A DNA stretch of 64,000 bases from Armatimonadota bacterium (GTDB taxonomy: Bacteria; Armatimonadota; HRBIN16). Below are positions 1-64,000 of the stretch, piece by piece. Position 1 is the first letter of the stretch. Every line of letters begins with the position of its first letter. Under the pieces are notes generated by a model. That model ran no database searches. It worked only from the letters and a program-made list of their open reading frames with translations, and was not told the origin of the DNA. Made by a program: the position numbers and the translations under genes. The stretch lies in the NCBI GenBank assembly GCA_026003175.1, contig BPGT01000002.1:1054001-1118000 (forward strand), read 5' to 3'.

Positions 1-1
1 T

Positions 2-292
2 CTGCGAAGAAACGTCACCATAGCTCAGCGTGAGGAGGCAGTTGCGGATTCTGAAGGCTGGAAACGAACCGGTTCTTTCTTGCTCAAGTGCGGGGTTGGT
101 CGCGCACCACTCTTTGCACAAGAGGATTTGCAAGAAATCTCGGTGTACCTTGAACCTGGTGGTTGGCAGCTCTGGACCGGGGGTGTTTCGGAGACGCCTG
201 TAAACTGCCCTCCAACCGGTGTCATAACGGTGGAGCAACCGGTTCAAGAGTGGTACCGAGAGGTAGTTAGTATAGACTTGCGGAGGAGGTAG
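2..292 (+). CDS. Dockerin/FN3-family secreted protein, C-terminal part (cut by window edge)
   Basis: The frame is open from the left edge to the TAG at 290-292, giving 96 visible residues. They align end to end with the C-terminus of the dockerin/FN3 gene at 10421-12411: both share a GW(K/R)RTGSF segment, a GGWQLWT / NGWQQWT segment and the ending (Y/F)REVV(S/T)(I/V)DLR. This is therefore the tail of another member of that paralogous family. The function of this C-terminal domain is not recognised. A strong ribosome binding site overlaps its stop and serves the propeller gene at 300, so the two genes form a pair, as the corresponding genes do at 12.4 kb. Confidence 0.7.
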   Translation: MRRNVTIAQREEAVADSEGWKRTGSFLLKCGVGRAPLFAQEDLQEISVYLEPGGWQLWTGGVSETPVNCPPTGVITVEQPVQEWYREVVSIDLRRR

Positions 293-299
293 GCTACAA

Positions 300-1349
300 A
301 TGTGGTGGCGTATGGACAGGCAGGAGGAAACGTTTCCTCTTCTCGAGAGCATGTGTGAATATGATGACAAGTTATCTGCGCCTAAGGGGTTTATCTGGCT
401 TCTTCACTGTATAAGAAACTCAGAGCGCATCGTCAAGAAAGAACCGCTCTTTTTAGTCCCTCGACTAAGTCTAGATGAGGGGCATTGTACCCATTCCCCT
501 AACGGGAGATACTATTATCACTCCGAATTCATCGCTTCCCCTGATAACCCTGACGACTACGCCGCTATGACGTTATTCTGGGAGCGTGGGCAATCCATGC
601 CTCACAAACTTCCTATCTCCTCGCTATTCTATGCAGTTTTTTCCCCCGATAGCCGGTTCCTGTGCGGGTTCACTAAGGATGGCGCCTATCGCGCGGGTGT
701 CAGCAGCTTTTATGTAGTAGAGTGTGCCACTCGGAAAGTACGCCTGTTGTTTCGTCTGAAGTCGCCCCAAGATTTCACTTACAAGTGGGGTTGGTACCCT
801 GACAGTCGGCATATCTGGTACGCCCTCGGTAAATTCCGCGAGGAGAAGAAAGTGACAATCTACAAGTGCGATATCTCTTCGGGCACGCAGGTGCTGCTGC
901 AAGGCGTAGAGCGCGAGGCAGTGTTCAGGGACTGGGACCTTCTGGACCCACGTTATCGCTACAACTTGTTAACGGAAAATGCACAAGCTTTTGCATACGC
1001 ACGCAACCATCAAATACGGGTTCGTGTGGAGCCGATACGCGAGTGGGGCGAGGCAAAGCAGGGAGAGTCCGAAGTGTACGTTGAGAGGCGAGGTGGGCAA
1101 TCACGCCGATTGATACGTAGGAACGAACACCAGTGGATGCGAATTCAACCCCTAGATGTCTCCGAAGATGGGCAGTGGATATTACTGAAGTGTGAAAATT
1201 TGATAACGTATCAAGAGGCGAACCAAACAACGCAATCTATTCGCTCTGAACTCATCGTGTGGCACGCGCCGACGAAGCAGCATCGTGTGTATGCTCGCGC
1301 GGAGTATCCTCCTGTAGGGATGCCGGACTGGTGGTTTGTGCGCGAGTAG
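300..1349 (+). CDS. Beta-propeller-like protein, paralogue 1
   Basis: Predicted 349-aa protein without signal peptide or membrane segment. It contains WD40/TolB-like blade motifs (FSPDSRFL near residue 115, WGWYPDSRHIWY near 160, VSEDGQWILL near 285), which suggests a beta-propeller fold; no enzyme motif is visible. It is homologous to the genes at 2380, 12418 and 13615, which share WYPDSR, a central DWD motif and a late RRGG(Q/E)-R segment. The start is supported by GGAGGAGG about 8 bases upstream, overlapping the stop of the preceding dockerin/FN3 gene. The two are probably co-transcribed. The role is unknown; the lack of an export signal contrasts with its partner, which in the complete copy carries one. 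Confidence 0.75.
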   Translation: MWWRMDRQEETFPLLESMCEYDDKLSAPKGFIWLLHCIRNSERIVKKEPLFLVPRLSLDEGHCTHSPNGRYYYHSEFIASPDNPDDYAAMTLFWERGQSMPHKLPISSLFYAVFSPDSRFLCGFTKDGAYRAGVSSFYVVECATRKVRLLFRLKSPQDFTYKWGWYPDSRHIWYALGKFREEKKVTIYKCDISSGTQVLLQGVEREAVFRDWDLLDPRYRYNLLTENAQAFAYARNHQIRVRVEPIREWGEAKQGESEVYVERRGGQSRRLIRRNEHQWMRIQPLDVSEDGQWILLKCENLITYQEANQTTQSIRSELIVWHAPTKQHRVYARAEYPPVGMPDWWFVRE

Positions 1350-1370
1350 ATGAACTCTATAGCATATCAA

Positions 1371-1490
1371 CCCGGCCCTGGATCCCGAAGAGCGATGGAT
1401 TGAGATGGTATTTGGATACGAGGAGGCAGGCCCTATCGCCAGGAACTGGCGTGCAAGAGGCACTTATTTTATATTCGCAGACCAACCGAT
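1371..1490 (+). pseudogene. Remnant of a propeller-gene 5' end
   Basis: This stretch resembles the start of the propeller gene at about 2412-2530 at nucleotide level, including the shared string CCCTATCGCCAGGA and the encoded GPYRQEL-CK segment. It has no start codon of its own and is interrupted. It is directly followed by a fragment of a dockerin/FN3 gene, so it marks a deletion or recombination junction between two members of the array. Confidence 0.5.
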
Positions 1491-1496
1491 CATCCG

Positions 1497-2290
1497 AGCC
1501 GAAGCATATAGGTAGAGTTTCGTGCGAAGGCGGTGGGCACGGAGAGTAACCCCGATGCACCGGTATACGTCCAAACGGTGAGCATCGTTGCCCCGTCGGC
1601 AGAGGTGGATGTAGAGTTGACCCTGCCTGCTGGGGCGTATACGGTTCAGGCGAAGGCGAGCCACTGGCTAAGGGGTGAAGGTGTGGCATTGACCTCCGTG
1701 CCGTGGATATTCGCTGCGCCAACGGGGGCGGACAAGGTGACGGTGTATTGGGACCCTGTGCTGGGAGCGACAGGTTATCGGGTGCGCTGGGGCACAGCGA
1801 GCGGGGTATATCCCAACGTGTCTTCGGTACAGTCTGCGGATGCGCGGATGTTAAGCATCACGGGTTTAACCTCCGAGCAGGAGTATTACTTTGTGGTGGA
1901 GGCGGAGCGCAACGGGGTATGGAGTGCTCCATCGGAGGAGGATAGTGCGATTCCCCATGTGGGGGCGATACCGTGGGATAGCGGGGATGCTTCACTAATA
2001 ATGGCGCGTGTCAGGGCAATCACCGGTGCTGGCTTTGGTCAGGTCGAGGTGGTTAGTCCGGATGGCTTCGTCTACACCGACTATGGAACCAACCAGCCGG
2101 CGGGGTTCACGAGCAAAGACGCAAACACAGTAACATATTCCGATGGCTCTGTGATACCCCTGCAGCGAAACACCGAGGCTCTTGAAAACACCCGCACAGG
2201 GGCATATCGCCGTGTGCGCACGTCGGCAGCTGCAGGAGTAAGCGCGGTCCGGGCTAGATTTTGGTTGCCAGGGTGGCAGTATCGAGCGCT
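1497..2290 (+). pseudogene. Internal fragment of a dockerin/FN3 gene
   Basis: From about 1497 the DNA is nearly identical to 10795-11600 of the dockerin/FN3 gene at 10421. An in-frame TAG lies just upstream of the first shared codons, so the N-terminal leader and dockerin part are missing. The remaining frame (from GTG 1533) encodes the KASHWLR domain and a fibronectin-III-like domain (WIFAAP, then TGYRVRWG, then EQEYYFVVEA). Similarity ends near 2282 at FWLPGW, so the C-terminal domain is also missing. The frame then runs by chance to 2402. Unlike the 10421 copy, this fragment lacks the 4-bp TGCC duplication and stays in frame across that point. It is probably not a functional gene. Confidence 0.65.
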
Positions 2291-2334
2291 ACACCCGAGA
2301 GTTATTGATTATCAACTTATCTCCATAAAAAAAC

Positions 2335-2361
2335 AGGTGCTCGCCCGCGAGGCGATCACCT
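2335..2361. repeat. Inverted repeat ahead of propeller gene 2
   Basis: AGGTGCTCGC and GCGATCACCT can form a 10-bp stem with one mismatch around a 7-base loop, with A7 on the left side (2327-2333). Read on the minus strand it has the form of a Rho-independent terminator, but no minus-strand gene precedes it. On the plus strand it lies only a few bases before the ribosome binding site of the next gene and could affect its translation. Confidence 0.4.
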
Positions 2362-2379
2362 ATGGGAAGGAGGCACGAC

Positions 2380-3378
2380 ATGTTCGCACAGAGCACCAGT
2401 GAACTTTCTAGCATCCCCATCCGGCTTTGGGTTGCGGAATACGAGGGGGTGAAGAGGTATTGGATACATGGAGGCAAGCCCTATCGCCAGGAGCTGGTAT
2501 GCAAGATGGAGTTTTATTCGCTTATTCGCGGGAGCAGTGTCTCGCCCAACCGACGGTTTATAGTGGTTGCTCTCCATGCCGAAACGCTCGTGATAGATGT
2601 CGCTGCTCGAAAGTGGTATAACCTGACTCGTTCTCGGCGTTTTCCGGATGGCTCATACACTCTCGCCATCGAATACGTTCGCAGCTGGGCGCCGAATAAC
2701 CTGTATTTTCTGGCGGCAGACCGGCTGACATCGGGAGCTGATATGACGGTGTTTTCTGTTAGTCCACCCCGTCTCATTCGTCGTTTCATCGCAAACGGTG
2801 AGGTAAAATCGGTTGGCTGGTATCCACATAGCAAACATTTTTTCTATACCCTGGCCCCGAAGGGACAGGAAAGACAGCAGTCTAATCTGTTATCTCAACC
2901 GCACTACCTGCTACCCATTACAGGAGGAAGGCCGAGAAAGCTGTCCCGTCAGGAGGTGAGCCGACTGCTCACAGACTGGGACTATCTAGCATTCCGAGAT
3001 ACTTCTTTCACCTCGCCGAATTTAGTCAAATACACCCTTGATCGAAAGATGCGTGTGGTATACCGTGACGAACGGCCACAATCGTTGATTGTGGAACGAC
3101 GAGGAGGGGAACGGCGAGTTTTGAGTGTTCCCGCCGTTGCCAACACGCCAATAGAGATGTACTCGGTTTGCGATATTGACGCAGACCACCAGCGCTTGCT
3201 GGTCATGGATATCTATTGGAACTTCTATGTCGTGCGCATTGCCGACAACAGCTGGGGCAAAATAGGTAACGCTGCTTCGTTCATTCCGGGCGACCGGTCA
3301 AGAAAAGTGCCCGACATATTTGTTGTGGAATTTGTCAACACCGGGTATCTATTCCACAGCAGTGGGCGGTTTTGGTGA
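2380..3378 (+). CDS. Beta-propeller-like protein, paralogue 2
   Basis: Intact 332-aa member of the same family as 300-1349. The ATG at 2380 is preferred over the in-frame ATG at 2362 because AAGGAGG lies 6 bases ahead of it. Visible blade-like motifs are SVSPNRRFIVVALH near residue 50, RSWAPNNLYFLAAD near 105 and VGWYPHSKHFFY near 145. The DWDYL segment near 200 and ERRGGERR near 235 are the most conserved family marks. No signal peptide or catalytic motif is seen. It follows a broken dockerin/FN3 gene rather than an intact partner. It is the cleanest representative of the family in the window; function unknown. Confidence 0.75.
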   Translation: MFAQSTSELSSIPIRLWVAEYEGVKRYWIHGGKPYRQELVCKMEFYSLIRGSSVSPNRRFIVVALHAETLVIDVAARKWYNLTRSRRFPDGSYTLAIEYVRSWAPNNLYFLAADRLTSGADMTVFSVSPPRLIRRFIANGEVKSVGWYPHSKHFFYTLAPKGQERQQSNLLSQPHYLLPITGGRPRKLSRQEVSRLLTDWDYLAFRDTSFTSPNLVKYTLDRKMRVVYRDERPQSLIVERRGGERRVLSVPAVANTPIEMYSVCDIDADHQRLLVMDIYWNFYVVRIADNSWGKIGNAASFIPGDRSRKVPDIFVVEFVNTGYLFHSSGRFW

Positions 3379-3441
3379 GGGACATCTACGAGGAACAGAC
3401 AACGTGCGCGCCCTCTGCTGTCCTCAACCTTACAGCAACGA

Positions 3442-3471
3442 TTCACAGAAGTGCTATCCTTATGCTACAAT
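3442..3471 (+). promoter_or_regulatory. Sigma70-type promoter of the dockerin gene
   Basis: TTCACA, an 18-base spacer and TACAAT lie 39 bases before the ATG at 3510. The -10 region and leader down to the start codon recur almost unchanged at 14570-14618. Confidence 0.6.
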
Positions 3472-3509
3472 ATACCCGGCATCAGCCTGCGAGAAAGGAG
3501 GTTTCAACC

Positions 3510-4409
3510 ATGAAACGCTACCTCTGGCTTCTGGTACTCGCGCTGGCGATACCCACCCTCGCCGCGCCACCCAACTGGGACATCTCCAACACCGCCTGGA
3601 CGGCGCAAATCCGCGACGTGTACTATGGCTTCGTGTTCGACGGAAACATCCGCTTCTTCACCCAAAACACCACCACCGGCGAGTTCACCGGAAGGGTGCA
3701 ATACCTGCCCCCCAACAACAACCCGCTGGGGCAATACACCATCTCCGGCAGGGTGGATGGGGATACCATCTCCTTCTCCGGCGTCGCCAACATCCCCGGC
3801 GTGGGCAACACCGACGTGGTGTGGCAAGGAACGGTCACCCAGAACGGCGCCAAGATGCAGGGGCAGATGGCATATTGGGACTGGATTTGGGAAGTATGGG
3901 TGGTGTTTGACTGGTGGACGACCTCTGGGGGACCTGCACGTCCCATTGTGCGTACCTACACCATCAGTGGCAAGGTGCAGCTGGGCGACTGGGGCGGTGA
4001 CATCACCACCGTGCCGATCGTGGTGCAGTTGCGCAACGCGGGCAGCACGAACCCTATCCGCACGGTGACGCTCAATCTGGACAGTGCAGGCAACTATTCC
4101 CTGCCGGATGTGCCCAACGGCAACTACGACCTGGCGTTCAAGGCGAGCCACTGGCTGCGCAAGGTGGTTCGCAATGTGGCGGTAAGCGGTGCGAACGTGG
4201 GTGGCGTGAACGCCTCGCTGGTGAACGGGGACATCGACGGCGACAACGAGGTGACGCTGTTTGACTTCGGTGGGCTGGTAGCGGCTTTTGGCAGTGTGCC
4301 GGGCGACAGCAACTGGAACCCCGATGCGGATTTGGATGGTGATGCGGAGGTGACGCTGTTTGATTTTGGAATCCTCGTGCGCAACTTTGGATTAACCGGC
4401 GATGAGTAA
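3510..4409 (+). CDS. Secreted protein with C-terminal dockerin repeats
   Basis: 299-aa exported protein. The ATG at 3510 follows AGAAAGGAGG and begins a signal peptide (MKRYLWLLVLALAIPTLAAP). The N-terminal half (about residues 22-145) is an unrecognised beta-rich domain. Next comes a domain starting KVQLGDWGG and ending FKASHWLR, also present in the FN3 gene at 10421 and the HAF protein at 47962. The last 60 residues hold two dockerin-type calcium-binding repeats, GDIDGDNEVTLFDF and ADLDGDAEVTLFDF. Dockerins bind cohesins in cellulosomes, but no cohesin is encoded here, so the repeats may anchor or stabilise the protein in another way. The stop overlaps the start of the next gene by 8 bases. 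Confidence 0.8.
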   Translation: MKRYLWLLVLALAIPTLAAPPNWDISNTAWTAQIRDVYYGFVFDGNIRFFTQNTTTGEFTGRVQYLPPNNNPLGQYTISGRVDGDTISFSGVANIPGVGNTDVVWQGTVTQNGAKMQGQMAYWDWIWEVWVVFDWWTTSGGPARPIVRTYTISGKVQLGDWGGDITTVPIVVQLRNAGSTNPIRTVTLNLDSAGNYSLPDVPNGNYDLAFKASHWLRKVVRNVAVSGANVGGVNASLVNGDIDGDNEVTLFDFGGLVAAFGSVPGDSNWNPDADLDGDAEVTLFDFGILVRNFGLTGDE

Positions 4410-5146
4410 TCGCCAGCAACGGTTGCAGAAAATCCTGGCGCAGGCGGGCTACGGTTCTCGGCGGGCGTGTGAGCAGCTTATCTTGCAGGGGCGTGTGCGC
4501 GTGAACGGGCAGGTGGTCACGCAGCTGGGTACGCAGGTTGATGCGCGCACCGACATCATAGAGGTAGATGGCAAGCGGGTGCAACTGCCAGAACAGCACA
4601 CCTACATCTTGCTACACAAGCCAGCGGGCGTAGTCACCACCCGCCGCGACGCGCACGCCGTCCGTACGGTGATGGATTTGCTACAGGGCGTTACCGCTGC
4701 TGTGTTCCCTGTCGGTCGCCTGGACGCTGATACCACAGGCGCGCTGTTGCTGACCGACGACGGCGAGCTGGCATATCGCCTCACGCACCCACGCTATGGC
4801 GTCACGAAAACTTATCTCGTAGAGGTGCGTGGCGAGGTAGGAGAAGAAGCCCTGCGCTGCCTGCGGGAAGGGGGTACCGCTGGAAGATGGCATGACCGCT
4901 CCGGCGCAGGTGCAGAAGGTGCGGTATATTGTCCAGCGCAAGACCACTCTCCTGCGCCTGACCATCCACGAAGGGCGCAAGCGACAGGTCAAACGGATGT
5001 GTCAGGCAATCGGGCATCCCGTCGTACGCCTGCACCGCGAGCGGTTCGGTTCCCTCAACCTGCATCGTTTGCCAGTTGGTGCATGGAGGCATCTCACCGA
5101 AGAAGAGGTTGCCGCCCTCCGTCGGGCTGTGGGGTTGCCTGCTTAA
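4402..5146 (+). CDS. Ribosomal large-subunit pseudouridine synthase, RluB/RsuA family (frameshifted)
   Basis: Converts a uridine in rRNA to pseudouridine. An N-terminal S4 RNA-binding domain (residues 2-60, RLQKILAQAGYGSRRACE) is followed by the catalytic domain with the PVGRLDADTTGALLLT motif, whose aspartate is catalytic. The reading frame breaks at the G5 run 4870-4874; removing one G gives a continuous 247-aa protein of normal family length ending EGRKRQVKRM...GLPA. As given, the frame would run on to 5202 with a nonsense tail. The start overlaps the upstream dockerin gene, and the stop overlaps that of the convergent TPR gene. RluB is more likely than RsuA or RluF, but substrate assignment is not certain. 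Confidence 0.8.
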
Positions 5147-5553
5147 GCCTGCGGCTGCGGAGGCTGGTCCCAAGGCGATTTTGCGTAGCTTTCGCGATGT
5201 AGCTGGCGCAAGCGCATCAGCCCTTTCTTCGCGTTCTCATACTGCGGGTTGAGCTGCACGGCTTGCTCGTATTCCATCTCCGCTTCCATATAGGAACCCA
5301 GCGCCTCGTATGCCGCCCCCAGGTTGTAGTGCGCCCGGTACGAGTCGGGTTGTATCTCGGCAGCTTTGAAGAAAGCGTGCGCGGCGTTCTCGTAGTCGTG
5401 CATCTGCGCGTACGCTGCGCCCACGTAAAACCATGCGGTGTAGTTCTCCATATCCTTCTGCAGAACCCAGTACATGCGCTCGATGCACTCTTCGTAGCGC
5501 CCTTGCTTGAAAAGCTCCATCCCCTCTTCTAGCCACTTCTGAGCGTCTGCCAT
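5143..5553 (-). CDS. TPR-repeat protein
   Basis: 136-aa protein made almost wholly of tetratricopeptide repeats: four consecutive units of about 34 residues with typical signatures (LFKQGRYEECIERMYW, AWFYVGAAYAQMHDYENAA, AHYNLGAAYEALGSYMEAE). TPRs mediate protein-protein contacts; no partner can be named. The ATG at 5553 follows a G-rich stretch with TGATGA; an upstream in-frame start at 5580 is possible but less well placed. No signal peptide is seen, so it is probably cytoplasmic. Its stop codon shares bases with the stop of the convergent pseudouridine synthase gene. Confidence 0.75.
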   Translation of the reverse strand: MADAQKWLEEGMELFKQGRYEECIERMYWVLQKDMENYTAWFYVGAAYAQMHDYENAAHAFFKAAEIQPDSYRAHYNLGAAYEALGSYMEAEMEYEQAVQLNPQYENAKKGLMRLRQLHRESYAKSPWDQPPQPQA

Positions 5554-5686
5554 TTCATCACCCCCCACACGCCGATTCATCTGTACTGACACCCGCTGTA
5601 CGCTACAGGTTACTGCCAGAACGATTTTACGCCCTTCACCTTGCTGAGTCAACAGGCTTTGAGAATGCTCCAAAAATCTTCGGACA

Positions 5687-5734
5687 TGTTCACCGCACCA
5701 TCCCTCTGGAAGGCGAGGCTCCCGCCGAGCCGTC
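5687..5734. repeat. Partial copy of dispersed repeat B
   Basis: Matches the right half of the elements at 9961 and 24510 (GTTCAC..CACCATCCC, GGCGAGGCT.C.GCCGAGC.GTC). The left half is missing. It lies in the 299-base gap between the TPR gene and prfA, which otherwise holds only the prfA promoter. Confidence 0.5.
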
Positions 5735-5794
5735 CCGTTTGAAATTGCCTGAAAGAACGAGGCGAATGGAGAGTTTTCCGAACGCCCACAGCCT

Positions 5795-5823
5795 TTGCAT
5801 CTCTCTCCCTTTCAGGATATAAT
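5795..5823 (+). promoter_or_regulatory. prfA promoter
   Basis: TTGCAT, a 17-base spacer and a perfect TATAAT, 29 bases before the prfA start. Confidence 0.7.
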
Positions 5824-5852
5824 TCTGTTGCGGAAGGAGGAACAAATCGCCC

Positions 5853-6938
5853 GTGTTATCCCGTCTGGAAGAGGTTGAAAAGCGTTTCGAACAGATAGAA
5901 CAGGCTCTTGCCGACCCACGGATAGCTTCTGACCCGAAGGAGCTGCAGCGGTTAGGCAAAGCACATGCCGAGCTGCAGCCGATTGTGCAGGCATTCCGCG
6001 AGTACAAGACCACTCTGAAGCGTATCGAGGAGGCAGAATCTCTGCTGGATGACCCCGAGATGCACGACCTGGCGCAGGAAGAGCTGGACACCCTCAAAGA
6101 GCTGCGCGAGCGACAGGAACACCAGTTGAAGCTGATGCTTCTGCCCAAAGACCCCAACGACGAGCGCAACGTGCTTCTGGAGATTCGCGCAGGCACAGGG
6201 GGCGAGGAAGCCGCTTTGTTCGCGGCGGAGCTGGCGCGGATGTATATGCGCTACGCCGAACGCCGAGGCTGGAAGTACGAGGTTCTGGATGTACAGGAAA
6301 CGGGCATCGGTGGTTACAAGGAGGTTGTGATACTCATCGAGGGCAAAGGCGCATACAGCGCGCTGAAATACGAAAGCGGCGTGCATCGCGTGCAGCGTGT
6401 GCCTGTGACTGAAAGCAGCGGACGTATCCACACCTCCGCCGCCACCGTCGCCGTGCTGCCTGAAGCCGAAGAGGTAGAGGTGGAAATTAACCCCGAGGAC
6501 CTGGAGATAGACACCTTCCGCGCGGGCAGTGCAGGCGGTCAGCACATGCAAAAGAACGAAACCGCGGTACGCATCCTGCATAAGCCAACGGGCATCGTGG
6601 TCACCTGTCAGGACGAGCGTTCGCAACTGCAGAACCGCGAAAAAGCGATGCGCATGTTGCGCACACGCCTGTACGACCTGCAGCAGCAGCAATTGGAGGC
6701 GGAACGCACCGCCACGCGCAAATCGCAGGTGGGCACGGGCGACCGCAGCGAGAAAATCCGCACCTACAACTTCCCGCAGGGGCGCGTGACTGACCACCGC
6801 ATCGGGTTAACCATTTATAACCTGCAAGAGATCCTGGACGGTGACATCCAGCCTTTCGTGGACGCGTTGATTGCCGAGGATCAGGCGCGAAAGCTGCAAG
6901 AGGCAACTATGCAGGAAGAGCTGGTCGAAACAGGCTAG
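5853..6938 (+). CDS. prfA: Peptide chain release factor 1
   Basis: 361-aa class I release factor, which frees the finished peptide at UAA and UAG codons. The codon-recognition loop has the RF1-type P-x-T tripeptide ([14 protein letters not shown]), not the SPF of RF2. The catalytic GGQ is in [12 protein letters not shown] near residue 230. The N-terminal coiled region (1-100) is complete and the length is normal for RF1. It starts at GTG 5853 after GGAAGGAGG. A strong promoter lies just upstream. It converges with the cysteine desulfurase gene; no prmC methyltransferase gene follows it, as it does in many bacteria. Confidence 0.95.
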
Positions 6939-7016
6939 TTCACCTCCATGGAGGGAATATGTCATATGGAACGTAATGGGGACAAAATCTTCTCACGGAG
7001 CAGTGACCTCCTGCGC

Positions 7017-8174
7017 TCACAGCCGCGACACCCTCAGCGAGCGCAGCTTCTGTACCGCCCTGGCTACTTGCTCCACCGTGTAGTCTATCTGCTCTTCCGT
7101 GTTGTCCTTCCCCAGCGTGAAACGCACTGAGCCTTCGATAAGACGAGGGTCTATCCCCATCGCCACCAGCACGTGCGACGGCTCGGTGTCGCCAGAGGAA
7201 CACGCCGCCCCTGCCGAGCAGTAGATTCCCGCCGCATCCAGCGACAGCACCAGCGATTCGCCCTCCACATCGGCGAAGGCGAGGTGGGCGTTGTTGGGCA
7301 GACGGATTACCGGATGCCCTGTGAGGATGGCGTCGGGCACGCGCTCCATGATGCCTTCCACAAGCCGGTCACGTAGGGCACGCACCCGTTCCATCTCTTC
7401 CGCGCCGCATCGCAATGCACGTTCCGCCGCCACGCCGAACCCCACAATGCCCGGCACGTTGTAGGTGCCGCCGCGCCGCCCGCGCTCCTGACCGCCGCCA
7501 TCCAGCAAAGGGCGCAGAGGTGTACCTCGCCGAACCACCAGAGCCCCTACTCCCTTGGGACCGTACAATTTGTGCGCGGAAATGGAGAGCATATCCGCGT
7601 TCAGCGCGTCCATGTCCACCCGAATCTTGCCCACCGTTTGCACCGCGTCGGTATGGAAGGGGATGCCATGCTCGCGGGCGATGGCACCAATCTCCGCGAC
7701 AGGCTCAATCGTGCCCACCTCGTTGTTCGCATGCATGATGGTAATCAAACCGGTGCGGGCGGTGATAGCGCGGCGCACATCATCGGGGTCTACCAATCCA
7801 CTGCTATCCACCGGCACGAAGGTAATCTCCCACCCCATCTCCTGTAACGCCTTACACGCCTCCAGCACTGCGTGGTGTTCGATGGGGGTGGTAATCAGGT
7901 GGCTCTTGCGGTTGCCCCATGCTCGTGCCACGCCCTTGATTGCCCAGTTATCGCTCTCGGTGCCTCCGCTGGTGAAGTACACGTCATCGGCGTCGGCGTT
8001 CACCAACCGAGCAACTTGTTCGCGGGCATGCTCTATCGCCTCTCGTGCCTCCTGCCCTATCGTGTAGATAGCAGAGGGGTTCCCGAAGGCGCGATGAAAG
8101 TATGGCATCATCGCCTGCAGCACTTCCGATGCTACAGGCGTGGTTGCGGCGTGGTCCAGATACACCGGCAACAT
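7017..8174 (-). CDS. Cysteine desulfurase, NifS/IscS family
   Basis: PLP enzyme that takes sulfur from cysteine for Fe-S cluster or thio-modification pathways. Visible marks: YLDHAATTP at the N-terminus, the PLP-binding histidine in PIEHHAVLEA, the PLP lysine in ISAHKLYGPKG near residue 203, and the active-site cysteine in CSAGAACSSG near residue 325. Length (385 aa) is normal. The ATG at 8174 is chosen; a GTG two codons earlier is possible. It starts 10 bases after the MarR gene ends on the same strand, so the two form an operon read from the promoter at 8772-8800. No iscU or sufU scaffold gene is adjacent. Confidence 0.9.
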   Translation of the reverse strand: MLPVYLDHAATTPVASEVLQAMMPYFHRAFGNPSAIYTIGQEAREAIEHAREQVARLVNADADDVYFTSGGTESDNWAIKGVARAWGNRKSHLITTPIEHHAVLEACKALQEMGWEITFVPVDSSGLVDPDDVRRAITARTGLITIMHANNEVGTIEPVAEIGAIAREHGIPFHTDAVQTVGKIRVDMDALNADMLSISAHKLYGPKGVGALVVRRGTPLRPLLDGGGQERGRRGGTYNVPGIVGFGVAAERALRCGAEEMERVRALRDRLVEGIMERVPDAILTGHPVIRLPNNAHLAFADVEGESLVLSLDAAGIYCSAGAACSSGDTEPSHVLVAMGIDPRLIEGSVRFTLGKDNTEEQIDYTVEQVARAVQKLRSLRVSRL

Positions 8175-8183
8175 TCCCACAGG

Positions 8184-8729
8184 CTATCGACAACCGATGG
8201 TTGGATATAGCTCCGTAATCGGGCAGTTCCCGTTTGCCTGTACACCACAGCGCAGGCAGATTTCCTCAATCATCTGTTTGTCGCTCTCCACCGCGGTGAC
8301 GATGAACGCCCGCAACCCGTCAATCAACGCCTGTCGCTCCTCCGGTGCCATCTCGTCGAGCACCTGCTTCAGACGAGCGGTGCGTTCCTCCTCTACCTGC
8401 CGAGTGATTCGCTCACCCTTCTCGGTGAGTTGCACTTCTACGAACCGCCTGTCCGCCGGGTTGCCGTGCCGGGTAACCAGCCCCTTGCGAACCAGCCGGT
8501 TAAGCATGTTCGTCGCCGAGGGATAGCTGATATCCAGTCCCTCCGCTACCTCGCCTACGGTAGCGTTGCGGTGGAGCCAGATATAGCGCATTGCCTGCAA
8601 CTGCGGCAGGGTAATCTCCTCATGCGTGAGCTCTGCCACCAGCCGCTCGCTCAGACTCTTGGTCAGTATCTGCGCGAACAGGTTGGAAACCCGCACCGCA
8701 TACTCGTAATCGGTTGTTACTGTCGCCAT
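8184..8729 (-). CDS. MarR-family regulator with a four-cysteine C-terminal tail
   Basis: 181-aa winged-helix regulator. Residues 30-110 form the MarR DNA-binding core (LPQLQAMRYIWLHRNATVGE, then DISYPSATNMLNRLVRKGLV, then the wing ending DRRFVEVQLTEKG). The protein's only cysteines are at 158, 161, 169 and 180, in a tail with the pattern C-x2-C-x7-C-x10-C after the dimerisation helices. Such spacing could hold a metal or an Fe-S cluster. It is the first gene of an operon with a cysteine desulfurase, so a sulfur or Fe-S sensing role is a reasonable inference. MarR proteins usually repress their own promoter. Confidence 0.85.
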   Translation of the reverse strand: MATVTTDYEYAVRVSNLFAQILTKSLSERLVAELTHEEITLPQLQAMRYIWLHRNATVGEVAEGLDISYPSATNMLNRLVRKGLVTRHGNPADRRFVEVQLTEKGERITRQVEEERTARLKQVLDEMAPEERQALIDGLRAFIVTAVESDKQMIEEICLRCGVQANGNCPITELYPTIGCR

Positions 8730-8771
8730 CGTGTGTTCACCTGCTTTCGTGATGTTGCTTACTCTAGATAA

Positions 8772-8800
8772 AGTATATCACAATTGGTTTACTGATGCAA
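8772..8800 (-). promoter_or_regulatory. Promoter of the marR-cysteine desulfurase operon
   Basis: On the minus strand TTGCAT, 17 bases, TATACT. The spacer contains a CAATTG palindrome that could be part of an autoregulatory operator (inference). Confidence 0.6.
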
Positions 8801-9100
8801 ACAGATTGAACAGATTAATCAATTTTACTGACAATAGAAAACGCCCATCTATCTCCTACTCCAGCACAAGGGTTATATATCCTCGCTAATATTTTACCCC
8901 AAAAATGGATGCAATATATACTACCCACTGCTTCCATCCCACAAGGCGTTTGCATAGAGCAGGATGGTGTGTCCAGTGCGATTCTCGGCGTTATCCGCCG
9001 CGCCACTGAAACCCTTTTTCAGTTCACCAAGAAGAGCAGGAAGTGACCGCGCTTTTACAGAACCATATTTATCTGAATCAATCCACCGTTGGAGGATGAG
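8801..9100. other. Gap with one doubtful short ORF
   Basis: No recognised gene. On the plus strand an ATG at 8909 opens a 45-codon frame ending at 9046; its product ends VIRRATETLFQFTKKSRK and looks protein-like, but no good ribosome binding site precedes the ATG and no family is recognised. It may be a gene fragment. GGAGG at 9091-9095 belongs to the next gene. Confidence 0.3.
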
Positions 9101-9950
9101 ATGCTGAAGATTGGCTTCGTAGACCACCATCTGAATAACTTCCATGCGAACACCTTTCTCAAGCTGCTGCATGAAGACCTCGCTGCCGAGGATGTACGGG
9201 TCTTTGCTGCATGGGAAAGCCACCCCACCGGAGAGGACTGGTGTGCGAAAAACGGTATAGAACGCAAACCTTCCATCGGTGATGTGGTAAAATGTGTAGA
9301 CGCGGTAATGGTGCTCGCACCGGATAATCTAGCGGACCACCTGGCGCTGTGTGAGCAGATTTTGCCTGCAGGTAAACCCGTCTTCATCGACAAACTGCTC
9401 TCTCCTATCCTGTCAGACGCTCAGAAAATCGTTGCAATGGCACAGCAACACGGTACACCCATCACCTCTTCCAGCGCACTGCGGTTTGCGGTGGAGCTGG
9501 AAGCGATGCGCCCACAGCTGAGCAACACTCCATCCGAAGCCTTCGCACGCGGTAATGGGTGAGTGGATGGGCTACGGCGTGCATACGGTGGCGCTCATAG
9601 CAGGGCTGATGGGCATCGGCGCGACGCGGATAGCAGACGTAGGCACGCCTTCCAGCCGCTTCCTCGCCATCGAGTACGCTGACGGACGACGCGCTACCGT
9701 AGAGGTGCGCGATTGCGAGAACATGTGGAATGTGTTTCCCTGGGTCTTCGGCGCGAAGGTAGGCAATACGTACCATGTGGAGACGGTGAAAGACTACAAC
9801 GGCTTCTACCTCAACCTGATGAGGATGGTAGTACAGTTCTTCAAGACGGGGCAATCGCCAGTATCGGTGCAGGAAGCACTGGAGATAGTGGGCATTCTGG
9901 ATGCCAGCAACCGTTCCCAGCAAGCTGGGGGCGCGTGGGTAGCGTTGTGA
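9101..9950 (+). CDS. Gfo/Idh/MocA-family oxidoreductase (frameshifted)
   Basis: NAD(P)-dependent sugar dehydrogenase-like protein. The N-terminal Rossmann part (MLKIGFVDHHLNNFH) leads to AVMVLAPDNLADHLALCEQIL and GKPVFIDKLLSPILSDAQKIV, the usual site of the E/D-K-P-like motif (here DKLLS, so the usual EKP lysine-proline is altered). The frame breaks at GGG 9557-9559; removing one G joins FARGNG to EWMGYGVHTV and gives 282 aa. The ATG at 9101 has GGAGG 5 bases upstream. The C-terminal domain (NGFYLNLMRMVVQFFKTGQSPV) is typical of the family. It is short for a Gfo/Idh enzyme (usually 330 or more). Substrate unknown. Confidence 0.7.
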
Positions 9951-9960
9951 GCAAAAAGTA

Positions 9961-10040
9961 TCGGCTCACCCGCAGGTTCGCCCTCCAGACCTGTTCAAGC
10001 AACTATCCCACACGGAGGGCGAGGCTCCTGCCGAGCCGTC
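9961..10040. repeat. Dispersed repeat B, copy 2
   Basis: About 80 bases nearly matching 24510-24589. It starts CGGCTCACCCG and ends TGCCGAGCCGTC. Its two ends form an imperfect inverted repeat (GGCTC...TTCGCCCTCC against GGAGGGCGAGGCTCC...GAGCC), so the transcript would fold into a long hairpin. The gap 9951-10420 contains only this repeat, a MITE and a promoter. Confidence 0.6.
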
Positions 10041-10139
10041 CAGTCCCGACGCGACGGAGCGGGTCCATCCAGACAAGCACCTGAGATAGCCCGGGAAACA
10101 GGGGCAAAGAAAGTTTTCCCGAACACCCTTACAACTCCT

Positions 10140-10326
10140 GAGGGTGTTCGAAATTGCTGGTTGAATGGATAGATAACCTAACCCCCTTGCCCCCCTTCCC
10201 TGCAAGGGAAGGGGGAACGCCCCTCTCCTCGTAGGAGAGGGGACGGGGGTGAGGTAAGGCAGGGATAGCAAGAACGCCTCTCTCCTTGCGCTACAACCAA
10301 CTTCTCAACAATTCTCGAACACCCTC
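10140..10326. mobile_element. MITE, copy 1
   Basis: 187-bp non-coding element matching the copies at 49547 and 61367. Ends: GAGGGTGTTCGAAATTG and, inverted, GAGGGTGTTCGAGAATTG. Inside are two perfect hairpins (CCCTTCCCT against AGGGAAGGG, and CCCCTCTCCT against AGGAGAGGGG). Flanks ACAACTCCT and ACAACCCCT form a 9-bp target duplication with one mismatch. The right flank ends in the first T of the TTGACA at 10335. One extra C (C6 at 10190-10195) explains the 1-bp length difference. Another copy of the inward terminal motif (CGAACACCCTT) ends at 10130, just left of the left flank, suggesting an older element stood there. Confidence 0.85.
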
Positions 10327-10334
10327 ACAACCCC

Positions 10335-10364
10335 TTGACAAAACCCAGCTATCTCTGCTACACT
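10335..10364 (+). promoter_or_regulatory. Promoter of the dockerin/FN3 gene
   Basis: TTGACA, an 18-base spacer and TACACT. The MITE ends 8 bases upstream of the -35 box. Confidence 0.65.
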
Positions 10365-10420
10365 GTAAGCAGAATAATGCAACAGGCATTTTGAATGCCT
10401 GACATCAAGGAGGTCTCAAA

Positions 10421-12411
10421 ATGTTCAAGCGCACAACTGGTTTCGCTACCCCCCCCTCAGTGTAATCCTTGCTACACTTCTTGTGCTGTGGGCGACGCTG
10501 GCTAACGCCCAGCAACCGCCGACTATCACCCTCATCAACGGCGATATCGACGGAGACAATGAAGTGACCCTCTTTGACCACGGCATCCCGGTGGCCAACT
10601 TCGGCTTGAGCGAGCAAGAGCCCGGCTTCAACCCCGAAGCGGATTTGGACGGGGACACGGAGGTCACCCTGTTCGACTTCGGCATCCTCGTCAACCACTT
10701 CGGCGAGATTGGGTTAGACGCGCTCGTGGGCGTGGAACAGCCGATGGAAGAGGGTTTGAGCGTGCCCCTGCGGTTGCATTTAGGAGATTGGGGTGGTCAT
10801 CCGAGCCGTGTTCTCTGTGTGGAGTTTCGTGCGAAGGCGGTGGGCACGGAGAGTAACCCCGATGCGCCGGTATACGTCCAAACGGTGGGTATCGTTGCCC
10901 CGTCGGCAGAGGTAGATGTGGAGTTGACCCTGCCTGCTGGGGCGTATACGGTTCAGGCGAAGGCGAGCCACTGGCTGAGGGGTGAAGGTGTGGCTTTGAC
11001 CTCCGCGCCGTGGATTTTCGCCGCGCCGACGGGGGCGAACAAGGTGACGGTGTATTGGGACGAGGTGCCGGGCGCGACAGGTTATCGGGTGCGGTGGGGT
11101 ACGGCAAGCGAGGTGTACCCGAATGCGTCGGGTGTGCTGCCTGCGGATGCGCGTCGGTTTACGGTAGAGGGGTTGGTTTCGGATCAGGAGTACTATTTTG
11201 TGGTGGAGGCGGCGTATAATGGGGTCTGGAGTGCGCCTTCGGAGGAGGATAGTGCCGTGCCCCATGTGGGGGCAATCCCGTGGGATAGCGGGGATGCCTG
11301 CCTCCATCCTGCGGGCGGTTCGTAGCCTGACCGGCAATGATTATGGCGACATAAGCGTACTCTCGCCAGATGGCGTGTACTATTCTAGCATTGGAGGCGT
11401 AGTCCAGAGTGAGTCACCTGCTCCCCTCCAGTACAACACTGCGCAGGGTGTCGTGGAGACTTCGGACGGCGGTTTGCTGATGCCTCTACAGATGGAGGAC
11501 AAGGGAGAGAGCATCTCGAGCATTCTACAGCAGCGCGACCATACCGGTCCGTATCGTCGCATCCGTACGGATAGCGAGCACCCCTGTATTGGGGCAAGGG
11601 GTAACTTCTTTCTACCTCAATGGTATGTTTTTGTGTCACGTGATACGCATGCAAATACACGCGATACCCCTCACGTATACTTCGGCATCGCTTACAATGC
11701 TGCGGGAGGCGGAAGAGTAGATATCGAAGGCGGTATCAGCTACCATCCCAGGGGAAGAGGTGTGCGAAGAAACGGTAGGGAAGAAGGAAAAGATCCCGGT
11801 TCGCCACCCCCCAGCTATGCAAGGTGGATGCCATATATGAGGATACGCATTGAGAAGCCTCGCGAACAAGGCACCGACACTGATAAATACATCCCCGTAG
11901 TAGGGACAACGCGAAGCGACCTACCATGGGACATGGTACAATACGGCTATGTCGTTGATATAAACCTGCGTATCAACAGTGAAGCAAGGTTTCGAGAAAA
12001 GTCAGCTGTTCTGGAAATCAAAGCATGGCGATACCTGATAGATACCGACCCAGACCTCTCCGTATTACCCACACACCTTCGTTAGGTGTTGCAAAGGTGC
12101 CAGATTTTACGAGAGGCAATCCTCGAGTGCGGCGTGTGATTTCGATGGCTCAAAATGGGATTCCCAAAGATGACCAGGACGGCTGGCGACGTACAGGTTC
12201 GTTTGCCAGATACATTGGCGTCGGTTACGTTTCACGGATAACCCTCGAGGAGTTAAACGAGGTGCAGGTATTCTGTAATGGTTGGCAACAATGGACGCCT
12301 TCTTTCGGTGGGGATGTTCGTGTGTTTCCCAACGAGCAAGTGGTCAAGGTAGAGGATTTCCTCCCCATAGAGCAATACTTCCGGGAAGTCGTCACTGTAG
12401 ATCTGCGGTGA
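10421..12411 (+). pseudogene. Dockerin/FN3 secreted protein gene with three frame breaks
   Basis: The ATG at 10421 follows AAGGAGG. Restored product about 660 aa: a leader with hydrophobic core VILATLLVLWATLANA, two dockerin repeats near the N-terminus (GDIDGDNEVTLFDH and ADLDGDTEVTLFDF), a LHLGDWGG...KASHWLR domain, a fibronectin-III-like domain (VTVYWDEVPGATGYRVRWG), a long unrecognised domain and a C-terminal domain shared with 2-292. Breaks: the C8 run 10449-10456 (needs +1 or -2), a TGCC duplication at 11295-11302, and an ACACAC slip at 12071-12076. None is a simple single-base homopolymer insertion, so this copy may be truly degraded. It ends 6 bases before the propeller gene start, as in the pair at the left edge. 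Confidence 0.7.
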
Positions 12412-12417
12412 GGTGTG

Positions 12418-13481
12418 ATGATGCAAGAGATCCAAAAGAAATATGGTGAGACTTACATCAGAAGCCTCCCCGCGCGCATCCAGCAGCTATACTGGCAGTC
12501 CCTGAAGGAGATGCCGCCTTTCGAAAGGCTATGGTACCTAACAGAGGAGCAAGGCACGTTGGGAATCCTTCGCTTCGAGAGAGGGCAGAGAAAGATCGTT
12601 CCCTTGCTACGCCGCGGAAGCTTGGATGACCGTTGGGTAGGTATGTCCCTGGACAAGCGATACGTGGCGATCACTGCGGTTGGGCTAGGCATGGCAATCG
12701 CGGATGTCAAGTCTTACCCGCGCAAGTGGCGCACTGTTCAGTTCCCCTCTGAGCCAATATATTACCCCCGTTTCTCGCCGGACGGGCGCTACTTGTTGGG
12801 AATAACAAACTGGTATGACCTAGTGCTGGTGGAGTGCGCGACGACAAAGGCAACCAAACTGATAAATGGTTGTGTAGCAACCGGATGGTATCCGGACAGC
12901 CGTACCATCTGGTGCAAGGTGTTGGGGCAACGAAAAACTGTGGTCTGGTACGGTATGGACATCCTTTACACATCAACGCTGGCGCCTGGGTTCCGCTCAG
13001 ATACGCCACGTTCAGGAAGGGTGGAACATCCTGAATCCCTGGTGGTATAAAGCACCCTTTGACCCTCCGAGGTTTTGCGTCTACTCCCGCAATGGACAGT
13101 GGCGCCTGCGTGCCGAGGCCCTATGACCCCCAAATTGAGATACCACAAGGTAGGTTTACTAAAGCGAGGCTGTTCCTAGACAGTAAGAGAGGTGGTGTTC
13201 GTCTGCTGATGGATGGGCAGCATGTAGCTGGCGTCATTCAACCTCACGCAGTTTCTAACAACGGGCGTTGGGCGATTATCTCCACCTGTGATCTTACCCG
13301 TTCTTATAGGATCGGTGATCGTTCCTACTTTGAAAGCCACATCATGGTCTATAATACGGACAGGTTGCCTATGGGCAGAGAGCGACAGGATAATCCTGTG
13401 GTTCCACCCTACGAGTTTATGGAACCGACAGAGTATCAAAGCGGTGGGGCTTATGACGTAGAGTGGCGGTTTGACGAATGA
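12418..13481 (+). CDS. Beta-propeller-like protein, paralogue 3 (two frameshifts)
   Basis: Member of the propeller family. The ATG at 12418 (or 12421) follows GGTGAGGTG. The frame breaks at GGG 12988-12990 and at CCC 13119-13121; taking one base from each run gives one 353-aa protein. Motifs: YPRFSPDGRYLLG near residue 115, VATGWYPDSRTIWC near 155, and VSNNGRWAIIS near 280. The middle blade (GWNILNPWWY) corresponds to the DWD region of the other paralogues. No signal peptide or catalytic motif. Paired with the dockerin/FN3 gene and followed by paralogue 4, so the locus has one secreted-type gene and two propeller genes in series. Confidence 0.6.
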
Positions 13482-13614
13482 TGTTAAAGTGACATTTTAG
13501 TAGTTAGTCAATCGTCAACGTTGCCATGGAGCATGTGGACGATGATATCTCCATACAGCAGGGAGATAGTAAACATGACGCTACCTTCCGGTAATTAGTA
13601 GGAGGCAGAAATCT

Positions 13615-14540
13615 ATGGCGCCATCCCAAAACTTCGATCCGGGTGCTTTATCTATCCTCGCTTTCTACTCTAACAACCAGGGTCTGGTGCGCTACAGAGC
13701 CGTCAACGGACAAATGGTATCGCAAGAGTGGATTTGCAGGGTACAGGGGAATTGGTACTTCCGCAGGGCAAAGATTTCACCTGACGGACGATGGGTATAC
13801 TTGATGTTCCATGCGGACACGGTCGCGATCGACTTGGCATCACACAAGTGGCATTGGCTGGCAAGGGCGAAGCGGGAGGAGTCAGAAGTCATCACTGCCC
13901 TATATGAGCTTGTGTGGTCGCCGGACAGCCGTTTTCTGTTAGGGGGGCAGATACCTGAACCCATAACAGAGCTTGTATTGTTTTCTCCTTCCGGCTCGAA
14001 ACCGCGTCTGCTTGCTGAAGGCACTATCCTCACCTTTGGCTGGTACCCAGATAGCCGTGCCGTCTGGTACGTAATGAAGAAAAGCGAGCACGGTAAGGCT
14101 GTGTGGTATAAACGCGCTCTAAAACGAGGTGCTCCACAACGACACCGCAAGAACAGCGCACAATCTGCAGCGATTGGGATTTTCTACCACCCGCTCACAG
14201 GTATTTTCCGTTGCCAGAGTGTTCCGTGCCGTATACCCCTTATACCGCAGACAGGTCGATGCGTGTTCTGAACTTTCACTTTGCTGACGGCGCACCTGCC
14301 CTGATTGAGACGAGGCAGGGTAAAGTGTACCGATTAGACCCCCCATCTACAGTGAAGCATCCGTTCGTTCGCGACATTTCCGCAGACAAACAGTGGGCAC
14401 TGGTTCAGTGCAACGACTGGGAATACTATGTCGTACACCTCACAACAGGTCAATGGCGGCGGGTTCTGGGCAGTCTGCGTTGGGGAGATTCCTTGATCCG
14501 CGTCCAGTTCGCTCAAAGTGCGCGTCTGCTTGGTTGGTAG
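13615..14540 (+). CDS. Beta-propeller-like protein, paralogue 4 (one frameshift)
   Basis: The ATG at 13615 follows GTAGGAGG. Motifs: AKISPDGRWVYLMFH near residue 50, VWSPDSRFLLGG near 105, FGWYPDSRAVWYVM near 145. The frame breaks near 14149; adding one A to the AA there joins it to the second part, which reads ICSDWDFLPPAHRYF and then MRVLNFHFADGAPALIE, aligning with the DWDYL region of paralogue 2. Restored length 308 aa, a little shorter than the others. Unlike most breaks in this window, this one needs an added base. It is separated from paralogue 3 by 133 bases with no promoter that I can recognise. Confidence 0.6.
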
Positions 14541-14569
14541 CGCGCGGATGGATGTTTAGATGTCCGTAT

Positions 14570-14711
14570 TATGCTACAATATACCCGGCATCAGCCTGCG
14601 AGAAAGGAGGTTTTAACCATGAAACGCTACCTCTGGCTTCTGATGCTTGCGCTGGCGATACCTGCCTTCGCCGCGCCGCCTAACCGCGCTATCCGGCAGG
14701 ATTCTTTCTGA
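14570..14711 (+). pseudogene. Duplicated promoter and leader of the dockerin gene
   Basis: From the -10 box (TACAAT, 14575-14580) through the ribosome binding site and the first about 22 codons, this repeats 3461-3575 with few changes. The frame from ATG 14619 encodes a signal peptide (MKRYLWLLMLALAIPAFAAP) and then ends after 30 residues at 14711. The rest of the dockerin gene is absent. The retained -10 box may now help transcribe the downstream glycan operon. Confidence 0.7.
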
Positions 14712-14761
14712 CTCTCTGCGAACTTATCTGCGAAGTTCACAGGTGCGAGGAGGTTAGAGCA

Positions 14762-15642
14762 GTGGCAGACCGTTCCAGCAACTGTCTGACGCGACGTGAG
14801 TTTTTGCGCGAAGGCGCTGTGGTGGCAGCAAATCTGGCGTTAAGCGCGCTTCCCCACACGGGATCAGCACAGGAGCTACCTCCTCCGCGCAAGTTGAAAC
14901 AGGACGTGACGTGGGGCATCATCGGTCGGTTGCCGCTTGCACAGGCGATTGCCGAGCTCAAGCGCATTGGCTTCCAGGGGGGTAGAAATGGCTCCGCGTC
15001 AAACGTGGGATGAGATTCGCGCCGCCGGACTACGCATTGTAACCATGGTCGGGCACGCCTCACTCACCGATGGGCTGAACCGCAAGGAGAACCACAACCG
15101 TATCGAGGATGAGCTGAAACGCAACATCGACCTTGCTGCGCAATACGACATCCCCGTACTGATATGCTTCTCCGGTAACCGACGCGGCATCTCCGACGAG
15201 GAAGGTATCCAGAACTGCGTAGAGGGGCTGAAACGCATCGCGCCGTACGCGGAACAGAAAGGCGTGACGCTCGCTATGGAGCTGCTCAACAGCAAGGTAG
15301 ACCACCCCCGACTACCAGTGCGACCACACCTGGTGGGGTGTAGAAGTATGCAAACGCGTCAACTCGCCGCGCGTGAAGCTGCTGTACGACATCTACCACA
15401 TGCAGATTATGGAGGGCGACCTCATTCGTACTATCCGTGCTAACATCCAGTACATCGCGCACTTCCATACGGCAGGCAACCCGGGACGACGCGACCCCGA
15501 CGAGACGCAGGAAATTTACTACCCTGCGGTGATGCGCGCCATCAAGGAGACCAAATACGAAGGCTTCATCGGGCATGAATTTGGTCCCAAGGGCGACCCC
15601 ATCGAAGCCCTGCGTAAGGCATACCAGATTTGTGATGTGTGA
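14762..15642 (+). CDS. Exported sugar-phosphate isomerase/epimerase-like TIM barrel (two frameshifts)
   Basis: Member of the AP-endonuclease-2 superfamily, related to hydroxypyruvate isomerases. GTG 14762 follows GAGGAGG. A twin-arginine leader ([20 protein letters not shown]) suggests Tat export. The frame breaks at the G6 run 14977-14982 and the C5 run 15305-15309; removing one base from each gives a 292-aa product. Metal-site and substrate-site segments expected for the fold are present: [17 protein letters not shown] (metal glutamate), [16 protein letters not shown] (Asp and His), [11 protein letters not shown], and the late YEGFIGHEF glutamate. First gene of an operon with three glycan-degradation genes. 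Confidence 0.75.
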
Positions 15643-15644
15643 GC

Positions 15645-18557
15645 ATGAAAACCCCTGCCCCCTTCCCACGCTGGCGACGGGAGAATAAGCGTTATTCTCT
15701 TGTCGGTGCACATTACTCGCTTGCCCTGAGCGTGGTAGACGGCTCTATCCTCTCGCTATCCGCCCGTGGTGCAGACGAGCCGATTCTCCGCAGTGGGGAA
15801 CAGGGGCTATGGTATCTCCGCTTTCATAACGGCAACACCCTTTCCGCGGCAGGTATCCAACCGCAGGCGCAGATTCAGGACAATATCCTGCTCCTGCGCT
15901 ACGACCACCCACAAGCTTCCGTAGCGGCGCAGGTTGTCGCACATGCAGACCATGTCGACTGGGTAGGCGAGGTCACCCCGCATGCCGATACGGTGCTCGA
16001 TTTTGCCCTGCCTGCCCGCTTGCGCTTTGACCCTGCGCAGCTGGTACGTTTGGTGTGTCCGATGGACGGCAACCAGTCGGTCGGCATGGCGTGTCGCGGC
16101 AGTTTCTTCCAGCAACAGCTGGAGGACAACCCATCCGCATGGCGTCCGGTGCTGGTGGGAGCACAGGGTTATGCCCGCCTCTTCGGCGGCGCGCCGAACA
16201 TGCGACCGGACGACGACCCTCCAGTAGAGGTATCTCTCACTCCTGAAGCGAGCCGTTGGCTCCCTGAGAAGACCGTTGCTGTCATCTCTGGAGCACGGGC
16301 TGTGGTAAACCGACCTTCCCCGCGCGACCAGTTGGACGTGGTGCTGGTGGATTCGCCGAACGGGGTCTACTTCGGAGCACGTCGGCTGGGGGCAGGATAC
16401 CTCTGGCGCGTTGGCGGACGGGTGGAATCGGCACAAAAAGCTCTGGTGCGCACACTGGTGACCGGCGTGCTGGAGAGGCTGGACAAACGGGGAGACGTGT
16501 GCCTCATCGTACTTCCTAACGCCCCGCACAGTGGTGGCTGGGCTGCTGTCACGGTGGACGAGTGGCGACAGAGCCTTGCCGAACTGCAATCTGCCACCGG
16601 TGGACGCATGAAGGGGGTGGAAATTCGCAGTGTCGCCGCGCTGCATCAGGCTTGTCGTGGGGGAACATGCGTCGCTATCATCAATCCCTACGGCGAGTGG
16701 CTTCCCGCACCTCCGAAGGGCGGGATCGGAGAGACTCTGGAGGCGGTACAGCGATTCGTGCACAACGGTGGACACTGGTTCGAAGTCGGCGGTTATCCCT
16801 TCTTCTATGCCCTCCAGCCGGCGCAGTACTTTTCCCTGCGCGTGAGCTATCCCCCCGCCTTCGCCGATTTCCTGCACTGGGAAACGCGCTTGGGCAACGT
16901 GGCGATTTACCGGGTGCAACCGCGTCACTGGAAGGCATGGGACAGACGAAACATCTTCGTGCCTGGCTGGCTGGCATGGGGAGGCGATGAAAACGGTGGT
17001 TATGCCGAGCGCGCTTACGGCACTTACGCGGCTCCAGGTACCCGCTGGCGCGCCCCGATGGTTCGAACGACCGTTGGCAAAACGGTGACGGAAGCCCTCA
17101 CGCTTTACGCGCAAACAAACGGCATCCGCCGCCGCCTCGTGCAGAAGATGCCCCGCGTTCTGCTGGAACGTTTCAAGCGGTCGGTGCTGGTTTACTACGC
17201 GGGGAACGCCCGCGAAAAGATGCAGTTCCTGCACCAGTTACCAGTGCCCAGCCTGATACATTTCGCAGACTATCTGAAGGGAGGCTTCGATAAGGAATAC
17301 CCTGACCACCTCCCACCCCATCCGCACTTTGGTACGACCCAGGAGTTGATAGCGTTTGTGCGCGAAGCCAGACGGTTGGGACATCTGGTCATGCCCTACA
17401 CGAACCCCACGTGGTGGTGCGACAACCCAAAGGGACCCACCTTCCAGCGCGAGGGAGAAGCACCTCTATTGCGCACATTAGACGGGCAGCTCTCCCGCGA
17501 GCGATACGGACAGAACGAAGGCTATACCGTCTGCTTCTGGCACCCGGCAGTGCAGGAAGCCAACCGGCGCACACGCCGCCAGTTCAGCGAGGAGATACCC
17601 GTAGACATCCTGTTCCAGGACCAGTGTGGCGCACGCGGTTGGCTATACGATACCAACCCTACCTCTCCTACTCCGTATGCTTATACAGAGGGTCTACTCA
17701 GTATGGTCACCGAGGATAGCACTCGAATACCGCTTTCCACTGAGAGCGGTTGGGACCGTGTGGCGGAATACGAGGTGCAGTTATGCGGTATGGCGTGGTC
17801 GTTGATACCGACAGAGTACGCCCCCGATTGGCGCACGCTCCTCCGCGAGCAGTTCCCCTCGCATACCTGGCAGATTTTCCCCCTTGCTCAGCATCTGGTG
17901 CACGACAAAGTGGCGATGGTGATGCACGACCTGGGGCAGTTTGTCACCAACCGCGAGGTGCTGGCGTGGACTTTGGGTTTGGGGTTCGGCTTGAGCTATC
18001 GGATATATGCGCCCGATTTGCACCGGCACGCCCCGAGAGAGTGGCTGCGCTGGCTCAGCCGTTTGCAACAATCGGTGTGCGCCCGGTATATCGGCGAGCC
18101 TCTGCGCTACTTCCAGCACGAACGAATTGGCAAGGGGGATGGCATCCTCCGCGCGGATTACGGCAGGGTGCAGGTGACAGCCAACCTGAATCCGCACCCC
18201 CAGCAAGTCAATGTGGAAAGGCAGAGGGTGTTGCTGGCTCCCTTTGGCTTCTACGCCTCCGGTGAAGGGATGGCGGCGGCGAATCTGTTCCGGGTCGGTG
18301 GACGCGAGTTCGGCGATGAGGGTATTTCCTTCGTGCTGGAGGCTGCCAAACAGCCCGAACTGTGGGTTTATGCCCGTGCTGGCGAGCAAGTGGCTATTCC
18401 CCTGTCCGGCATTTCTGCGCGGTGGCTCAGGCTTCACTGGAATACCGGCGCCACTACCGAAGGGTCCCTCCGACAAGGCGTGCTCTTCCTCACTGTGCCT
18501 GCCGACAGCGAAAGCGAAAACGTACGCCAGGTGTGGCACGCAAAAATCCTCATATGA
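15645..18557 (+). CDS. DUF6259-type glycoside hydrolase-like protein
   Basis: About 970-aa protein with no signal peptide. The N-terminal 350 residues resemble the beta-sandwich found before catalytic barrels in GH36- and GH101-type enzymes. The C-terminal half has barrel-like segments: MPYTNPTWWCDNP, then FWHPAVQEANRR, then VDILFQDQCGARGW (aspartate and glutamine near a strand end) and PLSTESGWDR. These fit the DUF6259 family, thought to be glycosidases, but I cannot assign a substrate. The ATG at 15645 is chosen; the overlapping GTG at 15639 is also possible. It is translationally adjacent to the isomerase gene and 16 bases before the GH20-like gene. Confidence 0.65.
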   Translation: MKTPAPFPRWRRENKRYSLVGAHYSLALSVVDGSILSLSARGADEPILRSGEQGLWYLRFHNGNTLSAAGIQPQAQIQDNILLLRYDHPQASVAAQVVAHADHVDWVGEVTPHADTVLDFALPARLRFDPAQLVRLVCPMDGNQSVGMACRGSFFQQQLEDNPSAWRPVLVGAQGYARLFGGAPNMRPDDDPPVEVSLTPEASRWLPEKTVAVISGARAVVNRPSPRDQLDVVLVDSPNGVYFGARRLGAGYLWRVGGRVESAQKALVRTLVTGVLERLDKRGDVCLIVLPNAPHSGGWAAVTVDEWRQSLAELQSATGGRMKGVEIRSVAALHQACRGGTCVAIINPYGEWLPAPPKGGIGETLEAVQRFVHNGGHWFEVGGYPFFYALQPAQYFSLRVSYPPAFADFLHWETRLGNVAIYRVQPRHWKAWDRRNIFVPGWLAWGGDENGGYAERAYGTYAAPGTRWRAPMVRTTVGKTVTEALTLYAQTNGIRRRLVQKMPRVLLERFKRSVLVYYAGNAREKMQFLHQLPVPSLIHFADYLKGGFDKEYPDHLPPHPHFGTTQELIAFVREARRLGHLVMPYTNPTWWCDNPKGPTFQREGEAPLLRTLDGQLSRERYGQNEGYTVCFWHPAVQEANRRTRRQFSEEIPVDILFQDQCGARGWLYDTNPTSPTPYAYTEGLLSMVTEDSTRIPLSTESGWDRVAEYEVQLCGMAWSLIPTEYAPDWRTLLREQFPSHTWQIFPLAQHLVHDKVAMVMHDLGQFVTNREVLAWTLGLGFGLSYRIYAPDLHRHAPREWLRWLSRLQQSVCARYIGEPLRYFQHERIGKGDGILRADYGRVQVTANLNPHPQQVNVERQRVLLAPFGFYASGEGMAAANLFRVGGREFGDEGISFVLEAAKQPELWVYARAGEQVAIPLSGISARWLRLHWNTGATTEGSLRQGVLFLTVPADSESENVRQVWHAKILI

Positions 18558-18573
18558 AACGGAGTCACAGGAG

Positions 18574-21396
18574 ATGCGCTGGCTGAATGGGGTGATGTGG
18601 CTCGTGGGCTGGTTTGCCCTCTTCTACGGTGCTGCAGAAGCACAAAGCGTGAAATCACGGTGGATAGAGGTCAGCTATCGTGGCACCAGTGGCGTGGAGG
18701 TTCGGTTCGCTGGCGTCAGCGTTATTCGCGAAACATCCCTGCAATCCGCCGCACCTGACTGGAGTACCGCGTACTATTCCAGCGGAGGCACCGCCCCGCG
18801 CGTGCAAGTAATAGCCTCCGAACGGCGCATCGTGGCAGAACATGGCAGGCTGGATTCTCCCTTCACCGCCACCGAGGAGTGGCGTCTGATAGACGACAAC
18901 ACCCTGCAGGTCACCGTGCGCTGCGCCATCACTCAGGACGTGCCCGCGATCGCCGAATACTGCGTGGGCTACCTGCGGGCACAGCCGCTGGTCGGAGCAA
19001 CCTACACCGCCGAAACACAGGCTGGTATCCTGAGCGGTACCATTCCTGCCGTGGCGAAAGCGGCAGACGTCGAGAGCAGCACCTTTGCCCGCGCCTTCTA
19101 CAAACTGAACCTGCAGACTCGCTTCGGCACGCTGCAAATCACCGCCGAAGGCGATAATCCCGACATCATCCTGTTCGACGGGCGCAAGAACCCGCAGGGC
19201 TGGGCACGAGAGGCTCCCACTTTGTGGCTGGGTTACCTGCAATTCCCCCTGCAGAAAGGCTTGCCGATCACCCTGCGCGTCACCATGCGCTTTACCCCTG
19301 CCGAGCGGGCACAACCCATAGAGCGCGTTGCAGTTGCTACCCGAATCGTGCCGTTGAAGGAGGCTGTTGGTGCGGAGGTGCGCCCAGTGCTCCTCGTACC
19401 CCAGCCGAAACAGGTGCAGTGGCGTGAAGGATTCCTGCCTCTCAACACGCGCACCCGCGTCGTTGCGATGGATAAAACAAGTACCTCTGCGGCACAGTCC
19501 TTCGTCAACATGCTGCGAGACCGCTACGGACTCACCCTGCGCGTGACCACCGGAGCACCTTCGCGTCTGGACAACGTGGTGTTGTTCGGTTTGAGGTCTC
19601 ACCTCTCCCGTCTTCCCCGCGCATGGCGATCGCTGCTCAGAGTGCCGGAACAGCAGGAAGGCTACGCTCTGCTGGTAGGGGCTTCGGCAGCAGCGGTTAT
19701 CGGCAACGATGAACGAGGGGTGTTCTATGGCTCGCAAACGCTGCAGCAGTGCCTGCAAGCCCGCCCGCAGGGTGTCGCGTTGAAGAGAGTGCTGGTTGTA
19801 GATTACCCCTCCCTGAAGTTTCGGGGAGCACACCTGTTCCTGGGTAACAACGCATCGCCTTTCCACAAGAAGCTGATTGAGCGCATCTTCTCCCATCTGA
19901 AACTCAATCACCTGGTGCTGGAAAGCGAGTACACCCGCTGGGACAGCGCACCCGAAATCGCGGTGGACTTTTCGATGGACAAGCGCGACCTGTTGCAGGT
20001 AATCACCTTCGCCCGCCAGCACCAGATGGAGGTTATCCCTCTGGTACAGTCGTTAGGGCACTCGGAGTGGATATTCCGCAACGGGCAGAACCGGGACATC
20101 GCGGAAGACCCGGAGAACCTCCGTGCCTATTGCCCGCTCAAGCCGCGTACCTACTCCTTCATCGACAAAGTGTACGACGAGGCACTACAGATCTTCGAAC
20201 CACGCTTTTTCCACATCGGACACGACGAGATACACCTGTTCAGCCGGTTCCCCTACCACGAGGAGTGTAAGCAGCGTGGACTGACCCAGCTCTTCGTAGA
20301 CGACATTCTACACCACTACAACCGCTTCAAGCAGCGCAATATCCGCACCATGATGTGGGGCGACATGCTCTTACACCGCACCGAATCGGCGGATGGCGCG
20401 GCGTTTGCAGAAAGCCCGGAGGAGGCGCAGCGCAGGCGGGAGATGTTACCGAAAGACATTATCATCTGCGACTGGCATTACCAGCCCCAGCCGCCTGAGG
20501 AGTTCGCGCAGAAGAATCTAAGGGTGCTGCAAGAAGCGGGGTTTGAAGTGATTGCCACCACCTGGTACACGCCGCTGAACATCTACAACTTCGCGAAAGC
20601 GGCTCAACAGGCTGGCATCCTGGGATTGTTACAGAGCACGTGGGCAGGGTTTAATATCAGCGAGGCGGTGCTCAAACCGGCGTTCCACCAGTTCTCGGCG
20701 TTTGTGCTGGCGGCAGAATACGCATGGAGTAACAATAGCGCGCCTCCTGACGCCCTTCCCTACTCGCCGGACGAGCTGTTCTTAGACCTGTACGAGCGGC
20801 GGCGTTTAACTGCCCGCCCACGCCCCGGCTTCGCGCTGGATATCTCAGAGGCGATGAACATCACCGCATTGCAAACCGATACCAATGGCTGGCTTGGTCT
20901 CGGCACAGAGCACGACCTGCGCAACCTGCCACGTGGTGAGCAGCCGCTGGGGAGTGTGCGGTTTCGACTATCACCCGAGCCGGCGAAGCCGTCGGCGGTG
21001 GTGCTCGCCAGCAGTATGTTGCCCACAAAGCCCCTGCCACGCATGGTGCATTTTCCGGTTGGACAGAGGGCATCCACACTCTACTTCCTGCACGCCACCG
21101 GCTGGCAGGTGGACCGAAACAGGCTCGTGGGCAACTACCGCATCCTTTATGCGGACAATACCAGCGAGACCATCCCGCTGGAGTACGGGGTGAACATCTG
21201 CGCGTGGGACGATCTCAGCCCAGCCTACTTCGCCAAAGTGGCATGGCGCAGTCAGACCGCTGACGGCACGCCCGTCGCGCTGCGTGTGCTGCGCTGGGAC
21301 AACCCCCATCCCACAAAAACCATCTCCGCCATCGAGTTCAGCGTGGTCGACGAGATGGCGGCGCCCATGTTGTTCGCGGTAACAGGGGTCAAGTAA
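18574..21396 (+). CDS. GH20-like beta-hexosaminidase, secreted
   Basis: 940-aa protein with a signal peptide (hydrophobic VMWLVGWFALFYGAAEA). Residues about 270-400 form a GH20b-like domain (PVLLVPQPKQVQWREG, NDERGVFYGSQTLQQ). A TIM-barrel domain follows: FRGAHLFLGNN, MEVIPLVQSLGHSEW and FFHIGHDEIH near residue 545, which carries the Asp-Glu pair of GH20 substrate-assisted catalysis. GH20 enzymes release terminal GlcNAc or GalNAc. The first 250 residues and the last about 200 are extra domains of unknown role. The ATG at 18574 begins the signal peptide; the ribosome binding site (GGAG) is unusually close. It ends 1 base before the next gene. Confidence 0.8.
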   Translation: MRWLNGVMWLVGWFALFYGAAEAQSVKSRWIEVSYRGTSGVEVRFAGVSVIRETSLQSAAPDWSTAYYSSGGTAPRVQVIASERRIVAEHGRLDSPFTATEEWRLIDDNTLQVTVRCAITQDVPAIAEYCVGYLRAQPLVGATYTAETQAGILSGTIPAVAKAADVESSTFARAFYKLNLQTRFGTLQITAEGDNPDIILFDGRKNPQGWAREAPTLWLGYLQFPLQKGLPITLRVTMRFTPAERAQPIERVAVATRIVPLKEAVGAEVRPVLLVPQPKQVQWREGFLPLNTRTRVVAMDKTSTSAAQSFVNMLRDRYGLTLRVTTGAPSRLDNVVLFGLRSHLSRLPRAWRSLLRVPEQQEGYALLVGASAAAVIGNDERGVFYGSQTLQQCLQARPQGVALKRVLVVDYPSLKFRGAHLFLGNNASPFHKKLIERIFSHLKLNHLVLESEYTRWDSAPEIAVDFSMDKRDLLQVITFARQHQMEVIPLVQSLGHSEWIFRNGQNRDIAEDPENLRAYCPLKPRTYSFIDKVYDEALQIFEPRFFHIGHDEIHLFSRFPYHEECKQRGLTQLFVDDILHHYNRFKQRNIRTMMWGDMLLHRTESADGAAFAESPEEAQRRREMLPKDIIICDWHYQPQPPEEFAQKNLRVLQEAGFEVIATTWYTPLNIYNFAKAAQQAGILGLLQSTWAGFNISEAVLKPAFHQFSAFVLAAEYAWSNNSAPPDALPYSPDELFLDLYERRRLTARPRPGFALDISEAMNITALQTDTNGWLGLGTEHDLRNLPRGEQPLGSVRFRLSPEPAKPSAVVLASSMLPTKPLPRMVHFPVGQRASTLYFLHATGWQVDRNRLVGNYRILYADNTSETIPLEYGVNICAWDDLSPAYFAKVAWRSQTADGTPVALRVLRWDNPHPTKTISAIEFSVVDEMAAPMLFAVTGVK

Positions 21397-21397
21397 T

Positions 21398-22618
21398 ATG
21401 GACATCAACAACGTTCTCCGCGAAAGCGCGGAGCAATCGATACGCTTTGCGTTACACTGCCTGACGCCGTGTGACGGGCATCTGCGGGCAATTTCTACCT
21501 TCGTCAACCCGCAGGGCGAACCGCAGATGTGGCACGATTTCGGTCCACTGGAAGGACCCGGCTGGGCGGCGAACAGTCTGGGCGGGGCGTCGGTGCTGCT
21601 GCGTTACGGCAAAACTTTCGGGCGCGAGGATTGCACCCGCGCAGGCAATGCGCTCATAGAACACACGCTGGCTCATTTTGTGGACGTGCACGATCGCCTG
21701 CAATGGCTGTACCGCGACGTGCGCTCCGGCACGTTCTATCTCAACTTCAAACACAACCGTGACTGGTTCTGCCCCGGCAGTGTGGCGCGGGTGGTGATTC
21801 AGATGCTGGAATGCGCTGAACGAACAGAATCTCCTTTGCTGCAAGAGCGGCTCATCGCCTGCGCTCACGCCACCGCCCACTGGCTTACCGCCATCACCCC
21901 TATCCTGCCCAACGGCTGGTTCCCGCGCCGAATCACTCCGCAGGGCGAACCCTACCCTTATGCTGCCGAGGGCGGCAACGACCCCATCTTTGCCGAAAGC
22001 GGCGACGGCACACACCTGCTGTGGATGTGGACTGAACTGACGCGCAGGGAGATAGGAGAGTATCGCTCACACCTGCGGCGCGGCATAGAGGCTTTCCAGA
22101 GGGCAGGAGGGTTCTACGGCAGCGTCAACCACGACACTTACGACAAACAGGAAAACGTCGCATACGCCATCGCTTTCCGCACCTTCACCCGCGCGTCTGA
22201 CCTGCTGGGTGAACCTGCTTTGAAGGAATACGCTCTGCAGAAGATACTGCCCGGGCTGGAGCGATTCATCCTGTACGAAGACCGCAACGGCGTCGCCACG
22301 AAAGGCTTGCTGTATATGGAAGACAGCTGGGATACCGCCTACCTGTGGGAAAACGCCGAGGCAGCCCTCGCCTATCTGGAGGCATACCGCCTGACCGGCA
22401 AGCGGCTTTACGAACAGCGTGCCACAGACATCCTGCTCGCCATCTCCAAACACCACCACGGCGAACACGGATTTCTGACCGAAGGCGTAGACTGGAACAA
22501 TCACGTGGGATCACAGCACCACATCGGGCAGGCGCAGTACGGCGCCATCGCCTACACTGAACCGCTGTTGAATAACCTGTACCACGTAGAGGCGTACTGC
22601 GTATGGAAAGAACGCTGA
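21398..22618 (+). CDS. Putative alpha/alpha-barrel glycosidase or epimerase-like protein
   Basis: 406-aa cytoplasmic protein. Regular helix pairs with aromatic-rich turns (MWHDFGPLEGPGWAANS, NRDWFCPGSVARVVIQML, AYLWENAEAALAYLEAYRLTG) are typical of six-hairpin (alpha/alpha)6 barrels as in GH88, GH105 or GlcNAc 2-epimerases. No specific family is recognised. It starts 2 bases after the GH20-like gene stops, so translation is probably coupled; the operon context implies action on sugars released by that enzyme. A conserved pair (SVNHDTYDKQENVAYAI) could be catalytic; this is inference. Confidence 0.55.
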   Translation: MDINNVLRESAEQSIRFALHCLTPCDGHLRAISTFVNPQGEPQMWHDFGPLEGPGWAANSLGGASVLLRYGKTFGREDCTRAGNALIEHTLAHFVDVHDRLQWLYRDVRSGTFYLNFKHNRDWFCPGSVARVVIQMLECAERTESPLLQERLIACAHATAHWLTAITPILPNGWFPRRITPQGEPYPYAAEGGNDPIFAESGDGTHLLWMWTELTRREIGEYRSHLRRGIEAFQRAGGFYGSVNHDTYDKQENVAYAIAFRTFTRASDLLGEPALKEYALQKILPGLERFILYEDRNGVATKGLLYMEDSWDTAYLWENAEAALAYLEAYRLTGKRLYEQRATDILLAISKHHHGEHGFLTEGVDWNNHVGSQHHIGQAQYGAIAYTEPLLNNLYHVEAYCVWKER

Positions 22619-22651
22619 AATAGTACCTTTCTGCTCAGCCAACCATTGTGC

Positions 22652-22657
22652 TATAAT
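22652..22657 (+). promoter_or_regulatory. Orphan extended -10 element
   Basis: TGTGCTATAAT on the plus strand with a weak TTTCTG 18 bases upstream. It points into the 3' end of pcm, which is on the minus strand. Confidence 0.3.
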
Positions 22658-22672
22658 AGACCTCGGTGGAAA

Positions 22673-23377
22673 CTATTTTGCCGATCCCTCCGGCTCCCAC
22701 TCGCCGTCCGTTTCCGATTGCCAGCCGTACTTGCCAATCAAAGGCACAAATACGCAGTAGCCGTGTTCTGACACGTGCAGCCTGCCCAGCTCGTCCTTCT
22801 CCGCCACCGTCAACACCTGCTCGTAGCGATGCCCGACGGGAATCACCAGCCTGCCACCCGGCGCCAGCTGCTCGATCAATGGTTGAGGGATAAAAGGCGC
22901 GCCAGCGGTGACGATAATTCTGTCGTACGGCGCCAACGGAGGATACCCCTCTGTCCCGTCCCCCACCACAAAGATGACGTTGCGGTATCCCAGCGACTCC
23001 AGCACCTCACGCGCTCGCTGTGAAAGCGTCTCCTCGCGCTCGATGGTCACCACTTCGTTCGCCAGCTCCGCCAGAATCGCCGCCTGATAGCCACTGCCCG
23101 TGCCGATTTCCAGCACCCGATGCGAAGGCGCAGGATCCAGTAACTCGGTCATCAACGCCACCATATAGGGCTGTGAGATGGTCTGCCCCTCACCGATGGG
23201 CAACGCATGGTCGGAATAGGCGTCGCGAACTCTTTCCGGTGGCACAAACAGGTGCCTGGGTACTTTACGCATGGCGTCCAGCACACGCTGGCTCGTGATG
23301 CCCCGTGCTTCCAGCTGGTAACGCACCATGCGCTCTCGCGCCGCCTGATCGTCATAGTGGTAATCGAAGAACGGCAC
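22673..23377 (-). CDS. pcm: Protein-L-isoaspartate O-methyltransferase
   Basis: 234-aa enzyme that methylates L-isoaspartyl residues with S-adenosylmethionine to start repair of aged proteins. The N-terminal region (VPRHLFVPPERVRDAYSDHA, GEGQTISQPYMVA) and the SAM-binding motif VLEIGTGSGYQAAILA are characteristic, as are APYDRIIVTAGAP and LAPGGRLVIPVG. It starts at GTG 23377, immediately after the TAA of the DapA-like gene upstream on the same strand, so the two are translationally linked. The C-terminal extension after VPLIGKYGW is short and acidic. Confidence 0.92.
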   Translation of the reverse strand: MPFFDYHYDDQAARERMVRYQLEARGITSQRVLDAMRKVPRHLFVPPERVRDAYSDHALPIGEGQTISQPYMVALMTELLDPAPSHRVLEIGTGSGYQAAILAELANEVVTIEREETLSQRAREVLESLGYRNVIFVVGDGTEGYPPLAPYDRIIVTAGAPFIPQPLIEQLAPGGRLVIPVGHRYEQVLTVAEKDELGRLHVSEHGYCVFVPLIGKYGWQSETDGEWEPEGSAK

Positions 23378-24391
23378 TTAAGCCACCTTCGCACGAGCGC
23401 GCTGCGCGTGACATAATCTCCGATACGGGGCGGTGAGCCGTTTCCACGCCTGCAGCGCCTCTGTCACTGTCTCTTTCGGATAGGGCGGTGTACCGCTGCG
23501 GTCATAAGGCTGAAACTTGCCGCCGTTCGCAATGATTACTTGCTTCCACAACACGCAAGCATCTTTGCCTCGATGCAGCGATTCCAGCTGCCACACCGTT
23601 TCTTGAGCCTGCTGCGCCCGTTTCATGTCCCCACGCAGGTAGTAATAGCCCACTGCCCACAGCACCTCGGGCCAAATCATACACCCACCGCCGATAACCC
23701 CACACGCGCCCAGCTCCAACGCGCGCAGGTAGAACGCTTCGTCCCCCGCTATCAACGCAAAACCCGTGCCCCTTACTACCTCCGCAATCGGTGCAAGCAC
23801 CTCCTCTTTGTCGGTGGAAAGCTTCAATCCCGCAATGCGAGGCAAAGTGATTAGCCGGCGCATCAGCTCGGGAGTGAGCTGATACGCAGGATCGGTGCCG
23901 CCCGGCTGGTAAAGCACCAGCGGAAAGCGCGTGGCGTCATGTACCGTTTTATAGTACTGCCACACTACCTCCGCAGGCGGCTCCTCATTCACAGGCAACA
24001 TATCGGGTATCACCAGCACCGCCGCGTCTGCACCCGCCTTCTGCGCATAGTGGACCAGTTCGATGCTCTGCTCGGTATACCGGTTCGGGTCGGGACGCTC
24101 ACCCCTGTCTCTGCCGGGATGCTCTCCCATCGCACCTATTAGTACGCCCAATCCGCGCTTGCGGCAGGCGGGAACGAGCACGTCGGTAAACCGCTTCGCC
24201 TCCTCCACTGTGAAGGTGTACCACTTACCCATGCCGCTGCGCCCAAAGATGGAACGCACCGCGCCGGTGTCCGCCAGGTAATCCACCATTCCCCGCGTAC
24301 CCGCAATGTCCAGCCGCCCTGAGGCGTCCACCGGCGTCCAGAACGGCGCGATAACTCCGGTGAGGAACTCGTCAGGTTTCTGCACGCTCAT
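23378..24391 (-). CDS. Dihydrodipicolinate synthase-family (DapA-like) aldolase
   Basis: 337-aa class I aldolase/lyase of the DHDPS/N-acetylneuraminate lyase superfamily. The Schiff-base lysine is in RIAGLKLSTDKEE, the conserved tyrosine in FPLVLYQPGG, and the third-strand motif in LIAGDEAFYLRALELGACGVIGG. It is longer than true DapA (about 290 aa) and lacks the usual GTTGE signature near the N-terminus (here FGRSGMGKW), so a sugar-acid lyase or related role is more likely than lysine synthesis. The ATG at 24391 is preceded by AGGAGG 8 bases upstream; earlier in-frame starts lack such a site. Co-transcribed with pcm. Confidence 0.8.
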   Translation of the reverse strand: MSVQKPDEFLTGVIAPFWTPVDASGRLDIAGTRGMVDYLADTGAVRSIFGRSGMGKWYTFTVEEAKRFTDVLVPACRKRGLGVLIGAMGEHPGRDRGERPDPNRYTEQSIELVHYAQKAGADAAVLVIPDMLPVNEEPPAEVVWQYYKTVHDATRFPLVLYQPGGTDPAYQLTPELMRRLITLPRIAGLKLSTDKEEVLAPIAEVVRGTGFALIAGDEAFYLRALELGACGVIGGGCMIWPEVLWAVGYYYLRGDMKRAQQAQETVWQLESLHRGKDACVLWKQVIIANGGKFQPYDRSGTPPYPKETVTEALQAWKRLTAPYRRLCHAQRARAKVA

Positions 24392-24509
24392 CTGCTTCGC
24401 CCTCCTGATTGTTGCATTCCGCATCGGGAGAGGGATTCCTGCCTTCGATAGTTTGTCAGACGTCGTTGCATAACGCTTCCCGCGCATCCCTATCGGACAG
24501 ACGTGACCT

Positions 24510-24589
24510 TCGGCTCACCCGGAGGTTCACCCTCCAGACCCGTTCACACAACCATCCCACATGGAGGGCAAGGCTTCTGCCGAGCTGTC
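24510..24589. repeat. Dispersed repeat B, copy 3
   Basis: About 80 bases almost the same as 9961-10040, in the 323-base divergent gap between the DapA-like gene and the LacI gene. The rest of the gap holds the LacI promoter. Confidence 0.6.
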
Positions 24590-24641
24590 ATGGTCCTGTA
24601 CAAGATTTTTTCAATTTTTGCTGAGACATGCAAAAAACCAC

Positions 24642-24670
24642 TTGACAAGTTAGGCATGGCAAGATATAAT
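24642..24670 (+). promoter_or_regulatory. Consensus promoter of the LacI gene
   Basis: Perfect TTGACA and TATAAT separated by 17 bases, 44 bases before the ATG at 24715. It is the best promoter match in the window. Confidence 0.85.
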
Positions 24671-24714
24671 CAAAGACACATTGATTAAGCGCAAAACCGT
24701 GAGGCGGCGCTGTC

Positions 24715-25824
24715 ATGGAAGTTGCGGAGAACACCAATCAGGCTAAGGTCAAAAAACGCAAAGGCAGGCGCCCTAGCGGGCGAGTGACCATGCAGACTAT
24801 CGCCGCGCGGGTGGGCGTGTCGCAGGCAACCGTTTCGTACGTGCTCAACAACAAAGCGGGCGCGCGTGTGAGTGCCCCTGTTCGCGCCGAAATCCTGCGA
24901 ATCGCCCGCGAACTGAACTACTTCCCCAATGAAGCTGCACGCCGTTTGGCAGGAATGCGCAGTCGAACCCTGGGTATCCTTCAGCTCTACGTGCGTCATT
25001 CCGTGCTGGCAGGCTGGTGGTCTTCTGAGGTGATGCGGGGTATCGCCGATACGGGTTTCACTCAGGGCTACCACCTGATGATTTATGCGATGAGCGAAGA
25101 TGTGCGCGAGATGTGCCTCAACGCGGTATATAGTGGACGGTTAGAGGGCTTGATTATCCTGGCACCGTATAAGGACGAGCCTCTCCTGAAAGAACTGAGC
25201 GATGCCGACGTGCCGCTCGCCGTAGTGGGGGCACAACAGGTGCTCGGCGAGAAGATGGTCGCCGTAGATGCAGATAACGAGATGGGCGGCTACCTCGCCA
25301 CCAGACACCTGATAGAACAGGGACATCGACGCATCGCTCATCTACACGGCGCGTTGAATATTCCCAACGCCTATGACCGCCTGCATGGCTTCCGTCGAGC
25401 GATGGAGGAAGCTGGGCTGCCGATATATCCTGAGCTGGTGCGCGAAAGCGGCTTTCTGGAGCAGAGGTCTTACGAAATCACCCAGCAACTGTTGCAGCTG
25501 CCGGAACCACCTACCGCTATCTTCGCAGCGAGCGATGTGTCTGCGATAGGGGTGTTGCGCGCGGTGAAGGAGGCCGGCTTGCGCGTGCCGGATGACGTGG
25601 CAATCATCGGCTACGATGGTACGCCCTTCACCCAGCTGACCGAACCGCCTTTAAGCACGGTGGAACAACCCGCCTCCGAGATGGGGCGCACCGCCGCAAA
25701 GTTACTGATTGATATTGTCGAAGGACGCACACCCGCCGAACGTGTGGTGAAACTACCGGTGCGCTTGGTTGCGCGAGCATCCAGTGGTGCGGCACCGCTT
25801 CGAGAAGGTGGGGAGAGGTGTTGA
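24715..25824 (+). CDS. LacI-family transcriptional regulator
   Basis: 369-aa repressor-type protein. After a basic N-terminal extension (about 22 residues, KVKKRKGRRPSGR) comes the LacI helix-turn-helix (TIAARVGVSQATVSYVLNN, residues about 27-46) and hinge helix (NEAARRLAGMRS). The periplasmic-binding-like domain follows, with LEGLIILAPY, VPLAVVGAQQV, AIFAASDVSAIGVLRAV and VAIIGYDGTPF. The ligand is probably a sugar or nucleoside, but cannot be told from sequence. Its own perfect promoter suggests strong expression unless repressed. A second promoter overlaps its stop codon and reads into the pilin-like operon, a likely regulatory target. Confidence 0.9.
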   Translation: MEVAENTNQAKVKKRKGRRPSGRVTMQTIAARVGVSQATVSYVLNNKAGARVSAPVRAEILRIARELNYFPNEAARRLAGMRSRTLGILQLYVRHSVLAGWWSSEVMRGIADTGFTQGYHLMIYAMSEDVREMCLNAVYSGRLEGLIILAPYKDEPLLKELSDADVPLAVVGAQQVLGEKMVAVDADNEMGGYLATRHLIEQGHRRIAHLHGALNIPNAYDRLHGFRRAMEEAGLPIYPELVRESGFLEQRSYEITQQLLQLPEPPTAIFAASDVSAIGVLRAVKEAGLRVPDDVAIIGYDGTPFTQLTEPPLSTVEQPASEMGRTAAKLLIDIVEGRTPAERVVKLPVRLVARASSGAAPLREGGERC

Positions 25825-25877
25825 CAAACTTTATTTATCGCTGCTAAAATAACAAGGTAGCAAGCACTCGTAGTGCT
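25821..25877 (+). promoter_or_regulatory. Promoter and palindrome upstream of the pilin-like operon
   Basis: TTGACA (25821-25826) overlaps the TGA stop of the LacI gene; an 18-base spacer leads to TAAAAT (25845-25850). At 25863-25877, near the expected transcription start, lies the palindrome AGCACT-CGT-AGTGCT, a plausible operator for the adjacent LacI protein (inference). Confidence 0.6.
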
Positions 25878-25929
25878 AGCTATAAATTAACTAAAAATTA
25901 CATCTGTAGAAGGAGGTACACAACCAACC

Positions 25930-26787
25930 ATGAAACACCGTGCATTTACGCTAATTGAGCTGCTGGTGGTTATCGCGATTATCGCGATCCTGGCAGCCAT
26001 CCTGTTCCCCGTGTTCGCCCAGGCGAGGGAAAAGGCGCGCGCCGCATCCTGCCTCAGCAATCTGAAACAGATCGGGCTGGGCGCGCTGATGTACGCACAG
26101 GATTACGATGAGGTTTACGTCGGCTCCTACAGCTACCCGAACACGTGGGGACAGTGTCCCAGATTCACCTGGATGGACCTCATCTATCCGTACGTGAAGA
26201 ACCAGCAGCTATTCGCCTGCCCAAGCAACAACCGGATTTTTGCTCATGATGGCACGCGCTTAAACTGCGCGCCAGTGGCATCTATGTACGGCACCCCGCT
26301 AGGGCAGGAACTGGGCACCTCGGTCCGCCCATGGCGGCTAGGCTACCTGATTAACGAGGGTTACAACGACGCCAATCAGTTTTGCAGCAGATGCGACTGC
26401 AACACCGGATTGAACTGTTACCATGGTGTCGTAAGCCACTCTATCTACATCCCCGCGATAGACGACACCGTAATGGATGTTGGAGCCTCCCTGGCCGCGA
26501 TCGAGGACGTGGCAAACACCATTGCCATTTTCGACGGCGATCCGAACTGCCCGCAGAACGGTAACCCATCCGGTACAGTAGCGGCATTCCGCTTCCCGCG
26601 TGATACTGACGTAGAATTCGACACATACGGCAACGACTACCGTGGAAGCGGATGCTACGTTGCTGGTGAGAAGACCGGGCGCGTCGCTAAGAAACACACT
26701 GGCGGAGCGAACTACGTACTCGCCGATGGGCACGTGAAGTTCTTCCGGAAGACTACGCCCAATATGTGGACGCGCTATCAGGACTGA
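25930..26787 (+). CDS. DUF1559 prepilin-type protein with H-X9-DG tail
   Basis: 285-aa protein with a type IV pilin-like N-terminus: short basic leader, then [20 protein letters not shown], the prepilin cleavage and methylation motif followed by the hydrophobic helix. [20 protein letters not shown] is the DUF1559 hallmark. Near the C-terminus [16 protein letters not shown] carries the H-X9-DG sorting-like motif. Such proteins are abundant in Planctomycetota and Armatimonadota; they are assumed to be surface pseudopilins but their role is unknown. Several cysteines ([12 protein letters not shown]) suggest disulfides or metal binding. The ATG follows GAAGGAGG. First gene of a three-gene unit. 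Confidence 0.9.
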
Positions 26788-26800
26788 GTTTAACGATATT

Positions 26801-26827
26801 CAGCCCCTGCTGTGCCGGCAGGGGCTG
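26801..26827 (+). terminator. Stable hairpin after the pilin-like gene
   Basis: CAGCCCCTGC and GCAGGGGCTG form a perfect 10-bp stem with a 7-base loop. Only a short T3 run follows, so it may act as an attenuator or RNA stabiliser, lowering expression of the two downstream genes relative to the pilin-like protein. Confidence 0.55.
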
Positions 26828-26847
26828 ACCTTTACAAGGAGGAGAGG

Positions 26848-27051
26848 ATGAAAGAGAACCAAATCAAGCCGTGGCACATCATCCTGTTCACCATCGCTAT
26901 TTTGCTGGTACTATGGCAGGTTTTCGGATACGTGCAGGAAAAGCGCAAACAAAGCCAGGCAACCTATCAGGCTGGCTCTGGTCCGAATATTACTCCCTAT
27001 ACGCCTCCGCAGTTCCAGAATATCCGACAGCGCATGGAACAGGAAAAGTAA
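26848..27051 (+). CDS. Small single-pass membrane protein
   Basis: 67 aa. The ATG at 26848 follows AAGGAGGAGAGG. Residues about 8-25 (WHIILFTIAILLVLWQVFGY) form one membrane helix, followed by a charged, Gln/Pro-rich tail. No family recognised. It lies between the pilin-like gene and the next membrane-anchored protein, with 15 bases to the latter, so a role in the same surface or assembly system is likely. Confidence 0.65.
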   Translation: MKENQIKPWHIILFTIAILLVLWQVFGYVQEKRKQSQATYQAGSGPNITPYTPPQFQNIRQRMEQEK

Positions 27052-27066
27052 CCGGACGGAAGCAGG

Positions 27067-28291
27067 ATGAAAAAAGCAGTAGTCGTTATTGGAGCGATAG
27101 CCGGGCTTGCGTTACTTGGCTGGGTTGGGTTTGGGATCTTCGTGTACAGTCGCAACCCGGCACCTCGCTTTGCGCTACCTCCTTCACCTCCACCACCCGC
27201 CAACAACGCGTACGCGGAAATCATCTCCTGCGTTACCAGCGTTCGGGAGACGAGCAAGCTGACTGCACTCTCTCAGCTACCCGATTATGGTACCCCCCGC
27301 CGAAAAAGAACCGGTACTGGAAGCCAACCGTGAGGTCTTGCGTAAAGCACAAGACCTGCTCCAGAAGGCAACATGGGTAGATCATCTGGAGTATCGCATA
27401 GGGGATCCGACCGTCGATAACTATCGCCAGCTCGCTCGTCTCTTTGTGGCTCAAGCCAAATTTCTGGAACAGCAGGGCAAGTATGGACAGGCGTTGGACA
27501 CCTACCTGAACGCTTTCCACTTTTTCGAAAAAGTGCTGGGCGGCGGCAATGGGCTACATCTAACCTACCAGTTCATGGCGTACAGTGAGATATTCCCAGC
27601 AATACCCACGCTTATTCCCCGCCTCAGCGCGCAGGACGCGGAACGCGGCGCGCGTCGACTGGGGCAGCTGCTGAAAGACGAGTATCCCCTCGAAGTGCTG
27701 TTACAGCAAGAATTTCGTGTATGGCTCAGAGGCTGGCAGCGCATCGTCCGAGAGCAGTCTCGACGCGGTTTTCGACTCGACCTGCCCAAGTCTGACTTAG
27801 AGCGCGCGATGCTATATATGCCCAAAGCCCCCCTCTCCAAAGCGACGGAGCAATATGTCCAGCAATGGCTACAGCAGGCAAAGATGCCATACCCCCAGCA
27901 ACAATTTGTAGACTACCCACCTGTTCTCCAGCAGTTGGGACGCGAGATGGTGGTACGCGAACCAGCTGGTGTGGCCACTATCGTGGCACGCTACACCTAC
28001 GTGCGCACGCGCCTGCGACTGCTCTACACCGCCCTGCGTCTGGAAGCGTACCGTAAAACACACGGACGCTATCCCGCTTCACTCAAAGATTTAGGAGACA
28101 GCCCATACTTCATTGACCCCTTCTCCAACAAGATCTTCGTGTACCGACCGCAAGGCAATAGCTATGTACTGTACAGCCTCGGTCCCAATAGTCGGGACGA
28201 CGGTGGAGCATCCTTCCCTGAAGGACGCTTGCGACGCGAACAACCCGGCGACATTGGACTGGTGCCAAACCTCCCCAGCCGCCCGTCCTGA
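27067..28291 (+). CDS. Membrane-anchored protein with GspG-like C-terminal domain (frameshifted)
   Basis: The ATG at 27067 follows GGACGGAAGCAGG. An N-terminal membrane helix (VVVIGAIAGLALLGWVGFGI) is followed by a Pro-rich linker. The frame breaks in the C6 run 27293-27298; removing one C joins LPDYGTP to AEKEPVLEAN and gives 407 aa. The middle is helical, with a TPR-like stretch (KFLEQQGKYGQALDTYLNA). The C-terminal part (ALRLEAYRKTHGRYPASLKD, then DPFSNKIFVYR and YVLYSLGPNSRDDGG) resembles the C-terminal domain of type II secretion pseudopilins and occurs in planctomycete-type membrane proteins. Function unknown; operon with the DUF1559 gene. Confidence 0.65.
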
Positions 28292-28317
28292 CAAATTCCA
28301 GCATGAGCTGATATACT
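28288..28317 (+). promoter_or_regulatory. serS promoter
   Basis: CTGACA overlapping the stop of the previous gene, an 18-base spacer and TATACT, 39 bases before serS. No T-box leader is visible. Confidence 0.55.
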
Positions 28318-28356
28318 ATTACCGCAATACTGCAATCAGGGGGAAAGCAAAGGCTC

Positions 28357-29646
28357 ATGCTGGATATTCGTCTTATCCGCGAACAACCCGATTTCGTCAA
28401 AGACGGTCTGCAGAAGGTGGGAGCAGACCCTGCGCTCATCGACGAGATCCTGCAGCTGGACGCTCGCCGACGCGAGATTATCTCTCAGGTGGAGGCTCTG
28501 CGGGCGGAGCGCAACACCGTCTCCAAACAGATTCCCCAAATCAAAGACCCCGAAGAGCGCAACGCCCGAATCGCCCAGATGCGGCAGGTAGGCGACCAGA
28601 TTGCGCAGCTGGAGAAAGAACTGGAAGCGGTGGAACAGACCTTCCAAGCACGCATGTTAGAAGTGCCCAACCTGCCACATCCCAGCGTACCCATCGGCAA
28701 GGACGAGAGCGAGAACGTAGTGGTAAGGACCGAAGGCGAACTCCCGCAGTTCGACTTCACCCCCAAGCCGCACTGGGAGCTGGGCGAACAGCTGGATATC
28801 CTGGACTTCGAACGGGGCATCAAGATTAGCGGTTCGCGCTTCTATATCTTGAAGAAGGCGGGCGCGGCGTTACAGCGTGCCCTCATCACGTGGATGCTGG
28901 ACCTGCACACCCGCCAGCACGGCTATACGGAGGTATACCCGCCCTATCTGGTCAAGTCGGAGTGCCTGTACGGTACGGGCAACCTGCCCAAATTCGGCGA
29001 TAACCTGTATCACGACGCCGAGGAGGATTTCTGGCTCATCCCGACGGCGGAGGTGCCTGTCACCAACCTGCACCGCGAAGAGATTCTGGAAAAGGAGCAA
29101 CTACCCATCTACTATGTCGCCTACACCGCCTGCTTCCGCCGCGAGAAGATGTCCGCTGGGCGCGATGTGCGGGGTATCAAACGCGGACACCAGTTCGATA
29201 AGGTGGAGCTGGTGAAGTTTGTGGAGCCGCACACCTCTGACGAAGAGCTGATGAAGCTCATCGAGGACGCTTCTGACGTGTGCCGTCAGCTGAAACTGCC
29301 CTTCCGCTGGGTGCAGATGTGCACAGGCGACCTGAGCTTCGTCGCGGCGATGAAGTACGACATCGAGGTGTGGGCGGCTGGCTGTCAGGAGTGGCTGGAG
29401 GTGAGCTCCTGCTCCAACTTCCGCGACTTCCAGGCACGCCGTGCCAACATCCGCTACCGCCCTGCACCCGGCTCAAAGCCCGAGTACGTGCACACGCTCA
29501 ACGGCTCCGGGCTCGCCCTGCCCCGCCTGCTGATTGCGGTCATCGAAAACTACCAGCAGCCCGACGGAACCGTCCGGATACCCGAGGTGCTGCGCCCCTA
29601 CCTGCACAACGCCACGCGCATCGGGGTGGATGGGAATCTGGAATAA
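28357..29646 (+). CDS. serS: Seryl-tRNA synthetase
   Basis: 429-aa class II aminoacyl-tRNA synthetase charging tRNA-Ser. Residues 1-110 form the long antiparallel coiled coil that grips the tRNA long arm ([36 protein letters not shown]). Motif 2 is in [20 protein letters not shown], followed by [12 protein letters not shown]; motif 3 is [18 protein letters not shown]. Length is standard. The ATG at 28357 is the annotated start by analogy with the universal MLD start of the family; GGGGGAAAG lies upstream. Confidence 0.96.
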
Positions 29647-29703
29647 AGCGAGGAGGTGAGTTATGCCCAAAGCCGTCGCGGGAGCACTCACCCCTCTCAA
29701 ACA

Positions 29704-32586
29704 CTACCCTACCTTCACCGTCACCGTACCGAACGCCGGCACCTGCACGCTCAGCACATCGCCGTTCATGCGGGCGGTGTTTGTCGTCAATGGCTGTTCC
29801 AGAATGTCCGTCTCCACCGCCAGCGAGTTCGGTCGCGCCAGCACACTACTCAATCGCACTTCGGCGGCAGTTGCCCTGCCCTCCACTTCGTACAGGCGCA
29901 GAATCAGCGCGTCCGAGTCTTCCGCCTTCTTCATGCCGCTCAGCATCACGTTAGGCGTTAGCACTTCCGCGAACGCCTGCGAGAGGGGCAAATCGCCCTC
30001 ATGCACGTCGGTGCTCACCACGTTGAATGGCAGGTTGAAGTCGTAGCCGGCGCGTGCGGAATGCGCTGGCGTCCAGTCCTCCCCGAAGGGGACCAGCGCG
30101 AAGCGGAAGGTGTGATGCCCCAGCTCAGGCAAGGGGTCGGGGTCGTACGAGCTGCGCAGGAGCGTCATGCCCAGTGTGCTACCGCACACGCTGTGCGCGT
30201 ACACCCGGTCATTTACCAGCACCGCGCCCACCGGCTTGCCCGTCTCGGAGTGCACTCCAGACAGGTCTACCCACTTCTGCGCAGGCATGTCCATCGGATA
30301 CATGGCGATACCTGCTCCGCCCACGTGCTTGAAGGTCTCTGACGGCTCCGCATACCCGATGGTGGGACGTTGCACCCAGCCGTTAGGGCATTCCATCCGG
30401 CACTTCGGCTCGTCTATCGCCAGCGGGAACTGCACCCTCAGTACAGGCACACCAACCTCCGGCGAGCCCCGCTCCAGCCAGTCCACATCCAGTGTGAAAT
30501 CTACACGCGGCACCCCTGCCGTCAGGCTGATGGTTAGCGTGAGCCGGCTATCGCGGAAGCGGTGGTGTGCCTGCACGCTGGCGATGTAGGGTCCGCTGTG
30601 AGGAAACGACAGCGTAGCGCCCTCTGTAAAAGGCACATAGTCTTTGATCTGTCCCAGCACCCACGCGGTCATGCCGTGAGGTGCTTCCAGAAGATACTCC
30701 AGCAACCCGATGCGCTCTCCGGCAGGCACCAGTTCCACGCCCGTGCGTTTATCTACCAGGCTCACTACCGCACCCGACTGCTGTTCCACCGTCACGCGCA
30801 GGAACTCGTTTTCGATAGTGCCTCTGCCGTCGCCGGTGCAGCCTGTGCCATCGGCTGCGTTGACTGCGCGGTGCACGTTGTAGGTACGATAGCCCAGTGC
30901 AGGCACATCGTGTGCGGGGAAAGCGACCTCAATATAGTTGTGCTGCCAGTAGTGCCCCCTGCCCAGCACCTGCGCTTTGAACAGGTTGCCTTTGTCGTCG
31001 CGCACAGCCACGTACGGCGTCTCGATATCGCGGTCCCAGACACGGGTGGTGACCACCTCACTGCGTGTCCAGGGCGAGGGGTTGAACACCACAAAGGGGT
31101 CGCAGCCAACGCCTCCTGCGCCATATCGGCTGAGCGCACCGTCGGCAGGCAGGTCGCCCTGCCCCGCGCCCAAACCCTCGCCGTGCGCCTGCGTCGGAGG
31201 CACCTCAGCTGGCGATATCGCTTTCGTGTTTACTTTCGCGGCAATGGCGCGCAGGCTGCGCGTTTTAATCATGGAAGTGTGCGCGACAATCTCCTGGAAT
31301 AGCCCTTGCGCGTACTCGTAGGTAGCGTGCACGCCTGAACCGGGCAGGATGTCGTGGAACTGATTGAACATGGCGTGTCTCCACGCAGTATACAGCTGCT
31401 CAGCAGGGTAAGCTAAGCCGGAAACGCCCTTCGCCAGCAGAGCGCAAATTTCCGCCTCCACCAGTGTATTCTCGCTGCGCCGGTTGGCGTACTTGATGTT
31501 ACTTTGCGAAGAGTAGCAGCCCTCGAACACAAAGTTGAGCTCGCTGTCCAGCACGGGCAGGTTTTTCGCCTCGCGTTCAGCAATGCGAAAGAACTCGTGA
31601 TAGGTGCTGAACTTGATGTTGGGAAACACGGGCCATTCCATCATCTCATGCGCCAGCTGCAGGTCGCGTCGGGTAGGTCCGCCGCCATGGTCGCCCACGC
31701 CGTACACGAACAGCATATCCTTCAAGCCGGTTTGCCGTTCAAACTCCACCACGTGCCGCGCGATATGCGGCGTGATGGGTCCCAAATACCATTCGCGATG
31801 GTCGTCAAACGCCAGCACACGCGAGCCATCCCGACCCTGCCACCAGAACAGGAACGGTCCTTTGCCCGTGCGACAGAAGTAGTAGTAACGAATACCAGCA
31901 CGGGTGAGAATGCCAGGCACGGTGTGCGCATGCCCGAAGGTATCGGGTTCGTAATCCAGCTGCACCGCATCGTATGGTAGCCCAAACTCCTTCTGGAAGA
32001 ATCGCCTCGTATACAGCAGATGGCGGCACAGGATTTCCCCCGAAGCCATGTTCTTATCGCCTTCTACCCACTGGCTGGCGGTAACCTCCCACCTGCCGGA
32101 GCACACATGTTCTTTCACTTTCTGCCACAGCTCGGGCAGGTAGTCTTTCATCAACTGATAGGTGGACGCCTGGTCCTGCGAGAAGCGAAACTGGGGGAAC
32201 TCGCGCATCAGCTTATCTACCGTAGAGAAGGTATCGTTGGCAGTGGCAACCGTCTCCGCCCAGTTCCACATCCAGTTCATATCGATATGGGCGTGCCCGA
32301 CGCAGTGGATAGTGTACTCTTTGGCAACGGGCGCGATGGGACCGAGAACCGCTTCCGCTTCTTTCACTGCCTCTGCAACCGGCTTACCCTCAGAAACCGC
32401 CCGGGTAAAGCCCTGCGCAGCGCGTAGAATCAGCCCTTCCCACTCTGCTTGCTGGGATGGGTTCACCTGCGCCAGCTGTCTGGCGAAATCTATCTGCGCC
32501 CGAAGCCTTTCCACCCACTTGCGCGTTTCTCTGTCAGTATGAAGCAGAGATTGCCATACGGCATCGAGTTGCTCGTCCAGTGCCAT
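29704..32586 (-). CDS. GH38 alpha-mannosidase
   Basis: 960-aa enzyme that cleaves alpha-mannosidic bonds, with no signal peptide and so probably cytoplasmic. The catalytic domain begins near residue 90: HCVGHAHIDMNWMWNWAET (zinc-binding His and Asp) and LDYEPDTFGHAHTVPGIL, where the aspartate after EP is the expected nucleophile and the later His-x-His also fits zinc binding. FNQFHDILPGSGV is a further family signature. The C-terminal half is the usual beta-sandwich region. The ATG at 32586 has GAGGAGGG upstream. Transcribed divergently from the GH51 gene, with which it shares a 215-base promoter region. Confidence 0.93.
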   Translation of the reverse strand: MALDEQLDAVWQSLLHTDRETRKWVERLRAQIDFARQLAQVNPSQQAEWEGLILRAAQGFTRAVSEGKPVAEAVKEAEAVLGPIAPVAKEYTIHCVGHAHIDMNWMWNWAETVATANDTFSTVDKLMREFPQFRFSQDQASTYQLMKDYLPELWQKVKEHVCSGRWEVTASQWVEGDKNMASGEILCRHLLYTRRFFQKEFGLPYDAVQLDYEPDTFGHAHTVPGILTRAGIRYYYFCRTGKGPFLFWWQGRDGSRVLAFDDHREWYLGPITPHIARHVVEFERQTGLKDMLFVYGVGDHGGGPTRRDLQLAHEMMEWPVFPNIKFSTYHEFFRIAEREAKNLPVLDSELNFVFEGCYSSQSNIKYANRRSENTLVEAEICALLAKGVSGLAYPAEQLYTAWRHAMFNQFHDILPGSGVHATYEYAQGLFQEIVAHTSMIKTRSLRAIAAKVNTKAISPAEVPPTQAHGEGLGAGQGDLPADGALSRYGAGGVGCDPFVVFNPSPWTRSEVVTTRVWDRDIETPYVAVRDDKGNLFKAQVLGRGHYWQHNYIEVAFPAHDVPALGYRTYNVHRAVNAADGTGCTGDGRGTIENEFLRVTVEQQSGAVVSLVDKRTGVELVPAGERIGLLEYLLEAPHGMTAWVLGQIKDYVPFTEGATLSFPHSGPYIASVQAHHRFRDSRLTLTISLTAGVPRVDFTLDVDWLERGSPEVGVPVLRVQFPLAIDEPKCRMECPNGWVQRPTIGYAEPSETFKHVGGAGIAMYPMDMPAQKWVDLSGVHSETGKPVGAVLVNDRVYAHSVCGSTLGMTLLRSSYDPDPLPELGHHTFRFALVPFGEDWTPAHSARAGYDFNLPFNVVSTDVHEGDLPLSQAFAEVLTPNVMLSGMKKAEDSDALILRLYEVEGRATAAEVRLSSVLARPNSLAVETDILEQPLTTNTARMNGDVLSVQVPAFGTVTVKVG

Positions 32587-32686
32587 CTTTGCCCTCCTCT
32601 ATAAGCGGTTATTTGTTTATGGTAATCTTCTATAGGCACAGTGTGATTGCCTGCTTGTTGGGAGAGACAAAGTGGCAACCAGCAGC

Positions 32687-32704
32687 CGCGGGCTTCAGCC
32701 CGCG
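32687..32704. repeat. Small palindrome
   Basis: CGCGGGCT-TC-AGCCCGCG, a perfect 8-bp inverted repeat in the divergent GH38-GH51 gap. It has the look of a dispersed hairpin found in many bacterial genomes and could terminate or insulate. Confidence 0.45.
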
Positions 32705-32801
32705 TGCAAAGCATTACGCAACCTGCACGGCACAAACAGGAATCCTCCTCCCCGCATCGAAGATATTCCCCGAACACATCTCGACGGAGAGGAACAAGAC
32801 G

Positions 32802-34334
32802 ATGCAGCGAGTGGCTGTGCTGCTCAACGAGCCGATCGGAACTATTAGCCCCTATCTGCACGGCGAGTTTGCTGAACATCTGGGCGAGTGTATCTATCCG
32901 GGCATCTGGGTAGGGGAAGATTCTCCTATCCCCAACATCGGCGGAATCCGTAAGGACGTCGTGGACGCATTGCGCCCCCTGCAGGTACCGGTATTGCGCT
33001 GGCCCGGTGGTTGCTTCGCTGACGCTTACCACTGGCGCGATGGCATCGGACCGCGTGAGAAACGTCCCCTGCGCATCAACTACCACTGGGGCATGGCACC
33101 GGAACCGAACCATTTCGGCACGCACGAGTTTGTCGCGTTCTGTCGGCTCATCGGCGCGGAGCCGTACATCGTGGGCAATGTAGGTTCTGGCACACCCGCC
33201 GAACTGCGCGACTGGGTAGAGTACTGCAACTTCGCGGGCAATTCGGCGCTGGCAAACGAACGTCGCGCCAACGGGGCGGAGGAACCCTTCCGCGTGCGCT
33301 TCTGGGGCGTGGGCAACGAAAACTGGGGCTGTGGCGGCAACATGCATCCCGAGTATTACGCAGAACTTTTCTGCCAATATCGCACTTTTCTGTTCAACTA
33401 CTCCGATACACCCGTACACGCCATCGCCTGTGGCGCGGCAGGCAACGACTGGGACTGGACGTGGAAGTTCCTGAACAGCTTGCGGCGCAAAGGCTGGAAC
33501 CGACGCCATCTGGTGCAATCGCTCGCCGCGCATTACTACTGCGGAACCGCCGGAACCGCTACCGAATACACTGCCGAACAATGGACGGAACTGCTCTGCA
33601 AGGCGAAAGCGATAGAGGGCATCCTGACCGGACACCGCACAGTGATGGACGAACTAGACCCCGAACAGAAGATAAGCCTCATTATCGACGAGTGGGGCGC
33701 ATGGCATCCGGTGCAGCCGGGCAAGCCGGGTTCGGGGCTGTATCAGCAGAACACAATACGCGACGCGCTGGTTGCTGCGCTCACACTGGACATCTTCCAC
33801 AGACACTGTCGCCAGATTTTCATGGGCAACATCGCGCAGCTGATCAACGTGCTTCAGTCACTGCTGCTGGTGCAGGAAGATAAATGCATCAAGACCCCTA
33901 CCTACTACGTGTGGCAGCTGTATGCACCGCATCAAGGGGCGCAGGCGGTACGATTCGAAACGCTGGCAGACACATTGTCAGACGGCGGTGCAGTGCGCGA
34001 CTTCTGCCGACAACAATACCTGCAAAAGGAGCCTTTTAGCCTGCAAATCATAGAGGGTTCCGCCTCGGTGAGAGAGAACACGCTCTGTGTCACCCTGTGC
34101 AATACCCATCCCGAACAGCCGATGGAACTGGAGGTGCAGGTGCTGGGCGGAACGGTGTCGCAAGCGGAGGCAGTCGTCCTCTCCGCCAACGATATCCACG
34201 CCCATAACACTTTTGAAAATCCTGACCGCGTGAAGCCATCCGAACCACAGGCGGTGCATATCGAAGGCAACCACCTGCGCCTCACCGCACCAGCAGCGTC
34301 GGTGATACGAATCATGGGCAAACTGTCATCGTAA
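32802..34334 (+). CDS. GH51 alpha-L-arabinofuranosidase
   Basis: 510-aa enzyme releasing terminal arabinofuranose from hemicellulose side chains. The N-terminal strand region reads YLHGEFAEHLGECIYPGIW and VLRWPGGCFADAYHWRD. The acid/base glutamate is in FWGVGNENWGCGGNM, and the nucleophile glutamate in LIIDEWGAWH. A C-terminal beta-sandwich domain completes the usual architecture. No export signal, so it probably acts on imported oligosaccharides. The ATG at 32802 gives normal length; GGAGAGG lies about 10 bases upstream. Followed after 14 bases by a Gfo/Idh gene. Confidence 0.93.
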   Translation: MQRVAVLLNEPIGTISPYLHGEFAEHLGECIYPGIWVGEDSPIPNIGGIRKDVVDALRPLQVPVLRWPGGCFADAYHWRDGIGPREKRPLRINYHWGMAPEPNHFGTHEFVAFCRLIGAEPYIVGNVGSGTPAELRDWVEYCNFAGNSALANERRANGAEEPFRVRFWGVGNENWGCGGNMHPEYYAELFCQYRTFLFNYSDTPVHAIACGAAGNDWDWTWKFLNSLRRKGWNRRHLVQSLAAHYYCGTAGTATEYTAEQWTELLCKAKAIEGILTGHRTVMDELDPEQKISLIIDEWGAWHPVQPGKPGSGLYQQNTIRDALVAALTLDIFHRHCRQIFMGNIAQLINVLQSLLLVQEDKCIKTPTYYVWQLYAPHQGAQAVRFETLADTLSDGGAVRDFCRQQYLQKEPFSLQIIEGSASVRENTLCVTLCNTHPEQPMELEVQVLGGTVSQAEAVVLSANDIHAHNTFENPDRVKPSEPQAVHIEGNHLRLTAPAASVIRIMGKLSS

Positions 34335-34348
34335 GGAGGCGATGCGGT

Positions 34349-35650
34349 ATGGAGAAGACAACACGCCGGGAGTTCATCAAGCGAAGTGCCCAGTACGGCA
34401 TGAGCCTGTGGCTGGTGGCGCACAGCTGGAATCCCACCTACGCCCAGAACGAAAAGCTGAACATCGGCATCATCGCGTGCGGAGGGCGCGGCTGGGGCAA
34501 CATCGACGGCGTTTCCACCGAGAACATCGTGGCGATCTGTGACGTGGACGAGAACCCGCTGGGCGAGGCGGCAAAGCGGTTCCCTCGCGCCTATAAGTAC
34601 GTGGACTTCCGCCAGATGCTGGACGAGCGACACCACGAGATCGACGCAGTGGTCATCAGCACACCTGACCACACACACGCCGTTGCCGCGATGGCGGCGA
34701 TGCAACTGGGCAAGCATGTGTATTGTGAGAAACCGCTGACCCATTCCGTGTACGAGGCACGTAAGCTGGCGGAGGCAGCAAAACGCTACAGAGTAGTTAC
34801 CCAGATGGGCAACAACGGACACGCCAGCGACGGCTTACGTCGCTCGGTGGAAATCCTCCGGTCGGGAGCGATAGGCGCCATCCGTGAGGTGCACTCCAGC
34901 ACCGACCGCCCCATCTGGCCTCAAGGCATCGACCGCCCCACCGACACCCCGCCCGTACCGCGTACCCTACACTGGGACCTGTGGCTCGGTCCTGCGCCGG
35001 AGCGTCCGTATCATCCGGCATACCACCCCTTCAACTGGCGTGGCTGGTGGGACTTCGGCACAGGCGCACTGGGCGACATGGGCTGCCATATTCTGGATAC
35101 CGCCTTCTGGGCGCTGGACCTGGGCGCGCCCACCAGTGTGGAAGCGGAAGGCGAACCGCACCACCGCGAAACAGGACCCAAATGGAGCATCATCCGCTAT
35201 GAGTTCCCTGCTCGCAAAGGGATGCCGCCTGTTACCCTTTACTGGTACGATGGGGGGAAACTGCCGCCGAAGGATCTCGCGCCGGAGATCGATATCCATC
35301 CCAACGGCACGTTGTTCATCGGCGAGAAAGGCAGGGCGTGGGTACCACATGGTGGCGAGCCAGTACTGCTACCGCGCGAGAAGTTCGAAGGATACCAGCC
35401 TCCCGAGCCAACACTCCCTCGTGCTCCAAGGGGGCATCATCAGGAGTGGGTTGACGCCTGCAAAGGGCGTGGGAAGGCGATGAGCGATTTCGAGTACGCC
35501 GCCAGGCTAACCGAAATGGTGCTGCTGGGCAATGTCGCTTTCCGCACCGGGCACAAGATAAACTATGATGCCCGACGCATGAAGGTCACCAACTGCGCGG
35601 AAGCGGAGAAGTACATCCGCCGCGAATACCGCAAGGGGTGGTCGCTGTAA
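34349..35650 (+). CDS. Gfo/Idh/MocA oxidoreductase with Tat leader
   Basis: 433-aa NAD(P)-dependent sugar oxidoreductase-like protein. A twin-arginine leader (TTRREFIKRSAQYGMSLWL) precedes the Rossmann domain (NIGIIACGGRGWGNIDG). The family EKP motif is present in GKHVYCEKPLTHSVYEA with the usual catalytic lysine. The C-terminal domain (WWDFGTGALGDMGCHILDTA) has the GxGxxxDxGxHxxD-type metal or substrate histidine. Tat export implies that cofactor-loaded protein acts outside the membrane. Operon with the arabinofuranosidase; substrate unknown. Confidence 0.88.
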   Translation: MEKTTRREFIKRSAQYGMSLWLVAHSWNPTYAQNEKLNIGIIACGGRGWGNIDGVSTENIVAICDVDENPLGEAAKRFPRAYKYVDFRQMLDERHHEIDAVVISTPDHTHAVAAMAAMQLGKHVYCEKPLTHSVYEARKLAEAAKRYRVVTQMGNNGHASDGLRRSVEILRSGAIGAIREVHSSTDRPIWPQGIDRPTDTPPVPRTLHWDLWLGPAPERPYHPAYHPFNWRGWWDFGTGALGDMGCHILDTAFWALDLGAPTSVEAEGEPHHRETGPKWSIIRYEFPARKGMPPVTLYWYDGGKLPPKDLAPEIDIHPNGTLFIGEKGRAWVPHGGEPVLLPREKFEGYQPPEPTLPRAPRGHHQEWVDACKGRGKAMSDFEYAARLTEMVLLGNVAFRTGHKINYDARRMKVTNCAEAEKYIRREYRKGWSL

Positions 35651-35908
35651 CATCACGTCGCATACCACCAGCCGGTGGTCGGAGTGACGGACGGGGCGCA
35701 GGTTGAGGCTGAGCCGTATCTGGTCAGTGCGATGAAAGGCAAATGGATTGGTGATGGTGTTTCCCCAGCCTGTGCCCGCCCGACGGAAGCTATCACTGAC
35801 TCGCCACTCAAGCATTCGACAGGTGGCAGGAAAAATCTGCGACTTTCGCAAACAAAACCGTGTCTCTACTCGGGGTTGCAGTAGACTGTCAGGCGAAGAG
35901 GGTGTGTG
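35651..35908. other. Gap without a recognised gene
   Basis: Both strands are open for long stretches, but codons do not resemble a known protein and no ribosome binding site fits, except GAAGAGGG just before the DUF418 gene. Possibly the remains of a lost gene. Confidence 0.3.
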
Positions 35909-37180
35909 ATGGCACAAGACGATTCCTACCTCCAAAACGGGGTACACTCTTCCCCACAACCTACCGCGCCTTCGGAGCGAATACTCCTTCTGGACATCCT
36001 GCGTGGGCTGGCTGTATTCGGTATTCTGGTAGTGAACATGGGCGCCTTCAAGGCGTCTGCCATGCCTTTCGTTCCCGCACGTGCCCAATCGGAGCTGGAC
36101 CGCTGGGTGGATGCCCTGATCAATTTTGCGTTCGAGGGCAAGTTCTACCCGATTTTCGCCTTCTTGTTTGGGATGGGGTTCACTCTTCAAATAGAACGCC
36201 TGCAGGCTCGTGGAGTGAACCCTTTACCGGTGATGCTGCGCCGCCTGCTCGTGTTGCTTCTCTTCGGCTTGATCCACGCCATCCTGATATGGAGTGGCGA
36301 TATTCTTGCCTTTTACGCCGTGGGTGGGCTTGTGCTACTGCTCTTCCATAGGCTCCACCCGCGCACGTTGCTGGGGCTCGCACTCGGTGTATGGGGGCTG
36401 CAGCTGTTTTGCTGTGGTGTTCCCACCGGTATGTTCTGGGCACTCCATACCGTACCTGAGGCGGCACAGGGGATGAAGGAGGCGAACCAGCAATTTTCCA
36501 GCACGATGCGCGAGCTGTTCGCTGCGGCGGAACAGGCATACGCTCACGGTAGTTACTGGGAGGCAGTGCGCCATCGCTTGTGGGAGTGGGTTCAACTCCT
36601 GTCGTGGAGCTATATACTGCTACTGCCGAACGTTCTCACCATGTTCTGGCTGGGGATGTATGCAGCACAGAGGCAGATTCTCCAGAACATCAGAGACAAC
36701 CCCTCCAAATGGAGTAGGGTTGCTGTGGTCTGTCTTGCTATTGGTCTTCCCGCCAGCCTGCTATACGCACAGCAATTGCTTCACTCCTCGCAGAATCTGC
36801 AACTGGTTCCTTTTCTTACAGCAATGTGGTTGTACCTGCTCGGCGGTCCGGCGTTGGGCGTTGCCTACATTATCGTGCTGAGTTTACTGCTACGCAGAGA
36901 AAGCGTACAGGCACGCTGGAGCGGGCTTGCTGCAGTGGGGCGTATGGCGCTGACCAATTACCTGCTACAGTCGGTTGTGTGCACATTGCTATTCTACAAC
37001 TATGGCTTAGGGCTGTACGGCAAGGTGGGGGTTGCTTCGGGTTTCGTTCTGTCCTGTCTGATTTTCACAGCACAATCAGTGTTCAGCGTATGGTGGCTAC
37101 GCAGGTATCGCTTTGGACCGGTAGAGTGGCTGTGGCGTTCAGCGACTTATGGGCAGAGACAACCAGTGCGCGTGGATTAA
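35909..37180 (+). CDS. DUF418 multipass membrane protein
   Basis: About 423-aa inner-membrane protein with 9-10 hydrophobic segments. The family signature is at the start, ILLLDILRGLAVFGILVVNM, and near the C-terminus, RMALTNYLLQSVVCTLLFYN, with EWLWRSATYGQRQPVR as the last conserved block. DUF418 (YeiB-like) proteins are related to the acyltransferase-3/heparan N-acetyltransferase group and may act on cell-surface or exported molecules, but none has a firm function. The ATG at 35909 is preferred over GTG 35906. Confidence 0.85.
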   Translation: MAQDDSYLQNGVHSSPQPTAPSERILLLDILRGLAVFGILVVNMGAFKASAMPFVPARAQSELDRWVDALINFAFEGKFYPIFAFLFGMGFTLQIERLQARGVNPLPVMLRRLLVLLLFGLIHAILIWSGDILAFYAVGGLVLLLFHRLHPRTLLGLALGVWGLQLFCCGVPTGMFWALHTVPEAAQGMKEANQQFSSTMRELFAAAEQAYAHGSYWEAVRHRLWEWVQLLSWSYILLLPNVLTMFWLGMYAAQRQILQNIRDNPSKWSRVAVVCLAIGLPASLLYAQQLLHSSQNLQLVPFLTAMWLYLLGGPALGVAYIIVLSLLLRRESVQARWSGLAAVGRMALTNYLLQSVVCTLLFYNYGLGLYGKVGVASGFVLSCLIFTAQSVFSVWWLRRYRFGPVEWLWRSATYGQRQPVRVD

Positions 37181-37320
37181 CAAACAGAGAAGCGGTATTA
37201 CAGTGGACAGATTGATGCACATCCTTCTGCTCTTCTGAAGAACAGGGCAAAACGAGATGTTTTGCTTGTGCTTCATACGACAAGAAAAAACGATACCCTA
37301 CCAGCCTGCGCGAAGCTAAG

Positions 37321-37358
37321 AACCTCAAAGATGCTTCACTGCGTTCAGCATGACAGGG
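37321..37358. repeat. Dispersed repeat of the CHAERSEASL type
   Basis: The stretch AACCTCAAAGATGCTTCACT and the following GCGTTCAGCATGACAGGG resemble a short palindromic intergenic repeat seen in many bacterial genomes; its reverse translation gives CHAERSEASL. It lies after the DUF418 gene and before a convergent gene. Confidence 0.5.
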
Positions 37359-37390
37359 AGAACACAACGCCTAACTTGATCCTCGACGAA

Positions 37391-37552
37391 CTACCCGGAT
37401 CTGCCTCCTTCAGCACTTGTCTCGGTTTCTCGGCGCTCCGTCTTCCCTACCTCGCTTTCAGGCTGCTTCTCCTCCCTTTCAAAGGTATACAGGTACATCC
37501 AGCGTCCGTCGGGCTTGACGATTTTCTGCTTCTTCATGCGAAAACGCTTCAT
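37391..37552 (-). CDS. 53-aa protein translationally coupled to the ROK kinase
   Basis: The ATG overlaps the TGA of the ROK gene (ATGA at 37549-37552), the classic arrangement for coupled translation. The product starts MKRFRMKKQKIVKPDGRWMY and continues with a charged tail rich in Glu, Lys and Arg. It has no signal peptide or membrane segment. No family is recognised. The KPDGRWMYLYTFE segment looks like a small folded beta motif. The overlap and codon pattern support a real gene. Confidence 0.6.
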   Translation of the reverse strand: MKRFRMKKQKIVKPDGRWMYLYTFEREEKQPESEVGKTERRETETSAEGGRSG

Positions 37553-38394
37553 TCCACCTTATGCCCCCGTTTCGCCAGTACGATAGCGCCGTACACTCCT
37601 GCGCGATGCCCCAGCTCCGCCGGTTTCACAGGCGGTGGAGGTAAAATCTTCAGCATCTGCGCCAGTTTTTCACGCAGGGGAACGAACAGTGTATCGCCCC
37701 GCTTAATCATACCCCCTGCCAGCACGAATACTTCCGGGCAGACCAGCGTGGTGACGTTAACGATTCCCCATGCGAGGTATCCCGCTATCTCCGCCCAGAA
37801 TGCCGGATCATCGATATCTTCTGGCTCCTTGCCCGTGCGTGCCTCTATCGCTGTCGCCGAGGCGTAAGCCTCCAGACAACCCCGCGCCCCACAACCGCAC
37901 AGGGGTCCCTCCGGGTTCAGCACCTGATGACCGCCCTCTACGTCCAGCTTGCCGTGATAGATGTGTCCATCCATCACCACAAAGTAGCCGATGCCCGTAC
38001 CCAGCGTAAAACCAGCGACAACGCGATAATCCTTCCCGGCTCCCAGCACCGCCTCCGCTAGCCCGGCGACGTTGGCGTCGTTGTCTACATACACTGGACA
38101 GCCTAACGCTTCACCCAATTCAGGATAGGATACGTTCTTCCAGGGGATGTTGGGCGTCCAGTGGAGAAAGCCCGTGCGCCAGTCTATGGGACCCGGCGTG
38201 CCGATGCCCAGACCTTTCGGCTTGCCGCCCACCAGTTCGTTAGCTGCTGCCAGCATCTGCGCTCGCGCCTGGGCGTAATCAGGCGGGGTCTCGATATCTC
38301 GTGTGACCAGTTCCCCGTCACGGACGGTCCCCACCTTGATAGACTGCCCACCGATGTCTATACCGACATATCCCTCATACTCAGATAAGTGCAT
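37549..38394 (-). CDS. ROK-family sugar kinase
   Basis: 281-aa ATP-dependent sugar kinase or regulator. The N-terminal phosphate-binding motif is YVGIDIGGQSIKVGTVRDG. The catalytic aspartate is in VYVDNDANVAGLAEAVLGAG, and the zinc motif in CGCGARGCLEAYAS. There is no DNA-binding domain, so an enzyme is more likely than a repressor; glucose or N-acetylhexosamine is a probable substrate. The ATG at 38394 follows GAGGAGGGGG. It is third in a minus-strand run after a large ROK-like protein and a PIG-L deacetylase, and overlaps a 53-codon ORF. Confidence 0.88.
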   Translation of the reverse strand: MHLSEYEGYVGIDIGGQSIKVGTVRDGELVTRDIETPPDYAQARAQMLAAANELVGGKPKGLGIGTPGPIDWRTGFLHWTPNIPWKNVSYPELGEALGCPVYVDNDANVAGLAEAVLGAGKDYRVVAGFTLGTGIGYFVVMDGHIYHGKLDVEGGHQVLNPEGPLCGCGARGCLEAYASATAIEARTGKEPEDIDDPAFWAEIAGYLAWGIVNVTTLVCPEVFVLAGGMIKRGDTLFVPLREKLAQMLKILPPPPVKPAELGHRAGVYGAIVLAKRGHKVE

Positions 38395-38415
38395 CTACTG
38401 CCCCCTCCTCTATGC

Positions 38416-38492
38416 CTCACACAAAGACACAAAGAGCACAAAGCCTCCACCTTCTTTTTTCCTCGCTTTGCGTCTCCGTGTCTTTGTGTGAG
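38416..38492. repeat. Palindromic intergenic repeat
   Basis: Ends CTCACACAAAGACAC and GTGTCTTTGTGTGAG are perfect 15-bp inverted repeats; similarity continues inward (AAAG). The centre is pyrimidine-rich. It has the form of a small non-autonomous element and sits between the PIG-L and ROK genes, where its RNA hairpin could separate or stabilise the two parts of the transcript. Confidence 0.6.
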
Positions 38493-38503
38493 CAGGAATG
38501 AAG

Positions 38504-39352
38504 TTACCGCACCTTTGCGATTCGCGCCCGCACATCTTGCGCGAAGCGGTCGATAAACCCCTGCACGTACTGTGCTACGTCCAGTGATGGTTCCTTGATG
38601 AGCGGTGTCAGGTCCATCGCATAGATAAGGCTGGTAGACACATCCACGCCGTGCGACTCGAAGTAAGTGGCGTGTGCTCGCCGTCGCCCCATCGTAGCAA
38701 GGTCATAACGCTTACCACCGCAGATTTGCGAATCGAACACTCCCAGCAGCGATGCCGCCAGGTTTTCGTGCGCCGAGACGTCCATCGGCACTTTGTCGCT
38801 GTCCGCCATCCAGTCCAGGTCGCGCCACACTTCACATCCCAGTACCTGCTGTGGCTTCGCGTCGTCGGGCAGCTCGCGCAGGGCGGCAATCACGCGCAGG
38901 GTAACTGCTACGTGTGTATCATGTTTGTCCGCCAGGTTGTGTGTGTACACTATCTGGGGGCGTGTGGCAAGGAACACCTTCTTCAGGTCTTCCTTCACCG
39001 CCTGATTGTTTCCGTCTTTGGTCGCCGCGCTGGAGTAGTCGAGAAAAATCTGGGCTGTATATTCTCCGACTACCGCTGCTTTCTTCTGCTCCTTACGACG
39101 TACCACTTGCATCATTTCGTCCGTATAGTCCTTATACAGGTCATCGCGAGGGCTGCCCGCCCCATTGGTTACGGTGACTCCGCAGAACCACTTATCCTCT
39201 TGCTGGAAGCACTCCAGGATGCCCTGATATGCCATAATCTCCAGATCGTCCTGATGCGCGCCGATCGCTAGATGGGTGGTACGCGACAGCGCCTGCTCCA
39301 CTGGCGTACCGTCCGGCACGAAGATTTCTGCACCAGGGTTGTTCAATTGCAT
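38504..39352 (-). CDS. PIG-L/LmbE-family deacetylase
   Basis: 282-aa zinc-dependent amidohydrolase of the LmbE family, which removes acetyl groups from N-acetyl sugars. The motif usually written AHPDDxE appears as IGAHQDDLEIMAYQG, with Gln in place of Pro. The second metal histidine is in HDTHVAVTLRV. The ATG at 39352 has GAAGGAGGG upstream. Only 4 bases separate it from the preceding large ROK-like gene, so they are one operon. Likely role: deacetylation of an amino sugar before or after phosphorylation by the neighbouring ROK kinases (inference). Confidence 0.85.
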   Translation of the reverse strand: MQLNNPGAEIFVPDGTPVEQALSRTTHLAIGAHQDDLEIMAYQGILECFQQEDKWFCGVTVTNGAGSPRDDLYKDYTDEMMQVVRRKEQKKAAVVGEYTAQIFLDYSSAATKDGNNQAVKEDLKKVFLATRPQIVYTHNLADKHDTHVAVTLRVIAALRELPDDAKPQQVLGCEVWRDLDWMADSDKVPMDVSAHENLAASLLGVFDSQICGGKRYDLATMGRRRAHATYFESHGVDVSTSLIYAMDLTPLIKEPSLDVAQYVQGFIDRFAQDVRARIAKVR

Positions 39353-39356
39353 CGGT

Positions 39357-40763
39357 TTAACCCTCCTTCTTCTCTCTCTGGATTTCGGGCAGACTCGCAG
39401 CCGCAATGGACTGTCCCACGCGCCGCGCCTTTTCGTCAGGCAGATTCACGCTGACTCGTGTCGCCAGCTCGGGGAACTCGGTTTGCAACACCTCTTTCGC
39501 CTTTTCCAGGATGACGTGCCCGCCTTCGCCCGAGGTGACGCGCCCCAGCACCAGCACATGCTGCAGGTCGTAGAAATCGGCGTAGTGCGCGATGCCATAG
39601 CCCAGGTAAACACCGATGGTCTCATAGACGGGGCGGGTGCGCGGGTCGCCGCTGGCGTGCAGGTCCTGGAAACTTTTCAATCGCTCTGCCAGCCCCAGGC
39701 TCTCGTCCAGCTGGATGCCAGCCACCGGAGCTAGCCGGAAAACAGCCTGCTGCGAGAAGTACAATGCGCCAACCCCTTTGTCACCCGACCACTCGTCGAC
39801 GGGTGCATCGGGAGCGTAATCTACCGGTGCAAACGCCAGTTCGTTTAGCCAGTTGGTGATGTTGCCCTCCGGCGTCACGTAGCCCGCTGCCTCGCTAGAG
39901 CCCATTGCCACACCGAGAATGGCGTTCACTCCGAGGCTCATCGAACCTGCCAGCGCGGTGACCTCGCCATCGTTAGCAACCTCCAGCGGCACCCCCCATT
40001 CCTTCTGCACGCGTAGGAAGATATCTTTCGCTCTCGCGTTGAAAACATCTCGGGGCACGCCGCGGAAGAGCGATGCCACCATCACACGGTTATTAATCCA
40101 CACACCCGCCGAGCTGACGCCGATAGCATCCACACGAGGCATCCGCGCCGCTGCCCGATGCAGAGCGGACTGTATCTCGTGGTAGTGGTAATTGGGGTCG
40201 GTCTGCGGGCGAGGGTCCCACACAACCTCTTCGCTAAACACATCTTTGCCTTCGATCACTGCGGAAACTTTGCGGTCGCTGGCGCCAAGGTCCAGACCGA
40301 TTCGGCAACCGTCCAGATGCCTGCCCAGCGACTTCGCCATCTCGTTGGCAGGAGGAACCCTGTCGGCATCGGTAATGACCACCTCAAAGGGACGCTCATA
40401 CACGGTTTCGCCCATGAAGTCGTAGTCAAACGCTCGCTCCCCTTCGGGTGAGTACAGCTTCTGGATATACTCCCCGATCTGAGACGGTCCGCCAAGATAT
40501 ACCTTATATCCACCTCTCTGCCAGAGTAGGAACTTCACGATGCGTTCCACGTACTGCAGGTTTTGTTCAAAATCCGCTGAGCCAGGCGCGAATACCTCCG
40601 TGCGGTACACCGAACGGGTGCCGTCAGCGCGCTCTATGCCTATCACCATCGGCACACCCTGACCGGAGGCTTTCACCCTTTCACGAAACGCACGGTTCGC
40701 CAGCACAGCGGGGCGGAACGTTTCATCCAGCGGAGGTACTACACGCGGCTTCACCAGTTCCAT
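39357..40763 (-). CDS. Large ROK/ASKHA-fold protein
   Basis: 468-aa protein. Residues about 1-150 are an unrecognised N-terminal domain; then an actin-like ATPase/kinase fold begins at CRIGLDLGASDRKVSAVIEG. GVPLEVANDGEVTALAGSMS corresponds to the ROK catalytic aspartate region and ILGVAMGSSEAAGY to the second phosphate motif. It lacks the cysteine-rich zinc motif of typical ROK proteins. The C-terminal part (VYLGYGIAHYADFYDLQHVLVLG) is a helical closing segment. The ATG at 40763 follows GGAAGGAGTG. First gene of the operon with PIG-L and ROK. Confidence 0.7.
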   Translation of the reverse strand: MELVKPRVVPPLDETFRPAVLANRAFRERVKASGQGVPMVIGIERADGTRSVYRTEVFAPGSADFEQNLQYVERIVKFLLWQRGGYKVYLGGPSQIGEYIQKLYSPEGERAFDYDFMGETVYERPFEVVITDADRVPPANEMAKSLGRHLDGCRIGLDLGASDRKVSAVIEGKDVFSEEVVWDPRPQTDPNYHYHEIQSALHRAAARMPRVDAIGVSSAGVWINNRVMVASLFRGVPRDVFNARAKDIFLRVQKEWGVPLEVANDGEVTALAGSMSLGVNAILGVAMGSSEAAGYVTPEGNITNWLNELAFAPVDYAPDAPVDEWSGDKGVGALYFSQQAVFRLAPVAGIQLDESLGLAERLKSFQDLHASGDPRTRPVYETIGVYLGYGIAHYADFYDLQHVLVLGRVTSGEGGHVILEKAKEVLQTEFPELATRVSVNLPDEKARRVGQSIAAASLPEIQREKKEG

Positions 40764-40846
40764 ACTCACTCCTTCCCCTTTCCCTGTGTCTTGTAGTGAG
40801 AGTATGGTTTCGACGGCAGGAACGATTCTCCTGCCCAATCGGGTTA

Positions 40847-41782
40847 TCAGGTGGTTTCAGGGCTGGCGTCTCCGCGCCCGTCCTTGAGTCGACGTAACTC
40901 CTCCTCAAGTTCGCGTAAGCGTGCTTCCAGTTCGGCTCGGCGACGGGCTTCCTCCTCCGCACGACGGGCCTCCTCCTCCGCGCGACGGGCTTCCTCCTGT
41001 GCGCGACGGGCTTCCTCCTGTGCGCGACGGGCTTCCTCCTCCGCACGACGGGCTTCCTCCTCCGCACGACGGGCCTCCTCCTGTGCGCGACGCTGAGACT
41101 CCATAGCATGTCGCATCGCCTCTGCTTCGCGCTGTCGTGCCTGCTCCAGCTGCTCGTACACCTGCAGTAATTCCTCTGCTGCCTCGCGGATGGATGGCAA
41201 GAAGGTCTGCTGCACAGGGTCCCACAGCCGTACCAGATACCCCATGTTCTCGGCACGAACCATCACGCGCAGCCCCAGCTGCTCACTGGTTACCCACCAT
41301 TCACGGTCATTTGGTCGCTCGTTGGGAACCTGCTGATACTCACGTCCTACCAACCGATGCAGGATAACAGGCTCTATCAGATACTCGCGAGTGACGTCAA
41401 TCATGATGTACTCCTTAACGCCCAGTCGCTGATAGAGCCGATACTTCCTGTCTAGGTCCTCACCTGCCGTAGAGCGCGAGGTCAGTTCGAAGATGACATC
41501 GGGAGCCTTGCCCTCCTCCCACACTTTCCACGTCGGGCGCGGAGGCGTCTTTGGCACTCCAAACACCACGTACACGTCCGGTGCCACGCGCTGAGTAGGG
41601 TTGCCCTCAATCCAGTACATGAACTGATTGCCCCCTACATACACGTCTTCACGATGGGCAAAATACGCTTGCAGGGCAGCGATGAGATAGATCATCGCTT
41701 CCAGATGTTCAGGAGTCTCCGCCATGGGTTTCCCGTCCGAGCAAGGGTAGTGTACAGCACCTCGTGCCTGAGCCACTGCCAT
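40847..41782 (-). CDS. Uma2-family (DUF820) endonuclease-like protein with repetitive coiled-coil tail
   Basis: 311-aa protein. Residues about 20-190 form the PD-(D/E)XK-like Uma2 domain: VAPDVYVVFG (first Asp), PDVIFELTSRSTAGEDLDRK (Glu and basic residues) and YRLYQRLGVKEYIMID. Uma2 proteins are often tied to mobile or defensive loci but their targets are unknown. Residues about 230-290 consist of seven tandem 6-residue units (EEARRA/EEARRAQ-type), encoded by 18-bp DNA repeats at about 40940-41095, predicted to be a highly charged coiled coil. The ATG at 41782 has GAGGTG 7 bases upstream. Confidence 0.85.
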   Translation of the reverse strand: MAVAQARGAVHYPCSDGKPMAETPEHLEAMIYLIAALQAYFAHREDVYVGGNQFMYWIEGNPTQRVAPDVYVVFGVPKTPPRPTWKVWEEGKAPDVIFELTSRSTAGEDLDRKYRLYQRLGVKEYIMIDVTREYLIEPVILHRLVGREYQQVPNERPNDREWWVTSEQLGLRVMVRAENMGYLVRLWDPVQQTFLPSIREAAEELLQVYEQLEQARQREAEAMRHAMESQRRAQEEARRAEEEARRAEEEARRAQEEARRAQEEARRAEEEARRAEEEARRRAELEARLRELEEELRRLKDGRGDASPETT

Positions 41783-41913
41783 CGCAATCACCTCACCTGT
41801 ATTATAACCTTATTCTGTGGCAAAGGGGAAGTGCATATGCTTGCTCCGAGATAGAGGTGGAAGAGGGATTGCTCCGGCTGCTATGACGAAACAACCCCCA
41901 GGTCAGGATGGCG

Positions 41914-42453
41914 CTACCTCTTGCGACAACGCAGTGTACGCCGGGCAAACAGCATGGCCACACCTGAAGCGAGAACAGCCGCCGCCGTGGGTTCGGGCAC
42001 TACTCCCTGTACCTCCAGCTGCCAGGTCGCTCCTAGCGCTACAGCTGAGGCTCCGCCGATTTCGTCAAACTCCAGCACGGCAGTAGGCGTATAAAGCGCG
42101 GAAGGAGCATTCGAACCGATATCGATGCCAAAGAGCGGAAAGTCGTGATACTCGTACGGCTCAAAGTGCAGTGTGAGGTCGGTTAGGTCGTTGATCGCCC
42201 AGTCATAAAAGGGCATGTCGTCGGTGTTCACGCCTACCGCGACCAACCCATCGTTGAAGGAAACGAACCGAACGTCTACGGGGGCGTTACCCCAGTACTG
42301 CAGGAAACCCCATACAGTGTAGTAGCTACTGCCTGCGGATAGCACCAGTTCATCTGGGGCAACAAAGAAATCCCACTGCGCTCGTGCGATGCCTGAGAGC
42401 AGTGTCAGGTAAAGCGCGAGAACGACACCGAGATACCGAAATCGCTTGTTCAT
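41914..42453 (-). CDS. PEP-CTERM exported protein
   Basis: 179 aa. The signal peptide is at the N-terminus (YLGVVLALYLTLLSGIARA); at the C-terminus VPEPTAAAVLASGVAMLFA followed by an Arg/Lys-rich end forms a PEP-CTERM sorting signal, cleaved by an exosortase in other bacteria. No exosortase gene is in the window. The body is a beta-rich domain with no recognised family. The ATG at 42453 follows GGAGG 8 bases upstream. It lies downstream of the IPT/TIG protein on the same strand, 75 bases away. Confidence 0.85.
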   Translation of the reverse strand: MNKRFRYLGVVLALYLTLLSGIARAQWDFFVAPDELVLSAGSSYYTVWGFLQYWGNAPVDVRFVSFNDGLVAVGVNTDDMPFYDWAINDLTDLTLHFEPYEYHDFPLFGIDIGSNAPSALYTPTAVLEFDEIGGASAVALGATWQLEVQGVVPEPTAAAVLASGVAMLFARRTLRCRKR

Positions 42454-42528
42454 TTTCAGAACCTCCAGATTAGTATCATGTTGTCCCTCTCCCGATACCA
42501 TCGAGAGAGGGACAGGACAAAGGCGAAC

Positions 42529-44769
42529 TTAAGGAACCGTTACAATGCGCGACACGCTCCAGCTGCCCTGGTTGCTTGTACCGGTGACACGGATAACGAA
42601 CGACTGACCACTTTGGATGTTGGGGGTCGCGAACTCGAAAATCAGCTGCACGCTCTGTCCCGCTGTCAACCCCGATAGCCCCGGGTCCGGTAGAAGCACG
42701 GTAGGCTGCCCATTCAGTGTAGCAGAGGTCAACCGGCCACCTGTCATTGCGCCACCACCCTCATTCTTGATGGTCACAAATACCTGACTCACCACGTTGG
42801 GGGCGATATGCGCATCAGTCATACGCAGGGAGGGCGAACCGCCCGGTCCTGTGCCCGGAGGTGGTGGAGGCGGGGTAATCCGTCGCGCGATCACTCTGAA
42901 GCCGACACTGTTGGACCACCAGCCCGAGCTGGGGTTATACACATTCACGTAGTATGTCCCCGCGTTTGCCGCCAGGCTCTTCGAGGCGATGGCACGCAGT
43001 TCTGTGCTGGATACGTAGGTGGTTGGCAGCTCGTTCCCGCCGAAATACACTTTCGCCCCGTCCTCGAAACCGTTTCCCGTCACCCGAACAGTGAAGTCCG
43101 ATGACGGGTTCTGCAGAATGGAGTTCGGCGTGAGGCGCGTGACGGACGGTATCGCTACCGTCACCACAAACTGCAGGCTGTTGGAGTAGTCATTCAGCGA
43201 TGGTTCGTATACCCGCACCGCGTAGACACCCGGCGTGGTGAGCAAATCATCCGGCAGATCTGCTCGCATCTCGCCTGACGAGATAAAAGTGGTAGATAGC
43301 AAAGTGCCATCGAAATCAATCTGTGATGCAGGCGTGAAGTGAGATCCCTGCACACGCAGCTGCACCCCTGTAGAACCCGCTCGCACACCCGAGGGGGACA
43401 TCAAGCTGAGCATTGGTGACTGTCCAGTGCCAATGGTGAAGGTCAATTCGCCGGAACGGTTTCCGCCAGGTGGCGGCACGAACGGATTAAAAACCGCTAC
43501 CTGTGCAGCGCCAGGCGACGCAACCGCCCACTCAGGTACTTCTACCTCTAGCTGTGTGGGGCTGATGTAGGTTGTTCCTAAAGCATAGCCATCCCACTGC
43601 ACTACCGCATTCGGGCGAAAGCCCCTGCCTTCCACGGTGAGCGTGAAACCGCCGCTACCGGCAGGAACGGTCGACGGGCTGAGATGAGACAGCTCGGGAG
43701 TGGGCGTATGGGCTGGCGCGGTTGCCAATACCGCGCGCCAGTCTCCTCCCGTGTTACTGCTGCCCACCAACACGTTGCCGTCTGCAGAGGCGTCCGTCAC
43801 TTTCCCCAAAGGATAGATGTGGTCGCCCGCCGGACTGAGGCTTTGCAGGAATTGCCTCAGGTACTGCGGAGGTAGTGTGATGCTATGCCAGATGACAGCC
43901 GCGTAAGTTTCTCCCTCCGCGCCGTACCATCCTGCCTCCGGGTCGTCGTATGGCACTCGCCACGTGCCTGCCGCCCGGGGTTGCCCGTCCGCTCCACGCC
44001 ATACCGCTCCGATGAACGGCTCCGTTCGCCCTTGAGTTTGCGGAGTAACGGGCAGGCGAGGCAGGATAACAACACCTGTGCTCTCGCTCCAGATAAAGGC
44101 TTCGTACCGAGAGCCATCCCAGATAGTCCCTGCAACCAGCGAGCCATCGCCGGAGACCGCTTGTGGAGTAGCATAGCGCGGAAGCGGGACATATGCCCCG
44201 CCGATACGCTCGACGAAGCCCGTTTCCGTCCTACCCGACCCGCTAACGATACCAATCACCGTGCTTCCATCGCGAGAGGTGCGCGTTGGACGAAGCGTGT
44301 AGGTGTAGCCAGTTCCTGTACTGGGCCACACTTTGATATCCGTGTCTGTGGCGAGGTCACGCAGGGCGGCGTAGTCACGCCACAGGATGAAGCGGGTTGC
44401 GGCATCGTCTATTGCCCATGCGTTGCTGGGGCTCGGAAAGAACTGGGGGGCGCTATTTACCCTCCATACAAACGCACTGTCGCGCACTGCGCCAACCACG
44501 ATGCTTCCATCGAACGAGATACCGTTCGCGTAGCCCCATGCACCCGGAAACAACCGTGCCCAGCCATCCATGATGCTCCATACCGCCGGCTCCGTCGCCT
44601 CCATCGTGGTCATTGCAGCCGCAACAGAGTTCCCATCGCCAGAGAGAGCGCTAAGATACGTGGCACCAGGTGGGCGCAGGTATTCGAAGAACTGCGCGTG
44701 GGCAAAGGTCATCCCTGCCCACAGAACCCACAGCAGTACTAACTCGAAACATACGACATGCTTAGACAT
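42529..44769 (-). CDS. Secreted protein with HAF-like and IPT/TIG repeats
   Basis: 746-aa exported protein. A signal peptide (ELVLLWVLWAGMTFAHA) leads into an N-terminal region of about 340 residues with HAF-type repeats, each with a D-G-S (ALSGDGNSVAAA, GISFDGSIVVGA, AVSGDGSLVAGT). Then come three IPT/TIG immunoglobulin-like domains (each opening LSPSTVPAGS / MSPSGVRAGS / LTPNSILQNP), a Pro-rich linker, and a final CARDB-like beta domain. Likely a surface or matrix protein. The ATG at 44769 follows AAGGGAGG. A SARP-type direct repeat precedes its probable promoter; the SARP gene lies upstream on the same strand. Confidence 0.8.
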   Translation of the reverse strand: MSKHVVCFELVLLWVLWAGMTFAHAQFFEYLRPPGATYLSALSGDGNSVAAAMTTMEATEPAVWSIMDGWARLFPGAWGYANGISFDGSIVVGAVRDSAFVWRVNSAPQFFPSPSNAWAIDDAATRFILWRDYAALRDLATDTDIKVWPSTGTGYTYTLRPTRTSRDGSTVIGIVSGSGRTETGFVERIGGAYVPLPRYATPQAVSGDGSLVAGTIWDGSRYEAFIWSESTGVVILPRLPVTPQTQGRTEPFIGAVWRGADGQPRAAGTWRVPYDDPEAGWYGAEGETYAAVIWHSITLPPQYLRQFLQSLSPAGDHIYPLGKVTDASADGNVLVGSSNTGGDWRAVLATAPAHTPTPELSHLSPSTVPAGSGGFTLTVEGRGFRPNAVVQWDGYALGTTYISPTQLEVEVPEWAVASPGAAQVAVFNPFVPPPGGNRSGELTFTIGTGQSPMLSLMSPSGVRAGSTGVQLRVQGSHFTPASQIDFDGTLLSTTFISSGEMRADLPDDLLTTPGVYAVRVYEPSLNDYSNSLQFVVTVAIPSVTRLTPNSILQNPSSDFTVRVTGNGFEDGAKVYFGGNELPTTYVSSTELRAIASKSLAANAGTYYVNVYNPSSGWWSNSVGFRVIARRITPPPPPPGTGPGGSPSLRMTDAHIAPNVVSQVFVTIKNEGGGAMTGGRLTSATLNGQPTVLLPDPGLSGLTAGQSVQLIFEFATPNIQSGQSFVIRVTGTSNQGSWSVSRIVTVP

Positions 44770-44852
44770 TGCTATCCTCCCTTCACGGATAGATGAAGGC
44801 GTCGTGGTGGCACGTCGCGGCACCACGCGCGAGCGTCCTTTATTACAGGAAG

Positions 44853-44886
44853 AGTATGACACAGGGGCGTTACAAAAACGTTACAA
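44853..44886 (-). promoter_or_regulatory. Putative SARP-regulated promoter of the IPT/TIG gene
   Basis: On the minus strand TTGTAACG occurs twice with an 11-base period (44879-44886 and 44868-44875), followed 9 bases later by CATACT (44853-44858) as a -10 box. Known SARP sites are direct repeats with 11-bp period placed about 8 bases from the -10 box and replacing a good -35. The match of geometry is seen; the link to the adjacent SARP is inference. Confidence 0.55.
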
Positions 44887-44971
44887 AGAAAATGTTGCGA
44901 AGATTCCGAAAAAAAGTTTGCTGGCGGCACATCGCCCGGCCGGCAAGGAGGCTCCTCCGCACATCGGATGA

Positions 44972-47872
44972 TTAGAGCAGTGACTCCGCGAGGGCAAGCA
45001 CTTCTTGCGTGGAGAGCGAACGCCCTCGATTTGCCTGTTGCTGATAAACCTCTTCGCCCATCCGAAGGCGTAGTACGTGCTCGGTTTCGCGAAGATAGGA
45101 AGGGGAGGAGGGCAGATACAATCTTTGCCTTAAACTCTCACAGGCTCCTGCCACCTGCGCCCCGGCGGCATCGTTCCCTGTACGTGTGAGAAAGGCAGTA
45201 AAGCTCTCTGCGGCTTCCAGAAAGCCATGACGGTCTTCTATTTGGGCGCGTATCTGCAAGCAACGGAAGAGCTGCCGGGCGCATTCCATATTGTCTCCCT
45301 CATGGAAAGCAACTTGCCCCAGATTGTAATGTACAAACCCCATAGCGTACTGATCACCGACCGCCTCCGCTGTATGGAGGCACGATTGGTAGAGTGCTCT
45401 GGCGCGTTCCATGTCCCCCGCGCGTTGTGCCAGATTGCCCATCCACATCATGGCGTAGGTTCGCGCTTCCGCGCTTTGTGCTTCTTCCGCAAGCACCAAT
45501 CCACGCGCGTAGGTAGCCTCTGCCTGTTCATACCTGCTCATCCGGTAGAAAACGTTACCCAGCCAGATGGTGGCAAAAGCCTGTCCTTCCGTGTCACCCT
45601 CCCGCTCGAAGCGACGCAGGCTCTCACGCAGCATCTCCTTTGCAACAGAGAGGTCTCTCTGCATCCACGCCAGTGCGCCCGCTCCCATCGCTACCCATGC
45701 CCACCAATGCGAGGTCTCCCTGTCAACCGCCTCCCTGTAATCCGCGACAAGCCCGTCCAGCAAGTTCCTGCTCTCCACAAGGATACCGCGCATCATCCAG
45801 AACACCCACAGGTTTGCAGCCATCTGCAGAACGGCAGGGTTGCTTCGGGAGGTGTCCCTGCGCCGCGTGTACTCGATAGCTTCCGTCATATTCTGTTTTT
45901 CCCGCTCTACCCACAACGACCACCGTGCCGCCTGCGGTCCCACCCTGTTGGCGTTAGCGTGTGCGGCGAGGTGACTGTAAAACAGAAAGTGGCGGGCAAA
46001 CGCATCGCTCGCGTATGGCTCCTCCTGTAATTTCTCCAGAGCGAAGCGGCGTACGACCTCCGGCATCCGGTAGCGTGCCTGTCCGTCCTGCTCATCCATC
46101 TGCATCAGTGAGCACTCAATCAGCGCGTCCAGGGTATCCAGCACAGTCACGTCCAGCGCGTTGTCATCGCTTTGCAGCTGCCCCGTTAACACACAGCCGG
46201 CACCCGCGAGGTCCCAACCTCCAGTGAACACGGAGAGCATCGAGAACGCCTTCTTCATCTCTGGCGACAGCAGGGCATGGCTCCACTCCAGCGAGGCGTG
46301 CAAGGAACGATGCCGCTCAGGCTGCAAGGAGTTGGGCGCGCTCAATATATGCGCCTCTTGTCGGATAGTACGCAGTATTTGAGACGGCGAGAGCACCCGC
46401 ACTCTGGACGCAGCAAGAATAAGAGCCAGAGGTACCCCTTCCAGATACTCGCAAATCTTAGCGACAGCAAGCGCGTTCTCCGGTGTGAGACCAAATCCCG
46501 CACGCACCGTCTGGGCGTGCCGCACGAAAATCTGCACGCTGGGGCAACGTTGCAACAATTCCAGTGCACTGCTATCTGGTAAGCCACCTTCTCCTTGCCG
46601 CGCTTCTGCCAACGGTACTTCCAGTGGGCACAGGCGCAGTACCTGCTCTTCTGGCAAGCCCGTTCTTCGGCGCGAAGTCATCAGCACCTGCAGTAACGGC
46701 AGATGCTGCAACAGGTCACAGACTACCTGCGCACCACTGGCGTCCACCTGCTCGAAATTATCCAGTACCAGCAGCAAGGGATAGCCTGCCAGCATTTGTA
46801 TTGCCGTATCCATTAGCTGTTCTGCAGGTATAGCTACACCGGTAGCACGCAAGACGCGCTCGAGCAGGGCACGCCCTTCTCGAACGTCTGATACGTCTAC
46901 GAACCACACACGTTGTCCCTTGCTCACGAGTCGACGGGCAACCTCTATCGCCAGACTGGTTTTGCCAATGCCTCCTTCTCCAGTGATGGTAATGTGGCGT
47001 ATGGCACTTGTACCGAGCCACTCCATCAAACGTGCCGTTTCGCGCTCACGTCCGAACAGCCCGGTTGGAGTAGGTGGTAGCCTGCTGTCACACAGCTGCT
47101 GGGCAGATTGACACATATGTCGCGCGCTATCTTGCGCCTGTTGCGCCAGATGCTGTATGGCACGAGAGGGTATGGTATCCAGTTCCTCGCAGATGAGACG
47201 TTCCCACTCGCGGTATACCCGCATTGCTTCCGCTGGATAGCCTCGTGCCAGATAGATACGCATCAGCGCCATGCGCGGCTCTTCGCGCAGAGGGTCACAG
47301 GTAATACCCCGCAGAGCGTACCCCTGGGCATCCTCATATTGTCCCCTCTCCTCCAGCAGGCGAATGAGTTCATCTAAAGCGCAGAAATAACGCTCCATTG
47401 TCTGCTGCTGCAGCTGCAACACCCACTCTTCGTAGAACCCTTTAAGCGGTACGTCGGCGCAATAGTCTATGGCATCCTGCAGATGAGCGATACGTTCCGA
47501 TGTGTCCGAGGTGCGACGTGCCAGACGGAGGTTTTGCTCCATATCGTTCAGGTCGGTCCTCACCGCACTGGAACGCAAGCCAATGCCGAAGTTGTCTGAG
47601 TAGAACACCTCGCCAGCGGGTATGCTCGCTTGCTCCAGCTGTTTGCGCAGGGCGCTCAGTGCCACGCGCAGGCTGGTGCGCCCGGTGTCCACATCGCTAT
47701 CCTCCCACAGCAGGTCAATCAGCGTCTCGCGAGGGTGGATCTGGTGCGGGTTTGCCGCGAGATATGCCAGAAGCGAAGCGGTCTTCCGGGTACGAAAGTG
47801 CGTGATGACTTGCTGTGGTGTAACCACACGCAAACCACCAAATAGTTCCACGCGACATAAAGGTGTTGTCAC
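44972..47872 (-). CDS. SARP/BTAD-type regulator with NB-ARC ATPase and TPR domains
   Basis: 966-aa transcription factor. Residues 1-100 form an OmpR-like winged helix (LFGGLRVVTPQQVITHFRTR, SALRKQLEQ) and 100-250 the bacterial transcriptional activation domain. An NB-ARC/STAND ATPase follows, with Walker A GEGGIGKTSLAIEVA and Walker B-like LLLVLDNFEQV, then a helical region and at least five TPR-like repeats (GNVFYRMSRYEQAEATYARG, GNLAQRAGDMERARALYQSC). STAND proteins usually switch on when a ligand binds and nucleotide is exchanged. It starts at GTG 47872 with AAGGAG 6 bases upstream. Neighbouring genes encode surface proteins, the likely targets. Confidence 0.9.
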   Translation of the reverse strand: MTTPLCRVELFGGLRVVTPQQVITHFRTRKTASLLAYLAANPHQIHPRETLIDLLWEDSDVDTGRTSLRVALSALRKQLEQASIPAGEVFYSDNFGIGLRSSAVRTDLNDMEQNLRLARRTSDTSERIAHLQDAIDYCADVPLKGFYEEWVLQLQQQTMERYFCALDELIRLLEERGQYEDAQGYALRGITCDPLREEPRMALMRIYLARGYPAEAMRVYREWERLICEELDTIPSRAIQHLAQQAQDSARHMCQSAQQLCDSRLPPTPTGLFGRERETARLMEWLGTSAIRHITITGEGGIGKTSLAIEVARRLVSKGQRVWFVDVSDVREGRALLERVLRATGVAIPAEQLMDTAIQMLAGYPLLLVLDNFEQVDASGAQVVCDLLQHLPLLQVLMTSRRRTGLPEEQVLRLCPLEVPLAEARQGEGGLPDSSALELLQRCPSVQIFVRHAQTVRAGFGLTPENALAVAKICEYLEGVPLALILAASRVRVLSPSQILRTIRQEAHILSAPNSLQPERHRSLHASLEWSHALLSPEMKKAFSMLSVFTGGWDLAGAGCVLTGQLQSDDNALDVTVLDTLDALIECSLMQMDEQDGQARYRMPEVVRRFALEKLQEEPYASDAFARHFLFYSHLAAHANANRVGPQAARWSLWVEREKQNMTEAIEYTRRRDTSRSNPAVLQMAANLWVFWMMRGILVESRNLLDGLVADYREAVDRETSHWWAWVAMGAGALAWMQRDLSVAKEMLRESLRRFEREGDTEGQAFATIWLGNVFYRMSRYEQAEATYARGLVLAEEAQSAEARTYAMMWMGNLAQRAGDMERARALYQSCLHTAEAVGDQYAMGFVHYNLGQVAFHEGDNMECARQLFRCLQIRAQIEDRHGFLEAAESFTAFLTRTGNDAAGAQVAGACESLRQRLYLPSSPSYLRETEHVLRLRMGEEVYQQQANRGRSLSTQEVLALAESLL

Positions 47873-47961
47873 ACCATTCTCCTTCTGAGGCGTCTCGGCA
47901 TCTCGTCAAGGTTCCCACCCCTGGGATGAGCGAATCCCTCAGGAGGGCAGGAACAGCCGGG

Positions 47962-49479
47962 CTACGGCTCCTCTCCCACCGCCCCGAAACTCCTCACCAG
48001 AATACCGAAATCAAACAACGAGACTTCTCCGTCGCCGTCGAGGTCTGCATCCGCGTTCCACGCCTCGTCTCCCGCCATGGTACCGAACGCAGCAACCAGC
48101 CCGCCGAAGTCAAACAGCGTCACCTCATTATCGCCATCCACGTCGCCGTTAGTGAGCGCAACGTCCACACCGTTTACATCGGCGTCGGTAACGGCTACGT
48201 TGCGCACCAAGACACGCAGCCAGTGCGGCGCTTTGAAAGCTACATCGTAGGATGCAGGAGACACATCGTACAACGTGTAATTTCCACTGGCGTCGGTGTA
48301 AATCTGTTCCTGACGAACAAGTGTGCCGCTTCGGTATAACTCCAGAGTGATGGGCACTTGTGTGCTATCGCCACTATAATCGCGCAGCTGCACATTGCCT
48401 TGCAGCCGAAACGTTCCCTGCGTATCCAGCAAGAACGCTTCTCTGCGTCGTGCTGTGGCGTGGATACCGAATCCCACAATAAAACGTCCATCTGGCGAAA
48501 TCGCTCTGGCACTCTCCAAAATAGAGCCGTCGGTCAACAGACCAAAGTAGGTCACATTGAGATCCTCGGTGCCCATTCCCATGCGCCAGCGAAGCGCACG
48601 GGAACTAGCGCTGAGCAGAGATGTTTCGCCAACCGCAATTTGACCGTCCCCGGAGACATCGTACGCCCAAACGTAATAACTGTTGGGCAACAGTCCCAGA
48701 TGACGTATCTCATCCATTTCCGTCCAGCGGAAAGCACGGAACAGAGCGGCATCGTTGTACGACCAGCCGACCACCACTAACCCATCGCTAGATATACCCA
48801 TCGCCATGCTATGAGAGCCACCAAGCGTATCCAGGTCTGCCGCTATTCCATCCCTGCCCCACCGACAGGCATGATATTCTCCATCGGGTATGTATGCCCA
48901 CCCTGCCACGATGCTGCCGTCGGCGGATACATCGCGTGCGCCGCTCCACGAGCCTCCAAGCGTACCCATATCTTGCATTCCTTGCGCCTGGCTCCACCGG
49001 AACGCATGCCCCACGCCGGCAGCAGTAACGGACTCACCGACGATCACTCCGCCGTCCGCAGAAACGCCGTACGCGCGACTCCAACTTCCTCCAAGGGTAC
49101 CAACTGCTTGCATCCCTTCTGCCAATGTCCAGCGAAAGGCGTAGGACGTGCCAGACGAGCTCACGCTTTCCCCCACCACCACCCTTCCATCGGCGGAAAC
49201 AGCGAGTGCCTTGCTCTCGTTGCTATAAAAGGGCAATACACCGAGGTCCTGTATCCCCCCGGCTGGTTTCCAGAGGAAGGCATGTTGTTGACCGGATATC
49301 AGTTTCGCCCATCCTACCACTGATTGACCGTCGGCAGAGACACCAACTGCTATGCTTTCGGAACCACCAAGCGTGCCAAGCCAGGTGAGCGTCTGCGCAT
49401 CGCCATTCGTCCATGTGCCCAGCCCGACGAAAAGGGATACAATCGCTTTGAGCACAAACCGTCCTGCTATACTTTGCAT
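47962..49479 (-). CDS. Secreted HAF-repeat protein with C-terminal dockerin
   Basis: 505-aa exported protein. A signal peptide (VLKAIVSLFVGLGTWTNGDA) is followed by about seven HAF repeats (WLGTLGGSESIAVGVSADG, AVGTLGGSWSRAYGVSADG and similar). Residues about 360-435 form a domain ending FKAPHWLR, as in the proteins at 3510 and 10421. The last about 65 residues hold two dockerin repeats (GDVDGDNEVTLFDF, ADLDGDGEVSLFDF). The ATG at 49479 is chosen; a TTG 15 bases upstream is also in frame. Its promoter abuts a MITE insertion. Likely a surface-exposed propeller-like protein; no enzymatic motif is seen. Confidence 0.82.
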   Translation of the reverse strand: MQSIAGRFVLKAIVSLFVGLGTWTNGDAQTLTWLGTLGGSESIAVGVSADGQSVVGWAKLISGQQHAFLWKPAGGIQDLGVLPFYSNESKALAVSADGRVVVGESVSSSGTSYAFRWTLAEGMQAVGTLGGSWSRAYGVSADGGVIVGESVTAAGVGHAFRWSQAQGMQDMGTLGGSWSGARDVSADGSIVAGWAYIPDGEYHACRWGRDGIAADLDTLGGSHSMAMGISSDGLVVVGWSYNDAALFRAFRWTEMDEIRHLGLLPNSYYVWAYDVSGDGQIAVGETSLLSASSRALRWRMGMGTEDLNVTYFGLLTDGSILESARAISPDGRFIVGFGIHATARRREAFLLDTQGTFRLQGNVQLRDYSGDSTQVPITLELYRSGTLVRQEQIYTDASGNYTLYDVSPASYDVAFKAPHWLRVLVRNVAVTDADVNGVDVALTNGDVDGDNEVTLFDFGGLVAAFGTMAGDEAWNADADLDGDGEVSLFDFGILVRSFGAVGEEP

Positions 49480-49508
49480 TGTCTCACATCCCAAAAAGAT
49501 TATACGTA

Positions 49509-49537
49509 AGTGTATACAAAGCGTTTATCTTTGTCAA
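49509..49537 (-). promoter_or_regulatory. Promoter of the HAF/dockerin gene
   Basis: Minus strand TTGACA (49532-49537), a 17-base spacer and TACACT (49509-49514). The MITE's target duplication begins at the first T of the -35 box. Confidence 0.65.
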
Positions 49538-49546
49538 GCTTTTCGC

Positions 49547-49732
49547 GAGGGTGTTCGAAATTGCTGGTTGAATGGATAGATAACCTAACCCCCTTGCCCC
49601 CTTCCCTGCAAGGGAAGGGGGAACGCCCATCTCCTCGTAGGAGAGGGGACGGGGGTGAGGTAAGACAGGGATAGCAAGAACGCCTCTCTCCTTGCGCTAC
49701 AACCAACTTCTCAACAATTCTCGAACACCCTC
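49547..49732. mobile_element. MITE, copy 2
   Basis: 186-bp element with the same ends and hairpins as 10140-10326. Flanked by perfect 10-bp duplications AGCTTTTCGC at 49537-49546 and 49733-49742. On the minus strand its flank reads GCGAAAAGC-TTGACA, so it too stands against a -35 box. The intergenic stretch 49480-49915 holds only this element, the promoter and a palindrome. Confidence 0.9.
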
Positions 49733-49814
49733 AGCTTTTCGCCCCGTACAACTACTGGTTCCTAAAGTTAGCAAAACGGATCGCTCCGGAGGCAAGGGGT
49801 CTATATCGGGGCAA

Positions 49815-49844
49815 GTAGGGACAGACCTCTGTGTCTGCCCCTAC
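49815..49844. repeat. Imperfect palindrome
   Basis: GTAGGGACAGAC and GTCTGCCCCTAC pair with one mismatch around a short loop. It resembles short intergenic palindromes dispersed in related genomes and may act as a terminator region between convergent repeats and thrS. Confidence 0.4.
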
Positions 49845-49915
49845 GAGAGGTGTGAGATGTACCTGTGGTTGTCCAGGATAAAACGGGGTCCCTGCGGGTT
49901 GCGTCTGTACGCTCG

Positions 49916-51661
49916 TCAATACACCTTCCCACCCACTTCCTCGTGCAATCGGGCGATGAAGGCGTCTAGCGACATCGCACCCTGGTCGCCTGCACTGCGC
50001 TTACGCACCGACACCGTGCCGTTTTGCATGTCGCGATCGCCCACCACCAGCATGTAGGGTATCTTCTGCAGCTCCGCCTCACGTACCTTGAAGCCCGTCT
50101 TCTCGTTGCGGGCATCTACCTCCACGCGGAAGCCCTCTTCTTCCAGCCGTTGACGGATCTGCCGGGCGTAGGGCACATGTCGGTCGGCGATAGGCAGCAC
50201 GATGACCTGCACCGGCGCCAGCCACAGCGGGAAAGCCCCGCCGTAATGCTCTATTAGGATGCCGATAAGCCGCTCCAGTGAACCGAACGGTGCACGGTGT
50301 ATCATCACCGGACGGTGCGGCTGACCGTCGGGACCAATATACTCCAGGTCAAACCGTTCCGGTAGCGTGTAGTCCACCTGCACCGTACCCAGCTGCCACA
50401 TCCTGCCGAGGCAGTCTTTGGCGAGGAAGTCCAGTTTGGGTCCGTAGAATGCCGCCTCTCCCTCGGCAACGGTGTACTGGATGCCCATATGCTCGACGGC
50501 TTGCAGGATGGCGATTTGCGCCTGCTCCCACGCCTCGTCGCTGCCCACATATTTGTCACTCTTGGGATCGCGCAAGCCGACGCGCGCACGGTACTCTTCC
50601 AACCCCAGCCGCTCGAACACGTAGAGCACCAGTTCCACCACGTTCTTGAACTCATCTTCCAGCTGATCCGGCGTGACGAAGATATGGGAATCATCCACAG
50701 TAAACCCACGCACGCGCGTCAAGCCACCCAGTTCGCCGCTCTGCTCGTAGCGATACACCGTGCCGAACTCCGCCAGGCGCAGAGGCAGGTCGCGGTAGCT
50801 GCGCGTCTCGGACTTGTAAATCTGGATATGATGCGGACAGTTCATCGGCTTGAGCATGTACTCCTCGTTCTCCACCTGAATGGGATGGAACATGCTCTCC
50901 TGATACTTATACCAGTGCCCGCTGGTCTTATACAGGTCTAACTTGCCGATGTGCGGCGTGACTACCGGCAGGTATCCGCGCTTCAACTGCTCTTTCTTCA
51001 GGAACGTCTCCAGTGTATCGCGCAGGATGGCACCCTTCGGCAGCCACAGGGGCAAACCGCTTCCCACTTCCGGGCTGATCAGGAAGATGCCCAGCTCCCT
51101 GCCCAGCTTGCGGTGGTCGCGGCGTTTTGCCTCCTCCATGCGCCGCAGGTAGTCCTGCAGTTCCTCTTCGGTGAACCATGCTGTGCCGTAGAGGCGGGTG
51201 AGCATCTTGTTGCGGGCGTCACCGCGCCAGTATGCTCCCGCGATGGAAAGCAGCTTGAAGTGCTTAATCTGGCTGGTACGCTCCACGTGCGGTCCCCGAC
51301 AGAGGTCGATGAAATCACCCTGTCGGTAAAAGCTGATGGTCTCCTCTTCGGGGATCTCCTCAATGATTTCCACCTTGTAGTCCTGTCCCAGCTCTCGCAC
51401 TAGTTTCAACGCCTCGATGCGCGGCAGTTCGATACGTTCAATAGGCAGGTCACGCTGAACGATCTCCCGCATGCGCTCCTCAATGCGAGGCAAGTCATCG
51501 CCCGTAATCGGCTGGGGAGGGTCTACGTCGTAGTAGAAGCCGTCCTCGATGGGAGGACCGATAGCCAGTTTGGTGCCGGGGAACAATTCGCACACCGCTT
51601 GAGCCATCAGATGCGCCGTACTGTGGCGCAACGTCTCCAGGTCCGTCATCGCCTGTGCCAT
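49916..51661 (-). CDS. thrS: Threonyl-tRNA synthetase lacking the TGS domain
   Basis: 581-aa class II synthetase charging tRNA-Thr. The editing domain is present (LRHSTAHLMAQAV with its HxxxH, and the later CRGPHVERT), as is the catalytic core: zinc ligands in KPMNCPHHIQIYKS, VDDSHIFVT and VMIHRAPFGSLER; the C-terminal anticodon-binding domain starts near VQVIVLPIADRHVPYA. The usual about 60-residue N-terminal TGS domain is missing, so the protein is shorter than most bacterial ThrRS (about 640). The ATG at 51661 has GGAGGAG about 10 bases upstream. An ATTATA (minus-strand TATAAT) at 51719-51724 may be the -10 box. Confidence 0.95.
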   Translation of the reverse strand: MAQAMTDLETLRHSTAHLMAQAVCELFPGTKLAIGPPIEDGFYYDVDPPQPITGDDLPRIEERMREIVQRDLPIERIELPRIEALKLVRELGQDYKVEIIEEIPEEETISFYRQGDFIDLCRGPHVERTSQIKHFKLLSIAGAYWRGDARNKMLTRLYGTAWFTEEELQDYLRRMEEAKRRDHRKLGRELGIFLISPEVGSGLPLWLPKGAILRDTLETFLKKEQLKRGYLPVVTPHIGKLDLYKTSGHWYKYQESMFHPIQVENEEYMLKPMNCPHHIQIYKSETRSYRDLPLRLAEFGTVYRYEQSGELGGLTRVRGFTVDDSHIFVTPDQLEDEFKNVVELVLYVFERLGLEEYRARVGLRDPKSDKYVGSDEAWEQAQIAILQAVEHMGIQYTVAEGEAAFYGPKLDFLAKDCLGRMWQLGTVQVDYTLPERFDLEYIGPDGQPHRPVMIHRAPFGSLERLIGILIEHYGGAFPLWLAPVQVIVLPIADRHVPYARQIRQRLEEEGFRVEVDARNEKTGFKVREAELQKIPYMLVVGDRDMQNGTVSVRKRSAGDQGAMSLDAFIARLHEEVGGKVY

Positions 51662-51864
51662 TTTCAGGAACACTCCTCCGAGTGAAGTCAACGCCTGTAC
51701 GAACGGCGCTGCAGGGGTATTATACCATATCGGAGAACAAGTTTAGCTGATTTCAAGGGGTCTGCTTGCTTCGAGAGGCATTCCGATTGACAGGGTACAA
51801 AACGAAATGTTCTTATTACAAAGCTCTCCTATAAACGATAGAAAACTATCCAGAGGTGTGGAGG

Positions 51865-52611
51865 ATGAAGCAACACGAAGCAGTAATCAGAGCAATGGAG
51901 GAGCTAGGCGGTTTCGCTACGCTGGCACAGATCTACCAGAAGGCGCTCAGCTATCCGCATGTCCAATGGGGTACCAAAACACCGCAGGCAAGCATCAGGC
52001 GCATTGTACAAAAACGCCCGGAGTTTTTCAAAATCCGCCCAGGACTATGGGGGCTTCGAGAGCAGGAGAAAGATATCCTGAAAACCCTTCAGATCGGTGA
52101 TGAAGCCTCCCCAGCACAACAGGAAGCCTTCAACCACGCTTATTATCAAGGCATTATCGTCCAGTGGGGTAACCTGCTGCAATGCACAACTTATGTCCCC
52201 CCGCAGGACCGTAACAGATTCTTTCTGGACAAGCCGCTCCGCGAATTTATCACAACAGAAAACATTCCTCCCTTCACCTATCCAGAACTGGTGCAGCGAG
52301 CCGGCACGGTAGATGTCATCTGGTTTTCTCGCTCAGCCTATCCGTTCCCTGTGAGGATGTTTGAGGTGGAGCACACAACAGACTTTCATCACTCCTTGAT
52401 TAAGTTCAGGCACTTCCTGCACTTTCGGACGGAGTTCTTCGTGGTTGCTTCTGCTCATAGAAAAAGAGAGTTCGAGGAGAAGCTGGAGCGAGACCACAGG
52501 GAGTTGTGCGCACATGTCAGGTTCCTTAACTACGAGGCACTGGTCAAAGTCTACAGCAAGGACATTGAGCGATATCAGGCATACGAGGAAGCGGGCATCG
52601 CCCCTCTTTAG
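51865..52611 (+). CDS. HTH plus PD-(D/E)XK nuclease-like protein
   Basis: 248-aa protein. Residues 1-65 form a HARE/HB1-like winged helix (EAVIRAMEELGGFATLAQIY, then FFKIRPGLWGLRE), a fold often attached to restriction-type enzymes. The C-terminal half carries GTVDVIWFSRSAYPFPVRMFEVEHTT split as Asp (VDVIWF) and Glu-Val-Glu (FEVEHTT), a D-xn-ExE pattern of PD-(D/E)XK nucleases; a later KFRHFLHF may supply the lysine role. No methyltransferase gene is adjacent. The ATG at 51865 has GGAGG directly before it, so GTG 51856 is an alternative start. Confidence 0.6.
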   Translation: MKQHEAVIRAMEELGGFATLAQIYQKALSYPHVQWGTKTPQASIRRIVQKRPEFFKIRPGLWGLREQEKDILKTLQIGDEASPAQQEAFNHAYYQGIIVQWGNLLQCTTYVPPQDRNRFFLDKPLREFITTENIPPFTYPELVQRAGTVDVIWFSRSAYPFPVRMFEVEHTTDFHHSLIKFRHFLHFRTEFFVVASAHRKREFEEKLERDHRELCAHVRFLNYEALVKVYSKDIERYQAYEEAGIAPL

Positions 52612-52656
52612 CGACTACAGGGTCGGATGCACGCTTCCTTTTGATGCTCTATGCCC

Positions 52657-52685
52657 TTGCATACGCCCCGATCCTCTGGTAAACT
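52657..52685 (+). promoter_or_regulatory. tRNA promoter
   Basis: TTGCAT, 17 bases, TAAACT, ending 16 bases before the tRNA. Confidence 0.6.
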
Positions 52686-52701
52686 ATATGTGCATCCAGG
52701 C

Positions 52702-52776
52702 GGGCCCGTAGCTCAAAGGCAGAGCGGCCGGCTCATAACTGGTTGGTTGCAGGTTCGAGTCCTGCCGGGCCCACCA
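52702..52776 (+). tRNA. tRNA with CAU anticodon (Met, or Ile after modification)
   Basis: All arms pair: acceptor GGGCCCG/CGGGCCC, D stem GCTC/GAGC, anticodon stem GCCGG/CTGGT with loop CTCATAA (anticodon CAT), T stem GCAGG/CCTGC with loop TTCGAGT, discriminator A and encoded CCA. The first acceptor pair G-C and the D-arm suggest elongator Met or Ile2, not initiator Met, whose position 1-72 is normally unpaired and whose anticodon stem has three G-C pairs. It ends 2 bases before the convergent isomerase gene. Confidence 0.93.
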
Positions 52777-52778
52777 GC

Positions 52779-53618
52779 CTATCCGAACGCCTTACGCCAC
52801 ACAGCATCGTACGCCTGCTTCGCTTTCGCCACCGCATCGTCGGGAGCCATCGCTTTGAGATCTTCGTTGAACACCTCAATGGCAATGCCTCCGTCATAGC
52901 CGACCCTCTTCAGTGCACGTAGGAACCCCACGAGATCAATCACTCCCTCGCCCGGCAACAGTCTCTGAAAGTCTATCTGCTCCTCTGGCGGCTTGTTGGG
53001 CGCATCGTTGATATGCACGTGCACAATCTGCTGGTTGTTTAGCCTCCCTAGGTCTTCCACCGTGCCCTCTGTGCAGAACCAGTGAAAGCTATCCACCAGA
53101 AGCCCCAGGTTCGGCGCACCGATTTCTGCCTCGAAGTCCAGCAACTGGTGCATGGTGTGTATCCAATCGTATTTGCGGGTGCGCGAGGTTGCCGGTCCCA
53201 CCCACTCCAGACCGAGGCGTACATCGAAATCTGCCAGCACGCGCGCAATCTCGCGGAACCGTTCCGCCATACGTACCGAGTACGCGGCAGGAAACTCGTC
53301 GATGCTTGGAGGCAGCCAGGTAGCGGTACGCGTACAACCGATTGCCTGCGCCGCACGCGCCAGTCGAGGCAGTTCACGCAAACCCTCTTTCAGCGTCTCA
53401 TGGTCCTTACGCCACTCCACCGGCAAGCCAAAACACACCGGCTCGATACCCGATTCCTCGAATATCGCCCGCGCAGCGTTCACTCCCTGATGCTGGATGA
53501 TGCCTGCAATCTCCTCTGCGCTGAACTCCACTGCCTGATACCCGTGGCGTTTCGCCCGCGCCACAAACTCGTGGATATTGCCGTAACCACCTATCGTTGC
53601 ATTCAGACAGAGCTTCAC
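52779..53618 (-). CDS. Sugar phosphate isomerase/epimerase (AP-endonuclease-2 fold)
   Basis: 279-aa TIM-barrel protein. Segments expected for metal-dependent sugar isomerases are present: GYQAVEFSAEEIAG, LGLEWVGPATSRTRK (metal Glu), LGLLVDSFHWFCTEG (Asp and His), HVHINDAPNKPPEE (His) and GGIAIEVFNED (Glu). No signal peptide. It starts at GTG 53618 with AGAGGAGG upstream and lies 12 bases after the PfkB kinase gene on the same strand. Probably acts on a sugar or cyclitol together with that kinase; exact substrate unknown. Confidence 0.83.
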   Translation of the reverse strand: MKLCLNATIGGYGNIHEFVARAKRHGYQAVEFSAEEIAGIIQHQGVNAARAIFEESGIEPVCFGLPVEWRKDHETLKEGLRELPRLARAAQAIGCTRTATWLPPSIDEFPAAYSVRMAERFREIARVLADFDVRLGLEWVGPATSRTRKYDWIHTMHQLLDFEAEIGAPNLGLLVDSFHWFCTEGTVEDLGRLNNQQIVHVHINDAPNKPPEEQIDFQRLLPGEGVIDLVGFLRALKRVGYDGGIAIEVFNEDLKAMAPDDAVAKAKQAYDAVWRKAFG

Positions 53619-53630
53619 CGTGTGCCTCCT

Positions 53631-54548
53631 CTAGATAGTATGCTGAGTGTTCATGAACTGCTGTATCTCGTTGACTGGACGCACTCCCGCACACGCGCCT
53701 ATCGCCCCGGCGTTGAGCGCAGCTGCCGCCGAGCCGAAGCGTATTGCCCATGCTATCTCACGTTCCAGCATATACCGACCGTAAATCAGCCCAGCGCGAA
53801 ACACGTCTCCTGAGCCGGTGGTGTCCACGACAATGGGCGCGCGGTATGCCGGGATATGCTCCACATCCTGACGTTCGCGCTCTGCTAGCACACATCCTTT
53901 CGCCCCTGCAGTGAGAATAACCGTGCAACCGTATCGCTCGCGATACTGCGCCGCGATACGCTTCAGCACATTGATATCGTCATCGCGCCCCACCCACTCG
54001 TAAGAGGTCAGCAGAATGTCCGCCACTCTTCCCGCCTGCTCTGAATCGTGTAAATCCATCGCGACAACCGGCACTCCAGCATCAGCTGCCTGCTCGCAAG
54101 CACGCACCGACGCCTCACCCGGATTCGCATCAGCGGTGAACGCTCTGACACCCAGCAAGGCTTGCGCAGGAATGGTATCCACAGACATGTGTGCAAAACC
54201 CATGCCGAACATGGTGCGGTGTCCATCTGGCGTGACGTACACATCACAGGTAGGCGTCTGTACATCCTTGTGCCGGCGCAGGAAGCGCAGGTCTAGCGAG
54301 GGATACGCCGACAGCATGTTCAATAAATGCTCTGCCAGATCATCTTCCCCTAGCGCGTTGGGAACAAGGGCAACCCGTACGTTCCATGTAGCCAGTGCGA
54401 TGGCGGTGTTCAATGCCTCGCCTCCGGGCATCCATCGCTCTTCCAGCACTTCCACATACCCTCCGGGAGGTGGCAAGCTCTGCACACGACGGATACGGTC
54501 TACACAGACGGTACCGTATACGCAAACGTCATAGCGCATGTCAGACAA
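53631..54548 (-). CDS. PfkB-family carbohydrate kinase
   Basis: 305-aa ribokinase-like enzyme. The N-terminal signature is MPGGEALNTAIALATWN; the C-terminal one, VVDTTGSGDVFRAGLIYG, holds the catalytic aspartate and anion hole. TTG at 54548 is a likely start because GGGAG stands 6 bases upstream; ATG 54539, three codons in, has poor spacing. Its start lies 2 bases after the stop of the DnaA-domain-like gene, so translation is probably coupled. The operon also has the isomerase downstream. Substrate unknown. Confidence 0.88.
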   Translation of the reverse strand: MSDMRYDVCVYGTVCVDRIRRVQSLPPPGGYVEVLEERWMPGGEALNTAIALATWNVRVALVPNALGEDDLAEHLLNMLSAYPSLDLRFLRRHKDVQTPTCDVYVTPDGHRTMFGMGFAHMSVDTIPAQALLGVRAFTADANPGEASVRACEQAADAGVPVVAMDLHDSEQAGRVADILLTSYEWVGRDDDINVLKRIAAQYRERYGCTVILTAGAKGCVLAERERQDVEHIPAYRAPIVVDTTGSGDVFRAGLIYGRYMLEREIAWAIRFGSAAAALNAGAIGACAGVRPVNEIQQFMNTQHTI

Positions 54549-54550
54549 CT

Positions 54551-55177
54551 TCAGCTCCCGGAACCACGTAGCCGAAACAGTTCATACGCCACCAGTGCGG
54601 GCGGTGCGCCGATGTTGTTGGCGATGCGGTCAATCACCCGGGCGAGATTGCGTTCCGTGAGGTCGTCCACATCGCTGCCCTGCGGATACAGATCATCCAT
54701 CGCCTCGCTCACCATCTGCAAAGCTTTCTGCAGGTAAACCGCCTTCCCCTGAGGCAGCTGGCGATATGGCTGTTCCGAGTAGGCGCGCACGATACGGTCG
54801 TACAGGGTATCCCACGACTGCTCCAATTCCTCTTGCTTGCGTCGCTGGGCGTACTCCTGCTCGCGGCTGGCAGCAGCAAGCGCTTCGCGCTGTTTGGTAC
54901 GCTCCCAATCGGCAAGCGTAGTCCCCTCGATAATGCGCAACTGCACATCCTGCCCTGCCAGTTCGGAGAGGATAACTTCGATGGTACGCCGGTATCCCGG
55001 GTTACGCAAATGCCCCGACAGGCTGTATTTTTGCGAGGGCAACCCAACCACGAACTCCCCGTTCTCTATGGTAATCGGCACCGCATGGTCAAGTGCTTCC
55101 CACATACTGGGCAGCACAATCTTATCCTTCATGCGGTCCACGCTTTGTGCCCATATCTCCCGTGCAGACAAAGCCAT
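54551..55177 (-). CDS. Stand-alone DnaA-domain-I-like protein
   Basis: 208-aa protein. Residues about 2-90 resemble the N-terminal domain of the replication initiator DnaA: REIWAQSVDRMKDKIVLPSM, then ITIENGEFVVGLPSQKY and a helix YRRTIEVILSELAGQDVQLR. Then there is a charged coiled coil (REQEYAQRRKQEELEQSW) and a helical C-terminus. The AAA+ and DNA-binding domains of DnaA are absent. In DnaA domain I mediates self-assembly and helicase or DiaA contacts. The ATG at 55177 follows GAGGAG with 8-base spacing. It precedes the PfkB gene by 2 bases. Role unknown. Confidence 0.6.
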   Translation of the reverse strand: MALSAREIWAQSVDRMKDKIVLPSMWEALDHAVPITIENGEFVVGLPSQKYSLSGHLRNPGYRRTIEVILSELAGQDVQLRIIEGTTLADWERTKQREALAAASREQEYAQRRKQEELEQSWDTLYDRIVRAYSEQPYRQLPQGKAVYLQKALQMVSEAMDDLYPQGSDVDDLTERNLARVIDRIANNIGAPPALVAYELFRLRGSGS

Positions 55178-55213
55178 TGTCAATACTCCTCTTGAGGAAT
55201 TACAAGGATATTA

Positions 55214-55520
55214 TCAAAACGACACTATTTTTGTTTGTCGGCTAGTCCCTCTCAGTTCTATAGTGAGCGGGAACTTGAGCAGTAAGTTTCTGCCTGCCAG
55301 AGCAAGGACTGTGTTGCCAATCCTCAACACATTGGCAGGCAAGGCGAAGGGAGCGCATTGTCCAGGCGGGGTCTGTGTCGCCACCTGAATGTTGTTCCGC
55401 ACCAGCCAGTAGCCCCATCTCGCAGAGCGTCTCCAACACTTGCTCCACAGACTGCTGCGATAGCGGTGCTTTTCCGCTTAATCGTTCCATCACTGATTCG
55501 ACCAGTGCTTTATCCGGCAT
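55214..55520 (-). CDS. Uncharacterised 101-aa protein (frameshifted)
   Basis: The frame from ATG 55520 (MPDKALVESVMERLSGKAPL) is broken at C4 55413-55416 (G4 on the coding strand). Removing one G continues it as ETLCEMGYWLVRNNIQVATQ and on to FPLTIELRGTSRQTKIVSF, giving 101 aa. The first half is helical, the second rich in hydrophobic strand-like segments (ANVLRIGNTVLALAGRNLLL). No family is recognised. It lies just upstream of the DnaA-domain-like gene on the same strand. A longer in-frame extension upstream to 55631 is possible. Confidence 0.5.
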
Positions 55521-55641
55521 GCTGCTACCCTGTGCGACCTTTACCTGTTGTTGATACTGGGGCAGGCATTGCAGCCCACTCTCGGTTGTCACCGCCCTTA
55601 TTTTACTCCAACCCTGTTCGACCTGCAACACCTGGCATTTT

Positions 55642-57033
55642 CTAATGCAATACCTCCACCTGCCCTAACAGGTAACGCTTCTGACCATCGTTGCCCGGCA
55701 GGGGAAGGGCGAGTTCCGGTGTGCCCGTCAGAGTGCCCACCGAAACATACACCGAGTAAACGCCCGGCTTCAGCTGGAAAGGCAGCGCGAAGCTCGCCCG
55801 GCTCTCTATAGCCTCCGCTTTATCCGGCGGCGCAACAGGCAGATTTCTCACATTCAGTCCCTCATCCACCAGTACCGCCACGACACCGCCCTTTTCGTCC
55901 TTCCAGGTGATTGCCGGGTAACCACCTCGATAGCATGGCGCCACGCCGACGTTGCTCCATCGCCATCGCAGATGCCACCTGTCGCCGACCTTCACCTGCC
56001 TCTGCCACGAAGCCTCTACCAGCCGCAGGCGGTAGCCCAGACGCCGATTGATTTTCTCTATTAGCTCGCGGTTCTCCTGAAGAAACTCGCGAGGCCACCA
56101 GTGGATAGAGGCATAACTGGCATGATATTCCTCCACTGCCTGAAGGTACTTGCTCCCGTCCTGCCAGTAGCCGCGCTCCTTAGAGGGTCCGTAGTGTTCG
56201 CATTCCAGAATCACCGGTCGATCGCGCCAGAAAGCCTGCGCCATGCCCGCGTGGAAGTAGGCGTTCTCGCCACCCTGCACCAGAATACTATCGTCGCGGA
56301 GGGTTAATCCTTTCTCGCGAGCGTAGTCTATCGTCTCCTCCCCGTGAAAGGAGAAATCATCATTCGCCGCCAGAAGTGTGCGCTTGAAGTACTTCAGGTG
56401 CAGGTCAATATGCCGCTTCACCGTCTCGGGCGAAATCTTGCGCCGGGTGCTGGCGAAAGTGTGTCCCTCACCCCACACGCCCAGCGAACCCACGTCGATA
56501 AACGCCACCTCGGGATTGCCATCGTACCGCTTTGCCAGTGCAGCCAGAAAATTCTCCAGCTTCTGCAGGAAAACGGGGTCATCGTAGTCAGGCTCCCAGT
56601 AAGGTCCTCCCTCCTTGACACCCACGCCCGGCTCGAAGTCATACCCCCTCGCTCCAGCGCGATGTACCCACTCCGGGGTCGCCCAGCGCGTCCATGACTC
56701 ACTGCAGCTAATCCGCAGGGCAACCTGCTTGCCCTTGGCTATCCAGCGCTGTGCAGGAGTGTCCAGCACCGACCAGTTGAAATGCCCTTCCTCTAGCTCA
56801 ATGTACGACCACGGAATGCGTAGATACACCACCGAGAGACCGGGGAAATCATCCACCGTATCCGAAGGCTCCAACCGTGACCCGTAGTTTTCGGGAATGT
56901 TGTCGTAGTAGTGCAGCACCCAGCCCATGCCCGGATTCACCAGAGCCTCGCCGGTATCCGGGGGACGCACAGTAACCCACCCGTCCTGTAGCCCTGTTGT
57001 ACCTACTGCCAGCAACAGACACAATGCCAACAT
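55642..57033 (-). CDS. DUF4832/DUF4874 secreted glycosidase-like protein
   Basis: 463-aa protein with a short signal peptide (MLALCLLLAVGTTGL). The N-terminal barrel region has the DUF4874-type opening (EALVNPGMGWVLHYYDN, VVYLRIPWSYIELEEG) and a candidate catalytic acidic site (AFIDVGSLGVWGEGH). The DUF4832 part follows (LVQGGENAYFHAGMAQAFW, ECEHYGPSKERGYW). A C-terminal beta-sandwich (WRWSNVGVAPCYRGGY) completes it. These proteins look like glycoside hydrolases, but activity is not established. The ATG at 57033 follows AGGAGGG 8 bases upstream. Confidence 0.75.
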   Translation of the reverse strand: MLALCLLLAVGTTGLQDGWVTVRPPDTGEALVNPGMGWVLHYYDNIPENYGSRLEPSDTVDDFPGLSVVYLRIPWSYIELEEGHFNWSVLDTPAQRWIAKGKQVALRISCSESWTRWATPEWVHRAGARGYDFEPGVGVKEGGPYWEPDYDDPVFLQKLENFLAALAKRYDGNPEVAFIDVGSLGVWGEGHTFASTRRKISPETVKRHIDLHLKYFKRTLLAANDDFSFHGEETIDYAREKGLTLRDDSILVQGGENAYFHAGMAQAFWRDRPVILECEHYGPSKERGYWQDGSKYLQAVEEYHASYASIHWWPREFLQENRELIEKINRRLGYRLRLVEASWQRQVKVGDRWHLRWRWSNVGVAPCYRGGYPAITWKDEKGGVVAVLVDEGLNVRNLPVAPPDKAEAIESRASFALPFQLKPGVYSVYVSVGTLTGTPELALPLPGNDGQKRYLLGQVEVLH

Positions 57034-57192
57034 CTAACCTGCCCTCCTGATGCATTTCTTTCTGCGTTCTCTCTGCCTCATGCAGGTTCCTTTTTGGCGA
57101 TGTGGGGTGTGGCATCCCATGCGTAGAACAATTTAGCCTTTGAAACTGTCTGGCCAGGTCATGCGCAGGAGCAGCATAAAACACAGCCCCTG

Positions 57193-57201
57193 TGCTATAC
57201 T
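57193..57201 (+). promoter_or_regulatory. Extended -10 promoter of the DinB-like gene
   Basis: TGC followed by TATACT (57196-57201), a TGn extended -10, 46 bases before the ATG at 57248. No clear -35 box, which such promoters do not need. Confidence 0.5.
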
Positions 57202-57247
57202 TCTATCAGTAACCACTTATTACTAGCACAGACCGGAGGAATGTGTT

Positions 57248-57715
57248 ATGCACCATCCTTTCGTTTGGGAAGAGTGTCTGGAGGCGCTGGAGAAAACGCC
57301 TCATGCCTTGCAGAGGCTCGCTGCCCTGATTCCTGCCGACCGGTGGGAACAGCGTCCCTCGCCTGACCATTATTCTCCCAAAGAACTGCTCTACCATCTG
57401 ACGGAGGTAGAGGAGGCTTTCTACCGGCGTTACCGCTTGATTGCGGAACAGGAACATCCCCAGCTTACCGTCTATGATGCTCACGATGCGCTGTCGGAGG
57501 GACGGTTCGCAGGAGGCAGCGTGTCGGAAGGGGTAGCACGGTTCAGCGAGGCACGCCACCGCTCGCTACAGTACCTGCGCAATCTGCCAGCTGAGGCGCG
57601 CGACCGCACGGGAGTGCATCCCGAGTTCGGCGAGTGGAGCATCTTTCAGCAGGTGCAGCTGTGTGTGGCACATGACCTGCTGCACCTGTGCGACGTTATG
57701 CTGCGCAGTGCATAA
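57248..57715 (+). CDS. DinB-superfamily protein
   Basis: 155-aa four-helix-bundle protein. The metal-binding histidines of the fold are at LLYHLTEVEEAFYRR and near the C-terminus CVAHDLLHLCDVML. DinB/YfiT proteins include thiol-dependent transferases and stress-induced proteins of unknown role. The ATG follows GGAGGAATGTGTT. It converges with the HEAT-repeat gene, whose stop directly abuts this one. Confidence 0.8.
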   Translation: MHHPFVWEECLEALEKTPHALQRLAALIPADRWEQRPSPDHYSPKELLYHLTEVEEAFYRRYRLIAEQEHPQLTVYDAHDALSEGRFAGGSVSEGVARFSEARHRSLQYLRNLPAEARDRTGVHPEFGEWSIFQQVQLCVAHDLLHLCDVMLRSA

Positions 57716-59584
57716 CTACCTTTGCTGCAGCCGAAGAGGTTTGCCTTCGGGGGTGGTCACGCGCACAGTGAGCTGCCAACCATCGCTGCCGTTTAAAACC
57801 TTGCACAGGATGCGGTTCCAGCCCTGCTGCAGGGTAGCGGTAGCGGTGTCCTGGTCTATTGTTAGACCACGGTCACCCACGAATTCATGCACTTTTTGAC
57901 CGTTGACCCAGCAGGTCACATCGTCGTCGCTGCCGATTTTCAGGATGACCGTCTGCGCCGTATCGCTATACACTTCGGCGCAGGCATACCCCCCCGTGTT
58001 CTCGCGTGCACCGGCAATCAGCCACAGGTCCAGCACGCCCTCTGGATCGTCCAGTTCGATGCGCCTCCAGCGGACGCCGTTCACCTCCGCCTGCAGGTCC
58101 ACCGGTGCGCTGGGATCTATCAGTTCGCGTTCACGCAGCAGGTTGCGCTCTGCTACAGGAGCCAGCACCCACCAGTTTACTACCATCCCTTGCTGCATGG
58201 CAATGTCTTTGACGCTGGTTTCCATCCCTAACGAGCGTAGCACCCCCACCAGCCGGATAACGCTTTCGCGGTCTCGCGCCTTTTCCAGAGCGGTGCGCGC
58301 CAACACCGTTGCCACGTCGGCCTTACCCCGCTTCTGCAAAGCAAAAGCCACACCGGGCACGGCATCTATCGCCGCATGACGCACCTCCTCGTTCTCGTGC
58401 CCCAGGGCAACCATCAGCGCGGAAGCGGTGTCTGCGTGGTGCAGATGTCCCATTGCCACAAGAGCTGCGGCTTTTACTTTGGGGTCGTCTTCGCTGAATG
58501 CTTTCAACAAAGCGGGTAACACCACGCCAGGAGAGGCGGACTGATAACCCAGCAGGTCAACGAGACGCAGGCGTTGCTCCCCGCGTGCACGTTGCAGCTG
58601 CACAACCAGTGCCTCCGCCAGACCGGGCAGCCTCACCTCTTGCAGCAGCGAGTAGGCAGTGCTGGCGAGTGCGGGATTGGGATGCTGCAGTGCTTTGACC
58701 AGCAAGCTCGCGGTGTCGGCATTGCTGGTGTGAGCCAGACCGGTCAACCCCGCACTACGCAAGGCCGGCGTTTTGCCGTTGGTGTAGAGCCATCGAAACA
58801 GGGCGGCGGCTTGCCCCGCCGCCGCGGAGCGGTGGAGCCGCTCCGCGATACGTGCCAGCGAGTGCTGAGCCGCCTCTTTCTCTTTCTCACTGCCTTTCTG
58901 GGCAATCTGTTGCAACGCCTTCTGGATTTCAGGCGTGGGGAACTCTCCAGCGACCGTAATCGCCGTCAAGCGCACCTCCGGTTGCGCGCTTTTCAGCGCA
59001 CCGAGCACCACTTTCGCCGAGCTGGGCTGTTTGCGTGCGCCGATTGCCAGCAGCAATGCGCTCTTCCACTGTGGTTCGGATGCTTGAGCGAAGGCGCGCT
59101 CCAGCGCGGTGGTAGCTTCCTTGCCCGGAATCTGCTGCAATGCCATCCGCGCCGGTTCACGAAGGGTTTTGTCTCCCAGCAGCTTCTGCAGCGTGGGAAC
59201 CGACTGCGACGTGCCTACCACCGTAATCAGGCGCAACAGGAATCGTTGCAGGGGTTCCGGCGCAGGCTTTTGCAGTCGGGCAAGCAGCGTCTGTTCAGCA
59301 GCTTTACGCTCGGGTGAGGCGCCGGGGCGCGTAGACTGGTAGACCACCCGCTCCAGTGCCATCTTCGCTGCCATCAGCGCGCCGGGTTCCGTGTTGGGGT
59401 TCTCGATAATCGCCAACAGAGCGGGCATCGCCTTCACACCAAACGGCGCGACTTCGTCAATCGCCTGGCGTCGTGCGTTATCTTCGGGGGAACGCAGCTT
59501 CTGCACGGTTTGCTCCATATTCTGGCACGCGCTGGGCAGAGCCAGCACTACCAGCGCAAGAACGGTTAGCCATGTGTTCTTCAT
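57716..59584 (-). CDS. Exported HEAT-repeat protein
   Basis: 622-aa protein with an N-terminal export signal (TWLTVLALVVLALPSAC); the cysteine could be lipidated, but PSAC is not a classical lipobox. Residues about 25-470 consist of HEAT-like helical repeats of about 35 residues (for example LVKALQHPNPALASTAYSLL, LPALLKAFSEDDPKVKAAAL, LMVALGHENEEVRHAAIDAV). The C-terminal about 140 residues form a beta domain (AQTVILKIGSDDDVTCWVNG, GWNRILCKVLNGSDGWQL) like those attached to sugar-binding or hydrolase proteins. It is 16 bases downstream of a Gfo/Idh gene on the same strand. Confidence 0.8.
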   Translation of the reverse strand: MKNTWLTVLALVVLALPSACQNMEQTVQKLRSPEDNARRQAIDEVAPFGVKAMPALLAIIENPNTEPGALMAAKMALERVVYQSTRPGASPERKAAEQTLLARLQKPAPEPLQRFLLRLITVVGTSQSVPTLQKLLGDKTLREPARMALQQIPGKEATTALERAFAQASEPQWKSALLLAIGARKQPSSAKVVLGALKSAQPEVRLTAITVAGEFPTPEIQKALQQIAQKGSEKEKEAAQHSLARIAERLHRSAAAGQAAALFRWLYTNGKTPALRSAGLTGLAHTSNADTASLLVKALQHPNPALASTAYSLLQEVRLPGLAEALVVQLQRARGEQRLRLVDLLGYQSASPGVVLPALLKAFSEDDPKVKAAALVAMGHLHHADTASALMVALGHENEEVRHAAIDAVPGVAFALQKRGKADVATVLARTALEKARDRESVIRLVGVLRSLGMETSVKDIAMQQGMVVNWWVLAPVAERNLLRERELIDPSAPVDLQAEVNGVRWRRIELDDPEGVLDLWLIAGARENTGGYACAEVYSDTAQTVILKIGSDDDVTCWVNGQKVHEFVGDRGLTIDQDTATATLQQGWNRILCKVLNGSDGWQLTVRVTTPEGKPLRLQQR

Positions 59585-59600
59585 TTTCAGCCTGCACCTC

Positions 59601-60890
59601 CTACCTCAAGTACCACGGCGCGCGATAGGGGCGACTGAGCCAGCGGTTTGCTTCGGGGTCGCCCACGAACTGCTCTTTGACAGGGTCCCAGCGCAGCTTT
59701 CTGCCCAGACGCATGGCGATGTTGCCGATGTGCGCCACGGTCACGGAGCGGTGTCCAATCTCCACGTCGCAGATGGGCTTCTTGCGTGTGCGAATGCAGT
59801 CCAGCCAGTTCTGGTGGTGGCTGAGGCTGCGATACAGCTGTATGTCGTTCGGTCCCCAGGTTACCTGCTGCAGCTCTTTGGGGCTGGTATCGATGCCTCC
59901 ACGCCACACGTGCACGTAGCCATCTGTGCCTTCAAAGCGCACACCCCGCTCCGGGGTGGTGGCAATCATGTGCACCCCATTGGCATATTCATAGTGCACC
60001 TCGAAGTTCACGTAGGTCTCACACAGCCCCTTCACAGGCGGTACACCCCTGCCCTCCACGCTCACGGGTCCGCTGAGGTCCATGCCCAGCCCCCATTGCG
60101 CGATGTCAAAGTGGTGATGCCCCCAGTCGGTCATCTCGCCGCCGGAATAGTCCCAGAACCAGCGAAAGTTGCCCAAAAAACGGGCGTAGTTGAACGGCAC
60201 CCACGGAGCGGGACCCAGGTACAGGTTCCAATCGAGGTCGGGAGGCGGTTCCACATCGGGCTGGGGGTCCATGTCGGGACCGTGCGGGAGGTTCACGCGT
60301 ACGGTATGCACCTTGCCGATTTTGCCGTTGCGCACCAGCATACAGGCAAGCCAGAAGTAGTAATCCGATCGCTGCTGGCTTCCCACCTGAAACACGCGGT
60401 TGTAGCGGCGTACCGCCCGAACCAGAGCCTTGCCCTCGTCCACGAAGAGGGTCAATGGCTTCTCACAATACACGTCCTTGCCCGATTCGCACGCCATGAT
60501 ACTGATGAGCGTGTGCCAGTGGTCGGGCGTGGCGATGACTACCGCGTCGATGTCCTTGCGGTCTAGCAGGTGGCGGAAATCGGTGTAGGCAGCACAGTCC
60601 TGATTGCCATATCGGTTGTCCACCGCCCTTTTGGAGCGATCGCGATGGGGGGCATACACGTCGCACACCGCCAGCACCTGCACCTGCCCATTGCCCAGGA
60701 AGGCGTTGAGGTGTCCCGTGCCCATGCCGCCCAGCCCGATGAAGCCCAGCGTGATGCGGTCGCTCGGTGCGCTTCGCTGTGCTGAGCCGAACACCGAGGC
60801 TGGTACTACCGCAGGCATGGCGACGGCAGCTGCGCCGACGGCTGCCCCTTTGAGAAATTGCCTTCGCGTGATCTGTTTGCTTGTACTCAT
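59601..60890 (-). CDS. Gfo/Idh/MocA oxidoreductase with Tat leader
   Basis: 429-aa protein. A Tat leader (TRRQFLKGAAVGAAAVAMPA) precedes the Rossmann domain (LGFIGLGGMGTGHLNAFLG). The EKP motif is in GKDVYCEKPLTLFVDEG. The C-terminal domain has SGGEMTDWGHHHFDIAQWGL, where the histidines are probably substrate or metal ligands. The ATG at 60890 is chosen for position; ATG 60899 is an alternative. Similar in architecture to the protein at 34349. Co-transcribed with the HEAT-repeat gene. Confidence 0.88.
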   Translation of the reverse strand: MSTSKQITRRQFLKGAAVGAAAVAMPAVVPASVFGSAQRSAPSDRITLGFIGLGGMGTGHLNAFLGNGQVQVLAVCDVYAPHRDRSKRAVDNRYGNQDCAAYTDFRHLLDRKDIDAVVIATPDHWHTLISIMACESGKDVYCEKPLTLFVDEGKALVRAVRRYNRVFQVGSQQRSDYYFWLACMLVRNGKIGKVHTVRVNLPHGPDMDPQPDVEPPPDLDWNLYLGPAPWVPFNYARFLGNFRWFWDYSGGEMTDWGHHHFDIAQWGLGMDLSGPVSVEGRGVPPVKGLCETYVNFEVHYEYANGVHMIATTPERGVRFEGTDGYVHVWRGGIDTSPKELQQVTWGPNDIQLYRSLSHHQNWLDCIRTRKKPICDVEIGHRSVTVAHIGNIAMRLGRKLRWDPVKEQFVGDPEANRWLSRPYRAPWYLR

Positions 60891-61243
60891 GCCGACCATC
60901 CTTTCCATGAGCGAGTCCCAAACGGCGTGATGATTCGGATAATGAGTTTCAGGGGGTCCAGAGGAGATTCCTGCAGACAAAGGATACCCATCTTGCCTTT
61001 ACCCTCTGGAAGTCGATACTCTCCAGACCGTAACAGAGTGTAATATGCCAATAGATCGTTACCAGTCTCCAGCCGCCAAGAAGCACTCACCGCGTCCAAC
61101 AACACCACCGGAAACAGCATGAACTCCTCCGGCACGGTATACCCTAACTCCAGCAACTTCTCATACGGCGTCTTCCCCTCCATCCCCTCCCCACTATGCA
61201 CTCGCTGCAGGTTGCAATGCGCTTGCCAACCTGATGCCGCCAC
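60891..61243 (-). pseudogene. Fragment of a transposase/integrase-core protein
   Basis: The upper part of this frame encodes WQAHCNLQRVHSGEGMEGKT followed by PYEKLLELGY, typical of the C-terminal end of IS481/IS3-type rve integrase-core transposases. The catalytic DDE core is missing. The rest of the frame (SASWRLETGNDLLAYY onward) is not recognised. Remnant of an earlier insertion next to the MITE-IS tandem. Confidence 0.6.
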
Positions 61244-61366
61244 CAGAAAAGAACCCGCATCCTCTATTGGTGTATATCAGGGACGCCAGCTTTTTTCAAC
61301 CAGTAGAGTAGCAATGTATCGCTTTGCACCTGGTAACAATCTCCTGGCGCGTTTACTTGAATCTCT

Positions 61367-61552
61367 GAGGGTGTTCGAAATTGCTGGTTGAATGGATAGA
61401 TAACCTAACCCCCTTGCCCCCTTCCCTGCAAGGGAAGGGGGAACGCCCCTCTCCTCGTAGGAGAGGGGACGGGGGTGAGGTAAGGCAGGGATAGCAAGAA
61501 CGCCTCTCTCCTTGCGCTACAACCAACTTCTCAACAATTCTCGAACACCCTC
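61367..61552. mobile_element. MITE, copy 3
   Basis: 186-bp element with the ends of copies 1 and 2. Flanked by CTTGAATCTCT on both sides (61356-61366 and 61553-61563). The right duplication is shared with the IS that follows. Confidence 0.9.
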
Positions 61553-62532
61553 CTTGAATCTCTGAGGGTGTTCGAAAAATCGCATAGACCCCACACCCAC
61601 CACCAACACACAAAACAACCGCTACCAGCCACCTGCACCACACCCACCATGTTCCACAACACAAACATGCCCCACACCCACACCCGTGCAACCACCCACG
61701 AACGCGCTCGCCACACACTCCCATAAGCTCCCTTCACACTACCAAACACCTGCTCTATCCGATAACGCTCCCGCAACGCCCAACCATATGTCTGCGCACG
61801 TGCACGCGCACGCAACCGCGCATCCGCACGCACCTGCTGCCACACGCCATCCCGAACCACTGCCACAGGCAACCAACCCGCACGCTCCAACGCAACCAAT
61901 AACTGCGCCCGATAACCATACAACCCGTCCCCAACTAATAAAGTGCCACACGACAAACCACCAAGCCCATGACGCTCCACCCACTCCCACAACAGACGCC
62001 CCTCATCCGCATATGCCCCCCCACACGATAACCCCATCACCCACACCCGACCCCCCTGCCAACACCCCAACGCCACCACCTTCACATGCGACCGCTGCTG
62101 ACGTACCTGTGCCCCACGCAAATACTGCGCCAAAAACGGTGAGGCATACCCCACGCCCGTGCCATCCACAAACACACACGGCGTTTCACGGGTCGGTGTC
62201 TCTGACGCGATGCCCTGCTGGGCAAGCCAAGTGAGCAGTTGGTGCAGGCGTTCGTCTGCAAGATGCTGCAAGCGGTAGGCGAGCGTGCCTAAGGCAGGCA
62301 GGGGTTGGTCGGGCAGCAGTTCTGGGGCGAGGGCGAACAGTAGGCGTCGGTAGGAGGCGTTTTCGCGCACTCCCAGCAAGAGGAGGGTGAGGATGAGCGC
62401 TTCGGGGTATTTGTAGGGTCGCCCGCGGCGTGGGGGCAGAGGATGGATTTGGCAGAAGCGTTGGACGATGGTGAAGATGACCTTCACCGACAGGGTAGTG
62501 AGTCTGCTTTGTGGTAGGTATCGTCGTTTCAT
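61531..62532 (-). CDS. DDE transposase of the IS
   Basis: 333 aa. An N-terminal helical region has GRPYKYPEALILTLLLLGVR. The catalytic triad is probably Asp123 (CVFVDGTGVGY), Asp202 (LLVGDGLYGY) and Glu260 (RYRIEQVFGSVKGAYG, with the usual basic residue after the Glu). The C-terminus is very rich in Trp and Val. The ATG at 62532 lies just inside the right end. The frame has no stop within the IS: it runs through the left terminal repeat and the target duplication and ends at a TGA inside the neighbouring MITE, adding about 15 foreign residues. Confidence 0.85.
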   Translation of the reverse strand: MKRRYLPQSRLTTLSVKVIFTIVQRFCQIHPLPPRRGRPYKYPEALILTLLLLGVRENASYRRLLFALAPELLPDQPLPALGTLAYRLQHLADERLHQLLTWLAQQGIASETPTRETPCVFVDGTGVGYASPFLAQYLRGAQVRQQRSHVKVVALGCWQGGRVWVMGLSCGGAYADEGRLLWEWVERHGLGGLSCGTLLVGDGLYGYRAQLLVALERAGWLPVAVVRDGVWQQVRADARLRARARAQTYGWALRERYRIEQVFGSVKGAYGSVWRARSWVVARVWVWGMFVLWNMVGVVQVAGSGCFVCWWWVWGLCDFSNTLRDSRRVFENC

Positions 62533-62575
62533 GGAATCGATATACCCGATACTAACCGATTTTTTGAACACCCTC
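61564..62575. mobile_element. Insertion sequence, parent candidate of the MITEs
   Basis: 1012 bp. Terminal repeats GAGGGTGTTCGAAAAATCG and, inverted, GAGGGTGTTCAAAAAATCG share their outer 10 bases with the MITEs. The 11-bp CTTGAATCTCT occurs on both sides (61553-61563 and 62576-62586), and the right copy ends in the first T of a TTGACA promoter box. A single transposase gene on the minus strand fills it. The 9-11 bp duplications across this element group are like those of IS4-type DDE elements, but I cannot fix the family. Confidence 0.9.
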
Positions 62576-62585
62576 CTTGAATCTC

Positions 62586-62614
62586 TTGACATACTAAGTA
62601 CTTTACATTAGAAT
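62586..62614 (+). promoter_or_regulatory. Promoter adjoining the IS
   Basis: TTGACA, 17 bases, TAGAAT, directly at the right end of the IS target duplication; 32 bases before the ATG at 62647. Confidence 0.7.
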
Positions 62615-62646
62615 GGAACTATTAACTTGCATTTGGAGGCAGGGCG

Positions 62647-62916
62647 ATGGGAGCGATGAAATCTGAAAGGACATGGTTGTACATTCTGAAAGTGACGACC
62701 TTTTGTGCAGCAACAGGGGTTGTCTCAGGAATAACAATGCTTGGGATGGGTTTTACCCCAGCCGAGTGGGATATGTTGCGTGCAGTAGTACTTGCACTCT
62801 GGTGGCTGCCCACAGCGCTTTTTGTAATTTTCTGGTTACTCCACCTTTATGGTCCCACTTTTGTCCTGTCGTTAGCGGGTATACTGGTAGGAGTCAGGAT
62901 GGGCACATCTGGTTGA
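62647..62916 (+). CDS. Small two- to three-helix membrane protein
   Basis: 89 aa. The ATG at 62647 follows GGAGGCAGGG. Hydrophobic segments at residues about 12-32 (ILKVTTFCAATGVVSGITML), 44-66 (VVLALWWLPTALFVIFWLLH) and 70-86 predict membrane helices. No family recognised. It is driven by a promoter that now adjoins an IS. Confidence 0.55.
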   Translation: MGAMKSERTWLYILKVTTFCAATGVVSGITMLGMGFTPAEWDMLRAVVLALWWLPTALFVIFWLLHLYGPTFVLSLAGILVGVRMGTSG

Positions 62917-63075
62917 GTTGTTTTGCGCTGGGCGGTTGTATCGTGTCTTTGTCATCTTGCGCTACTGATAAACGCGCCATTATATGAGGTTTTCTCTCAT
63001 GGTTCGGTGGTGCGGTTTGCCATTCTACTGCTATGTCCATCAATGCGGTACCTGATTGGGCAATGATATCGAGGT

Positions 63076-63739
63076 GTGAGCACAGATGCAGCCTGTCTGG
63101 TAGGCGCATACCCATTTGTTGACCCGCAGGGCAACGCGGTGCATGTGCTGGACGATGACGGTCGCACAGTGCTGGCGAACCTTGCGTATGATGCGTGGGG
63201 TCAGTTGATGTCCGGCAGCAACTCTACGCCCTACGGTTACAAAGCGCAATGGGGCTACACCACCGACGTGGAAACTGGTATACTGTTACTGACGCACCGT
63301 TACCTTGACCCCGCGACGGGGAGGTTTTTGACGAGAGACCCGATAGGAATTGAGGGTGGCATCAATCTGTATGCGTACGTGGGGAATGGGGTAGTCGATT
63401 ACTATGATCCAGAAGGCGAACTGCCCCGTCGAGGGGGGACCTTGGCACCCTCCGGAAAAGGTAAAGGTAGCTTGCAGACCTAGCGATGATTGCCGCCTAA
63501 TACGAGGTAAGATCTGGAATCTGCTCAGAATGCTACGTTCTCACAAAGGGTGGGACGAGCACGTCCCATCGCCACGAGGCGGCGGCAAGCACAGTAAAGA
63601 GATAGAGGATTTGGAAAAAGCCCTATTGAGATGCTTGAGCCTTTGGGCAAAGAAATGTCGGCCTCCCAAGAAGGCGGAGACTCGGGCAAGTTGCCATCCT
63701 GACATGCCTATTGATTGGCAGAAGTACTATCCAGACTGA
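63076..63739 (+). CDS. Truncated RHS-repeat protein with variable C-terminal domain (frameshifted)
   Basis: Only the end of an RHS/YD-repeat protein is present, from GTG 63076: NLAYDAWGQLMSGSN, then the RHS core RYLDPATGRFLTRDPIG and NLYAYVGNGVVDYYDPEG, the point where variable toxin domains are attached. The frame breaks at the G6 run 63433-63438; removing one G continues into a 106-residue C-terminal domain (CRPSDDCRLIRGKIWNLLRM and GKHSKEIEDLEKALLRCLSL) ending at 63739. Total restored 220 aa. This domain is not recognised; by position it is a candidate polymorphic toxin tip. The missing N-terminal part suggests an orphan tip cassette or a truncated gene. Confidence 0.65.
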
Positions 63740-63775
63740 CCATTAAACGCCAACTGCGATATTGAGGCAACTACA

Positions 63776-64000
63776 ATGCACCACAATAATCTGCTTAAGA
63801 AAATTCTAGAGGAGTCTCGGGGAAGTAGCACGCTTCCGCGCCAGATGGTCCTTTCCTGGATGCGCAGCCAAGACATCGAGGTCATGGCACTTGTAGAGCA
63901 ATTGCTTGGGGATAGGCGGTTTACAGACCGAATACATCCTCCTCTGCAGTTCGAGGAGTACCATGCGTTCTTGGTGCGCTACATCGAGCAATGCATCTGG
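63776..64000 (+). CDS. Candidate immunity protein, N-terminal 75 residues (cut by window edge)
   Basis: ATG 63776, 36 bases after the RHS C-terminal domain, opens a frame that runs to the window end. The product begins MHHNNLLKKILEESRGSS and contains SQDIEVMALVEQLLGDRRF and FEEYHAFLVRYIEQCIW: a small helical, acidic-leaning protein. A short gene directly behind an RHS variable tip is usually its immunity gene. No family recognised. A GAGGC at 63764-63768 is the only ribosome binding site candidate. Confidence 0.5.
   Translation, partial: MHHNNLLKKILEESRGSSTLPRQMVLSWMRSQDIEVMALVEQLLGDRRFTDRIHPPLQFEEYHAFLVRYIEQCIW

Follow-up and report, generated by a model that had tools for sequence, protein, structure and literature searches.

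A candidate SARP operator upstream of a secreted IPT/TIG protein gene in Armatimonadota

To our knowledge, SARPs have been studied almost solely as antibiotic activators of actinomycetes. The half-sites of DnrI and ActII-ORF4 are of the TCGAG type. PhoB/OmpR-type boxes are occupied by winged-helix dimers on 11-bp direct repeats, which are found in place of the -35 element. SARP sites are described as direct repeats at 11 or 22 bp, with the 3' repeat located 8 bp from the -10 element (PMC10936776). Two protomers of AfsR are positioned side by side over the -35 region on two 11-bp repeats of the afs box, which overlaps the -35 element, and AfsR holds sigma region 4, the beta flap and the alpha-CTD (PMC10936776). 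The NOD and TPR parts inhibit AfsR until ATP is bound (PMC10936776).

The locus analyzed here lies in a window of 64 kb (the whole stretch of DNA under study) from a host outside Actinobacteria, the relatives of which are Armatimonadota (names assigned by homology). By every defining feature that was conclusively tested, the gene and the adjacent repeat are a large SARP with a candidate SARP operator. A first-pass annotation of this DNA had proposed a target and binding site for a SARP outside Actinobacteria, and this proposal is supported by conservation, geometry and covariation. The repeat very probably serves the adjacent large SARP as its operator, and a pair of SARP protomers would replace the -35 element there and activate the secreted TIG/CoaZ-repeat gene. 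Anatomy, conservation, geometry, fold and helix/half-site covariation were computed as described below.

Anatomy of the repeat and the adjacent SARP gene

The coordinates of the features are collected in Table 1. The minus strand, which also carries both flanking genes, contains at 44887-44868 the direct repeat TTTGTAACG-TT-TTTGTAACG, two identical 9-mers with a period of 11 bp. All details given by the first-pass annotation were reproduced, now with an explicit strand: the repeat search returned the 9-mer twice at 11 nt, nine nucleotides separate it from the -10-like CATACT, no -35/-10 sigma-70 promoter pair scores at the repeat in a promoter scan, and the SARP gene lies immediately upstream on the same strand, ending 85 nt before the repeat. 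No other period-11 exact 9-mer repeat is present in the window. In the 4.1-Mb genome the repeat has a single match at up to two mismatches, where genome-wide statements refer to pattern searches and family searches. An RNA element was rejected, as Rfam gave no match even at an E value of 1.

Table 1 Features of the SARP locus (window coordinates)
Feature	Position	Strand	Basis
AfsR-type large SARP gene, 966 aa	44972..47872	-	OmpR-type winged helix, BTAD, STAND ATPase (NB-ARC/AAA) and TPR
Codons of recognition-helix R69 and V70 (AfsR R87 and T88 in the alignment)	47663..47668	-	Alignment; covariation with positions 8-9 and 4 of the half-sites
Upstream half-site TTTGTAACG of the candidate SARP operator	44879..44887	-	Sequence, repeat search, orthologue alignment
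Downstream half-site TTTGTAACG, exactly 11 nt further	44868..44876	-	Sequence, repeat search, orthologue alignment
Extended -10, TGT-CATACT	44853..44861	-	CATACT hexamer (44858-44853), separated by 9 nt from the downstream half-site
Ribosome-binding site GGGAGGA of the target gene	44775..44781	-	Sequence
Target gene: secreted protein with IPT/TIG domains and choice-of-anchor Z repeats	42529..44769	-	Signal peptide, Pfam, NCBIfam

The secreted IPT/TIG protein that had been read downstream of the site was also recovered, with a signal peptide and matches to Pfam TIG (4e-21) and NCBIfam CoaZ_rpt_PGGG (1.5e-70). The real start of its gene is the ATG at 44769 behind the GGGAGGA motif; the GTG start of a longer form, at 44862, falls within the promoter. 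Just downstream of the TIG gene, 41914-42501 of the minus strand encodes a small protein that is secreted and ends in a PEP-CTERM-like tail (VPEPTAAAVLASGVAMLFARR). It is without a match in Pfam and NCBIfam and is possibly part of the TIG operon. On the other side of the locus, 90 nt directly upstream of the SARP gene, a HAF-repeat protein with a dockerin-like C-terminal region (47962-49494, minus strand) possibly belongs to the same functional group as the SARP gene. The repeat geometry was also looked for at the SARP gene's own promoter, as a sign of autoregulation, and was not seen there.

The SARP matches the Pfam families BTAD (2e-14) and Trans_reg_C (4e-10), followed by AAA_16, NB-ARC and TPR_12 in the C-terminal part. 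The NCBIfam AfsR model aligns to residues 7-403 with 4e-18, far under the equivalog cut-off, and the sequence matches the AfsR entry 8k60 of the PDB. Only one protein combining winged helix and BTAD, namely this SARP, was found in the genome; a second BTAD match is a 487-aa frame missed by the SARP search. The AlphaFold model of the N-terminal domain has a pLDDT of 95.8, and the only full-length PDB matches of the predicted N-terminal 255 aa are AfsR and EmbR (E 2e-12 to 1e-9).

In the alignment, SARP residue n corresponds to AfsR residue n+18. The AfsR DNA-backbone contacts W74, R87, S91, R94 and K95 are present as W56, R69, S73, R76 and K77, with W56 found in 133 of 134 relatives and R76 in 130 of 134. 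The base-contacting residues T88 and R92 of AfsR are replaced by V70 and A74, which fits a different half-site, so that the specificity is not transferable from AfsR. The RNA polymerase contacts of AfsR (D71, E76, R59, R173, E246 and L247) are kept in part: D53 and D58 (acidic, for AfsR E76), E230 and L231 are present, and AfsR R59 and R173 correspond to N41 and T158. Inspected by eye, region 4 of what is likely the primary sigma factor of this genome has the K-L-R of the AfsR contact, with N in place of H499.

Conservation in the genus and recurrence across the phylum

Ten species of the genus were compared. The SARP gene, the TIG orthologue and the repeat are found in constant order in five of them (G000, G002, G003, G004 and G006), and all three are absent from four (G001, G005, G008 and G009); in the tenth congener, G007, the SARP gene is cut by a contig end. 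The four congeners with a TIG orthologue are exactly those with the repeat. Lack of conservation in orthologous promoters had been named by the first-pass annotation as an outcome that would speak against the site, and the alignment of the five orthologous intergenic regions shows the repeat kept in all of them. It contains 18 consecutive invariant columns (TGTAACGTTTTTGTAACG) at a mean column identity of 57%, which excludes a chance origin of the repeat. In G002 (SARP 53% and TIG 61% identical), 20 of 20 bases of the 20-mer and the nine-nt gap to the -10 hexamer (TAGACT) are kept, while the flanks are saturated and unrecognisable.

A search for TTGTAACG before other surface-protein genes, as also suggested at first pass for relatives, retrieves only the orthologues, because every SARP has its own half-site sequence. 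Before other genes of the genome, the search for TTGTAACG-type repeats gave just one match with three mismatches, which is at background level, and a regulon under this exact sequence is therefore rejected.

Among 51 genomes outside the genus, a single match was located beside a SARP gene, in a member of another family (G021). Its SARP is 31% identical to that of the window and is directly followed by TTTGTAGCGCTTTTGTAGCG, 9 nt and TAGAAT. The 9-nt gap to the -10 hexamer is thus shared by G002, G021 and others. A match in a further genome (G018, locus L040) was discarded as chance, that genome being without a SARP match.

Recurrence of the geometry was surveyed by counting direct repeats located 8-10 nt before a -10-like hexamer, with all periods between 8 and 24 nt considered. 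The counts treat loci as independent and include the five loci of this genus. In the first survey of 99 SARP loci, period 11 was found in 13 loci and any other period in 0-3; when the opposite strand or the region upstream was taken instead, no period exceeded a count of 0-5 loci. The rule was then fixed before being applied to a held-out set of 97 SARP loci from new genomes. Exact 7/7 matches were found in 8 loci at period 11 versus 0-1 at other periods, and with one mismatch allowed in 15 loci versus 0-6 elsewhere. With a stricter fixed geometry, the pooled 196 SARP loci gave 23 sites at period 11 at a threshold of at least 7/9 (17 other periods: mean 1.8, maximum 6) and 13 sites at a threshold of at least 8/9 (mean of 0.5 at other periods). 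Downstream of 688 non-SARP genes from the same loci, no site was found at 8/9 and four at 7/9. Agreement came from a third set, made up of 57 loci with 22 SARP genes taken from named GTDB genomes in several phyla: three of its loci reached 8/9 at period 11, versus none. The SARP-site geometry noted at first pass recurs beside other SARP genes of the phylum, with a strong enrichment confined to period 11, to the coding strand and to the downstream side of SARP genes. The strict rule, which is conservative, finds a site in only about one sixth of the SARP loci, with looser sites in others; of 12 pseudopilin loci without a site by this rule, 7 showed one on inspection by eye.

Just after the SARP gene of L055 (3208-6105, minus strand), GTGTAAG occurs three times with an 11-nt period, 9 nt before TATAGT, and the next gene is yebC-like. 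In L248 (SARP at 1225-4920, minus strand), the repeat TTGAGAGAGTTTTGAGAGA is located at -10 distance before the SARP gene as well as before the next gene, encoding a HAF-repeat protein; this distant SARP apparently combines autoregulation with control of a target. An exact TTCGAGACG repeat with an 11-nt period precedes TAGCAT in L182 (3677-5860, plus strand), ahead of a gene seemingly divergent from the SARP gene, and its half-site contains the TCGAG known from DnrI. Outside Armatimonadota, a weak 11-bp repeat (GGTGAAAGG/CATGTAAGG, 6/9) is found after a SARP gene of a Chloroflexia MAG (L389), 9 nt before TACCAT, and fits the helix code described below.

Half-sites, recognition helix and alternative readings

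The letters of the half-sites vary by SARP within the common frame nnTKTnAnRnT. Direct binding by the adjacent SARP predicts that half-site and recognition helix covary, which a different trans-acting regulator would not yield. The following rules were noticed before they were tested, on loci that are not fully independent and include two near-identical ones. Across 36 sites, SARPs with R at residue 69 have pyrimidine-G at positions 8-9 of the downstream half-site in 12 of 15 cases and of the upstream half-site in 15 of 15; for other residues, the counts are 0 of 21 and 2 of 21, respectively (p = 4e-7 downstream, p = 2e-8 upstream). The association is retained in a partial Mantel test controlling for protein identity (p = 2e-4). 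With Q at residue 70, position 4 is T in 12 of 12 cases versus 10 of 24 for other residues; this rule becomes weak when protein identity is taken into account (partial Mantel p = 0.02). When all helix residues were compared with all half-site positions in an unbiased scan, the same residues ranked first and third; taken alone, their p values (0.002 and 0.004) do not remain significant on correction for about 225 pairs. In a later set, small in number, residue 69 was correct in 6 of 6 new cases (upstream half-site) and residue 70 in 4 of 6. In AfsR, the aligned R87 is a phosphate contact and T88 a base contact (PMC10936776).

These data bear on the possibility that some other regulator, a response regulator of the OmpR/PhoB family, uses the repeat as its box; this family also binds 11-bp direct repeats near the -10 element. 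The half-site family TKTnA resembles OmpR-type sites and PhoB-type boxes share the direct-repeat layout, but this reading is unlikely: the repeat occurs once in the genome and is confined to species with the SARP, the geometry is seen after SARP genes but not after other genes, the half-site letters follow the helix of the neighbouring SARP, and the gene always found beside the repeat encodes a SARP without a receiver domain.

Less likely still is that the SARP binds but represses, or switches between repressor and activator with its nucleotide state; every SARP with this geometry known to us is an activator, which counts against repression. The missing -35 element and the fixed 9-nt gap to the -10 hexamer, kept across families, correspond to an activator geometry, even though the extended -10 (TGTCATACT) might allow basal transcription and the NOD and TPR parts of AfsR act as its inhibitors (PMC10936776). 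It is highly improbable that the short repeat arose by chance or was kept neutrally in an intergenic region that has diverged little: two-copy short repeats often arise by chance, but all 20 repeat bases are retained between the saturated flanks of G002 and the enrichment in held-out loci is specific to strand, side and period.

Targets, proposed mechanism and comparison with known SARPs

In a crude reading, the first downstream genes of SARP loci mostly encode exported proteins. These are the TIG protein in the genus, HAF-repeat proteins (L075, L248), a cytochrome c (L092) and prepilin-type proteins in at least nine loci. Among 191 SARP loci, a prepilin-type gene is located downstream on the same strand in 21, convergent in one and upstream in two, and an 11-bp repeat precedes it in 16 of the 21. 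Prepilin-type genes after a SARP gene were seen in L146, L148, L152, L167, L169, L172, L175, L176, L193, L202, L205 and L206. Non-exported targets, namely YebC in L055 and enzymes in L155 and L161, may be wrongly assigned. In L050 (9422-9601 and following, plus strand; genome G021), repetitive small peptides of 60 and 128 aa with KGxGxNHNES repeats are encoded directly downstream of SARP gene and repeat; they could be a multi-core peptide precursor or a surface peptide. We know of no described regulation of surface proteins or pseudopilins in Armatimonadota. In Fimbriimonas, 79 pseudopilin genes have been reported (PMC4072686).

With the repeat read as the operator of the adjacent SARP, binding, activation and gating can be modeled on AfsR. 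Two SARP protomers would occupy both 11-bp half-sites side by side on one helix face. Through their hold on sigma region 4 and core RNA polymerase they would stand in for the -35 element, and transcription of the TIG/CoaZ-repeat gene would be turned on from the -10 hexamer. The STAND ATPase and TPR parts may gate this activity on a signal, like NOD and TPR in AfsR.

On a wider scale, Armatimonadota probably possess phylum-wide modules of one regulator and one target, with private, diverged 11-bp operators of invariant geometry, mostly exported targets (TIG, HAF repeat, cytochrome c, pseudopilin) and a two-residue code. In this code, R at residue 69 would specify YG at positions 8-9 and S or N mostly purine-purine, and Q at residue 70 would specify T at position 4. 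The control logic of Streptomyces antibiotic genes very probably works in another phylum on exported proteins, and SARPs are linked to surface proteins and pseudopilins, which are numerous in the phylum. Orthologue footprints, paralogue geometry and protein-DNA covariation together yield a concrete predicted binding sequence and target. They also suggest a possible rule for predicting the targets of many uncharacterised SARPs in Armatimonadota and perhaps Chloroflexota, and the half-site and helix variants form a natural series for how a SARP helix reads DNA. A literature search, mostly without subscription journals, gave no paper on a SARP operator outside the phylum of the actinomycetes. Relative to the searched literature, what is new is the phylum, the export of the targets, a private regulator-operator-target layout that is repeated over many paralogues, and the candidate code.

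The closest described system is AfsR with the afs box of the afsS promoter in Streptomyces coelicolor (PDB 8hvr, 8k60, 8jke). Both proteins share the SARP-NOD(STAND)-TPR order, the predicted fold of the N-terminal 255 aa and the DNA contacts (W56, R69, S73, R76 and K77 here), and the acidic D71/E76 correspond to D53/D58. Both sites consist of two 11-bp direct repeats over the -35 region, with a weak or absent -35 element. Differences are the identity of about 22%, the phylum, the half-site TTTGTAACG, V70/A74 for T88/R92 and the absence of the polymerase contacts R59 and R173. The target is a secreted TIG protein here and an antibiotic regulator in the case of AfsR. The gap to the -10 element is 9 nt versus 8 in the literature; counting one more base as part of the half-site brings it to 8.

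The pimM operator of the SARP-LAL regulator PimR is likewise composed of heptamers with 4-nt spacers, i.e. an 11-bp period, upstream of a single target gene (PMC3367932, PMC5930380), and three-copy operators are found both in the PimR type and, here, in L055. Peculiar to PimR are the CGGCAAG half-site, an operator off the -35 box, a guanylate cyclase/LAL-like C-terminal half and the location in an antibiotic cluster. The small SARPs DnrI and ActII-ORF4 also use 11-bp direct repeats near the -10 element (geometry according to PMC10936776) but, unlike the SARP of the window, are without a STAND-TPR sensor part. PhoB and OmpR, finally, are receiver-domain response regulators, whereas the linked and covarying protein at the present locus is a SARP.
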